Source: Bacillota bacterium (lineage in GTDB: Bacteria > Bacillota > UBA4882 > UBA10575). From it: a stretch of DNA of 42,181 nucleotides. The translations under genes and the position numbers were made by a program. The notes beneath the pieces are model-generated. The model had not been told where the DNA came from and did not search any database. It saw nothing but the letters and a program-made list of their open reading frames with translations. Each line of letters starts with the position of its first letter. Positions within the stretch are counted from its first letter, which is position 1. Shown here piece by piece: positions 1 to 42,181 of this stretch. The stretch covers positions 1 to 42,181 of the forward strand of contig JAAYHQ010000069.1 of assembly GCA_012727425.1 (NCBI GenBank), written 5' to 3'.

Positions 1-830
1 GTATAAATTTGCGTCGTTGAAATATCAGCATGACCCAACATTTCCTGCACCGCACGTAAATCGGCCCCGTTTTCCAGTAAATGGGTGGCAAAGGAATGCC
101 GGAGCGTATGGGGGGTGATCAAATCTTCCGCTCCGATCTTTTCCGCGTATTTTTTGATGATTTTCCAAAAGCCCTGCCGGGTTAAACCATGACCATGGTG
201 GTTCAAAAACAGGGTATCTTCATTCGGATCGGAGGCCAAAAACTTACGGGCGTGGTCCAAATAAAACTGGAGGTACTTGACGGCCACCGTCCCCAGGGGC
301 ACAATCCGCTCCTTGGACCCTTTCCCCACACACCGGATATAACCTTCATTTAAGTTCACATCGGATATTTTCAGTGAAACCAATTCGGTCACCCGCAGAC
401 CGGTGGCGTATAATACTTCCAGCATCGAGCGGTCTCTGATCCCGGCCGGTGTTTTCAAGTCCGGCTGTTCCAGCAGTTCGACCACTTTTTCCACCGAGAG
501 CACCCGCGGTAATTTCTTTTCTTGTTTGGGTGCATCCAAATTGATCGTCGGGTCGTGCTGAATAACCTGCTCACGGACGAGAAAATGGTAGAAGGCCTTA
601 ATTGCCGCCAGCGAACGGGAGATGGTCGAAGCCGCCCGTCCCTTGGCCTGTAAATAGAGTAAATAGCCACCGACGGTTGCCTGGGTGGCTTCATTGGCGG
701 AAATGCCCTTTTTTTTGTTTAGATAATCCAGATACTGGCGGAGATCCCTCCCGTAAGATTCCAGGGTGTTAGGAGCCAATCCTCGTTCCACCGCAATATA
801 GTTGTAAAATGCTTCCAAGTAGTCCTGCAA
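1..830 (-). CDS. xerD: Tyrosine recombinase XerD, 3' end cut by window edge
   Basis: Site-specific tyrosine recombinase that, with XerC, resolves chromosome dimers at dif. The 276 visible codons hold the N-terminal SAM-like core-binding domain (LEAFYNYIAVERGLAPNT) and almost all of the catalytic domain: the first Arg in ATGLRVTEL, the Lys region GKGSKER, the HTLRHSFATH box, LGHADIS, and the nucleophile Tyr in TTQIY, encoded by bases 3-5. Only about 20 C-terminal residues are missing. An in-frame TGA lies three codons upstream, so the start must be the TTG at 830, with AAGGGG ten bases before it. It is the last visible gene of the DUF3866-nudF-spoIIM-xerD run. XerC or another Xer paralogue is possible, but the spoIIM/nudF neighbourhood is typical of xerD in Bacillota. 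Confidence 0.93.
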   Translation of the reverse strand, partial: MQDYLEAFYNYIAVERGLAPNTLESYGRDLRQYLDYLNKKKGISANEATQATVGGYLLYLQAKGRAASTISRSLAAIKAFYHFLVREQVIQHDPTINLDAPKQEKKLPRVLSVEKVVELLEQPDLKTPAGIRDRSMLEVLYATGLRVTELVSLKISDVNLNEGYIRCVGKGSKERIVPLGTVAVKYLQFYLDHARKFLASDPNEDTLFLNHHGHGLTRQGFWKIIKKYAEKIGAEDLITPHTLRHSFATHLLENGADLRAVQEMLGHADISTTQIY

Positions 831-955
831 ATTTGGTCAACCCCTTACCCAATAACGTTAAGTCGTCTCTTTCCTTGTCTTTCTTTTATTTTTCGACATC
901 CCAAATTGAAATCCTTTTTTCATTTTACGAGAAAGATTTCCATTGGACACAGGCT

Positions 956-1594
956 TTAGAAGAGTTTTGCCGTCCAGTAAATGAACATAGGCGAGATAAA
1001 GCCCTCAATCAATCCGGACACGGTCAAGAGCACCATGGCCAGTCCACTAAGCCCCAGCCCTTGAAGCAAATCAGCCGAAACGGGCCGGTTCACCTGGCCA
1101 AACCGGCTTTTCAGGAGCGCACCGGCCAGATCGATATTGGCGACGCCGGCGAGTAGCAAGGCGGGGATCATGAAGACATAATGGGGAAAGACCGAAGTTA
1201 CAGTAAAGAGAAAACCTTTCCCCGCCAGTTGTTGTAGGATAAAACCAATCGTAAAACCGAGGATGTATCCTTTGGCAAAGATTAAAAACAGGATCAAAGG
1301 AACACCGATCACGCTGATCCCCAGCAAGACAAAGAAGAAAACTGTCTTCAAATGATTAAAGATGGCATCACCCGCCAAAGCCACATCGGTTACCGGTGCA
1401 GTCTGCTGTTTCATTCCTTGGAAAAAAATCTGGATGTACTGCCGCAACTCAGTCTTCTGCCCATACTCCAAATTTTGCGCCGAGAGGGTTCCGAAGACAA
1501 TCCCCATGGCAAACAACAAACCAACCAAGATAAAGAGAAAAAGCCGCTCTTCAATGTAGAGCCCGATTTTTCTTCGCCACCGCCGCAGAAACAA
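956..1594 (-). CDS. spoIIM: Stage II sporulation protein M
   Basis: SpoIIM is a polytopic membrane protein that recruits SpoIIP and SpoIID to the septum; the three remodel peptidoglycan so that the mother cell can engulf the forespore. The 212-residue product (family usually about 210) begins with a basic stretch (FLRRWRRKIG) and then has about five hydrophobic segments, including the family-like FVLLGISVIGVPLILFLIF and the C-terminal GLIEGFISPMFIY. The TTG at 1594 is chosen because AAGGAGG ends eight bases before it; an upstream GTG at 1603 sits inside that Shine-Dalgarno sequence. The gene lies between nudF and xerD, an arrangement seen in other spore formers, though no fur gene is present here. 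A SpoIID-domain gene lies at 14.1 kb. Confidence 0.93.
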   Translation of the reverse strand: MFLRRWRRKIGLYIEERLFLFILVGLLFAMGIVFGTLSAQNLEYGQKTELRQYIQIFFQGMKQQTAPVTDVALAGDAIFNHLKTVFFFVLLGISVIGVPLILFLIFAKGYILGFTIGFILQQLAGKGFLFTVTSVFPHYVFMIPALLLAGVANIDLAGALLKSRFGQVNRPVSADLLQGLGLSGLAMVLLTVSGLIEGFISPMFIYWTAKLF

Positions 1595-1696
1595 CGAAAC
1601 CACCTCCTTGTCCCGGTCAGTAAATAATTATGACTGAACAGGAGATGGTATGCCCTTTATTCCGTCCCGGACGACCGCACCACAGTAACCCCGGGT

Positions 1697-2245
1697 TTAA
1701 AGAAGCCCTTTTAACCGGGCCACCAAAAAGGCCGTTACCGTCTTCCCGTCTTGGATCCGCCCATCAGCAATGTGCTGGAAAACTTCGGCCACGGGGAGCC
1801 GGAGACAATTGATGAACTCCCCCGTATCGGGCTGGGCGGTCCCCGGCGACGGGTCCTTACAGACATATAAATGGATCACTTCATTGGTAAATCCGGGCGT
1901 GGTCACCACCGCACCAACCTTAATCAGTTCGCCACCCACAAAACCGGTCTCTTCTCGTAATTCCCGGGCTGCACAATCCAGAGCGGACTCACCGGGATCG
2001 AGTTTCCCCGCGGGAATCTCCAGGGTCACGCGGCCCAAGGGGTAGCGAAACTGCCTGACCAAAAGGGTCTCACCATTGGTAAAATAGGGAATCACCGCCG
2101 ACGCCCCCGGATGGTCAATCCATTCACGGGCCGCTTCGGTCCCGTCGGGCAGTTCGACCTGTGTCCGGCGTACTTTCAAAAGCATCCCGTCATAAACCAG
2201 CTCCTCGGTAAGCTTCTTTTCACTTAAATCCAAATGCTCATCCAT
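1697..2245 (-). CDS. nudF: ADP-ribose pyrophosphatase (Nudix hydrolase)
   Basis: Cytoplasmic Nudix hydrolase expected to cleave ADP-ribose to AMP and ribose 5-phosphate. A full Nudix box is visible, starting GKLDPGES and ending AARELREETGF. N-terminal to it is the ADPRase-type substrate loop (VVIPYFTNGETLLVRQFRYPLG). Length is 182 residues from the ATG at 2245, which has AGGA eight bases upstream. An in-frame ATG at 2272 overlaps the DUF3866 stop as ATGA, so coupled translation from there would add nine residues. It sits between DUF3866 and spoIIM in one operon. Assignment to the ADP-ribose subfamily rests on overall similarity and synteny; another nucleoside-diphosphate substrate cannot be excluded. 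Confidence 0.9.
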   Translation of the reverse strand: MDEHLDLSEKKLTEELVYDGMLLKVRRTQVELPDGTEAAREWIDHPGASAVIPYFTNGETLLVRQFRYPLGRVTLEIPAGKLDPGESALDCAARELREETGFVGGELIKVGAVVTTPGFTNEVIHLYVCKDPSPGTAQPDTGEFINCLRLPVAEVFQHIADGRIQDGKTVTAFLVARLKGLL

Positions 2246-2268
2246 AAGCCCCATCCTTTCCATCTGAT

Positions 2269-3378
2269 TCATTCGGTTTCCGGCCAAGGGGGCAAGGTTT
2301 CACCCCCCCCATGAAGGTGGACTGCTGCCAAAACACCCGCCCCCGCGGCGGCCTCAAAAAACGCCGGATCTTCCTGAACGGACCGGCCCATCGTTTTAAC
2401 CGGCAGACGGCAGGCGGCGAGCAAAGTTTCAACCGCCGGAACTTCCACCGTGTAAAGGCGGTGTTTAACCGCCCCACTTTCCCGGAATTGGCGGACCAGA
2501 ATCCGCCGTTTTTCCGCATCCCACCGCGGCAACCCCAACGCCACCCGGGCTGTGGTCAACTCCCCCAATACAGTTTGACTGTGATGGCTCAGGCCCCGGT
2601 GGCGGGGGCGGGGATCGGCAAAACTGATCCGGGGGACAGCGATCGGGTAACCCCCCATCTTCGCCACGGCATCCAGAATATATGCTTGTTCAATCCCGGA
2701 AAACCCATACTTGGTTCCGGTCCCGACAATCCCCGGCCCCATGGCAACAATGATCAGATCAGCTGCCGCCACCGTCTTGGCCGCCACCAAAGCAGAATAA
2801 ACGTTCACCGCTTCCAGATCCCCACCAAAAGCATGACCGGCGGTAATCGTCTGGGCCAACAACCCTTGGGCTTTTAACCCGCGGACGAGATTACTAAGGC
2901 TTAAGGGCAAAGCCGCCCCGTCGGTCATGATATAAACGACCCGCCGGCCGGGAGAGACGGCATGAAAGGCCACCACCGCCGGGGCGATCATGCTGTGCAG
3001 CGTTCCAACCACCACCGGTGTGCCCGCCAGGGAAGTAAAACCCTTGATCCGCACGTGTGCTGCCGAACCCTCTTCTTCAACCGCCGCCACCGCCACTTGC
3101 CAAGGCGTATACCGCAGCTTCATTATATGCCCGGGCGGTGTATACTCCCTTTCTTGACGCCCTTCAATACTTTGGACAAAATGATAACCGCCGGTTCCCA
3201 GGTTCAAGTCGACCGCAGTCGTATTCAACCAGACCCGGTCCCCAACCCGGACCGCCCCGGTCAACGGCGGATAGGCAATGGCTTTGGCGGGGACGCCGCC
3301 CACCTCCACAGTCATCTCCTGGAAGGTGGGGAAATCCTGGGTAATCCGCACCACTGTGCCCAGCTTGCTGCTGAACAT
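2269..3378 (-). CDS. DUF3866 family protein
   Basis: A 369-residue protein of the uncharacterised DUF3866 family, which often sits just upstream of nudF in Bacillota. The N-terminal part (about residues 1-90) looks like a small beta domain (GTVVRITQDFPTF, VRVGDRVWLNTTAVDLNLGTGG). The rest is rich in small residues and glycines with Rossmann-like stretches such as VVYIMTDGAALPL and LIIVAMGPGIVGTGTKYGFSG. No signal peptide or membrane segment is visible, so it is probably cytoplasmic. The ATG at 3378 has GAGGAGG five bases upstream. It is the first gene of the operon running left to xerD. The function is unknown; the GPGIVGTGT loop suggests nucleotide or phosphate binding, which is inference. 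Confidence 0.85.
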   Translation of the reverse strand: MFSSKLGTVVRITQDFPTFQEMTVEVGGVPAKAIAYPPLTGAVRVGDRVWLNTTAVDLNLGTGGYHFVQSIEGRQEREYTPPGHIMKLRYTPWQVAVAAVEEEGSAAHVRIKGFTSLAGTPVVVGTLHSMIAPAVVAFHAVSPGRRVVYIMTDGAALPLSLSNLVRGLKAQGLLAQTITAGHAFGGDLEAVNVYSALVAAKTVAAADLIIVAMGPGIVGTGTKYGFSGIEQAYILDAVAKMGGYPIAVPRISFADPRPRHRGLSHHSQTVLGELTTARVALGLPRWDAEKRRILVRQFRESGAVKHRLYTVEVPAVETLLAACRLPVKTMGRSVQEDPAFFEAAAGAGVLAAVHLHGGGETLPPWPETE

Positions 3379-3493
3379 TGGTCCTCCTCATTCTTCGGTC
3401 TTTTGCGGAACTTTCCTGCTGCTTCCAACCTTAAATCTTATATCTATTTTTCCCCGTCTCCTGCCGATAACTACCCACTGCCGTTACAATAAC

Positions 3494-3541
3494 GAAAAAA
3501 GAAGGCCGCAGGCGCCATGTTACGCCTTGGCCTTCTTTTTG
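3494..3541 (-). terminator. Bidirectional rho-independent terminator after ppdK
   Basis: A GC-rich hairpin with a GAAGGCC/GGCCTTC outer stem and a GGCG/CGCC inner stem. It is flanked by an A-run on one side and a T-run on the other, so it can terminate in both directions. On the minus strand it lies about 40 bases beyond the ppdK stop and separates ppdK from the DUF3866 operon. Confidence 0.85.
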
Positions 3542-3582
3542 TTGCCTCCCTCAGTAGAAAAGGAAGGGCCTCGGAATCCGGC

Positions 3583-6291
3583 TTATTTCCGCCGTGGATT
3601 CTTCAATTCGGCCTGCGCCGCGGCTAAGCGGGCAATCGGTACCCGGTACGGCGAACAAGAAACGTAGTCCATACCAATGTTGTGGCAGAACTCGATCGAA
3701 CTGGGATCGCCACCGTGTTCGCCGCAGATGCCGATCTTCAAGTTGGGCTTGGTCGAACGGCCCTTCGTCAACCCGATCTCAAGGAGCTGACCGACACCCT
3801 CCTGGTCTAAACGCTGGAAGACGTCGTCCTTTAAGATCTTCTGCTCCACGTAAGTCGGGAGGAACCGTCCGGCGTCATCCCGGCTGTAGCCAAAGGCCAT
3901 CTGGGTCATATCGTTGGTCCCGAAGGAGAAGAAATCGGCATACTCCGCAATTTGGTCGGCAATCAAGGCCGCTCGCGGCAGCTCAATCATGGTCCCGATC
4001 AGGTACTCCAGTTTAACACCTTCGCGCGCCATGACTTCCGCGGCGACTTTTTCACAGTACTCGCGGATGATTTGCAACTCGCCGGTGGTCCCGACCAACG
4101 GAATCATCACCTCCGGCACAACCGTCTGGCCTTTCTTGGCCAGAGTACAGGCGGCTTCAAAGATGGCCTGGACTTGCGTGGCAAAGATCTCGGGGTAAAT
4201 GACCCCAAGGCGGCAACCACGGAAGCCAAGCATCGGGTTGAACTCGCTCAGGGCGTTGACTTTTTCGATCACTTTTTCGACCGGGATCCCCATTTCCTTG
4301 GCCATCTCTTCCTGGCCTTTCCGGTCATGGGGGAGGAACTCATGGAGCGGCGGATCCAAGAGCCGGATCGTCACCGGCAGATCCTTCATGGTCTCAAAAA
4401 GCGCGATGAAATCTGCTTTCTGATAAGGCAGGATCTTGCTCAGCGCTTTCTTCCGCGCTTCCACGTCCTCGGCCAGGATCATTTCGCGTACGGCCTTAAT
4501 CCGTTCGGGCTCGGGACCAAAGAACATGTGCTCCGTCCGGCAGAGGCCAATCCCTTGGGCCCCGAAATCACGGGCGACTTGCGCATCGTGGGGGGTATCC
4601 GCATTGGTGCGCACTTGCAAGGTCCGGACCTCATCAGCCCAGGACATCAAGGTCTGGAAACTGCCGGCAATCTGCGGCTCTACCAAGGGGGCTTGGCCAA
4701 GAATAACTTCACCGGTTGAGCCGTTCAGCGTCATCCAGTCGCCTTCCTTGAAAACATGCCCGTTGATGGTTACCTTCTTGTTGGCTTCATCAACCACGGC
4801 CTCACCGCAACCAGCCACACAACATTTACCCATACCCCGCGCGACCACCGCTGCGTGAGAGGTCATCCCCCCGCGGGAGGTCAGGATCCCTTGGGCCACA
4901 TGCATGCCGCTGATGTCTTCCGGCGAGGTTTCCGTCCGCACCAGGATCACTTTATGCCCTTGTTCATGCCAACGCTCTGCATCTTCGGCGGTGAAGACCA
5001 CTTGGCCAACGGCCGCACCGGGGCTGGCCGGTAAGCCTTTACCCACAATGGTCACTTTCGCCTTCGGGTCGATCATTGGGTGTAACAGCTGATCAAGTTG
5101 TTCCGGTTCAACCCGGAGCAGAGCGGTTTTCTTGTCAATTAAGCCCTCTTCCACCATGTCAACGGCAATTTTAATCGCCGCTTGACCGGTCCGCTTGCCG
5201 CTTCTGGTTTGCAGCATGTAAAGTTTACGGTTTTCAATGGTAAACTCGATATCCTGCATGTCTTTATAGTGTTCTTCCAGCTTTTTACGGAGTTCCAGGA
5301 GCTGCTGGTAACACTCGGGCATATACTCCTCCAAGGAAGGATACTTCGCTTTACGCTCCTCTTCGGAGATGCCGTTTTCTTTGGCCCATTGTTGCGAAGC
5401 GACCAGGCTAATCTCCTGGGGTGTTCTAATCCCGGCCACCACGTCTTCACCCTGGGCATTAATGAGGAATTCACCGTAGAAGACATTCTCACCCGTTGAC
5501 GGGTTACGCGTAAAGGCAACCCCGGTAGCCGAATTGTCCCCCATATTCCCAAAGACCATGGCCTGGACGTTAACGGCCGTACCCCATTCTTCCGGAATCT
5601 TGTGCAGTTTCCGGTAGGTGATCGCCCGCGGGTTCATCCAGGAAGAAAAGACCGCATTGATCGCCCCGCGCAACTGTTCCCAAGGATCGGCGGGGAATTC
5701 CTGCTCCAAGTTGGCTTTGATCCACGCTTTATACTGGGCAACCAGATCCTTCAGATCTTCAGCGGTTAATTCGCTGTCCAGGGTCACGCCCTTCTCTTTT
5801 TTCTTCTGTTCAAGAAGGGCTTCAAAATTACCGTGGTCGGCACCCATCACCACATTACCGTACATCTGGATAAAACGGCGGTAACTGTCCCAGGCAAACC
5901 GCTCGTTCCCGGAACTTTTGATCAACCCTTGAACCGTTTCATCATTCAAACCCAGATTCAAAATGGTATCCATCATCCCCGGCATGGAGACCCGAGCCCC
6001 GGAACGGACCGAGACGAGCAAGGGGTTGTTCACATCGCCGAAGCCTTTCCCCATCGCGGCTTCCACTTTTTTCATGTTTTCCCGGATCTCGTCTTCCAGT
6101 CCAGCCGGCCATTGTTTATTATTCTCGTAATAGGCGGTACAAACCTCAGTCGTGATGGTAAAACCAGGCGGTACGGGAATGCCTAAATTCGTCATTTCGG
6201 CCAAGTTGGCCCCTTTGCCGCCAAGGAGGTTTCTCATCTCGGCCGTACCGTCGGCTTGACCATTACCAAAAAAATAGACTTTCTTCGACAT
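3583..6291 (-). CDS. ppdK: Pyruvate, phosphate dikinase
   Basis: Interconverts pyruvate + ATP + Pi with phosphoenolpyruvate + AMP + PPi. In anaerobic fermenters it often works in the glycolytic direction, making ATP from PEP and PPi. Domains in order: N-terminal ATP-grasp nucleotide domain (from [20 protein letters not shown]), the swivelling phosphohistidine domain with catalytic His at about residue 479 in [13 protein letters not shown], and the C-terminal TIM barrel with catalytic Cys at about 856 in [10 protein letters not shown]. Length is 902 residues, against about 874 in the clostridial enzyme, and both catalytic residues are shifted by about 24 places, implying an insertion before the His domain. 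The ATG at 6291 follows GGAGGAG; a further 14 in-frame codons upstream have no good Shine-Dalgarno. It is transcribed alone, ending at the terminator at 3494-3541. No PPDK regulatory protein gene is adjacent. Confidence 0.97.
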
Positions 6292-6323
6292 ACTACTCCT
6301 CCATTCTTCTGTATGATGAATTA

Positions 6324-6340
6324 ACCATGACACTCATGGT
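6324..6340. promoter_or_regulatory. ppdK: Palindrome in the ppdK 5' leader
   Basis: A perfect 7-base inverted repeat (ACCATGA, CAC spacer, TCATGGT) lies 33 to 49 bases upstream of the ppdK start, in a 246-base interval containing no gene. It is either an operator or a short leader hairpin; no regulator is identified. No convincing -35/-10 pair was found in this interval. Confidence 0.3.
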
Positions 6341-6537
6341 AGTCCGCGCAGTGGTTAGCTTGTCTCCGGTAATCCTATTTTCCCCTTTTTTCCGGGCGTA
6401 ATCCCCAATCTTTTAGTTGGACTGACGGAACCGCCCTTTTGGACAACGCATCGTTGCGATTTATCCCCGTAAAAGCTTAAACCGGCAATAGTTTAAAAAA
6501 GTCCACTAAGTAATATACTGTATTCTCAGGAAAAAGT

Positions 6538-7407
6538 CTAGTCTTTTGCAAATTTCTCTCCGTTTTGTAATAAGGCGGCTTCAACGGTATTCTTCATTAA
6601 CATGGCAATTGTCATGGGACCGACGCCGCCGGGTACGGGGGTAATCGCCCCGGCTACTGACACAACAGACGAAAAATCGACATCACCTACAACTTTCCCG
6701 GATGCCAGGCGGTTCACTCCCACATCAATCACCACCGCGCCGGGTTTCACCATTGTACCGTCGATCAAACCGGCTTTCCCCACCGCAACCACCAGAATAT
6801 CGGCGCGCCGGGTCACCGTGGCCAGGTCCGGGGTCCGCGAATGACAGACGGTTACAGTGCCGTGTTCTTGTAACAGGAGATGGAAGACGGGTTTGCCCAC
6901 AATGTTGCTCCGCCCCACCACCACACATTCCCGGCCTTTGACTTCCACACCGCTGGCTTTAATCAATTCCATTATGCCTGCTGGCGTACACGGTCGAATC
7001 CCCGCTTCTCCCCGGAGCAAACGGCCTAGATTGACCGGATGAAAACCATCCACATCTTTCTCCGGTTTGATCCGGTCTGTTACATCTTTCTCCCGAAGTG
7101 GGGCCGGTAGGGGCAACTGAACCAGGATCCCATGGACATGCGGCTCCGCATTCAAACGGTCAATGAGGGTTTCCAGTTCGGCCTGGCTGGTGGTGGCCGG
7201 TAATCGGTGAACTTCGGATTTAATCCCCAGTTGTTGGCAGCTCTTTTCCTTGTTGCGCACATAAATCTGGGAAGCCGGGTCGTCACCAACCAGAACAACG
7301 GCCAGCCCGGGAACAAGGCCGGAAGCGGCCAGTCTTGCCACTTTCCCTTTAACTTGCTGCTTAATCTCATTGGCCAGCGCTTTTCCATCAATAATCTTGG
7401 CGCTCAA
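6538..7407 (-). CDS. folD: Bifunctional methylene-THF dehydrogenase/cyclohydrolase FolD
   Basis: Interconverts 5,10-methylene-THF and 10-formyl-THF through NADP-dependent dehydrogenase and cyclohydrolase steps. The 289-residue protein (family about 285) shows the substrate domain with [14 protein letters not shown], the catalytic Lys in that motif, the [11 protein letters not shown] loop, the nucleotide-binding [11 protein letters not shown] motif and the C-terminal [12 protein letters not shown] signature. The start is a TTG at 7407 with AGGAGG seven bases upstream; no ATG competes. It follows fhs by 17 bases and so shares the murI-fhs-folD transcript. FolD and Fhs together connect formate to methylene-THF, a module used for serine/glycine and purine synthesis and in the methyl branch of the Wood-Ljungdahl pathway. 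Other genes of that pathway are not in this window. Confidence 0.96.
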
Positions 7408-7424
7408 GCAACTCCCTCCTTAAC

Positions 7425-9098
7425 TTAGAATAATCCGACAATACGGCCATCGGGTAACAGGTCAACCTTTTGCGCGGCCGGTGTCTTCGGTAAACCGGGC
7501 ATGGTCAGAATGTTACCGGCCATCACAATGATAAAACCGGCCCCGGCCGCCAGTTTAAGATCACGCACCGTTAATTCCCATCCCCGGGGTACCCCCTTCA
7601 GGCGCGGGTTATCGGACAAGGACATCTGGGTCTTCGCCATGCAGACCGGGAGATGGCCAAAGCCCAGTTCTTTAATTTCCGCCAACGCCTTACGGGCTTC
7701 ATTGGTATAGGTGACCCCGTCGGCACCGTAGATCTTGGTGGCCAGAAGAGCAATCTTGTCTTCCAGCGGCGTATCAGCCGTGTACAGCGGGGAGAAGCGG
7801 TTTTCGGCCGCTTGGATCGTGGCCAGGACCTGCTCAGCCAGTTGAATCCCGCCGGCCCCACCTTGGGCCACCACTTCGGAGACCGCCGCCGGAACCCCCT
7901 GCCCTTGGCAAAAATCCAGAACAACTGCCAATTCTTGCGGGTCATCGGTGGGAAACTTATTCAGCGCGACCACAACGGGTAAACCAAAGATCTCACGCAG
8001 ATTAAAAAGGTGTTTTGCCAGATTTCCCAAGCCGGCCTCAACCGCGGTCGGATCCGGGTCGGCAATCCGGTCCATCGTTACACCTCCGTGGTTTTTCAGC
8101 GCCCGCACAGAAGCAACCAGCACCACGACCGCTGGCTTTAACCCATATTGGGGAGCCACTAGATCAAAGAATTTCTCCGCGCCCAGATCGGAGGCGAACC
8201 CGCCCTCGGTTACAACATAATCAACCAGTTTCAAAGCAAGCTTCGTCGCAAGAATGCTGTTATTCCCGTGGGCAATATTGGCAAAGGGACCGCCGTGAAT
8301 AAAGGCCGGCTGCCCTTCCAACGTCTGGACCAAATTGGGTTTAATGGCCTCTTTCAGGAGCACCGCCAGCGCGCCCACGACACCCAGATCCCGGGCAAAG
8401 ACCGGTGTTCCCTCGTGGGTATAGGCCACCAGGATCGACCCCAGACGTCGCTTAAGATCGTCCAAACCGGTGGCAAGACAAAGAACAGCCATAATCTCCG
8501 AGGCCACCGTAATATCGAAGCCGCTTTCCCGCATGACACCGTTGCTTTTCGGCCCTAAACCCACGATAATCCGGCGGAGTTGACGGTCGGAGATATCCAA
8601 CACCCGTTGCCATAAAACCCGCTTCGGATCGATCCCTAATTCATTACCCTGGTAAATATGGTTTTCAAGCACCGCGGCCAACAGATTATGGGCGGCCGTG
8701 ACGGCATGGAGATCACCGGTAAAATGCAGATTAATCTCGTCCATCGGTAAAACCTGCGCATAACCGCCGCCAGCAGCACCGCCCTTCAGGCCAAAAGTCG
8801 GGCCAAGGGACGGTTCCCGCAAAGCAACGGCGACTTTCTTCCCCAAACGCCCCAAGGCCTGAGTCAATCCCACCGCGGTACAGGTTTTCCCCTCCCCGGC
8901 CGGGGTTGGGGTGATCGCCGTAACGTAAATCAGTTTCCCGTCCGGTTGATTACTACGCTTGCTGAGGGCCGTCAAAGCTACTTTCGCTTTATAATGACCA
9001 TAGGGTTCGTATTCATCTTCCGCTAAGCCAAGCTCGGCCGCAACCGCACTGATCCGGCGCATCTTGGCTTGTTGGGCAATTTCGATATCACTTAACAT
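7425..9098 (-). CDS. fhs: Formate-tetrahydrofolate ligase
   Basis: ATP-dependent ligase making 10-formyl-THF from formate and THF. The 557-residue product matches the usual size. Visible features are the P-loop TPAGEGKTCTAVGL, the conserved REPSLGPTFGLKGGAAGGG stretch, HFTGDLHAVTAAHNLLAA, and the C-terminal VMAGNILTMPGLPKTPAA. The ATG at 9098 has AGGAGGAG four bases upstream; 24 in-frame codons further upstream overlap murI and lack a Shine-Dalgarno. It lies 17 bases after murI and 17 before folD, so it is the middle gene of an operon. Presence with FolD indicates formate-linked C1 metabolism; acetogenesis is possible but not shown. Confidence 0.97.
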   Translation of the reverse strand: MLSDIEIAQQAKMRRISAVAAELGLAEDEYEPYGHYKAKVALTALSKRSNQPDGKLIYVTAITPTPAGEGKTCTAVGLTQALGRLGKKVAVALREPSLGPTFGLKGGAAGGGYAQVLPMDEINLHFTGDLHAVTAAHNLLAAVLENHIYQGNELGIDPKRVLWQRVLDISDRQLRRIIVGLGPKSNGVMRESGFDITVASEIMAVLCLATGLDDLKRRLGSILVAYTHEGTPVFARDLGVVGALAVLLKEAIKPNLVQTLEGQPAFIHGGPFANIAHGNNSILATKLALKLVDYVVTEGGFASDLGAEKFFDLVAPQYGLKPAVVVLVASVRALKNHGGVTMDRIADPDPTAVEAGLGNLAKHLFNLREIFGLPVVVALNKFPTDDPQELAVVLDFCQGQGVPAAVSEVVAQGGAGGIQLAEQVLATIQAAENRFSPLYTADTPLEDKIALLATKIYGADGVTYTNEARKALAEIKELGFGHLPVCMAKTQMSLSDNPRLKGVPRGWELTVRDLKLAAGAGFIIVMAGNILTMPGLPKTPAAQKVDLLPDGRIVGLF

Positions 9099-9115
9099 TG
9101 TACTCCTCCTCTTGC

Positions 9116-9925
9116 TTACGCTGAATAGAGCGGGGGAAGGGCGGCTACGCCGGCCCCTCTTCCCCCCCAAAGGCGTTCAATGACTGGACCAACCACTGCC
9201 GGATCCCCGGAAGTATAGAACCACTCCTGCCCCGCCCGCTGGCTTGGCGCAAGCAGCTTTTCTTCCGCCAGAACCCGCTTGGTTTGCTTCGCTACCGGTA
9301 CGCCCGTGTCAATGACCCGCACCCCCGGGGCCACCAGTTTTTCCACCAACGGCCGGAGAAAAGGATAATGGGTACACCCCAGCACTACCACGTCAACCTC
9401 CTTCTCCTGGAGGGGTTGGAGGTACTTTTTAAGCAGCCTTTCCGTCTCCGGTGTGTTGACCGCACCCGCTTCCACCGCCTCAACCAACCCGGGGCAGGCC
9501 TGATTGACCACGGTTACCCCATTCCCAAAATTCTCCACCAAAAAAGTAAAGCGTTCACCGGCAAGGGTCAGCCCGGTTGCCAAAACACCAATCTTCCGTT
9601 TCTTCGTCATAAGGGCTGCCTGTTTGACTGCCGGTTCCACCCCGACGAAGGGTAAGGAAAATTCGGCCCGCAGTTCTTTAAGGGCCGCCACCGAAGCCGT
9701 ATTGCACGCCACGACAATCAACTTGACACCCTGCGTGATCAGAAACGCCGTGATCTTCCGGGCCCGGTCCCGAATCGCCGCCGGGGTCTTTTCCCCATAA
9801 GGACAAAATTTCGAGTCGGCAACGTAGATCAGATCCTCCTGCGGTAACAGCCGGCGGACCTCTTTCATGATGGAAAGTCCACCCACTCCGGAGTCGAAGA
9901 GGCCAATCGGATCATGGGCCGCCAA
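9116..9925 (-). CDS. murI: Glutamate racemase
   Basis: Cytoplasmic, cofactor-independent racemase supplying D-glutamate for peptidoglycan. The 269-residue protein contains the N-terminal IGLFDSGVGGLSI motif and the two catalytic cysteines in VVACNTASVAAL and VVLGCTHYPF. The start is a TTG at 9925 with AAGGTG upstream; an ATG nearby is out of frame. It is the first gene of the murI-fhs-folD operon, directly downstream of a promoter at 9992-10019. Confidence 0.96.
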   Translation of the reverse strand: MAAHDPIGLFDSGVGGLSIMKEVRRLLPQEDLIYVADSKFCPYGEKTPAAIRDRARKITAFLITQGVKLIVVACNTASVAALKELRAEFSLPFVGVEPAVKQAALMTKKRKIGVLATGLTLAGERFTFLVENFGNGVTVVNQACPGLVEAVEAGAVNTPETERLLKKYLQPLQEKEVDVVVLGCTHYPFLRPLVEKLVAPGVRVIDTGVPVAKQTKRVLAEEKLLAPSQRAGQEWFYTSGDPAVVGPVIERLWGGRGAGVAALPPLYSA

Positions 9926-9991
9926 TCGTCATCACCTTCTTAACTCTTTGGAAAACACTTCGCGTTACTCGTCGCTGCTTTTCTCCTTCCC

Positions 9992-10019
9992 ATTATACCC
10001 TAACCGCCAATCTGGTCAA
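9992..10019 (-). promoter_or_regulatory. Sigma-A promoter for murI-fhs-folD
   Basis: On the minus strand, -35 TTGACC (10019-10014), a 16-base spacer, and a perfect -10 TATAAT (9997-9992). The -35 box lies within the last codons of the upstream ABC permease gene. The predicted start point is about 60 bases before the murI TTG. Confidence 0.75.
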
Positions 10020-11571
10020 ACTTCGCCGCCAGCACGGTCCGCAGCACTCTCCGGACCACTAAGGTCAGGACGGACAGAAATAAACCGGAGCAAACCAGGA
10101 TTCCGTACAGGTTCAACCACGGGAAGCAAACAGCCGCCAGGACCGGAATTACCGCCAACAGCGGCCGGTAGGCCAAAGCGAGAAGCACATTGAGGTTATT
10201 CTTGATGGCCGCCGCCGGATTCGTCCAGTGCAGATAGGGCCGGTAAATATTGATCACCAGATCGGTCGCGGCTAAAAACATAGTCAGCATGGTCACAAAA
10301 AGGAGACCCGGAAACAGCGCCCGGTACTCCAGCGGAAAACCGAGCAAAAATACGACCGTCACCAGCAGTGAAAAGGCCAGATTAACCAGAATGGTCGTGG
10401 CCATCCGCACACGGAGATTCATCCAGGTGGTAACCGGTAAAACTCGCGTCTCCCAAAAAGCTTTCCCTTCCCGGGTGATGGCGGTCGCCGACAGATTCGC
10501 CAATAATGCCGGTGCCGAAGCCAGACCAACCCAGAAGAGCAGCAAGCGCTCCTGCTCATCCCCGCGCAATAAGGATTCCACCGGGAAATCGCCGGATAAA
10601 AACCCAATAAACAGTACCAAACCGGGCAGAATTAAAGTGAGGATGGTATGCATCAAAAAAACCGGGTGTCGAACGATGATGAAAAGATGACGCCGGAGCA
10701 ACTGCCAATATTTTTTTCGGGGACGAAAGTCAAAAGTGACCGGCGGCCGGACTGGCCTTGCTCCGGGCAAGACCAAGGCCGCGCAGTGCAACTTCCGGGC
10801 GACGGCCTTAAAGCCATACCAGCAGAGAACATTGAGCGCTCCATATTTAAACAGGTCTAGGAGCGAACCGTTGGCGATCTGAGCCGCCCAACCAGCCGGC
10901 AGATAAAACCCGGTTAAACGTTCGGTCCAAGCCACCAGCCGCATGGCGTTTGCCTCCGTTAACAGTAGCTGAGCCCCCAACACTACACCAAGCAGGGCAA
11001 AGGCAAAGAAGTAGGAAAACAGGCTTTTCCGGTTCCGGTTGGCGGTCCGAGTCGATAAACCTAAAACGGCCAGGCCCGAAAGGAAAAGCGGCGGCAGCGG
11101 GTTGAGCACACATAAGAGCAGACTGTAAAACAAAGCCCCAACCGTGTGCCCCGCTTTTATTCCGGTAAGAAACGCAACCGGAAACAAGAGGACAAAATTG
11201 ATCCCCGCCAGATACAGCCAGACCACAACCATTTTTGCCAGCGCCAAATAGTCGGCGGGCAGAGGTAAAGGGGCTAAAAACTGAGCGGCCCTGCTGTGAA
11301 AATAGAAGGAAAAAAGGAGGGGAATGGCGGTAAAAGACAGCAATAAAAAAGCCACCATGGTCATATAGGCCACTCCCAGCGCCGGTCGTCCCCAACCCAA
11401 AAAATACTGATAAACCCCGACCGACATGTTAACAAAGGGTACCGCCAGCAAAAGTAGGGTGAAAACCAGCAGGCCCTTCCCCCGCTTCGCCGCCCCGTAG
11501 CCCAGTCCCGTCCGGTATTTACTAAAAAACTCCAGTAACTCAAGGCGGACCAGCGCCCGGAACTTACGCAT
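10000..11571 (-). CDS. ABC-2 type transporter permease
   Basis: A 523-residue polytopic membrane protein with about 12 hydrophobic segments arranged as two similar halves (for example FTLLLLAVPFVNMSVGVY and LILPGLVLFIGFLSG). It is the membrane partner of the ATPase encoded immediately upstream: its ATG at 11571 overlaps the end of that gene by 8 bases, implying coupled translation. The combination resembles ABC-2 exporters of the EcsB/YhaP kind, whose substrates are often unknown. No substrate-specific motif is visible, so the cargo is not assigned. The stop codon overlaps the promoter of murI, so transcripts of the two units may run together. Confidence 0.8.
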   Translation of the reverse strand: MRKFRALVRLELLEFFSKYRTGLGYGAAKRGKGLLVFTLLLLAVPFVNMSVGVYQYFLGWGRPALGVAYMTMVAFLLLSFTAIPLLFSFYFHSRAAQFLAPLPLPADYLALAKMVVVWLYLAGINFVLLFPVAFLTGIKAGHTVGALFYSLLLCVLNPLPPLFLSGLAVLGLSTRTANRNRKSLFSYFFAFALLGVVLGAQLLLTEANAMRLVAWTERLTGFYLPAGWAAQIANGSLLDLFKYGALNVLCWYGFKAVARKLHCAALVLPGARPVRPPVTFDFRPRKKYWQLLRRHLFIIVRHPVFLMHTILTLILPGLVLFIGFLSGDFPVESLLRGDEQERLLLFWVGLASAPALLANLSATAITREGKAFWETRVLPVTTWMNLRVRMATTILVNLAFSLLVTVVFLLGFPLEYRALFPGLLFVTMLTMFLAATDLVINIYRPYLHWTNPAAAIKNNLNVLLALAYRPLLAVIPVLAAVCFPWLNLYGILVCSGLFLSVLTLVVRRVLRTVLAAKFDQIGG

Positions 11572-12283
11572 CCTTGGTCAACTCCAGAAAAATATCCTCC
11601 AGACTCTGCGCATAATCGCTTTTAATTCGTTCTACCCGGTCACAGATGATTAATTCGCCCTGATTGATAACGGCAACCCGGTCGCAGATTTGATCAACAA
11701 CAGCTAAAAGATGGGAAGAAAAAAAGACCGTTCCACCGGCGGCACAATGTTCCTTCATGATCTCCTTTAAATGCCTCGCCGCCAATGGATCAAGCCCGAC
11801 CAGAGGTTCATCAAGGATAAACAGAGGAGCCTGTGGCAATAAGGCACCACAAATCACTAGTTTCTGTTTCATCCCATGGGAGTAGGATTGGATCACTTCC
11901 CCCAGGGCGCCGTCGAGGGCAAAGATCCGGGTGTACTTCTCTATCCGGCTCCGCCGCACGGAGGCGGGGACATCGTACATGTCAGCCAGGAAATTCAGAT
12001 AATCGATTCCCCGGATCGCCGTAAAAATCTCCGGATGATCTGGAACATAAGTAAAGTTCCTTTTCGCTTCCACCGGTGCGGTCGCCAGATCGACTCCATT
12101 GATCATGATCCGGCCCTGCGTTGGCGCAAGCAACCCCGTAATCAGCTTGATCGTGGTCGTCTTCCCAGCACCGTTCGGTCCGAGGAAACCGAAGATCTCA
12201 CCGGCGTTAACCGTCAAATTCAAACGGTTGACCGCCATCCGTTTTCCATCATAAGTTTTCGAGACATCCTCTAAGACGAGCAT
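11564..12283 (-). CDS. ABC transporter ATP-binding protein
   Basis: A 239-residue ATPase subunit of an ABC-2 exporter. Visible motifs in order are Walker A GPNGAGKTTT (about residues 35-44), a Q-loop region near FTYVPDHPEIF, the ABC signature in YSHGMKQKL, Walker B LFILDEPLVGLDP, and the H-loop FFSSHLL. The Q-loop position is occupied by a non-Gln residue, as in some EcsA-like proteins; this has not been aligned. It is translated from the ATG at 12283 after GGAAGGG, and its 3' end overlaps the permease gene. A terminator at 12353-12373 separates it from the zinc-ribbon gene. Confidence 0.92.
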   Translation of the reverse strand: MLVLEDVSKTYDGKRMAVNRLNLTVNAGEIFGFLGPNGAGKTTTIKLITGLLAPTQGRIMINGVDLATAPVEAKRNFTYVPDHPEIFTAIRGIDYLNFLADMYDVPASVRRSRIEKYTRIFALDGALGEVIQSYSHGMKQKLVICGALLPQAPLFILDEPLVGLDPLAARHLKEIMKEHCAAGGTVFFSSHLLAVVDQICDRVAVINQGELIICDRVERIKSDYAQSLEDIFLELTKDA

Positions 12284-12352
12284 TGTTTCCCTTCCCCCAC
12301 CTTCTCCCCTTCATCATATCCCGGAAGCCGCCAGTGCATTCTTAACGAATAA

Positions 12353-12373
12353 AAACCTGCTTCAAGCAGGTTT
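12353..12373 (-). terminator. Rho-independent terminator
   Basis: A near-perfect inverted repeat (AAACCTGC, short loop, GCAGGTTT) followed on the minus strand by TTATT. Its first arm overlaps the stop codon of the 47-residue zinc-ribbon gene, so it ends that transcript before the ABC exporter genes. Confidence 0.75.
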
Positions 12374-12515
12374 AATTGGGGAGCTGAACCTCTTCTTCCT
12401 TTTCTGTGCGCTCACGGTGGCATTCGACGCAAACCGCACCTTCATCGTAGAGATAACAATTGGGTGGATTGAATTGTACTTTTTTGCCACAAAAAATACA
12501 AACCCAAATATCCAT
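12372..12515 (-). CDS. 47-residue zinc-ribbon microprotein
   Basis: A small ORF with ATG at 12515 and a GGGGGGAG ribosome binding site eight bases upstream. It ends in a TAA that is part of a terminator hairpin. The product begins MDIWVCIFCGKKVQF and carries two knuckles, CIFC and CVEC, about 20 residues apart, followed by a charged tail (HRERTEKEEEV). The spacing fits a single structural zinc site like those in rubredoxin-like or DksA/TraR-like mini-ribbons. There is no membrane segment. It lies between the MFS gene (62 bases downstream of that stop) and the ABC exporter. The function is unknown. The good Shine-Dalgarno, CxxC pairs and dedicated terminator support it as a real gene. Confidence 0.75.
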   Translation of the reverse strand: MDIWVCIFCGKKVQFNPPNCYLYDEGAVCVECHRERTEKEEEVQLPN

Positions 12516-12577
12516 TGGTTAACTCCCCCCAATTCCTGACGCACTCTACCCTTGGGCAGTTCGGAAAAGGCCACTCA

Positions 12578-13897
12578 CTATATTCGCGACGGAGGAGAGG
12601 AATCCTTTTTTCCCCATGGGGATTTTATCTTTGGCAACACGGCTTCCTTCTCCATAAAAGCATAAAGAAAAAGGGCCGCCAGACAAAGGAGAAGGATAAT
12701 AAGGGAAAAAAGATAGATACTAACCGGTACCGCACCATAGAACCGTCCTGAATAAAAACCGGCCAGCGCAGTCAAGACCGAGGTCAAAGCATTATTCAAG
12801 CCGTAAAGACCGGCCCGTTCCCGCCCGGCGGTGATGTCGGCAAAGAGGGTATCAACCAACGGCCGAAACAGACCAAACCCAAGACCATAACAGATAATGG
12901 CCACACTGATCAGCCAAAACTTGCCCGGTGGCGTCCAAATCAAAATGGCTTGTGAAACCAGTTGTAAAACCAATCCCAGCAGGAGCGGGAAAAGCCGGTG
13001 GTGCAAACGGGGAATCCAAAAAATTAGGACTAGCAGAATGGTAACGGCGTTTATCACCCCTAAAACCGAGACCAAAGCTTCGTTCAGGTTTAACTTTTCC
13101 GTTAAGTACGGAACAAAATACATGCTGTTAATCGTTCCTATGGGTAAATAAACGTTGAAAAGAACAACCAGGATCATCCCAACCAAAACGGCCGGTTTCT
13201 GCTTTAAGTAGCTGAAGGTATTACCAAACAAATTCAAACGGAAATCGATAAACCTTTTTTTTTGCCGGGTCTCATGTAAGATCGCACGCCCGATCCGGGT
13301 TTCAACATAATGGTAGTTTCGCCAGAAGAACATAATCGTCATACAGATGGCCGCCAAAAGCAAGAGAATCCGTTCCGCCCGGATTATCCCCAGACGGTCG
13401 ACCAGCACACCGGACAACGGCGCAAAGACGCCCGAAAGGATACCGATGATGTTGGATATGGTGAAGGCCGCTTTCCGTTCTACATCTTCGGCGTCTTCGA
13501 CCAGCATTAGCGTGTAAGAAACGTTGACAATCCGCGCCATATTGTTACATACTGATGCCACCACAAAATGCCAAAAGTTGGTGCCAAAAAAATAGATCAA
13601 AAGGGACAGCGGCCACGCAATGAGATCAAAAATGAGCGTTGTTTTCTTTCTCCCCAAAAAATCCGTAACCGCTCCGCTAAACAAAGAAAAGAACGCCCCC
13701 GAAACAAAACCGATGGCGATCAGATAGCCGATCTGTTGATCGGTAATTCCCTGCGTCTTCATATAAAGGCTCAAATAAAAGTTGTAGAGGACATAAGGGA
13801 TATTCCAGAGAGGCAGAAAAATAACCGAAACGCGCGTGTTTCCCTTTAGTAGCAGAAAGGAATCGATCAACATCCGATAATAAGTTTTTTTACCCAT
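12578..13897 (-). CDS. Major facilitator superfamily transporter
   Basis: A 439-residue membrane protein with about 12 hydrophobic segments. The MFS loop 2-3 signature is recognisable as GAVTDFLGRKKTTLIFD, with a central basic loop (ETRIGRAILHETRQKKRFID) between the two six-helix halves. It is probably a proton-coupled exporter; the substrate cannot be read from the sequence. The ATG at 13897 has AAGGA 11 bases upstream. ATG 13909 and TTG 13933 are alternatives in the same frame with poorer sites. It is divergent from the TPR-SpoIID gene across a 197-base intergenic region. Confidence 0.85.
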   Translation of the reverse strand: MGKKTYYRMLIDSFLLLKGNTRVSVIFLPLWNIPYVLYNFYLSLYMKTQGITDQQIGYLIAIGFVSGAFFSLFSGAVTDFLGRKKTTLIFDLIAWPLSLLIYFFGTNFWHFVVASVCNNMARIVNVSYTLMLVEDAEDVERKAAFTISNIIGILSGVFAPLSGVLVDRLGIIRAERILLLLAAICMTIMFFWRNYHYVETRIGRAILHETRQKKRFIDFRLNLFGNTFSYLKQKPAVLVGMILVVLFNVYLPIGTINSMYFVPYLTEKLNLNEALVSVLGVINAVTILLVLIFWIPRLHHRLFPLLLGLVLQLVSQAILIWTPPGKFWLISVAIICYGLGFGLFRPLVDTLFADITAGRERAGLYGLNNALTSVLTALAGFYSGRFYGAVPVSIYLFSLIILLLCLAALFLYAFMEKEAVLPKIKSPWGKKDSSPPSRI

Positions 13898-14010
13898 CTG
13901 TTCAACCATCCTTAACTCATGTATTACTACCAAACAATTGCTTACGTTTCAAATCTACTCCCAACAACCGGTTTTCTGTTTTTTGCCAACGGAAAAGAGG
14001 TTCCCTTACA

Positions 14011-14053
14011 TTGACTTTCCGGGTGTTAAACAATAAAATAAAAACATCCGGAA
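14011..14053 (+). promoter_or_regulatory. Sigma-A promoter with flanking dyad, TPR-SpoIID gene
   Basis: -35 TTGACT (14011-14016), exactly 17 bases, then -10 TAAAAT (14034-14039). An 11-base imperfect inverted repeat, TTCCGGGTGTT (14017-14027) and AACATCCGGAA (14043-14053), matches at 10 of 11 positions and brackets the -10 box. This is the geometry of a repressor operator. The start codon is 42 bases further on. Confidence 0.65.
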
Positions 14054-14094
14054 GATACATTATTAGTTGATTTTGTTAAAGAAAGGAAAGGAAA

Positions 14095-16149
14095 ATGCCA
14101 CGTTTAACTTCCATCCGTCTCTACGTCATCCTGTTGCTCTTGGTGATGATTACCGTTGTTACTTTATTCGCCACGGCGTATGAAGACCCGGCCCCCTCGA
14201 CGGAAGAACAATACCGGCACGCAATTGACCTTTATTACCAGGGTGAATTCGAGCAAAGCCTTGAGCTAATGGCCACCATCGTCCGGAACAACCCGGCAAA
14301 CGACCGGATCCGTTTCGACTTTACCTATCTCCTACGTGAGGCCGGCCGGTTGCGCGAAGCAATATACCACCTCACCCACCTGGTGAACACCAATCCACAC
14401 CAAGCGGCATACCGCAACGCCTTACTGGCCACCTCCTATTTGGCCGGTAACTATTACCGGGTGTTGTCCCTCAAAGGCCCGGAAGATTCCGCCGAAGCCT
14501 CCTTCTGGAAAGGGTTGGCCGCTTATGACCTTGGTGTCTATGTCCTGGCCAAGGATCACCTGGAAAAAGCGGTGGCGCTTTCGCCTTTTCAGCCTTTGGC
14601 CTACTACTTTTTAGGCTTGATTAACTTGGCCGAGAAAGATTATGCCCAGGCGAAAACCAACTTGACACAAGCCCTGCGGCAAGATCCCAACCTCTTTGTG
14701 GCCCAGTACGAGCTGGCCCGGGCCGATTTGGGATTGGGTGACTATAAAACAGCTTACAACCGCTTAAAGCAAGCGGAGCGGGTTTCACCGGATAATCCCC
14801 AAATCCAAACGGAGTTACAAAACCTGCTGGCCGCCCATCCCCAGCTCCTGGTGGAAGAGGAAAAAGAAGCGGTAACCCACCGGCAGACTGCCGCTGCGCC
14901 CCGCGCTGTTCCCCTGGCGGGAGAGACGACCGGCATGACCACCGTCCGGATCGGCCTGGCCGAACAGGTGAAATCCCTTTGGGCGAAAACCGGCGGGGCC
15001 TTTACACTAACCACCGCTTCCGGTACAAAAGCAATCACCGGTAACCCCCAAACCATTTTGCGGTTTACCTTTAACCCGCAGGGCCGGATCCAAGCCCACG
15101 ACGACCGGGATCGCCTTCTCCTTGAATCCGCTGAACCGGTTCTCCTTTTCTACAACGACCCAAGTGCCACCACGCTGCTTTTCCAGATGGAATACGGCCG
15201 CGGTTACTTTTGGGCGGGCCAGGCCACCCGGGCCTACCGTGGGGCGCTTCAACTCCTCCCCTTCCCGGCGGGAATGACCATCGTCAACCAGCTCACCATG
15301 GAGGAGTATCTGTACGCCGTCGTTCCTTCCGAGATGCCTTCCTCCTGGCCGGCCGCGGCCTTGCAGGCCCAAGCGATCGCCGCCCGGACTTACGCCTTCG
15401 CCAACCTGGGCCGTTACAGGCAACGCGGTTTTGACCTGTTGGGTTCGGTTGCTTCCCAGGCCTACAACGGGGTGACCGGTGAAACCGCCGCTGTACGCAA
15501 GGCGGTGGACGCCACGCGGGGGCAGATCTTAACCTATAACGGCAAACCAATCTCGGCCTTCTACTCCGCAAACTCCGGCGGGTATTCGGCCGTGCCGCCG
15601 GCTACTTGGAATTTTTACCCCCCGTATTTACAGGCCATCCCGGACAAGCTGGTGCCAGCCCACAACGGGCTCCCCTCCCCGGCTACCTTGGCGGACTGGA
15701 TCGCAACCCGGATCCCTTCCTATTCGTCCAACCCGAAATATAGCGCCCGGAGCGCCTACCGCTGGCGGGTGATCGTCCCCCGCGAAGAAATTGAGCGTCG
15801 TCTGCAAAACAGAGCCCAAATCGGTCAGATCACCAGGATCATCACCGTCGGCCGGGCCAGTTGCGGCCGGGTCGAACATGTGTTGGTCCAGGGCACTGCG
15901 GGTCAATGCCGGATCAGCGGTGATTCCATTCGGTCCAGCTTGGGCGGCTTACGGAGTAACCTGTTTACGGTCGAACCCAAACTGGGTCCCGACGGACTCC
16001 CGGCGTTCTTTATCTTCAGTGGTGCCGGTTTTGGTCACGGCGTCGGCCTGGACCAAAGTGGCGCCGCGGGCATGGCTGCCGACGGTTTCTCAACCCAGGA
16101 CATCCTGGCCCACTATTACCCGGGAACCACCATCACCAAGCTCTACTAA
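14095..16149 (+). CDS. Secreted TPR-SpoIID/LytB domain protein
   Basis: A 684-residue exported protein. Residues 8-28 form a signal/anchor helix (LYVILLLLVMITVVTLFATAY). Residues about 35-260 are tetratricopeptide repeats (EQYRHAIDLYYQGEFEQSLEL, LAYYFLGLINLAEKDYAQAK). After a linker, a SpoIID domain starts near residue 400: MEEYLYAVVPSEMP with the predicted catalytic Glu413, then LQAQAIAARTYAF, FYSANSGG, and the C-terminal signature FGHGVGLDQSGAAGMA. SpoIID enzymes are lytic transglycosylases acting on peptidoglycan strands stripped of stem peptides. The TPR array could bind wall proteins. It starts at ATG 14095 after GAAAGGAAAGGAA, under its own promoter, and ends at a terminator. It is more likely a SpoIID/LytB paralogue than SpoIID itself, because classical SpoIID is about 340 residues without TPRs. 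Confidence 0.9.
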   Translation: MPRLTSIRLYVILLLLVMITVVTLFATAYEDPAPSTEEQYRHAIDLYYQGEFEQSLELMATIVRNNPANDRIRFDFTYLLREAGRLREAIYHLTHLVNTNPHQAAYRNALLATSYLAGNYYRVLSLKGPEDSAEASFWKGLAAYDLGVYVLAKDHLEKAVALSPFQPLAYYFLGLINLAEKDYAQAKTNLTQALRQDPNLFVAQYELARADLGLGDYKTAYNRLKQAERVSPDNPQIQTELQNLLAAHPQLLVEEEKEAVTHRQTAAAPRAVPLAGETTGMTTVRIGLAEQVKSLWAKTGGAFTLTTASGTKAITGNPQTILRFTFNPQGRIQAHDDRDRLLLESAEPVLLFYNDPSATTLLFQMEYGRGYFWAGQATRAYRGALQLLPFPAGMTIVNQLTMEEYLYAVVPSEMPSSWPAAALQAQAIAARTYAFANLGRYRQRGFDLLGSVASQAYNGVTGETAAVRKAVDATRGQILTYNGKPISAFYSANSGGYSAVPPATWNFYPPYLQAIPDKLVPAHNGLPSPATLADWIATRIPSYSSNPKYSARSAYRWRVIVPREEIERRLQNRAQIGQITRIITVGRASCGRVEHVLVQGTAGQCRISGDSIRSSLGGLRSNLFTVEPKLGPDGLPAFFIFSGAGFGHGVGLDQSGAAGMAADGFSTQDILAHYYPGTTITKLY

Positions 16150-16189
16150 CGAGCGTTAGCGGTAATGGTCACCCCAACAACAGGAAGAA

Positions 16190-16216
16190 AGACCCTTCAG
16201 CCGGAGGGTCTCTTTT
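16190..16216 (+). terminator. Rho-independent terminator
   Basis: Stem AGACCCT/AGGGTCT with an 8-base loop followed by CTTTT, about 40 bases after the TPR-SpoIID stop codon. Confidence 0.8.
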
Positions 16217-16265
16217 CTTAAATTCAACAAGGCAAAAAAGGGTTACGCCCCTGCGTACTCTTGTC

Positions 16266-16283
16266 TAATATTATATAATATTA
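16266..16283. repeat. 18-base AT-only perfect palindrome
   Basis: TAATATTATATAATATTA reads identically on both strands. It lies in the AT-rich convergent region between the TPR-SpoIID terminator and the end of the LPP20-like gene. Such palindromes arise easily in AT-rich DNA, so no role is assigned. Confidence 0.4.
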
Positions 16284-16369
16284 TGGATTATTATTTCAAT
16301 TTTCAATAAAAATTATTAGAAGGAACGACGAATTTTTCGTAAGCACTAGTTTAATCATGGTTGGCTTCC

Positions 16370-17248
16370 TTAATCAATAACAAAAGCCACGGCTCCGTTT
16401 TTGATGACCCTCGGATTCAACCGGCGAAAAGCCTGCGCCGCTTCCGCCCCCAGAACCAGATCGGTCTGCTCCCTACCGTCGGCAGGGGCCGGACGCTCCG
16501 CCGTCAAAAACAGTGGCTTGGTGCCCAACCGCGGTAGGCTACGGACTAAATCAACCGAACGGATGTAGGCCACAATAGTGGTCAAGCCCGGCCGCGCTAT
16601 GTCAACCATGGTGAAAGTATAGAGGAGATTCCCTTCATGGTCAAAAACTTGCGGGTAAAGAGCGGGTTTAACCCCTAAATTGCGGGCATCAATGATCACG
16701 CCGGTATAAGCCGTAGTAACCTCGGTCGCTGCATAATCAGCAACCATCGCCGGCGAAGAACTAATCCGCCCCGTTATTTCCGGACGGTTAAGCAAGGTCG
16801 TGAGCCCGGCTTCCCCCCCCAGGGGTAATTCAATCGTAAGTTCAATCATCCCACCCCCGTACTGATTGCTCTTGATGATCCGCGCCCCTTGGATAAAACC
16901 TTCAACCACAAGGCGGATCTCGTCGCTTTGCACCACATAATTTCGGAGGTAGGTCCCGTTGTTGACCCGGAGACCGTTTAATACTTCCGCCGCATTACGG
17001 TAGGCGTCTTCTTTTGCCGCCCCGCGGGCCATCAACCGTGCTTTTGGTCCGGAGGCCCCTTTAGGGGGAGCGCCGTAACCAACCACATGGATTAACCCCT
17101 TACCCCAGTCGATCTGGCCGGGACCAACCTCTTCAACCAAGCCATAACTTTCTCCTCGAACCGTTGAGGCTATAACCAAAGCGGCAAGGCAAAACGAGGT
17201 TAACAACGAGTATTTCCCTTTACGCGTTGCCACCACCCCCTGTTCCAA
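16370..17248 (-). CDS. Secreted LPP20-like domain protein
   Basis: About 292 residues from the TTG at 17248. An N-terminal basic stretch (ATRKGKYS) and hydrophobic segment (LLTSFCLAALVIASTV) form a signal peptide. The region PKARLMARGAAKEDAYRNAAEVLNG resembles the LPP20 lipoprotein domain of surface proteins. The remainder has beta-rich segments (GGMIELTIELPLGG) and a central ITGRISSSPAMVADYA block. No lipobox is apparent, so release by signal peptidase I is more likely than lipidation. The start is uncertain: TTG 17248 has no good Shine-Dalgarno, the GTG codons just after it sit inside a G-run, and the TTG of KYS-LLTSF has AAAGGG nine bases upstream. It is downstream of hsp20 but separated by a terminator. 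The function is unknown. Confidence 0.75.
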   Translation of the reverse strand: MEQGVVATRKGKYSLLTSFCLAALVIASTVRGESYGLVEEVGPGQIDWGKGLIHVVGYGAPPKGASGPKARLMARGAAKEDAYRNAAEVLNGLRVNNGTYLRNYVVQSDEIRLVVEGFIQGARIIKSNQYGGGMIELTIELPLGGEAGLTTLLNRPEITGRISSSPAMVADYAATEVTTAYTGVIIDARNLGVKPALYPQVFDHEGNLLYTFTMVDIARPGLTTIVAYIRSVDLVRSLPRLGTKPLFLTAERPAPADGREQTDLVLGAEAAQAFRRLNPRVIKNGAVAFVID

Positions 17249-17303
17249 TTGCCATTTTTTATTAATTCCATCCCTCGGTGGTTTTCTCCTTTAAACCCGA
17301 CAT

Positions 17304-17328
17304 AAAAAAAGACCCCGCACGGGTCTTC
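17304..17328 (-). terminator. Rho-independent terminator after hsp20
   Basis: On the minus strand an AAGACCC / GGGTCTT-type stem with a short loop is followed by seven T. It lies about 20 bases beyond the hsp20 stop and separates it from the LPP20-like gene. Confidence 0.85.
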
Positions 17329-17347
17329 TGCCACCGGGACACAAAAT

Positions 17348-17803
17348 TTACTGCACCGGATGGTCTGTTCCTTCAATTTTTAATTTAAAACCCCGGTTTT
17401 TCGCCGATTCGGCCTTGGGGATTCTCACTTCCAAGACGCCGTTATGGTACTTCGCCCTTGCCTGTTCGGCCTTAACTTCTACCGGCAACTGAATGACCCG
17501 GTAGAAACTGCCGTAGCGGCGCTCGGTTAAATGGTATCCCCGTTCTTCCTTCGTTTCGTCCCGTTTCGTTTCTCCCCTTAATATAACCTGGTGATGATCG
17601 ACCGTAACCTCCAGATCCTCCCGGTTCACGCCAGGAAGATCCGCTTGGAGGATGATCTCCTGATCGGTTTCTTTAAGATCGACCGAAGGCCCAAAGCCGG
17701 TACCACGAAAAAAATCGCCAAACCCGCGCGGGAATAATTGGTTAAAGAACCGATCACCCCATAAATCATTATTAACCGGACTGAGCCAATTTCGATGCTC
17801 CAA
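17348..17803 (-). CDS. Hsp20/alpha-crystallin small heat shock protein
   Basis: ATP-independent cytoplasmic chaperone that holds unfolding proteins. The 151-residue protein has an N-terminal arm (LFPRGFGDFF) and a complete alpha-crystallin domain from about residue 40 (VDLKETDQEIILQADLPGV, then RGYHLTERRYGSFYRVIQLP). The conserved end YHNGVLEVRIPKAE is followed by a short C-terminal extension. The start is a TTG at 17803, seven bases after AGGAGG; no ATG is available nearby. It is a single-gene unit with a downstream terminator. No CIRCE element is seen; a 14-base palindrome lies in the leader. Confidence 0.94.
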   Translation of the reverse strand: MEHRNWLSPVNNDLWGDRFFNQLFPRGFGDFFRGTGFGPSVDLKETDQEIILQADLPGVNREDLEVTVDHHQVILRGETKRDETKEERGYHLTERRYGSFYRVIQLPVEVKAEQARAKYHNGVLEVRIPKAESAKNRGFKLKIEGTDHPVQ

Positions 17804-17821
17804 ACCGCCACCTCCTTACTT

Positions 17822-17835
17822 GAAAACTAGTTTTC
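17822..17835. promoter_or_regulatory. Palindrome in the hsp20 leader
   Basis: A perfect 14-base palindrome, GAAAACTAGTTTTC, lies just upstream of the hsp20 ribosome binding site (AAGGAGG). It is a candidate operator or short hairpin. It does not resemble the CIRCE consensus. Confidence 0.3.
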
Positions 17836-17931
17836 CCGCTTTTTTCACCCGTATTCTCCCTCCCCACTCCTTCTTTTTAAGGGTACCGGTCCTTTTCATG
17901 GTTTGTTTAAATTTATTCCCTCCGCCCGAAA

Positions 17932-17958
17932 ACAAATATTGAAGAAGAACATAAAATG
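17932..17958 (+). promoter_or_regulatory. Sigma-K-like promoter for 34-residue microprotein
   Basis: AC at 17932-17933, a 16-base spacer, then CATAAAATG at 17950-17958. This matches the late mother-cell consensus AC-N16-CATAnnnTA at all but the last position. It lies about 38 bases upstream of the start codon of a small protein of spore-associated type. The motif is short, so confidence is limited. Confidence 0.35.
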
Positions 17959-17995
17959 GTACCAGAGTGAATCTCGGCCGATAGAAAGGAGAATC

Positions 17996-18100
17996 ATGAT
18001 GAGTGCATCAAGTGGATACCGTGGAGGCTGCAATAGTTTCTTTCCGTTTTTAATCTTTTTAATCCTTATCCTTCTTGTGTTGGGTTCATTTAACTGCTAA
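17996..18100 (+). CDS. 34-residue hydrophobic microprotein (YjcZ-like)
   Basis: A short ORF with GAAAGGAG four bases before ATG 17996; a second ATG follows directly. The product has a polar, Gly/Ser/Cys-containing head (SGYRGGCNS) and a single membrane-spanning tail (FFPFLIFLILILLVLG) ending FNC. This pattern matches the YjcZ/SscA-type small proteins found in spore formers. An own promoter-like sequence and a strong terminator right after the stop support expression as a single unit. Role in the spore is inferred from family type and the sigma-K-like motif. Confidence 0.75.
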   Translation: MMSASSGYRGGCNSFFPFLIFLILILLVLGSFNC

Positions 18101-18107
18101 AATGAAC

Positions 18108-18132
18108 AGCCCCCGGCGTCGGGGGCTATTTT
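18108..18132 (+). terminator. Rho-independent terminator
   Basis: An 8-base GC-rich stem (AGCCCCCG / CGGGGGCT) with a GCGT loop followed by ATTTTT, 7 bases after the microprotein stop codon. Confidence 0.9.
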
Positions 18133-18182
18133 TATCTAATACAGACAAAACCGAAAAGCCGGTTCCTTCCGGCCACACGACC

Positions 18183-18626
18183 CTACTTGGTCAGCTCCTT
18201 TGTGAAAGTATACTGGGTCTTCGTCCGCTGATAGCCGAGGGCTTGATAAAATTTGTGCGCTTCCTCCCGCTTGACATTCGAACACAAGGACAAGCGGGTA
18301 CAGTCTTGGGTTCTGGCCCAGTCTTCGGTGACCGCCAGCAATCTTCTCCCAATCCCCATCTTCCGGTACTTTTCGTCAACCACCAAGCCGGCGATCTCAA
18401 CCACGCACTCTTTATGCAAAGGGCGGTATAGAAAAGCATGAACCCAGCCGGCCACTTTCCCGCCGGTTTCAGCAACGAAAAGCTTATGGTCATCACGGTT
18501 CAAAAGGTCCACTAGACGGGTTTTAAGCCGCTCAGATTCTGCTTGATGCCCCAGTTGCCACGCTAACTCAGTGAGGGACAAATAGTCTTCCGGAACGGCT
18601 TCCCGAACAATAATCCTTTTCGGCAA
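18183..18626 (-). CDS. GNAT family N-acetyltransferase
   Basis: A 147-residue cytoplasmic acetyltransferase of the Gcn5-related fold. Acetyl-CoA binding motif A is visible as LVVDEKYRKMGIGRRLL, and the C-terminal motif B as NVKREEAHKFYQALGY, ending QYTFTKEL. The substrate is not evident; the pattern resembles aminoglycoside 6'-N-acetyltransferase-like and other small-molecule acetylases. The start is a TTG at 18626 with AAGGAG eight bases upstream. It follows the rRNA methyltransferase gene by 34 bases and is probably cotranscribed with it. Confidence 0.9.
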   Translation of the reverse strand: MPKRIIVREAVPEDYLSLTELAWQLGHQAESERLKTRLVDLLNRDDHKLFVAETGGKVAGWVHAFLYRPLHKECVVEIAGLVVDEKYRKMGIGRRLLAVTEDWARTQDCTRLSLCSNVKREEAHKFYQALGYQRTKTQYTFTKELTK

Positions 18627-18660
18627 TGTGGTCGCTCCTTAAACAGTATTTTCGTAGTTG

Positions 18661-19569
18661 CTACGCCATTTTTTTCCCCAATAACAGATCAAAAGCGACA
18701 GTAATACTTTTCAGTCCGCTGTGGATGATCGCCGCGATTTTCTCTTGATCCGCATTCCAAGTCAAAGGGGTCATCTTGATGAGGTGTTCCAGGTTTTCCT
18801 CTTTGAGGAATACCTGATAATGAATCTGTTGATCTTTAATAAGTTGAAAGCTGTTGGCAAAAAGTCTCTTTACGCCGTCATTTTCGTACAACTCTTTATC
18901 GGTTCCCTTAAAGAGAATCTCCCGTAGTTCAATCAGGTAGTTGGGAGCAGGCAGGATCTTAATTAGTATACCATGGTCTTTTAAAACGCGCTTAAATTCT
19001 CCGTAATTGGCCGGCGAAAGAATATTAAGGACAATATCGAATTGCCGGTCCTGGAGCGGGAGCTTTGTCAAGTCAGCTACGCACCAGATGAGTTCCTGGT
19101 ATTCTTTAGCCGCGAGCCGGATCCCTTCTTTCGAAAGGTCAATCCCAACCCCGAGTATATCGGTAAACCCCTTCTTCTTGGCCTTCAAATCCTGCCAAAT
19201 CCAAGCCAAATGTGACCCCTCACCACAACCCGCATCCAAAATACGGGCCGCCGCCCATTCTTCACCCTTCCCCACTTCCCAAATCAGCTTACTAATGGCT
19301 TTCCGCATAGGGTCGAAAAAACCACTGTCGCCGATCACTTTCCGGGCGGCAAACAACTGCTTATCATAACCGCCTTTTTCTTGTTTCAGAAGCAGATTGA
19401 CATAACCTTGTTTCGCCAGGTCATAATTGTGTCCTCTAGAACAATGAAGACTGTTTGACCTGCTCAGGCCAAGTTCCTGTTCGCAAACCGGACAGCGAAA
19501 GAGACCGCTGTTCTTTAGAATCAATTCTTTCGCCGAATCAATCTTTTTCCTCTCATTACCAGATGCCAT
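18661..19569 (-). CDS. rlmA: RlmA-type 23S rRNA (guanine-N1)-methyltransferase
   Basis: A 302-residue SAM-dependent methyltransferase of the RlmA(I)/RlmA(II) family, which methylates G745 or G748 in helix 35 of 23S rRNA. RlmA(II) (TlrB) can give resistance to tylosin. The N-terminal zinc finger is present (FRCPVCEQEL, then LHCSRGHNYD), followed by the family-typical KQGYVNLL. The SAM motif I is ILDAGCGEGSH. Further Rossmann elements are DILGVGIDLSKEGIRLA and FDIVLNILSPANYGEFKRVL. The ATG at 19569 lies ten bases after a G-rich Shine-Dalgarno sequence. Which of G745 or G748 is the target cannot be read here. Confidence 0.9.
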   Translation of the reverse strand: MASGNERKKIDSAKELILKNSGLFRCPVCEQELGLSRSNSLHCSRGHNYDLAKQGYVNLLLKQEKGGYDKQLFAARKVIGDSGFFDPMRKAISKLIWEVGKGEEWAAARILDAGCGEGSHLAWIWQDLKAKKKGFTDILGVGIDLSKEGIRLAAKEYQELIWCVADLTKLPLQDRQFDIVLNILSPANYGEFKRVLKDHGILIKILPAPNYLIELREILFKGTDKELYENDGVKRLFANSFQLIKDQQIHYQVFLKEENLEHLIKMTPLTWNADQEKIAAIIHSGLKSITVAFDLLLGKKMA

Positions 19570-19901
19570 TTTTGTTGCACCCCCCTGCTCCTTACGGAAA
19601 TACTTCCCGCCCCTTGTTGCGTCGTCTCACCCGTTCGTAAGTACTTGCCTTTACCCAAAAAATTATGATCTAAAATTTCCATAATTTTAGATTTATGTAT
19701 GTTCTTCGCCGCATAAGGTTAATCTCCTGTTTCTATTTGGTTTCAACGCCATCCGGCTCTGCATAGATAAGCTTCTCAACACTTGCTTCCCTTCGCACAT
19801 CGCGCACATTATTTGCCAATCAATCCGGTTTGGCTGGTGATCCGGTCGGCAAACCGGTATAATTATGAAAAGAGCACAAGACACGGGGTGAAGTTTGCAT
19901 A
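19570..19901. other. 332-base intergenic region between divergent rlmA and polX
   Basis: No gene is supported here; a 63-codon minus frame lacks a ribosome binding site. It holds a 9-base perfect inverted repeat, ATCTAAAAT/ATTTTAGAT with a 7-base loop (19668-19692), nearer rlmA. Nearer polX is an 8-base dyad touching a -10 box. Confidence 0.6.
19825..19863 (+). promoter_or_regulatory. polX: polX promoter -10 with upstream dyad
   Basis: A perfect TATAAT (19858-19863) lies about 39 bases before the polX start codon. Directly abutting it is an 8-base perfect inverted repeat, CCGGTTTG (19825-19832) and CAAACCGG (19850-19857), centre to centre 25 bases. The -35 hexamer at standard spacing is poor, which would fit an activator- or repressor-controlled promoter. 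Confidence 0.45.
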
Positions 19902-21638
19902 ATGAGTAACCATGATTTGGCCAATCTCTTTAACCAAATTGGAACCCTGCTGGAACTCAGAGGAGAAAATCCGTTTAAAGCCAGGACCTATTACAAGGCC
20001 GCCCGGACCATTGAAAATTTAGGGACCGATCTGGACGATATAATCCGTAATGACCGGTTAAAAGAGATCCCCGGTTTTGGTCCAGCCATCACCCAAAAGA
20101 TCCTTGAATGGAAAGAAACCGGGACCATCAGCTATTATAAAAAGCTGAAAGAAACTACTCCTCCGGGCTTGTTGGATCTGCTGCGCGTACCCGGTCTCGG
20201 TCCCAAAAAAATAGCCGTCCTGGCTTCGACCCTGCAAATCACCAGCCTGGATCGGCTGGAAGAGGCCTGCCGTGAAAACCAGTTACTTACTGTCCCCGGG
20301 TTTGGCCCTAAAACACAGGCAAAAATCGCCGCCGGCCTTGAATATATCCGGGAACAGCATGGCCGTTTTCTCTGGAGGCAGGGGATGGAATGGGCCGGAA
20401 AATTCCGGACCGCATTGGCTGCCCATCCGGCGGTCAACCAAGTGGAGATCGTTGGCAGTTTACGCCGCTGTCTACCACTGAACAGCCGCATTGACTTACT
20501 GGCCGCCTCCACTGACCCGGCAGCGGCAACCGCTTTCTTTACCAGTCCGGAGTTCGAGCGAAAACTAGAGTTGGACGGTAAAGTAGTAATCCAACAAACA
20601 GCGGAAGAAAGTATCATTATTTTCCAAAACGATTTTAAAGTACGCTTAAGCATCGTACCACCGGAAAAATTCCCCTATGCTTTATGGGCCCATACTGGTA
20701 ACGAAGGGCATAAACAGGCCTTAAGCGAACGGGCGGCGCAGCTTGGTTACCAACTCCGCCCCGACGGCCTCTGGCAAGGGACAACCCCCGTCGTCTGTCA
20801 AAACGAAGCCGAACTTTACCAAAAACTCGGTCTGGCCTACATCCCAGCCGAACTCCGGGAAAACTGCGGCGAACTGGAAGCAGCTGCAGCCGGATGCCTG
20901 CCGAAACTGGTCACTCCCGAAGACATCCAAGGCTTGTTTCATGTGCACACCAAGAACAGTGATGGTCTAAATACGTTGCGCGAGTTAGTGGAAGCCGCGG
21001 TCAGCCGGGGTTACCATTATCTTGGCATCGCCGATCATAGCCAAAGTGCTTACTATGCCCATGGTCTTACCAATGAAGCCCTCCGCCGACAGTGGGAGGA
21101 GATCGAGCAGCTCAACCGGGAGTACCCCCACTTTAGAATCTTTAAAGGGATCGAAGCCGATATTTTACCCTCCGGGGAATTGGACTATGACCCGGAGACT
21201 TTGGCCCAATTCGATTTTGTCATCGGGTCCATCCATAGCCATTTCCAGATGGGCGAAGCCGAAATGACAGAACGGATCTTAAAAGCGATGGACAACCCCT
21301 ACTTAACCATGCTTGGTCACCCGTCGGGGCGAATTTTGTTATTCCGTCCGGCCTACCCGGTAAACCTGGAACCAATCCTCCAAAAAGCAGCCGCCAAGGG
21401 AATAATCGTTGAATTTAACGCCAACCCCTTCCGGATGGACTTAGACTGGCACTGGTGCCGTCGGGCAAAAGAACTCGGAGTTTCCATTGCAATCAATCCT
21501 GACGCCCACAGCGTTGAGGAACTGGAGCTTGCCCGTCTCAGTATCCCGGTGGCCCGAAAGGGCTGGTTGGAAAAGGACGATGTGTTCAATACGAAAGCAA
21601 CCGACCAGGTCTTGGCGTACTTTTCTCAAAGACGATAG
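19902..21638 (+). CDS. polX: PolX family protein: degenerate polymerase domain plus PHP nuclease
   Basis: A 578-residue PolX-family protein. Residues about 1-150 carry the 8-kDa and helix-hairpin-helix region (EIPGFGPAI, RVPGLGPKK, TVPGFGPKT). Residues about 180-320 are the polymerase-beta-like palm and thumb. The C-terminal PHP domain (about 340-578) is a Mn-dependent 3'-5' exonuclease/phosphatase in the family. In the palm, GSLRR is kept, but the usual ET..DID becomes LPLNSRID, so the first catalytic Asp is Arg196. The third Asp position (VDLR in active enzymes) is Arg248 (VRLS). In contrast, all PHP metal ligands expected are present: H347, H349, D354, D378/H379, E418, H445, H473, D534, H536. 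It is therefore probably a nuclease with a DNA-binding but inactive polymerase domain. The ATG at 19902 lacks a strong Shine-Dalgarno. Confidence 0.9.
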   Translation: MSNHDLANLFNQIGTLLELRGENPFKARTYYKAARTIENLGTDLDDIIRNDRLKEIPGFGPAITQKILEWKETGTISYYKKLKETTPPGLLDLLRVPGLGPKKIAVLASTLQITSLDRLEEACRENQLLTVPGFGPKTQAKIAAGLEYIREQHGRFLWRQGMEWAGKFRTALAAHPAVNQVEIVGSLRRCLPLNSRIDLLAASTDPAAATAFFTSPEFERKLELDGKVVIQQTAEESIIIFQNDFKVRLSIVPPEKFPYALWAHTGNEGHKQALSERAAQLGYQLRPDGLWQGTTPVVCQNEAELYQKLGLAYIPAELRENCGELEAAAAGCLPKLVTPEDIQGLFHVHTKNSDGLNTLRELVEAAVSRGYHYLGIADHSQSAYYAHGLTNEALRRQWEEIEQLNREYPHFRIFKGIEADILPSGELDYDPETLAQFDFVIGSIHSHFQMGEAEMTERILKAMDNPYLTMLGHPSGRILLFRPAYPVNLEPILQKAAAKGIIVEFNANPFRMDLDWHWCRRAKELGVSIAINPDAHSVEELELARLSIPVARKGWLEKDDVFNTKATDQVLAYFSQRR

Positions 21639-21784
21639 CCGGTCAGTCAATACCGCTGCTGTTTGATCCGCCCCGGAAAGATTCTTCCCCATCATTATGT
21701 AAATGTTATATAATAGAATTGACATGAAATTGGTAATGACAACCACGAAGCGCCAGTTCAGAGAAGAAGGAGCGATGAGCCAAG

Positions 21785-22555
21785 ATGCAAAAACCCATCG
21801 AATTGGTGGTTAAAGGGAAAACCTTACGGGGGATGTACCACTGCCCAGATGGTGAGGGCATCTACCCAACCGTCATTCTTTTTCACGGTTTTACCGGTGA
21901 CAAACTGGAACCCCACCGCATCTTTCTTAAACTGTCCCGACGGTTAACGGCCAACGGGATGGCGGTGGTGCGCTTTGATTTTTCCGGTTCCGGTGAAAGC
22001 GACGGTGATTTTGAAGAGATGACCTTCGGCAGCGAGGTCTTCGAAGCGCAGGAAATCTTAAAATTCGTCAGTTATTTGCCGACCACCGATGCGGAACGTA
22101 TTGGCTTATTGGGCTTAAGCATGGGGGGCGCGGTTGCTTCCATTATTGCCGGAAAAAACCCTTCAACCGTAAAAGCATTGGTCCTTTGGGCCGCCGCCGA
22201 CATCCCAACAATGACCAGCAGACACTGGGGGAAAGAAAAAAACGGGCAATTTCTCTGTAACGAGCATGGCCAGATCGACATTGGCGGTTTATGGCTGAAC
22301 GAAAATTTCTACACTGAACTCGCCAACTGGGACACCTACGAAGCTTTAAAAGCCTACCCGGGGCCGGCCCTAATCCTTCACGGAACCGGAGATGATGTTA
22401 TACCGCCGGCAATAGCCGAGCAATACCAGGCCGCCCTCGGCGGACGAGCCCGCTTAGTTTACATTCCGGAAGCCGATCATACTTTCAACCGTCACCCTTG
22501 GGAAGAACAAGTGCTCACCGAAACAATAGTATTTTTAAAGAACACGCTCTTTTGA
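21785..22555 (+). CDS. Alpha/beta hydrolase (esterase-like)
   Basis: A 256-residue cytoplasmic serine hydrolase. The oxyanion region is FHGFTGDK, the nucleophile elbow is GLSMGG with Ser112, the acid is Asp203 or Asp204 in GTGDDVIP, and the catalytic His is 232 in ADHTF. The FDFSGSGESDG loop is typical of the BD-FAE/cinnamoyl-esterase-like and acyl-peptidase-like branch. The natural substrate is unknown; acyl or feruloyl esters are possible. ATG 21785 lies 12 bases after AAGGAG. A closer ATG at 21775 opens a 12-codon overlapping frame that may be a translational leader. It lies 146 bases downstream of polX with a TATAAT-like element at about 21710. Confidence 0.88.
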   Translation: MQKPIELVVKGKTLRGMYHCPDGEGIYPTVILFHGFTGDKLEPHRIFLKLSRRLTANGMAVVRFDFSGSGESDGDFEEMTFGSEVFEAQEILKFVSYLPTTDAERIGLLGLSMGGAVASIIAGKNPSTVKALVLWAAADIPTMTSRHWGKEKNGQFLCNEHGQIDIGGLWLNENFYTELANWDTYEALKAYPGPALILHGTGDDVIPPAIAEQYQAALGGRARLVYIPEADHTFNRHPWEEQVLTETIVFLKNTLF

Positions 22556-22740
22556 TCCTTTACCGCAATTCCACCAAAGCCAACCCGGACATCGATTGGG
22601 TACCCCTCTCTAATCGCTGGATAAGACAGACTGATGCTATATCATATTCCTTTTTTTATTTTTAGCGTTTCCCTCTGACGTAAACGAACCACCTTCCCTT
22701 AATCTACACTCCCGGTTTGGTTTTAATTCCCAAACAAGCA

Positions 22741-22767
22741 TTAAGATTTATTGCGTTCGACCGATAA
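22741..22767 (+). promoter_or_regulatory. Sigma-28 (SigD/FliA) type promoter for the chemotaxis receptor
   Basis: TTAA (22741-22744), exactly 15 bases, then ACCGATAA (22760-22767), against the consensus TAAA-N15-GCCGATAA. Seven of the eight -10 positions match. It lies 50 bases before the receptor start. A flagellar sigma factor controlling a chemoreceptor gene is well established in Bacillota. Confidence 0.7.
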
Positions 22768-22817
22768 TATTGGATAGAAAGGGCTTTTGACAAGTTTGAC
22801 AGAAAAAGGTGATCGTT

Positions 22818-24950
22818 TTGAAGGTATTGTCTATAAAAAACAACAATGCCGACCGTAGCCACGCATTCACGTTCAAACACAAGGAAACAACTTTTGCCGC
22901 ATTCTATCTGAAAATATTCCGTCGTTTTGTCAATTATATGTGCCGGTTTTCAATCCGGAGACGTTTAATCGTTTACTTTTTAATCCTGTCAATTCTCACC
23001 ACTGTTTTGGTGGGGACAATCTCTTTCTTTACCTCTCGGCACACAATTAACAGAAAAATTACCGAGTATTCTTTACAAAACCTGGTTCAAGCTGGCACCA
23101 CTTTAGATTTACACCTGCAAAAATATGTAGACCTTGGAATCATGATGCTTCTTGATCCGGCCCTTCAAAACCGCATCCGAGATTTTCTCTACTTTGATTC
23201 ATCTTCGGCCAAACTTTACATCCAAGAACTCTTCTATGACGTACTTTTATATGACAACACTGTTAATTACATCCTTCTCAGTCACCTCGACAATGATACC
23301 CATGTCAGTGTGGGACTTGGCGCCTCGGAAAGCACCCTTGCGAAAGTAAAAGAATCTCCGTTGTTCCAAGAAGCGCTGGCCGTCCCGGGGCAATTCTGCT
23401 GGGGTGTGGTTGATACTAACCTGACAATGGTCAACATCATTAGAAGCCTCTCTAGTAGCCAGCCCCTTGCTGCTTTTATTGTGGTATATAACGGTCCCAA
23501 CATTAGCAAGCTGATCAATGACTCCAATCTGGCTGAAAACCGTCCTTATTCCGTAATCGTAAAACAGAACGGCGAAATTCTTGCTTCGCCTTATCCTGAA
23601 CAGGTAGGTACCAACATCACCGACTTGTTGGCCTCTGACCAGATTAATAAAATTCTGGCCGTCAGCGACTATAAAACCGGGTATTTCACTGATAAATTAG
23701 ATAAAAAGAACACCCTTGTAACCTATAATCTCTTAAGCACCAAAGGCTGGTATGTCATGGGACTGGCCCGGAGCAATTATCTTTTCCGTGAGATTTATAT
23801 ACAAGGGCTCCTAAATGTGCTCATAATCATTCTCATTGCCGTAGCCGCGATCACCTTCTCCTACGGCGTCTCGCTAAGCATCTCCCTCCCCCTGGAAAGT
23901 ATTAAAGCCGCAATGGAAAAGGCCAAAAACGGCGATCTTTCGGTAAAAGTGGAGATTACCACCCAAGATGAACTGCGGGATCTTGGGAACAGCTTCAATC
24001 TGATGACGACCGAAATCGGACAGTTAATCAAAGATACACAACAAGCGGTGGATTCGGTCTCGGAACATTGCAAGGCACTGGAGACCAGCTCGTTTCAGTC
24101 GGCACAATCCGCCGAAGCGGTGGCCGCGGCCACGGAAGAGATTACCAAAGGGACAATCGAACAAACCAACGAAGCCGAAAAAACCGCCCGGCAAATGACT
24201 GTGTTGGCCGAAGAGATCGATGTGGCGGCCATCAAGTTCAAAGACGTCGAGCTCATCTCCAATCATACGCGAGATCTTAGTATGCGCTCCAAATCGATCA
24301 TGGAGGATCTGATCCGAAAGGCGAATGAAACGAACCAGATTACGGCAACAATTAACAATGATATCTCCGAGCTAAACAAGCGTTCCGAGGAGATTAGAGA
24401 GGTCACCGATTTAATCGCCAATATTGCGGAGCAAACAAACCTCCTGGCCTTGAATGCCGCCATTGAAGCGGCCAGAGCCCACGAGTTAGGTTCCGGCTTT
24501 GCCGTCGTTGCCGATGAAATTACCAAACTGGCCAACCGGACCGATACCGCAGCCAAAGCCATCAAAGATCTTTTGAAGGGAATTGAGGACAAAGCTTTGA
24601 ACTCCTCCACCAATGTGGCCAGAGCCCATGGTATTGTAATTGAACAGCTCAACGTCGTCTCCCAGACCCAAGCAACCTTTGATGAGATCATCAAGGGAAT
24701 GGATTTAATCGTGGCGCGCATCGCGGACGTAAATACCCACGTCCGGAAAATTAACGAAGTAAAAGACGAAACCACCCAAGCGGTCCTCAACATCAGTGCC
24801 ATCTCCGAAGAAGCGGCTGCCTCCTCTGAACAAGTTGCCGCTTCCGTACAGGAACAAGCCGCCATTGCTGAACACGTTAAAGAAATGGCCAACGAATTAC
24901 ACACATTGGCGGACAAGTTGGTCAATGCCATCTCAAAATTTACCATCTAA
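22818..24950 (+). CDS. Methyl-accepting chemotaxis protein
   Basis: A transmembrane chemoreceptor of about 710 residues. Transmembrane helix 1 is at about residues 50-72 (RLIVYFLILSILTTVLVGT). An extracellular sensing region of about 255 residues looks like a Cache-type ligand domain. Transmembrane helix 2 is near residues 330-355 (LLNVLIIILIAVAAITF), followed by a HAMP linker (SLPLESIKAAMEKAKNGDLS). The cytoplasmic coiled coil has the conserved hairpin tip IAEQTNLLALNAAIEAARA and then GFAVVADEITKLA. Glutamate/glutamine pairs suitable for methylation flank it. TTG 22818 is chosen because AAGGTG lies six bases upstream; GTG 22809 in the same frame is possible. The roughly 47-residue basic stretch before helix 1 is longer than usual. 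It is expressed alone from a sigma-28-type promoter and ends at a strong terminator. Confidence 0.95.
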   Translation: MKVLSIKNNNADRSHAFTFKHKETTFAAFYLKIFRRFVNYMCRFSIRRRLIVYFLILSILTTVLVGTISFFTSRHTINRKITEYSLQNLVQAGTTLDLHLQKYVDLGIMMLLDPALQNRIRDFLYFDSSSAKLYIQELFYDVLLYDNTVNYILLSHLDNDTHVSVGLGASESTLAKVKESPLFQEALAVPGQFCWGVVDTNLTMVNIIRSLSSSQPLAAFIVVYNGPNISKLINDSNLAENRPYSVIVKQNGEILASPYPEQVGTNITDLLASDQINKILAVSDYKTGYFTDKLDKKNTLVTYNLLSTKGWYVMGLARSNYLFREIYIQGLLNVLIIILIAVAAITFSYGVSLSISLPLESIKAAMEKAKNGDLSVKVEITTQDELRDLGNSFNLMTTEIGQLIKDTQQAVDSVSEHCKALETSSFQSAQSAEAVAAATEEITKGTIEQTNEAEKTARQMTVLAEEIDVAAIKFKDVELISNHTRDLSMRSKSIMEDLIRKANETNQITATINNDISELNKRSEEIREVTDLIANIAEQTNLLALNAAIEAARAHELGSGFAVVADEITKLANRTDTAAKAIKDLLKGIEDKALNSSTNVARAHGIVIEQLNVVSQTQATFDEIIKGMDLIVARIADVNTHVRKINEVKDETTQAVLNISAISEEAAASSEQVAASVQEQAAIAEHVKEMANELHTLADKLVNAISKFTI

Positions 24951-24980
24951 AGCCAGGTTAATTAATAACTTTCCTCGCGT

Positions 24981-25025
24981 AGCAAGAAGCCTCCCAACGG
25001 TGCCGGGAGGCTTCTTGCTTTTTTT
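24981..25025 (+). terminator. Strong rho-independent terminator
   Basis: A perfect 15-base stem (AGCAAGAAGCCTCCC and its complement) with a 9-base loop followed by seven T, about 30 bases after the chemoreceptor stop. Confidence 0.95.
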
Positions 25026-25112
25026 GAAAGGGAAATCTTCGTTTCTTTCCTTTGAGGGAAACCGTTTCGTGCGCGCAAAAGCAATGCGATGCTCGACAGG
25101 AAGCTTTCCTCT

Positions 25113-25997
25113 TTAAAATGAAATGGTCGGGAACTCCGCTTTTCTGGTCAACCGTTTAGTCCCAAACAACAAACTAATAACGACCGCCACAACCAAAGAG
25201 ACAAGAACATATACGGTGGTAAGCAAGGTCGGCATTTCCGGAATCACCATTGTTGCCGGATCAAAAGAAGGTAAGAGCGAAAAGAGCGGTATCGTGTTGG
25301 TCATCCCGTGGTAGATCATAACCGGCACAATACTTCCCGTATTGTTATATATCCACGTGCACACCACGGCAATCCCGATCACACTCAAAGTATAGTGAAG
25401 AAGGGAAGTATTAGCCTGATAGGTTCCAAGCAGAAAAAACATTGGCAGGTGCCAGAGCGCATGAATAAAACCCAAAACCAAACTGGCGGTCAGCGCCGGG
25501 TATTTCTCCTGCAGCTTCGGCAGGGCAAAACCCCGCCAGCCCAATTCTTCCTGACCGCCACCGAGCAGGGTGTTCCATAAGAACAAGGGAATCAGCATAA
25601 CCAGTAAATTTAGATCAAACCCCGCTTCCGCCACCTCGCCGCCGAGAAATGAATACAACGCCCCGCTGGCCTCGATGAGCAAGACAGGAACAACAAAAGC
25701 AGCCAAGTACCAGTACCACTTCACTTTCCACCTAAAAATCTGACGAAGCCACTGGCGTACACTGCCGCCGTTCCCTTTTACAACAATGGTCGCCGCTAAA
25801 AACGGACCAAAACCCACCAGTATAGTGAAGAGCCCGGTGACAACCGGCCACACCGGTGCCTCAAGCCCGTTCGCAAGAAAAACCACCCCCCAGCAAAGCC
25901 AGGAGAGCAAAAAAGCAAGCACGGAAAAGACCAGAACCGGCCGGGCGTGGAAGCACTCCCTTATAAAATGGCATGCTTTCTGGTTATTTGTTTCCAT
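25113..25997 (-). CDS. CPBP family intramembrane glutamic metalloprotease
   Basis: A 294-residue polytopic membrane protein of the CAAX protease and bacteriocin-processing family (Abi/Rce1). The catalytic EE-x3-R motif is QEELGWRGF, and the second motif is FIHALWHLP with two histidines. About eight hydrophobic helices are visible, starting with VLVFSVLAFLLSWLCWGVVF. Family members process prenylated or peptide substrates, or provide self-immunity to bacteriocins. No bacteriocin precursor is evident beside it. The ATG at 25997 follows GGAGGGATCAGGAAG. A TTG at 26030 would add 11 residues but has no good Shine-Dalgarno. Confidence 0.9.
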   Translation of the reverse strand: METNNQKACHFIRECFHARPVLVFSVLAFLLSWLCWGVVFLANGLEAPVWPVVTGLFTILVGFGPFLAATIVVKGNGGSVRQWLRQIFRWKVKWYWYLAAFVVPVLLIEASGALYSFLGGEVAEAGFDLNLLVMLIPLFLWNTLLGGGQEELGWRGFALPKLQEKYPALTASLVLGFIHALWHLPMFFLLGTYQANTSLLHYTLSVIGIAVVCTWIYNNTGSIVPVMIYHGMTNTIPLFSLLPSFDPATMVIPEMPTLLTTVYVLVSLVVAVVISLLFGTKRLTRKAEFPTISF

Positions 25998-26045
25998 CTT
26001 CCTGATCCCTCCAAAACCAAATTTATCCAAACCGACAGTCCAAAG

Positions 26046-26138
26046 TTAACTGGCATAATGGGGCAAGTTCTTTTCTTCCGCAAAAAATTGTTCAAGACCA
26101 ACTGCTTTAATTCTCTTTAATATTTCGTTTCTCTCCAT
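26046..26138 (-). CDS. Possible 30-residue small protein
   Basis: A short frame with ATG 26138 preceded by an AGGGGG Shine-Dalgarno five bases upstream. The product starts MERNEILKRIKAVGLEQFF and ends LPHYAS; it is charged and probably helical. It lies between the AadA-like gene (75 bases upstream) and the CPBP gene (48 bases downstream) on the same strand. It could be a real microprotein, or the start of a gene whose remainder has been lost. There is no recognised family. Confidence 0.4.
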   Translation of the reverse strand: MERNEILKRIKAVGLEQFFAEEKNLPHYAS

Positions 26139-26212
26139 CGTTCCCCCTCTTTCCCTTCTTCAGTTGAGCGGTCACGGTAACCACCGCTTTCCGCCGTACG
26201 GGCCACAATATC

Positions 26213-26992
26213 CTAATGAAATGTATCCGCCGAATCTCCGGCTCTTACTATAGAAAATATCTTCCGAAGCATGTACCCGGCAAAATCAATTAACGCTTCC
26301 GGATCCCACGTAGCCTTCTCTAATTGACGGCAATAAAGACCAACTGAATTTTGGATGATACCGGAATATTTCCCCGGTAAAGTTTTGAGCCCCCAATCAC
26401 CACCTTCTTTTTTCGACGCAATAATGTTTTCTTGCAAGTAATACAAGATTCGGCAAAGGTTAAGTGTATAGTATACGGGGTCATTTATTATCCCGGTGTA
26501 CACATCGGCAATATCATATAAAAGCGAATCAATATAGTACTTCCTCGGAACCTCCGCAAATGCTTCCTTTATCTTTTTCCCATACAAGCAGATTCCCCTA
26601 TGGTAAACCACGGTCATGTGGGCTGCTAAATCCCTGTCAACACCATCTCCACAGATATAATTGTCATCTTTCATATACTGTTCCTTAAATGATTCCGAAT
26701 AATGTACCTCAAAGGGGGTGGGATATTGAAATTCGCGCGCATATCGTCCCAGAACCACACTCATTTCAATCCCCTTATCCGGTAAATCCTGCAAGATCAA
26801 TAGTCTTTCAATAAGCGACCTTTTCACGCGAAATTCAAGTGGATTTTTAACCAAAACCAGTAAATCGAGGTCACTCTTTTCTGTGAAACAACCCATGGCC
26901 AAAGAGCCATGTAAATAAATCCCTACCAAATTCTCTCTTAAAAGATTCACGTATTGCGCGACAATCTCTTCTAATATTATTTGGGGGTTCAT
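26213..26992 (-). CDS. AadA-like nucleotidyltransferase
   Basis: A 259-residue protein of the aminoglycoside adenylyltransferase type. The N-terminal nucleotidyltransferase fold shows GIYLHGSLAMGCF and SDLDLLVLV, the GS...DxD motif that binds ATP-Mg. The stretch PTPFEVHYSE is family-typical. The C-terminal helical part (LYDIADVYTGIINDPVYYTLNLCRILYY) corresponds to the AadA/DUF4111 region. Family members adenylylate streptomycin, spectinomycin or similar drugs, but divergent chromosomal members may have other substrates; no resistance claim can be made from sequence alone. ATG 26992 has GAGG eight bases upstream and is preferred over an in-frame start ten codons earlier. No mobile element flanks it. 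Confidence 0.85.
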   Translation of the reverse strand: MNPQIILEEIVAQYVNLLRENLVGIYLHGSLAMGCFTEKSDLDLLVLVKNPLEFRVKRSLIERLLILQDLPDKGIEMSVVLGRYAREFQYPTPFEVHYSESFKEQYMKDDNYICGDGVDRDLAAHMTVVYHRGICLYGKKIKEAFAEVPRKYYIDSLLYDIADVYTGIINDPVYYTLNLCRILYYLQENIIASKKEGGDWGLKTLPGKYSGIIQNSVGLYCRQLEKATWDPEALIDFAGYMLRKIFSIVRAGDSADTFH

Positions 26993-27091
26993 GGAACTAA
27001 CCTCTTTTTCCTTGTTTTGCAAAAGACTCTCCGATTACGGTATAAGCTTTCTCCTCTTTGCGCATGATTTCGGGAGCAACCGCTTTATCTT

Positions 27092-27955
27092 TTACTCACT
27101 AATAATCACCTTTTGGTTGGGATAGTCAACCGTAAAGACAACCTTGGCAATGGTGTCGGAACCAAGAATAAGCATGATCGGACCCGGATACCTTTCGCTA
27201 ATCCCAGCCAAACTGACCTTTTTGGCATTTTTAATCCGGAAGCGAAAAGCACCAAGCCGCACTTCTTTGATCTCATAACCCCGTTCATTGGCCGGTAAAT
27301 TTAATTTGTTGACCAATCTTTCATCCACACACGTTCTACTGCTGCCAGTATCCAACAGGATCAGCACCTTCTCCCCATTGACGAAACCCGCAATGACAGG
27401 CATGCCGGGGTTTAAGGGATTGACGATTAACGGGAAGACCTCCTTTCTTATCCCCTGCTCCGGAAAACCGGTCTTCGCAATCCCCATCAATTTGTTGCGA
27501 TAATCAATTGTCACCCGGTAATTCAACAATAAGGAAGGCGGAAGAAAGCCATCGATGTCATCGGCCGTAGATTCATAAATCGTTGCCGTATTCTCCCGGC
27601 CAAAAACTTTGACTTTCGCCTCTTCAAAAACGGCAAACCGGCCGATACAACGCCCCCCCGAATCGAAACACCGCATTTCACCAGTTTGGTCTAATCCCAA
27701 CTGTTCAGCAAGCTCCGCCGAAATGGAAATCCCCACCATATTAGCTGTATCGAACATCATCTTAATTTGCTGGCCATTTATTTCAGCATCAACATATGGA
27801 AAGCCGTATTTCTCCCCGATTTCCAGCGGGAACACTTCATCTTCGGCAAATCCGTACCGGTTACTCCATTCTCTTATCGACAGTTCTTGACGGCACCCGG
27901 CCAATGTTGAGCTGAGCAGCAAGATCCCAAGGAATATAAATATACGTTTCTTCAA
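27092..27955 (-). CDS. Two-lobed retropepsin-like aspartyl protease lipoprotein
   Basis: A predicted surface lipoprotein of 287 residues. The signal sequence ends in a good lipobox (STLAGC). Two similar lobes follow. Each has a hydrophobic strand with an Asp-Thr motif, MMFDTANMVG in lobe 1 and ILLDTGSSRTC in lobe 2. Each motif is followed further on by the second loop and hydrophobic-Gly-type strand (DDIDGFLPPSLL; GPIMLILGSDTI). Retropepsins normally dimerise to bring two such motifs together, so a fused pair would give a pepsin-like single chain. Lobe 1 has DTA instead of DTG, which is tolerated in some aspartic proteases. The start is TTG 27955 with AGGGG nine bases upstream. Substrate and partner are unknown. 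It is transcribed leftward on its own or ahead of the AadA-like gene. Confidence 0.78.
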   Translation of the reverse strand: MKKRIFIFLGILLLSSTLAGCRQELSIREWSNRYGFAEDEVFPLEIGEKYGFPYVDAEINGQQIKMMFDTANMVGISISAELAEQLGLDQTGEMRCFDSGGRCIGRFAVFEEAKVKVFGRENTATIYESTADDIDGFLPPSLLLNYRVTIDYRNKLMGIAKTGFPEQGIRKEVFPLIVNPLNPGMPVIAGFVNGEKVLILLDTGSSRTCVDERLVNKLNLPANERGYEIKEVRLGAFRFRIKNAKKVSLAGISERYPGPIMLILGSDTIAKVVFTVDYPNQKVIISE

Positions 27956-28165
27956 AACATCATACCCCTTGTCAGTGCTACATGCGGTGCACGCGGACAC
28001 GCTCTTCGGTATTCCTCTCCGCTCGTACTTTCACGGTTAAGGGATTAAACTATAAAGCGCTTGTCTTTTATGGATATTTCGGTATATTTTCCCATGATCC
28101 TTTTTTTTTCTTTGCTTGGCGGTTAAAGCCAGCCCGCAAAGCCCTTGTCATCGGACCAAGCACAT

Positions 28166-28190
28166 AAAAAAAAAAGCGGCCTTCCGCCGC
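28166..28190 (-). terminator. Rho-independent terminator
   Basis: Stem GCGGC/GCCGC with a 5-base loop followed on the minus strand by ten T, directly after the phosphohexomutase stop codon. It closes the glycan locus transcription. Confidence 0.88.
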
Positions 28191-28192
28191 GT

Positions 28193-29596
28193 TTAGAACT
28201 CCCAGGCAAAATCCTCCACTTCGGGAAAGGCGCAAAGGGTGTCTTTAATTACTTTTGTAATCCGCTGCAAGGCGTCGGCGGTTTTCGCCTCACACCGCGC
28301 CACAATCACCGGTTGGGTATTGGACGCACGAACCAGTCCCCAACCATCGGGGAAAAGCACCCGGACCCCGTCAATATCGATGACTTCGTGGCTTTTGCGG
28401 AAGGACTGCCGGATCTGCTCTACCACCGTAAATTTGGCGTGGTCGGGACACCCCACGCGGGTTTCAGCGGTGGCGTAATACTTGGGAACATCAGCCAGCA
28501 GTTGGTTGAGGGTTTGGTCCCCATGGGAGAGGAGGCGCAGCAGCCGCCCGGCGGCATAAAAGGCGTCATCAAAGCCGTAGTACTCATCGGCAAAGAACAT
28601 GTGCCCGGACATTTCCCCGGTAAAGACCGCGTCCACCTCCCGCATCTTGGCTTTGATTAAGGAGTGGCCGGTCTTATAAAAGATTGGCTTCCCACCCAAC
28701 CGTTCGATTTCTTCCACCAACGCCAGTGAACACTTGACCTCCACAATGCAGGTAGTGCCGGGATATTTGGGGAGAATCTCCCGCCAATACAGAATCATCA
28801 ACCGGTCACCCCAGATGATCGCGCCCTGGTCATCCACCACCCCCAGCCGGTCGCCATCCCCGTCAAAGCCGATCCCTAGATCAGCCCCTTCCCGGAGGAC
28901 AGTCTCCCGCAAGGCAGCCAGGTTCGCCGCTTGGACCGGATCCGGCTGGTGGTGGGGGAAACGCCCGTCCGACGTGCAAAACAAGGGGATTACCTCACAC
29001 CCCAACCGGGTGAAGTACTCCTCGGCAAATAAGGAAGCGGTCCCGTTGCCGCAATCGACAACCACTTTTAATTTGCGCGGCCCCAGTTGGATCTTCTCCG
29101 TCAACATCTGTAAATAAACGGCGCCCAGTTCCCGCTCTTCCACTTGGCCCGCCCGGGGTGGGGGAATCTCCGCTGGGACCTCCCCCTTAAGCTCCTCCAT
29201 CAGCCGGTACAACCTTTGGATTTCTTCCCCGTAGATGGTGGCCGACCCAAAGGCGACTTTAAAACCGTTAAACTCCGGCGGGTTGTGGCTGGCGGTGATC
29301 ATAATCGCCGGATTGATCTTTAAACACTCGCGCGCGTAATAGAGGATGGGCGAGATCACTTCGCCCAGATCCACCACCCGGCATCCGGCCGCCGTCAGTC
29401 CGGAGACCAACTGATCCCGGATCCGCTTGGAACTAAGACGATTATCCCGTCCCACCAGGACCTGCCGCTCGTTATGGTCTAAGAAGTAACGGCCGGCCGC
29501 TCGTCCGAATAAAAACACCACTTCCGGCGATAAATCCTCTTCCGCCAGACCACGAAGATCATAAGCCCGGAAGATCTCTGGATTGATTCTGACCAA
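28193..29596 (-). CDS. Phosphomannomutase/phosphoglucomutase
   Basis: A 467-residue cytoplasmic alpha-D-phosphohexomutase interconverting hexose 1-phosphate and 6-phosphate. The four family signatures are all present: phosphoserine loop TASHNPPEFNGFK, metal loop GFDGDGDRLGVVD, sugar-binding loop GEMSGHMFF, and phosphate-binding loop RASNTQPVIVARCEAK. The GEMSGH form is typical of PMM/PGM (AlgC/ManB-like) rather than GlmM. The start is a TTG at 29596, eight bases after AGGGGAG. It lies 42 bases after the surface glycosidase-like gene, at the end of the glycan locus, and ends at a strong terminator. The context suggests handling of mannose 1-phosphate or glucose 1-phosphate released by the GH130 phosphorylase; a role in nucleotide-sugar synthesis is equally possible. 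Confidence 0.93.
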   Translation of the reverse strand: MVRINPEIFRAYDLRGLAEEDLSPEVVFLFGRAAGRYFLDHNERQVLVGRDNRLSSKRIRDQLVSGLTAAGCRVVDLGEVISPILYYARECLKINPAIMITASHNPPEFNGFKVAFGSATIYGEEIQRLYRLMEELKGEVPAEIPPPRAGQVEERELGAVYLQMLTEKIQLGPRKLKVVVDCGNGTASLFAEEYFTRLGCEVIPLFCTSDGRFPHHQPDPVQAANLAALRETVLREGADLGIGFDGDGDRLGVVDDQGAIIWGDRLMILYWREILPKYPGTTCIVEVKCSLALVEEIERLGGKPIFYKTGHSLIKAKMREVDAVFTGEMSGHMFFADEYYGFDDAFYAAGRLLRLLSHGDQTLNQLLADVPKYYATAETRVGCPDHAKFTVVEQIRQSFRKSHEVIDIDGVRVLFPDGWGLVRASNTQPVIVARCEAKTADALQRITKVIKDTLCAFPEVEDFAWEF

Positions 29597-29638
29597 ATTC
29601 GTCTCTCCCCTCTGCTCAGGAATTTTTTGTTCGCGATG

Positions 29639-31588
29639 TTATTCAAAATGCAATCGCATACTGACTTCATCGGACAGGCCGTGGGTGGTCTTCACTTTCG
29701 CTGTCACTTTCTTGGCCCCCCGTGGAAAAGCACGGGTGTTAACGCGTACCTTGTTGCCTTCAAGCGGCAAGACCTGATCGTCAATGACCAAATGGGCTTC
29801 GGCAAGCTCATCCCCAAAATTGCTGGCTAGAACCAACTCAACGGTAAAGCGGCCTTTCACGGTGGTAAAGTTCTTTAAACCCTTAAAGGAAACGGTGCTC
29901 CGGTTGGAGGAGAGGTAAACATCGCCGGCGTAATTATTTAACCCCCGCCGGACAATTTCGGTGTTGGCAGGTATCTCCACAATTACCATCGCCGCATCGG
30001 CCGGGATCACGATTTTTGTTTCGTTCAGCACCGCCCGCTGCACGACTTTATTGGTTACCGTGTCGTACAAATCAACGGGCTCCGTTCCTTGCACCTGATA
30101 AATTACTTCTTGCGCCGTCGCATGCGGGTTATAAAGCAAATAAGTGGGATAGGCCTTCTCCACCGTCAACTCGGTGGCCAAAAGATCCACTTTTAAAATC
30201 CCTTCCCGGTTGGTCGGCGCCAAAAGCGCACCAAAGATTCCCGCATGGGCACCGCTGTAGAGGGAGAGATCCGTGGTCGCCCAACCGTAAACGGTCGGGT
30301 CCCCGCCAAACCACGGTTCTTTCCCACCGCTTTGTTTCCGGATTCCTTCATAGGGAACAACTTTCGCAATCGCGTCCAGTTCTTCGCTGTGCCCCGCCAA
30401 GCGTGACATGGACTGGTTTTCCCGCTTCGTTTCCGGGGCGTAAAAATACCGGGCGTTACTGCTGGCGTGCAGCAGCCACTGGCCAATGTCCCGAGCATAA
30501 CGCGGATCATAGCGCACCAGGGGCGCTAAGGCCCCGGCGGCCGCAAAAGTATTCATGGTAAAAGCATAGCCGCCACCGTCGGTAATACTTCCGAAGAGGC
30601 CATTAACCTCGTAATCGCCCCATTTCCCCACCAACGAACCCCAGCCCCCGCGGGGAATCGAGTTTCCGTCAAACACCCTGCTGATGGCTTTATCCAGATC
30701 ATAGGCGGTCCCGTGAAACGCATTGACCTTGGCCATAAGCGCTGGTGCATAATACATCAACACCTCATAGAGGGGACTGCCGAAGAACTGGTCGATGTAA
30801 TCCAGCAGGTTGATGGTGGCGTCAAGATATTTCTCCGCACCGGTCAATTCATAACCAAAATACAGCAAAACCGCAATGCCAACCGCCGCATCGGGCTCGG
30901 TCCAGATGCCGTTCTTGTAGGGTTGGTTGGTTAAGAAATTAAAACCGGTATAGTTAAAATCGGGTTCGCCGTTGTTATACATTACTTCATAGGCCTTGTA
31001 CCAGCTTTCAATCGTTGTAAGCACATTCTGCCGGAGGAGGGTCTCCTCCGGATATTGCAGCGCGACCTGGGCAAACAAGATTGCCGGGTAGAGCATATAC
31101 CACATGGAGGCATCTGCTGAACTCCCCCCCGGATTATTCAGAAAGACACCTTCCGCCGGATTAAAATAGGCGTTGAGCATCCGGACGTAATTGGTACCGT
31201 TCTGGTCCGCCTTGTCGATCCCCACCAGCGTGGCGCTGTACACAGCCGCCGCGGTGGTCACTGCTTCCTGGGCACCGTCTTGCCCGGTACGCCGGTCGCC
31301 GACGTAGGCCGGAATACCAAAGGTCTGGTGGGTCTGATCGGTCCAGAACAGCAGGGAACTTTTACCAGGTGCTGCCGTTCCGAAGACAAGTGCATCATAT
31401 GCCCGGGCCAGGGCGGCATAATCCACATATTTGTAATCCCCGGGCGTCGTCTGGGCGTAACTGGTGATGCGCGCAATCCGCTTGTAAAACACATTAACGC
31501 CGTCCTTCCGCCTGATTTTAACCAGACAGGAGGTGGCCATTATCAGGATAATGGCCACCACTATGCCAAGGAATGTTCGCTTTTTCAT
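29639..31588 (-). CDS. Exported six-hairpin glycosidase-like protein, function unknown
   Basis: A 649-residue exported protein. The N-terminus is a signal/anchor (FLGIVVAIILIMATSC) with a weak lipobox-like Cys21. Residues about 60-460 look like an (alpha/alpha)6 toroid: repeated aromatic-rich helical hairpins such as ADASMWYMLYPAILFAQ, IWTEPDAAVGIAVLLYFGY and YAFTMNTFAAAGALAPL. Residues about 470-649 are beta-sandwich-like (EKAYPTYLLYNPHATAQEV, GRFTVELVLASNFGDEL), perhaps carbohydrate binding. The region GGWGSLVGKWGDYEVNGLFGS is glycine/tryptophan rich and could form the cleft. No specific GH family is assigned. It lies between a small lipoprotein gene (12 bases upstream) and the phosphohexomutase in the glycan locus, supporting action on the extracellular glycan. 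Starts at ATG 31588. Confidence 0.75.
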   Translation of the reverse strand: MKKRTFLGIVVAIILIMATSCLVKIRRKDGVNVFYKRIARITSYAQTTPGDYKYVDYAALARAYDALVFGTAAPGKSSLLFWTDQTHQTFGIPAYVGDRRTGQDGAQEAVTTAAAVYSATLVGIDKADQNGTNYVRMLNAYFNPAEGVFLNNPGGSSADASMWYMLYPAILFAQVALQYPEETLLRQNVLTTIESWYKAYEVMYNNGEPDFNYTGFNFLTNQPYKNGIWTEPDAAVGIAVLLYFGYELTGAEKYLDATINLLDYIDQFFGSPLYEVLMYYAPALMAKVNAFHGTAYDLDKAISRVFDGNSIPRGGWGSLVGKWGDYEVNGLFGSITDGGGYAFTMNTFAAAGALAPLVRYDPRYARDIGQWLLHASSNARYFYAPETKRENQSMSRLAGHSEELDAIAKVVPYEGIRKQSGGKEPWFGGDPTVYGWATTDLSLYSGAHAGIFGALLAPTNREGILKVDLLATELTVEKAYPTYLLYNPHATAQEVIYQVQGTEPVDLYDTVTNKVVQRAVLNETKIVIPADAAMVIVEIPANTEIVRRGLNNYAGDVYLSSNRSTVSFKGLKNFTTVKGRFTVELVLASNFGDELAEAHLVIDDQVLPLEGNKVRVNTRAFPRGAKKVTAKVKTTHGLSDEVSMRLHFE

Positions 31589-31600
31589 GATCCTACTCGT

Positions 31601-32143
31601 TTACCTTTTCTGGTTAAACATTTTTACGGAGGTAACTTCTACGGTCGCTTCCGGACTCCCTGCCGCATACAACCAGAAAACGCCTTCGACCTTTTCCCCA
31701 TACATGTCAATGAAGATCTGCCCCAATTTTTCCCTCAGATCCACACCGGCGTAGTTATTCCATTTAAAGTTATTATCCTCGATTAAATAAAAGCCCCAAG
31801 CATGGTCCTCCATTTGGAGATTGGACGGTACAAATTTGGCCCCCCATTTGAACCCATCCTGATTCTCGCGGACCTGAACCAGGAGCATCGGGCGTTTGCT
31901 CAGATCCAAAGTCACCTTTTCGGATTGCACCCCGCCCCACCCGTCCGGCGCCGCTTTAATGATCGCCACCTGGTCCCCCTTCTCGACACTGCCTTCGCCG
32001 CCGCCAGGGGTGACCATAGGTTGCCATTGGGCAATGTCGTTGTAATCCTTCACCCAGAAATAAATATCATCCTGCTTGCTCCCACATCCGGCGGCCAGGA
32101 GCAGCACCCCGCAAAGTACGACCAATAATCCCTTTTTCCGCAT
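31601..32143 (-). CDS. Small lipoprotein of glycan locus
   Basis: A 180-residue predicted lipoprotein with signal MRKKGLLVVLCGVLLLAAGC. The mature part is aromatic-rich and all-beta in character (DIYFWVKDYNDIAQW, FKWGAKFV, HAWGFYLIEDNNFKWNNY). This resembles carbohydrate-binding beta-sandwich modules, which is inference from composition only. ATG 32143 has GGAGGGAG close upstream. It lies 23 bases after the second permease pair and 12 bases before the six-hairpin protein, so it is part of the operon and may present the glycan at the cell surface. Confidence 0.7.
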   Translation of the reverse strand: MRKKGLLVVLCGVLLLAAGCGSKQDDIYFWVKDYNDIAQWQPMVTPGGGEGSVEKGDQVAIIKAAPDGWGGVQSEKVTLDLSKRPMLLVQVRENQDGFKWGAKFVPSNLQMEDHAWGFYLIEDNNFKWNNYAGVDLREKLGQIFIDMYGEKVEGVFWLYAAGSPEATVEVTSVKMFNQKR

Positions 32144-32166
32144 TTTACTCCCTCCATTTCATTTTT

Positions 32167-33024
32167 TTATCCTTTAATTCCCGTCATTTTAATTCCTTCA
32201 ACAAAGTACTTTTGGGCAAACAAGAGAAGGAAAATAACGGGAAGTAAAGCCACAAAGGATGCCGCCATCAGTGGCCCCCACAGTGTTTCGCCCGTCATAT
32301 TGCTGAATGATGCCAACCCCAGCTGAATGGTGTACTTGGCCGGATCGTTAATGTAGATCAACTGTCCGAGGAGATCATTCCACGTACCGAGAAAGGCCCA
32401 CAAGCCAACGGTAAGCAACGCCGGTTTGGTTAAAGGAAGAATCAATTTATAAAAGATCTGAAAATAACTGGCCCCATCCATTACCATTGATTCCTCCATT
32501 TCCACCGGAAAGGTGGAAAAATACATGCGCAGGAAGAAGATGAACGAGGCCGCGCCAAAATAAGCGGGAAGAATCAGCGGCACATAACTGTCGGAAAAGC
32601 CCAAATAGGTCCACATAATAAACGTGGGGATCATCGTCACTTCATAGGGCAGCATCATGGTGGCCAGTAAAATCAGGAAGCAAAGATTTTTCCCTCTAAA
32701 ATCGAACCGGGCAAAGCCGTAGGCGACCAGGGCCGAAACAAAGACCTCGCCCCCAATCTTCAGAACGGCAATATAGACGGTGTTTAACATGTAATTAAAG
32801 ATGGGTATGATCTGAAAGGCCCTTTTGAAGTTCTGCACGGAGAAAGAAGAAGGAAGCCATCGGATCGGGAGGGTAAAGATCTCGCTCTCCGGTTTAAAGG
32901 CTGTACTGATCATCCAGAAGAATGGCAGCAACATCAGGACTGATGCCACGAGATAAAACAGATAAAGGAGGATCTTGCGGACATCATATTCTTTTTTTTC
33001 ATCTTTCTTTTCATATCCGATCAA
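32167..33024 (-). CDS. Sugar ABC transporter permease, MalG type (system 2)
   Basis: Inner-membrane permease of a CUT1 carbohydrate importer, about 285 residues with six membrane helices. The EAA-loop that docks the ATPase reads EESMVMDGASYFQIFYKLILP, and the C-terminus ends FVEGIKMTGIKG, typical of MalG-like subunits. TTG 33024 is preferred because GGGAG lies ten bases upstream; ATG 33048 in the same frame overlaps the preceding gene and lacks a Shine-Dalgarno. It pairs with the MalF-type permease encoded just upstream, whose stop it overlaps or abuts. No ATPase gene is present in the locus. Confidence 0.93.
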   Translation of the reverse strand: MIGYEKKDEKKEYDVRKILLYLFYLVASVLMLLPFFWMISTAFKPESEIFTLPIRWLPSSFSVQNFKRAFQIIPIFNYMLNTVYIAVLKIGGEVFVSALVAYGFARFDFRGKNLCFLILLATMMLPYEVTMIPTFIMWTYLGFSDSYVPLILPAYFGAASFIFFLRMYFSTFPVEMEESMVMDGASYFQIFYKLILPLTKPALLTVGLWAFLGTWNDLLGQLIYINDPAKYTIQLGLASFSNMTGETLWGPLMAASFVALLPVIFLLLFAQKYFVEGIKMTGIKG

Positions 33025-33031
33025 CCCAACT

Positions 33032-33892
33032 TCACTCCCTCTCCGCATAAACCCAATATTTCTTGGTATAGTTGACCACCAACGTCAAGCTCAGGATGAT
33101 CACAAACAAGATCCACGCCAGGGCCGTGGCGTAACCCATCTTGTAAAAGGAGAATGCCTGCTGATAGAGGTAGACCATGTAAAAAACCCCTTCTTCGCCG
33201 GCCCCCCCCAGAATATATGCGTCGGTGAACTTCCGGAAAGCACTGATCAGCCCCATGACCAAGTTATAAAAGAGAATCGGCGTCAAAAGCGGTAATGTTA
33301 TGTAGCGGATCTTTTGTACCCAGTTGGCCCCGTCGATAGTGGCCACTTCGTATAATTCCGGCGGTATATCCTTTAACGCCGCCAAATAGACGTAAAGACC
33401 GCCACTGGCACCCCAGACGGCCAAAATCAGATAGGAAGGCAAAACCCAAGCCGGATCATAAAGCCAGTCGGGGCCGGTTATCCCCAGGATCCGGAGAAAG
33501 GAATTAAGCACCCCGTAGGTAGGGTCCAAAATCCACTTAAAGACAATGGCCACCGCCACACCGGAAACAATTGAGGGCATGTAAAAGATGGTCCGGAAAA
33601 CCCCGATCCCCTTGTAATCATTGTTTACACTCAATGCGACCAGTAAAGCAGTGATGATCGTTAAAGGTACCGCCAAGAGGGCGTACCGGCCGGTAACTTG
33701 TAAGGCCTTATAAAAGGTGGGATCGGCAAAGATCGCCCGGAAATTTTGGAAACCAACAAACGACGCCTGTCCGATGATGGACCAATCGGTCATCGCGATA
33801 TACAAGGCGGCAAGGATCGGGAAGACCGTGAAGATCAGTAACCCAAACACCCAAGGGAGAATAAACAGAAAACCAATTTTACTTTTTTTCAT
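33032..33892 (-). CDS. Sugar ABC transporter permease, MalF type (system 2)
   Basis: A 286-residue CUT1 permease with six membrane helices, beginning IGFLFILPWVFGLLIFTVFP. The EAA motif is visible as PPELYEVATIDGANWVQKIRYITLP. It lies 12 bases after the lipoprotein-type binding protein gene and overlaps the MalG-type permease region, giving the order binding protein, MalF, MalG usual for CUT1 systems. The substrate is set by the binding protein and is inferred to be an oligosaccharide. Confidence 0.93.
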   Translation of the reverse strand: MKKSKIGFLFILPWVFGLLIFTVFPILAALYIAMTDWSIIGQASFVGFQNFRAIFADPTFYKALQVTGRYALLAVPLTIITALLVALSVNNDYKGIGVFRTIFYMPSIVSGVAVAIVFKWILDPTYGVLNSFLRILGITGPDWLYDPAWVLPSYLILAVWGASGGLYVYLAALKDIPPELYEVATIDGANWVQKIRYITLPLLTPILFYNLVMGLISAFRKFTDAYILGGAGEEGVFYMVYLYQQAFSFYKMGYATALAWILFVIILSLTLVVNYTKKYWVYAERE

Positions 33893-33904
33893 GGTAACCT
33901 CCGG

Positions 33905-35197
33905 TTATTTCCTGTTGGCAATAAGTCTTCTTGCTTCCGTGGCGATGGCTTGCGCTTGACTTTCGTAATCAAAATCGGGGTCGTTCAGCATCGCGTTATA
34001 AAGCTTTAACCACAGGTGATGATTGATCTCGTTCCATTCCGGCACATAATTGGCGGAGCGGGCCTGGCCAAGAGCGATCTTAATGGTCTCCAGGGCCTCC
34101 GCTTTCGTGGGCGCAATCTCAACAACCCGTTCCACTTCTCCCTTGATGGGCGGGGCAATCTTCCATTTGAAAAACTCCAGGGTAATCTTTTCCATCACCT
34201 CATAGGCTTGTTTGTTCTTTGCCTGTTTACTGCTGAGTACCGTTGATGCTGTCCAGTTAAAAGCATGGGCTTTCCCGTCCAAACCCACCGGCATCGGCGC
34301 GTACCCGATCCGGAAGCGTTCATGCTCAGGCATTCTGGCGATCTTGACTTCAAAATTATCCTGGATTCCGCCCATGAACATCGCGACCCTTTGTTTTTCA
34401 AACCAAACATTGTTCGAACCCAGGCTGCCCACTTCCCGGTAAGGAGGAGAGATCCCCGCTTTCAGTATCTTCTGGAGAATCCCCAGCCCTTGAAGGCTTT
34501 CCCTCGAATCAAGGAGAACATCCACCCCGTTCTCCGCAATGATATCGCCCCCGCCGGCCCAGATAAAGGTCTCAATGTTCGGCCAGCCGTCGACGATATA
34601 ACCATACTGTTGGTATGTGTTACCGTTTTGATCCTGAACCGTTCTGGTCAGCGCCTTGGCCGTTTCGATAAATTCGTCCCAGGTCCACCCACCGGTCGCC
34701 GGCGGATAAGGTACCCCGGCCGCATCAAAAAGGTCTTTGTTGTAATAAACAATCAGTGGATTGGCGATCCAGGGCAAACCCCAATACCGCCCTTTATAAG
34801 TAGCAGAACGCAGCACACCCGGATAATACTGGTCGGGGGTCAGCACTTGACTGGCCGCAAACATTTCCGTAAGATCGGCAATCGCACCCAACTCCGCATA
34901 TTTAGCGATTAATTCCTGGGTTAACCAGAAGAAATCCGGGGTCTTCTTGGCCGCAATATAGGTGGCCAGTTTCACGTAATAGTCCGAAGGAATACTTAAC
35001 ACTTCCACCCGGTACCGGCCGCCAGCTTCCCGGTTTACTTTGTCGATAATCGCGTTGAATTCCTTGAGTTCTTCCCCGGCGGCCCAGGTCGCAAAGGTGT
35101 ACGTCTCCTCCTTTTTCACCCCCGCGCAACCGGTTAAGAAAAGGACAACCACCAATAAAGCCAGCCCCAATAATCTCCTGGACAACTTCCTTTCCAA
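33905..35197 (-). CDS. Sugar ABC transporter substrate-binding lipoprotein (system 2)
   Basis: A 430-residue extracellular solute-binding protein of family 1. The signal sequence ends in a clear lipobox (LFLTGC24AG). The mature part shows the family pattern YTFATWAAGEELKEF, PDFFWLTQELIAKYAELGAIADL, RYWGLPWIANPLIVYYNKDLFDAAGVPYPP and GWTWDEFIETAKAL. The start is TTG 35197 with AAGGGG eight bases upstream. It lies 56 bases after system 1's MalG gene and 12 bases before its own MalF gene. It binds the imported sugar at the cell surface; the aromatic-rich segments fit oligosaccharide binding. Confidence 0.93.
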   Translation of the reverse strand: MERKLSRRLLGLALLVVVLFLTGCAGVKKEETYTFATWAAGEELKEFNAIIDKVNREAGGRYRVEVLSIPSDYYVKLATYIAAKKTPDFFWLTQELIAKYAELGAIADLTEMFAASQVLTPDQYYPGVLRSATYKGRYWGLPWIANPLIVYYNKDLFDAAGVPYPPATGGWTWDEFIETAKALTRTVQDQNGNTYQQYGYIVDGWPNIETFIWAGGGDIIAENGVDVLLDSRESLQGLGILQKILKAGISPPYREVGSLGSNNVWFEKQRVAMFMGGIQDNFEVKIARMPEHERFRIGYAPMPVGLDGKAHAFNWTASTVLSSKQAKNKQAYEVMEKITLEFFKWKIAPPIKGEVERVVEIAPTKAEALETIKIALGQARSANYVPEWNEINHHLWLKLYNAMLNDPDFDYESQAQAIATEARRLIANRK

Positions 35198-35253
35198 ACC
35201 GACACCCCCTTGAATTTACTTTCCTCTGTTTTCTGCGTTTTTCTTACCATTAC

Positions 35254-36093
35254 TTATCCTTTTAAACCGGTAAAGCTGATTCCTTCTTCAAAATACTTCC
35301 GGAAGGCAAGAAAGAGAATGACGATTGGCAAAGTCAAAAGCGTCGCCCCGGCCATCTGGACTCCTGGATAGGTCTGGTATTCCCCTTTGGTAAAGAGGGC
35401 AAGCAGCACACTGAGGGGCATCTTGCCATAATCTTTGTTCACAATTAAAGGCCACAGAAATTCGCTCCAGCGGGCCATAAAAGTGAAAAGAACAACAATC
35501 GCCGTCGTCGTCTTTGATAACGGCAGCATAATCCGGGTGATAATCTTAAATTCCGAAGCCCCGTCAATCCTGGCCGCTTCCAATAAGGACTCGGGAATCG
35601 TCTTAAAAAACTGGACATAGATAAAGATCGCCCATGGATCAATCAGGTAGCGCATGATCATCCCGGAAAATTTATTAATCATACCCCAATCGCGCATCAT
35701 CAAGAACAGGGGAATCAGAAAGAGGACCCCAGGAAAGAGCATCTGATAAACAATGAGGTTTTCGTAAAATTGGTAACCCCAAATTTTTATCCGCCGCAAA
35801 GCATACGCAGTAAGCATTCCGAAAAAGACCACACTCATGGTGGGGATAAGTGAGATAATCAGACTATTGACAATACTACCCGCAAAATTGCGTTCCTGAC
35901 CGGTACCCCCTTTGAGAATAAAAGCATAGTTACTTAAGGTTAACTTTGTAGGCCAAAGGCGGGTATAGATTTCGCCGCTCACCTTAAACGAAGAAAGCAC
36001 CATCCAGAAATAAGGGAAGATCGACAGGAAAAGACCGGCAATAAGTACCAGATAAACCAAGGGCATTTTATATTTCTTCAATCTATACATCAT
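35254..36093 (-). CDS. Sugar ABC transporter permease, MalG type (system 1)
   Basis: A 279-residue CUT1 permease with six helices. The EAA motif is PESLLEAARIDGASEFKIITRIMLP, and the C-terminus is YFEEGISFTGLKG. ATG 36093 has AAAGGG nine bases upstream and overlaps the last codons of the MalF-type gene (ATGATGTATAG), implying translational coupling. It completes importer system 1. Confidence 0.94.
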   Translation of the reverse strand: MMYRLKKYKMPLVYLVLIAGLFLSIFPYFWMVLSSFKVSGEIYTRLWPTKLTLSNYAFILKGGTGQERNFAGSIVNSLIISLIPTMSVVFFGMLTAYALRRIKIWGYQFYENLIVYQMLFPGVLFLIPLFLMMRDWGMINKFSGMIMRYLIDPWAIFIYVQFFKTIPESLLEAARIDGASEFKIITRIMLPLSKTTTAIVVLFTFMARWSEFLWPLIVNKDYGKMPLSVLLALFTKGEYQTYPGVQMAGATLLTLPIVILFLAFRKYFEEGISFTGLKG

Positions 36094-36982
36094 AGAGATC
36101 ATCCCTTTCGAACAGCTTTCGGAAAGTCCAGACAAAACCGAAGGTGATTATGGCAGAAACGATTGCCAAAGCCGAGCCATACCCGGCCTGGAGTAAGGCA
36201 AAGACCCGGTGGTAAATTTCCAGCATCATTGTGCGCGTCGCATTCATGGGGCCACCATTGGTGATCATGTAGGGTTCAGTAAAGAGGTTAAAAGACGTAA
36301 TCGTGGCAAAAACAATAATCATAATAAAGGTGGGATTTAAAAGGGGAACGGTAATTTTTTTAAATCGCTGCCACGCATTGGCCCCATCAATGACCGCCGC
36401 CTCATAAAGCGTCGGGTCGATGTTATTTAAACCGGCAAGGAAAAACAGCCCATAATAACCGGTAAACTTCCAGCAGACAATCATCGCAATCGAAGCCATC
36501 GCGATTTTGGGATTGGTAAACCAACCGACCTTGAGGCCAATGGTCTTTAGTAAGTTGTTCACTAAGCCGTCACCGGCAAACAAAAGGTTAAAGACCATCG
36601 AATAAGCAACGCCTGAAGACACATAAGACAGGAGAAATCCGGTGACGAAAAAGCCCGTGTATTTTTTCGGGACCTGTTTGATCAATAAAGCGAGACCCAA
36701 GGAAGTTATGGTCGTCAGCGTCGTAAAAACAACCATGAAATAAATGGAGTTTCTGACCATCACCCAAAGCATTGGGTCCTTGAGGACATCCAGATAGTTT
36801 TTCAACCAGACCCAGCTCTGTCGGGGTGAGATTAAGTTCCACTTTTTAAACGAGATCACAATCCCCCATAAAAAGGGGTACAACCACAGTACCAACGTAA
36901 AGATGAGATAGGGCGAGCAAAAGAGGTAGCCGATGAGATTTTTTGCGCTGACGTTTCGGCGCTCTGCCAGATTACTTTCCAT
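36083..36982 (-). CDS. Sugar ABC transporter permease, MalF type (system 1)
   Basis: A 299-residue CUT1 permease with six helices. The EAA-loop reads DPTLYEAAVIDGANAWQRFKKITVP, and a conserved periplasmic-side segment NGGPMNATRTMML is present. ATG 36982 follows GGGGGTAAG; the frame stays open for 25 more codons upstream but without a ribosome binding site and running into a hairpin. It is separated from its binding-protein gene by a stable hairpin at 37055-37099. Confidence 0.94.
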   Translation of the reverse strand: MESNLAERRNVSAKNLIGYLFCSPYLIFTLVLWLYPFLWGIVISFKKWNLISPRQSWVWLKNYLDVLKDPMLWVMVRNSIYFMVVFTTLTTITSLGLALLIKQVPKKYTGFFVTGFLLSYVSSGVAYSMVFNLLFAGDGLVNNLLKTIGLKVGWFTNPKIAMASIAMIVCWKFTGYYGLFFLAGLNNIDPTLYEAAVIDGANAWQRFKKITVPLLNPTFIMIIVFATITSFNLFTEPYMITNGGPMNATRTMMLEIYHRVFALLQAGYGSALAIVSAIITFGFVWTFRKLFERDDLYDV

Positions 36983-37054
36983 CTGTCTTACCCCCAAAAA
37001 GACACTCCGCTCCACAAGCAACAAAACCAGACATCTTGCAACCAGGAAGTTAAC

Positions 37055-37099
37055 CAATTCCTTGGTGCTGGGGGAAAGCCCCCCCGCACCAAGGAATTG
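37055..37099 (-). ncRNA. Stable intergenic RNA hairpin between binding-protein and permease genes
   Basis: A perfect 14-base stem (37055-37068 with 37086-37099), extended by a GGGGG/CCCCC inner stem, begins 8 bases after the binding-protein stop. There is no T-run after it on the minus strand, so it does not look like a complete intrinsic terminator. Such structures, as in malE-malF, protect the upstream mRNA and raise binding-protein levels over permease levels. It is classed here as a cis RNA element, not a separate transcript. Confidence 0.75.
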
Positions 37100-37106
37100 A
37101 GGTTTG

Positions 37107-38372
37107 TTATTGTTTGATAATCTTGTTCAACTCTTTCTCCGCATCACTTAAAGCTTTCGCCGGTGTTTTTTTACCGTAAATCACCGGTTCCCAGAGCACC
37201 TCATTCAATTTGGTCTGCAGTTCAATGGTTTTACTGTTCAAAGCCGGTGGAACGGCGTAAGGCAGCAGCTTGGCATACTCGGCTAATTCGGGGTTACCGC
37301 TCAGATATTCGGCAAACTCCTTCCGCTCCAGAACATCTTCTCTGGAAGGCAGCATATTGGTCATCTCCAACCACTTGACATCATGCCGAATATCACTGAA
37401 AAACCACTTAATAAAGTTCCAGGCGACGGCTTGTTTCCGTTTGTCTTTGGTCAGCATCACCATACCTTTGGTATCAGCAAAGGAGTGGATCGGTTGGTCG
37501 GCCGGATAATCATCGGGCACCAACGGCGGAGCAATCACATAGTTAAACTCCGGATAAGCCTCTTTTGTATAGTTAATATTCCAAGGACCTTCAATGCTAC
37601 CCAAAACAATACCCTTTTGGAGCGGATCCTGGAAATTTTCAATGGGCGCGTACTGTTTGCGGAAAAGTTGATCGATGAATTCCATATATTTTAAACCATG
37701 TTCGTCATTGAACAGTACTTTTTCCTCGTCCCAGTACGGTTTACCCCCGGAATTGGCCAGATAACTCAGGCAAAAATCAAACCACCGGTCCCACCACGCC
37801 GGTTCGTACCTCACTAACAGGGTATACTTATTTTTACTGGGATCGTTATATTGCGCTCCAAGTTTTAAGACATCGCCATAGGTTCTGGGCACATCAACCC
37901 CTAATTCGTCCAGAATATCCTTGTTCCACCAGTATGCCATGGGGTTGGTGTACAAAGGAAGGACATAGTAGTTCCCATGATGGCCCCATCCTTTTTTGAC
38001 GATGTTCTCCATGGCACGAGCCTTCAGTAATTCTTCAAAACCGTCAAATTGGTTAAAGGGGACCAGATAATCATTCTCAATTAATTGGGCCGCAAAGCCG
38101 GTGAAAATATTCGTTGAAAGATCCGGACCGGTCCCCGTCGCCAGCGCCGTTAAAATAACTTCTTCCGACGAATGACCGGCCGGGATTACCTGCCACTTGA
38201 TTTGCTGGTCCGGGTGGGTGCTGTTCCATTCCTTGACCACTTCACTCCAGAACGCTTCCTGGAAAGGATTGGGCGCCGTCCAAAATTCAATCGTTGTTGA
38301 GGCCATCAAGCCGGTACCCGCCATCGCAATCACAAGCACCGACACCATCAAGACAAACAGAATCCTTTTCAT
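37107..38372 (-). CDS. Sugar ABC transporter substrate-binding protein (system 1)
   Basis: A 421-residue family 1 solute-binding protein. The signal segment is ILFVLMVSVLVIAMAGTGLMAS. It contains no cysteine, so it is not a lipoprotein, unlike the binding protein of system 2. The mature part begins TTIEFWTAPNPFQEAFWSEVV and shows YYVLPLYTNPMAYWWNKDIL and HSFADTKGMVML, typical of oligosaccharide-binding members. ATG 38372 lies seven bases after AAGGAGG; 40 further in-frame codons upstream are not supported. It follows the DUF1861 gene by 141 bases and is followed by the hairpin and both permeases. Confidence 0.93.
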   Translation of the reverse strand: MKRILFVLMVSVLVIAMAGTGLMASTTIEFWTAPNPFQEAFWSEVVKEWNSTHPDQQIKWQVIPAGHSSEEVILTALATGTGPDLSTNIFTGFAAQLIENDYLVPFNQFDGFEELLKARAMENIVKKGWGHHGNYYVLPLYTNPMAYWWNKDILDELGVDVPRTYGDVLKLGAQYNDPSKNKYTLLVRYEPAWWDRWFDFCLSYLANSGGKPYWDEEKVLFNDEHGLKYMEFIDQLFRKQYAPIENFQDPLQKGIVLGSIEGPWNINYTKEAYPEFNYVIAPPLVPDDYPADQPIHSFADTKGMVMLTKDKRKQAVAWNFIKWFFSDIRHDVKWLEMTNMLPSREDVLERKEFAEYLSGNPELAEYAKLLPYAVPPALNSKTIELQTKLNEVLWEPVIYGKKTPAKALSDAEKELNKIIKQ

Positions 38373-38513
38373 CCTTTTTCCTCCTTCACTTATCTGATTG
38401 TCAGCATCAGTAAGCAACTGGCAATTCTCTCCTCCCTCATTCCCCCCCTCTCGTTCTTTGTTTTTTCGTTTTGGGAATAAAACCAAAAACATTGGATCGA
38501 TGGGAAGGTCAGT

Positions 38514-39467
38514 TCATTTATAACTACAAACAAACGACTCGTACTTTAGAAAAGGATCGGGAATGGTGATGCGGTGAGCTTCAGCATCACTAACCCCGAC
38601 ATAAAGGGTGGCCGTGCCGTCGTCATTCCGGCATAAACCCCCGCTAAAGAGCACATCGGCCAGTTTTTCGTTCTTCGCCGGCCCCGCCGGGAAATCATCC
38701 CGGCAGGCAATAATCTCCATCGGTCCGGCGATCTCCAACTCAGGATCAAAGGGGAAGACCATGGGATAATAATGCCGGTATTCACCCGCACTGAAGCAAG
38801 CAATGTGCCCCAAGACCCCCAGCAGGCCATTTTTCAACAAATGTACTTCGTTCACCCCGCCCCATTCTTCCGGTAAGAACTGGTTCATTAACAACCGGGC
38901 CTGCTCAATGTTTTCCACCGTCAACTCGGCCAAGGAGTTAATTTTGATAAACCCAATAGTGCCCCGGCCGCCGACTTTACCCTGGGGTCTGGTAAAGACA
39001 CCGATTTTCCCGTCGGCCAGTTCCACTAAACGAAGATCCTTCATCCCACCCGGTCCGGCGGCAAAGTAATGCAAGCTATTGAGATCGGAACCCCGATAAA
39101 ATAGGGTCCGCCAGTTAAGCTGTCCTTCTTTTTCGGGATGGGGGAAAATCTGGACCCCGCCGAAGATCAGTTCCCCGCCAATCCGGGTCACAAAGGGATC
39201 CTGCAAACGAAAGGCCGGGGCGTCTTCTTTCGGAGACCACTTCCCGTCTCTCTCCACAAAGAAAATGACTTGCGAGTCTTCACTGTCCCGCTCTTCGACC
39301 CGTCCGGCAATGACCAACTCGGTGCCGTCTACAAAAGGCGCCGTAATATTGTAGACATCACGCTGACCAACCCCAACAAACTGTAACTTTTCCCCAAAGC
39401 AGTTGGGTTTCTTCTCCTTATATACCGCCAAAAGCTGTTGACAACTGGCTTTTTCCCCAGGTTTCAA
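38514..39467 (-). CDS. DUF1861 beta-propeller protein, GH130-associated
   Basis: A 317-residue cytoplasmic protein resembling the DUF1861 (MTP-1) family, predicted five-bladed beta-propellers related in fold to GH43/GH130. Repeated motifs are FVDGTELVIAGRVEERDSEDS, RLQDPFVTRIGGELIFGGVQ and DLRLVELADGKIGVFTRPQG. The RLQDPFV segment aligns in position with the GVEDPRI catalytic motif of GH130, with Asp kept. The start appears to be TTG 39467 with AAAGGAG about ten bases upstream. It lies 21 bases after GH130 and so is cotranscribed. The activity is unproven; a glycosidase or phosphorylase role on the same glycan is inferred. Confidence 0.78.
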   Translation of the reverse strand: MKPGEKASCQQLLAVYKEKKPNCFGEKLQFVGVGQRDVYNITAPFVDGTELVIAGRVEERDSEDSQVIFFVERDGKWSPKEDAPAFRLQDPFVTRIGGELIFGGVQIFPHPEKEGQLNWRTLFYRGSDLNSLHYFAAGPGGMKDLRLVELADGKIGVFTRPQGKVGGRGTIGFIKINSLAELTVENIEQARLLMNQFLPEEWGGVNEVHLLKNGLLGVLGHIACFSAGEYRHYYPMVFPFDPELEIAGPMEIIACRDDFPAGPAKNEKLADVLFSGGLCRNDDGTATLYVGVSDAEAHRITIPDPFLKYESFVCSYK

Positions 39468-39488
39468 AGGGTGGTTGCTCCTTTCTTT

Positions 39489-40418
39489 TCAGACGTTAGC
39501 AAGCTTTCTTTTCAGTTCTCTCTTATTCATGCTGGCAACTCCGATCACCGTATCGGCAGCGCCATAGTACACATAAATCTCATCTTCCAATTCCGCTGCG
39601 CCACAGCTAAATACGACGTTCGGAACCAAACCCTCTTTTTCCCAGACCAGTTCCGGTTCTAAGATGGGCTCCCGTTGCCGGTAAAGCACCTTGGTCGGAT
39701 CCTGTAAATCTAAAACCGCAAACCCCAACCGGTAAACATGCTGGTGATCAACACCGTGGTAAACCAACAGCCAGCCTTCCTCCATTTTGATAGGCGGACC
39801 GGCAATCCCGATCTTCTTCTCTTCCCAACTGTACGGTCGGGTTTCCAAGATAATCTGGTGTTGATCCCAATGAACCAGATCATCGGAGAAGGCCAGCCAG
39901 ATATGGGGAAGCCTGCGGTGTAACAAAACATAACGGCCGTTGATCCGCTCCGGAAAAAGCGCCGCATCCTTATTGGGTTCATCCAAAACAATACCCCGGC
40001 GTTCCCAGGTTAAAAGGTCTTTGGAGGTCGCCATGGAAATACGGATATCATCCCAACTGCGGCCGCCAAACCCGGTATATAACATATAGTAGGTATCATC
40101 GAGCTTTGTAATTCTGGGATCCTCTACGCCCCACGCTTCTTGAGCTGTTTCTCCCTTATAAACTGGTTGATCCCGCCGCTCAAAATTAAGGCCGTCCGTA
40201 CTCGTTGCGTAGCCAATGACCGATTCAAATTTATGGGCGGGATCGGGTTTTTCACCGGTAAGTTTAAAGGGTTGATCCGCAGCACGATAAAACAGGGAAA
40301 ACATTCCATTTTCGTAGACAACCGCCGCATTAAAGACGGCTCTGCTTTCCCATCGGTTTTCGACCCTTGGTCTCAAAACTGGTTGATCCGTTAGTCGTTT
40401 CAGTTTCAACACTTTCAC
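39489..40418 (-). CDS. GH130 glycoside phosphorylase
   Basis: A 309-residue cytoplasmic enzyme of GH130, the family of beta-mannoside phosphorylases that release alpha-mannose 1-phosphate (some members are hydrolases). The proton donor Asp is at about residue 100 in WGVEDPRI. Residues linked to phosphate binding appear kept: Arg in YVLLHRR, Lys in KKIGIAGPPIK and His in LVYHGVD, so phosphorolysis is favoured over hydrolysis. The C-terminal part holds VVFSCGAAE and YYGAADTVIGVA, also family-typical. The start is GTG 40418 with a weak TGGGG Shine-Dalgarno; an in-frame TAA lies 13 codons upstream. A stronger ribosome binding site further up opens a different frame. It is the first enzyme gene after the LacI regulator, with its own promoter. 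Linkage (beta-1,2, beta-1,4 or Man-GlcNAc) is not determined. Confidence 0.92.
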   Translation of the reverse strand: MKVLKLKRLTDQPVLRPRVENRWESRAVFNAAVVYENGMFSLFYRAADQPFKLTGEKPDPAHKFESVIGYATSTDGLNFERRDQPVYKGETAQEAWGVEDPRITKLDDTYYMLYTGFGGRSWDDIRISMATSKDLLTWERRGIVLDEPNKDAALFPERINGRYVLLHRRLPHIWLAFSDDLVHWDQHQIILETRPYSWEEKKIGIAGPPIKMEEGWLLVYHGVDHQHVYRLGFAVLDLQDPTKVLYRQREPILEPELVWEKEGLVPNVVFSCGAAELEDEIYVYYGAADTVIGVASMNKRELKRKLANV

Positions 40419-40476
40419 CCCAATGACAAGTTGATCGGTGTGTTTCTTTGTAACACATTATTCGCGACGACAACAA
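40330..40476 (-). other. Possible 48-codon leader ORF overlapping GH130
   Basis: A frame opening with TTG at 40476 (a second TTG at 40473), six bases after a near-perfect AAGGAGGAA. It reads LSSRIMCYKETHRS at its start and runs out of frame into GH130 to a TAA at 40330. The coding content over GH130 is a shadow, so a functional product is unlikely. The strong initiation signal and its position right behind the promoter suggest a translated leader that could control GH130 initiation. Confidence 0.35.
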
Positions 40477-40501
40477 ATAATTCCTCCTTATTTTATGAAA
40501 A

Positions 40502-40530
40502 AATTTATCATATCCTATAATTTTATGCAA
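40502..40530 (-). promoter_or_regulatory. Promoter of GH130 operon
   Basis: Minus-strand -35 TTGCAT (40530-40525), 17-base spacer ending TGA, and -10 TAAATT (40507-40502), giving an extended -10. An inverted repeat TGCAA...TTGCA (15-base spacer) overlaps the -35 and could bind the adjacent LacI regulator. Confidence 0.5.
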
Positions 40531-40551
40531 CTTAATACGCTATATTTGCAC

Positions 40552-40577
40552 AAAAAATCACCCTGCTTTCAGGGTGA
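40552..40577 (-). terminator. Rho-independent terminator after LacI gene
   Basis: Stem TCACCCTG/CAGGGTGA with a 4-base loop followed on the minus strand by six T. It lies 36 bases after the regulator stop, so the GH130 operon needs its own promoter. Confidence 0.88.
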
Positions 40578-40612
40578 AGGAATAAGCCTAAGCAACAGAT
40601 ATTCTTAAGATT

Positions 40613-41659
40613 TTAAAGGTTGATTGCTGATAAAGTGCCCGTGGAATCCCGCAGGACCGGATCAACCGACATCACAATTTTGAAAGGTTTAGGGTTAATC
40701 CCCTGGATTAACTCATGCAATCTTTTCCCCGCCAACACGCCCATTTCATTTTTGTAAATACGCACAGTGGTCAAAGACGGCGCCGTATGTTCGGCCATTG
40801 GAATATCATCAAACCCGGCAACCGAAATCTCTTCCGGAATACGGTAGCCCAATTCTTTAAGCGCTTTCATTACCCCGATGGCCAAGGGGTCATTGGCTGC
40901 AAAAACAGCAGTCGGTATAGGCGATGTGCCGGTAAAAATGCGCATCGCTGCCGTGTACCCGTCTTCAATGTTAAAGCTGGGTTCACAAAAGAAGACCCAC
41001 TGCTTATTTTGTTCCAGTCCAGCCTCTTTAAGGGCTTGTTTATAACCTTGGTATCTTTCGTTAAGCGAATTGTGGCTTAAAGGCCCCCCACAAAAAGCAA
41101 TCCGCCGGTGACCCAAGCCAATTAGATGTTTGACTATCTTACGGGCTCCCGCCACATTGTCATTGACCACGCAATCAATATTCTCATCCACAAGTTCATT
41201 GTCGGTTAACACCAGAGGAATATTACTCCTCTTAATCCTCAAGATTATTTCCGGCTCAATATCATATCCGGCCAAAATTAATCCAGCCAGCCTTTCATCC
41301 CTGGTAAGTTCGTTAATGATTACCGCGTCTTCCTTTGCTTTCCCCGAAATGGTCCGAAAAAAGATCTCGTAGTTATGGGGAATAAGGATCTCTTCCACCC
41401 CGGCCATTACCTGGGCATAAAAGGAAAAGGAATCCTGAATCAAACTGCCGAGGCGTTTGCTGAAAATTATCCCGATATTTTTTTTGGCCGTATTCTCCTG
41501 TTTTTTATAGGCACGGGGACGGTAACCCAATTTGGCCGCCGCCGCAATCACTCTTTCCCTGGTCTCATTGGAAATGTTGCCTTTATTATTAAAAACCCTG
41601 GAAACAGTGGAAAGGGAAACCCCTGCTTCCCGTGCCACATCATGAATCGTAACCGCCAA
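40613..41659 (-). CDS. LacI family transcriptional regulator
   Basis: A 348-residue regulator. The N-terminal LacI helix-turn-helix reads VTIHDVAREAGVSLSTVSRVFN and the hinge-helix region NISNETRERVIAAAAKLGYRP. The periplasmic-binding-protein-like effector domain follows (NIGIIFSKRL, AGLILAGYD, VVNDNVAGARKIVKHLIGLGHRRIAF, FAANDPLAIGVMKAL, SVAGFDDIPMAEH). TTG 41659 is favoured: it gives the typical M-AVTIHDVA start with AAAGGA nine bases upstream; 12 more in-frame codons upstream are poorly supported. It is expected to repress the adjacent glycan locus and release it on binding a sugar or sugar phosphate. Confidence 0.94.
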   Translation of the reverse strand: MAVTIHDVAREAGVSLSTVSRVFNNKGNISNETRERVIAAAAKLGYRPRAYKKQENTAKKNIGIIFSKRLGSLIQDSFSFYAQVMAGVEEILIPHNYEIFFRTISGKAKEDAVIINELTRDERLAGLILAGYDIEPEIILRIKRSNIPLVLTDNELVDENIDCVVNDNVAGARKIVKHLIGLGHRRIAFCGGPLSHNSLNERYQGYKQALKEAGLEQNKQWVFFCEPSFNIEDGYTAAMRIFTGTSPIPTAVFAANDPLAIGVMKALKELGYRIPEEISVAGFDDIPMAEHTAPSLTTVRIYKNEMGVLAGKRLHELIQGINPKPFKIVMSVDPVLRDSTGTLSAINL

Positions 41660-41716
41660 AATACCAAATCCTTTCTTTTTGTCTGTCTCTCCCAATAAAA
41701 GGTATAGGAAAATAAC

Positions 41717-41774
41717 GCAAAAATTTTGCCGAAAGTTTCATCTATATTTTAGCCCAACCCAATAAACAAAACAA
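41717..41774 (-). promoter_or_regulatory. lacI-type gene promoter with downstream palindromes
   Basis: Minus-strand -35 TTGTTT (41774-41769), a 17-base spacer and -10 TAAAAT (41751-41746). Just after the -10 are GAAAGTTTC (41731-41739) and a perfect 13-base palindrome GCAAAAATTTTGC (41717-41729), placed as an autoregulatory operator would be. Confidence 0.5.
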
Positions 41775-41818
41775 GTTCTCCGTAACTAAAACAGTTTATC
41801 TTCAAGAATTTCTTGCCA

Positions 41819-42181
41819 TCAATAGAGTAAGAAAATTGCGTTTGAGAACGACCGACAACTTACCCGTCTTTTCTTCATTCGTATTCCCAGGTTAAAAGTG
41901 GATATTGCTAAACCGACAAAGTCAAAGATCAAGTTTATACAGTAACCTTCCTTAATCGACCTTTTGGCCACAATAACTTTGTCGGTTACTGAGTGGATAA
42001 TATATAATATTTTTCGCACAATTGAAAAGGGAGACCTCACCCATTCGGTGTAGCGGAGCACCGGCCACGGCCCAATTTCCGGCGGGTAAAAAAAGAGGCC
42101 GTCGCCTGGAAGTCCATCACCGGACCGCGTGTCTGATAAACACCGAATCCAAGCCGGGACACGCCGTCCGCCGGGCTGGGA
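41819..42181 (-). pseudogene. Frame entering from right edge, probably a truncated gene end
   Basis: A minus-strand frame open from the window edge to a TAA at 41819. Its first 50 or so codons are GC-rich and protein-like (GDGLFFYPPEIGPWPVLRYTEWVR). The GDG..FYP..GP...R pattern recalls the end of DUF4091 glycosidase-like proteins, by eye only. After about 42030 the composition becomes AT-rich and the translation (SIVRKILYIIHSVTDK) looks non-coding. This suggests a gene 3' end that was truncated or frameshifted. No start is visible. Confidence 0.3.

Follow-up and report, generated by a model that had tools for sequence, protein, structure and literature searches.

A Bacillota PolX with arginine at two catalytic aspartate positions and a conserved PHP nuclease site: probable loss of the polymerase step within one uncultured family

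What remains of a family X DNA polymerase when two of its three catalytic aspartates have become arginines and the nuclease domain at its other end is kept? This question is raised by a polX gene lying in a 42,181-nucleotide contig of an uncultured Bacillota bacterium (JAAYHQ010000069.1 of assembly GCA_012727425.1; GTDB lineage UBA4882, UBA10575), the whole of which is called the window here. The gene, on the forward strand at 19902-21638, starts with ATG, has an intact reading frame and encodes a noncanonical (RDR) PolX of 578 amino acids. It is assigned to the family by NCBIfam NF006375 (PolX; 446 bits, above the cut-off), and the Thermus thermophilus PolX sequence (3AU2) matched it across its whole length with E 1e-106, Deinococcus radiodurans PolX (2W9M) being a further match in the sequence search.

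All domains of the family can be followed along the gene. The N-terminal 8-kDa domain (HHH_8, aa 1-75, 20126 being the last position of the segment that begins at 19902; Pfam PF14716, E 8.9e-22) precedes a helix-hairpin-helix region (HHH_5, aa 91-145, 20172-20336; PF14520, E 1.1e-13), a palm with a dead active site (about aa 153-260, 20358-20681, delimited by alignment and by the AlphaFold2 model), the fingers (about aa 261-322, 20682-20867, from alignment and PF14791 at aa 260-320) and the PHP nuclease domain (about aa 340-575, 20919-21626, from PF02811 at aa 346-505 and the invariant ligands). Fingers is the name used in the PolX papers for what Pfam calls DNA_pol_B_thumb; Pfam found HHH_8, HHH_5, thumb and PHP in the protein and reported no palm model for it. 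A single protein unites the 8-kDa and helix-hairpin-helix part, the Pol beta-like core and the C-terminal PHP domain, as is characteristic of bacterial PolX (PolX1). The structural evidence, which consists of secondary structure and of fold matches of the model, agrees with this: the AlphaFold2 model has a mean pLDDT of 90.8, mostly above 90 in the palm, and its best fold match is T. thermophilus PolX 3AU6 (Z 45.5, 558 residues, rmsd 5.1), followed by D. radiodurans PolX (Z 37.0, 470 residues, rmsd 10.1). Given this confident fold and the match to 3AU6, the palm is predicted to be folded and not collapsed.

When the triad is mapped on T. thermophilus PolX (3AU2 sequence; D198, D200, D243), Arg196 (CGC, 20487-20489) falls on the first catalytic aspartate and Arg248 (CGC, 20643-20645) on the third, while Asp198 (GAC, 20493-20495), the counterpart of D200, is the sole triad acid retained. 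The alignment thereby bears out the initial annotation, which had placed the two arginines at exactly these residues and positions and had also noticed the surviving GSLRR motif (aa 185-189) and the helix-hairpin-helix repeats, now recovered by Pfam. In canonical PolX all three triad residues of the palm are acidic; in R196/D198/R248 one is, and under the definition of Prostova et al. 2022 (PMC9226535), where replacement of at least one triad acid makes the class, the RDR protein is noncanonical. Neighbouring carboxylates, to which the initial annotation had pointed as possible substitutes, offer no obvious replacement in the inspected strand NDFKVRLSIV: the only near acid, D244, stands at the strand start (the modelled strand around Arg248 comprises residues 245-252), where canonical relatives have Gly.

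The nucleotide-binding site has changed together with the triad. Where canonical members of the class read QHFTGSKEHN, the window protein has WAHTGNEGHK, so that GS became GN, a basic residue became Glu, Asn became Lys and the steric-gate aromatic pair was lost. Substituted dNTP-binding residues (here TGNEGHK for TGSKEHN) belong to the noncanonical traits, and changes of this kind (GS to GN, basic to Glu, loss of Asn) are listed in PMC9226535 as typical of noncanonical PolX. Palm or fingers deletions, another common trait of the noncanonical proteins though not one used to classify them, were not found in the window PolX; the alignment has instead a palm insertion of 7 residues near aa 222-228 relative to canonical relatives.

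The PHP site presents the opposite picture. The metal ligands H347, H349, D354, H379, E418, H445, H473, E504, D534 and H536 are all present and invariant in 17 relatives, as the initial annotation had seen for those ligands it could identify, and nine of them (without D354) reproduce the HHHEHHEDH consensus of PMC9226535, which makes the intact PHP active site a further noncanonical trait of this protein. In Bacillus subtilis PolX, mutation of F440, R469, R474, N498, R503 or K545 cripples the nuclease and spares gap filling (PMC6616362); their counterparts, mapped by a constant offset of 8 and not by aligning the B. subtilis sequence, are all present as F448, R477, R482, N506, R511 and K553. 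At the first PHP ligand T. thermophilus PolX (residue 342 in 3AU2) has Gln, as also noted in PMC9226535, whereas the window PolX has the His found in nearly all others.

Surveying relatives for the same substitutions, as had been proposed from the sequence, we find the arginines in company. The family of the window contains the triads RDR (the window and one relative), RDH (five sequences), SDN, RDG, QND, DAD, DND and DDD, and sampled members of the sister family have DDD. Of the ten noncanonical family members eight have Arg at position 1 and seven have His or Arg at position 3 (N, G or D in other near relatives), and the equivalent of Asp198 is kept in nine, QND being the exception. Since this Arg/Asp/basic pattern recurs in close relatives, it is not a product of chance or of sequencing or assembly error. 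The nearest named record, from the Bacillota MAG contig JAKOVI010000090.1, has the same triad as one of the family members (G008). On the tree the ten most altered PolXs form one clade (SH-aLRT 96) which the DAD sequence adjoins (99), the DDD, DND and sister-family proteins fall outside it, and the clade is separate from the D. radiodurans group; this placement beside canonical relatives indicates an independent loss, recent enough for its steps to survive. Judged from these sequences, the triad appears to have been lost stepwise inside one uncultured Bacillota family, through such states as DDD, DND, DAD, QND, RDG, RDH and RDR. On a larger scale, 69 of 220 PolXs, a set drawn mostly from Bacillota, are without at least one triad acid, and these fall into 28 all-noncanonical clades with 20 state changes by parsimony; triad loss in PolX is common and repeated.

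Constraint on the polymerase part is relaxed and still present. Mean amino-acid distances in the noncanonical clade are 2.2 times (palm) and 1.8 times (fingers) those of the PHP domain, against ratios of 1.4 and 0.9 in canonical relatives. The NG86 pairwise dN/dS of the five closest sequences, the set relied upon since values of the wider set were saturated, is 0.17 for the palm, 0.13 for the fingers, 0.12 for the 8-kDa domain and 0.09 for both the helix-hairpin-helix and PHP regions, so the palm evolves faster yet under purifying selection. This residual constraint is in line with the title under which Nakane et al. 2009 appears in the reference list of PMC9226535, and according to which the exonuclease activity of T. 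thermophilus PolX needs both the polymerase core and the PHP domain.

Because the RDR triad, the degenerate dNTP pocket, the intact PHP site and purifying selection come together in one protein, loss of the polymerase with retention of the PHP nuclease is, as a reading of sequence, well supported. We consider it highly probable that the window PolX no longer extends DNA and that it acts through its PHP domain as an Mn-dependent 3'-5' exonuclease or in 3'-end processing, likely in Ku-dependent end joining or base excision repair. Extension would be abolished in an enzyme that is still of family X by descent; the 8-kDa domain, the helix-hairpin-helix region and the dead palm would be kept for holding gapped or broken DNA so that its 3' end reaches the PHP site, where ends would be trimmed, most likely in one of these two pathways; and fill-in, if any, may be left to a LigD-type PrimPol encoded elsewhere in the genome.

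It would be tempting to go further and to suggest that the palm was repurposed, with the basic pair replacing the metal ions and gripping the DNA backbone as a dedicated clamp for the PHP exonuclease, which would refine the exonuclease reading and is compatible with it. The retained Arg and His/Arg in the clade, the purifying selection on the palm and the title of Nakane et al. speak in favour of such a clamp, but we regard it as unlikely. Replaced residues at position 3 are K, R or H in 25 of 54 sequences, a raw count that is misleadingly strong, and a first weighting that gave 0.51 basic at this position was discarded as it grouped sequences too loosely. Weighted by the 28 noncanonical clades, basic residues amount to 0.23 at position 1 and 0.35 at position 3 against a control mean of 0.18, and since several control columns reach 0.35-0.45 the enrichment is not convincing; the N, G or D at position 3 of near relatives points the same way. 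The compound proposal, in which the basic residues take over the charge of the metals and the family preserves the intermediates DDD, DND/DAD, QND, RDG and RDH/RDR of a passage from polymerase to nuclease, seems to us to have an equally small chance of being right.

Still less probable is that weak polymerisation persists, either by metal-independent catalysis or at a minimal site made of Asp198 and a shifted acid such as D244. The wide retention of Asp198 would allow trace activity, several close relatives carry an acid (Asp or Glu) at the position of D244, and an older report of D. radiodurans PolX activity, cited in PMC9226535, counts against the exonuclease-only reading. However, basic residues at positions 1 and 3 should repel metal, the dNTP pocket has decayed alongside, D244 sits at a strand start where canonical enzymes have Gly, and AEE and ARE PolXs were inactive when tested (PMC9226535). 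A decaying pseudogene, for which one might cite the faster divergence of the polymerase part, is scarcely credible and already refuted by conservation, with a full-length frame in about ten related genomes, dN/dS far under 1 in each domain and an unvarying PHP site, and the initial annotation was right to see no random decay in this full-length protein.

The preferred reading, a PolX that would trim ends without extending them, finds a plausible pathway in the same genome. The gene for Ku and, immediately after it, one for a minimal ligase-only ATP-dependent DNA ligase of 315 aa together occupy G000:C66:56509-58270 (the same as L148:6510-8271), a LigD-type PrimPol is encoded separately on another contig, so that the end-joining set is split, and a LigD phosphoesterase was not found in this genome; polX is not linked to any of these three genes, which counts against the reading. 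The presence of the three with no LigD phosphoesterase agrees with trimming of 3' ends during end joining. In PMC9226535, altered PolXs of Firmicutes co-occur in 11 of 12 cases with an NHEJ system lacking the LigD nuclease; that study defines end joining by a single protein containing both ligase and polymerase, whereas here they are separate. The same end-joining genes occur in canonical members of the class, which supports a role of PolX in end joining generally and not of the arginine substitutions in particular. A LigD-type PrimPol, as a gene or as a fragment, is found no more than about 1 to 4 kb away from polX in three genomes of the sister family (G025:C5:22800-23862, G019:C50:22-3871 and G022:C191:109-5593), which suggests that PolX and genes for end joining were once linked.

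Among known enzymes, the window PolX shares whole-length homology and domain order with canonical T. thermophilus (3AU2/3AU6) and B. subtilis PolX, and differs from them by the two Asp to Arg replacements and the altered dNTP-binding residues. Its closer functional models may be the PolXs of D. radiodurans (AEE, PDB 2W9M) and D. gobiensis (ARE), polymerase-dead Mn-dependent 3'-5' exonucleases (PMC9226535), with which it has in common the lost triad, the degenerate dNTP pocket, the intact PHP site and the full 8-kDa domain; unlike them it has the triad RDR and branches in a Bacillota clade beside canonical enzymes. Many noncanonical PolXs carry palm or fingers deletions, and their absence here counts against the exonuclease-only reading. 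Prostova et al. 2022 found noncanonical PolX to make up 27.5% of their prokaryotic set, with many in Firmicutes, described 302 triad variants with Arg and Lys among the replacements, and inferred several independent origins; RDR and RDH are absent from the main text of that paper. A 2026 survey (PMC12926913) agrees with it and describes a trend to keep the PHP nuclease and drop the polymerase function, to which the window PolX conforms with palm and fingers still in place. The functional switch suggested by the initial annotation is thus very probably real, as far as sequence can tell, and it is not new to the family, having been known since 2022.

What our analysis adds is the series of triad states within one family and an estimate of the remaining constraint on a dead palm, and with them a recent and separately arisen instance of PolX losing its polymerase. 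As this family contains canonical, one-substitution and multi-substitution forms side by side, the order of loss and the reason for keeping the palm become testable among close relatives, while the literature already makes the general point that the nuclease of PolX is needed by bacteria more than the polymerase.

Several minor observations concern the surroundings of the gene and single relatives. In the window polX stands between a gene for an RlmA-like 23S rRNA methyltransferase upstream (18661-19569, reverse strand) and one for an alpha/beta hydrolase downstream (21785-22555, forward strand), an order complete only in the four closest relatives. One genome of the family (G013) carries two PolXs, on contigs C148 (L003) and C3 (L053), and we rejected specialisation of paralogs, as L003 has the RlmA-PolX-hydrolase gene order seen in the window's genus, with 82-86% identity, and probably either comes from a contaminating contig or was transferred recently. 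Finally, a DDD polX in another genome (G020:C212:14073-15334, L062) has a broken frame and is without about aa 290-438, the first half of the PHP domain being missing, and may show the reverse pattern or be an artefact of assembly.
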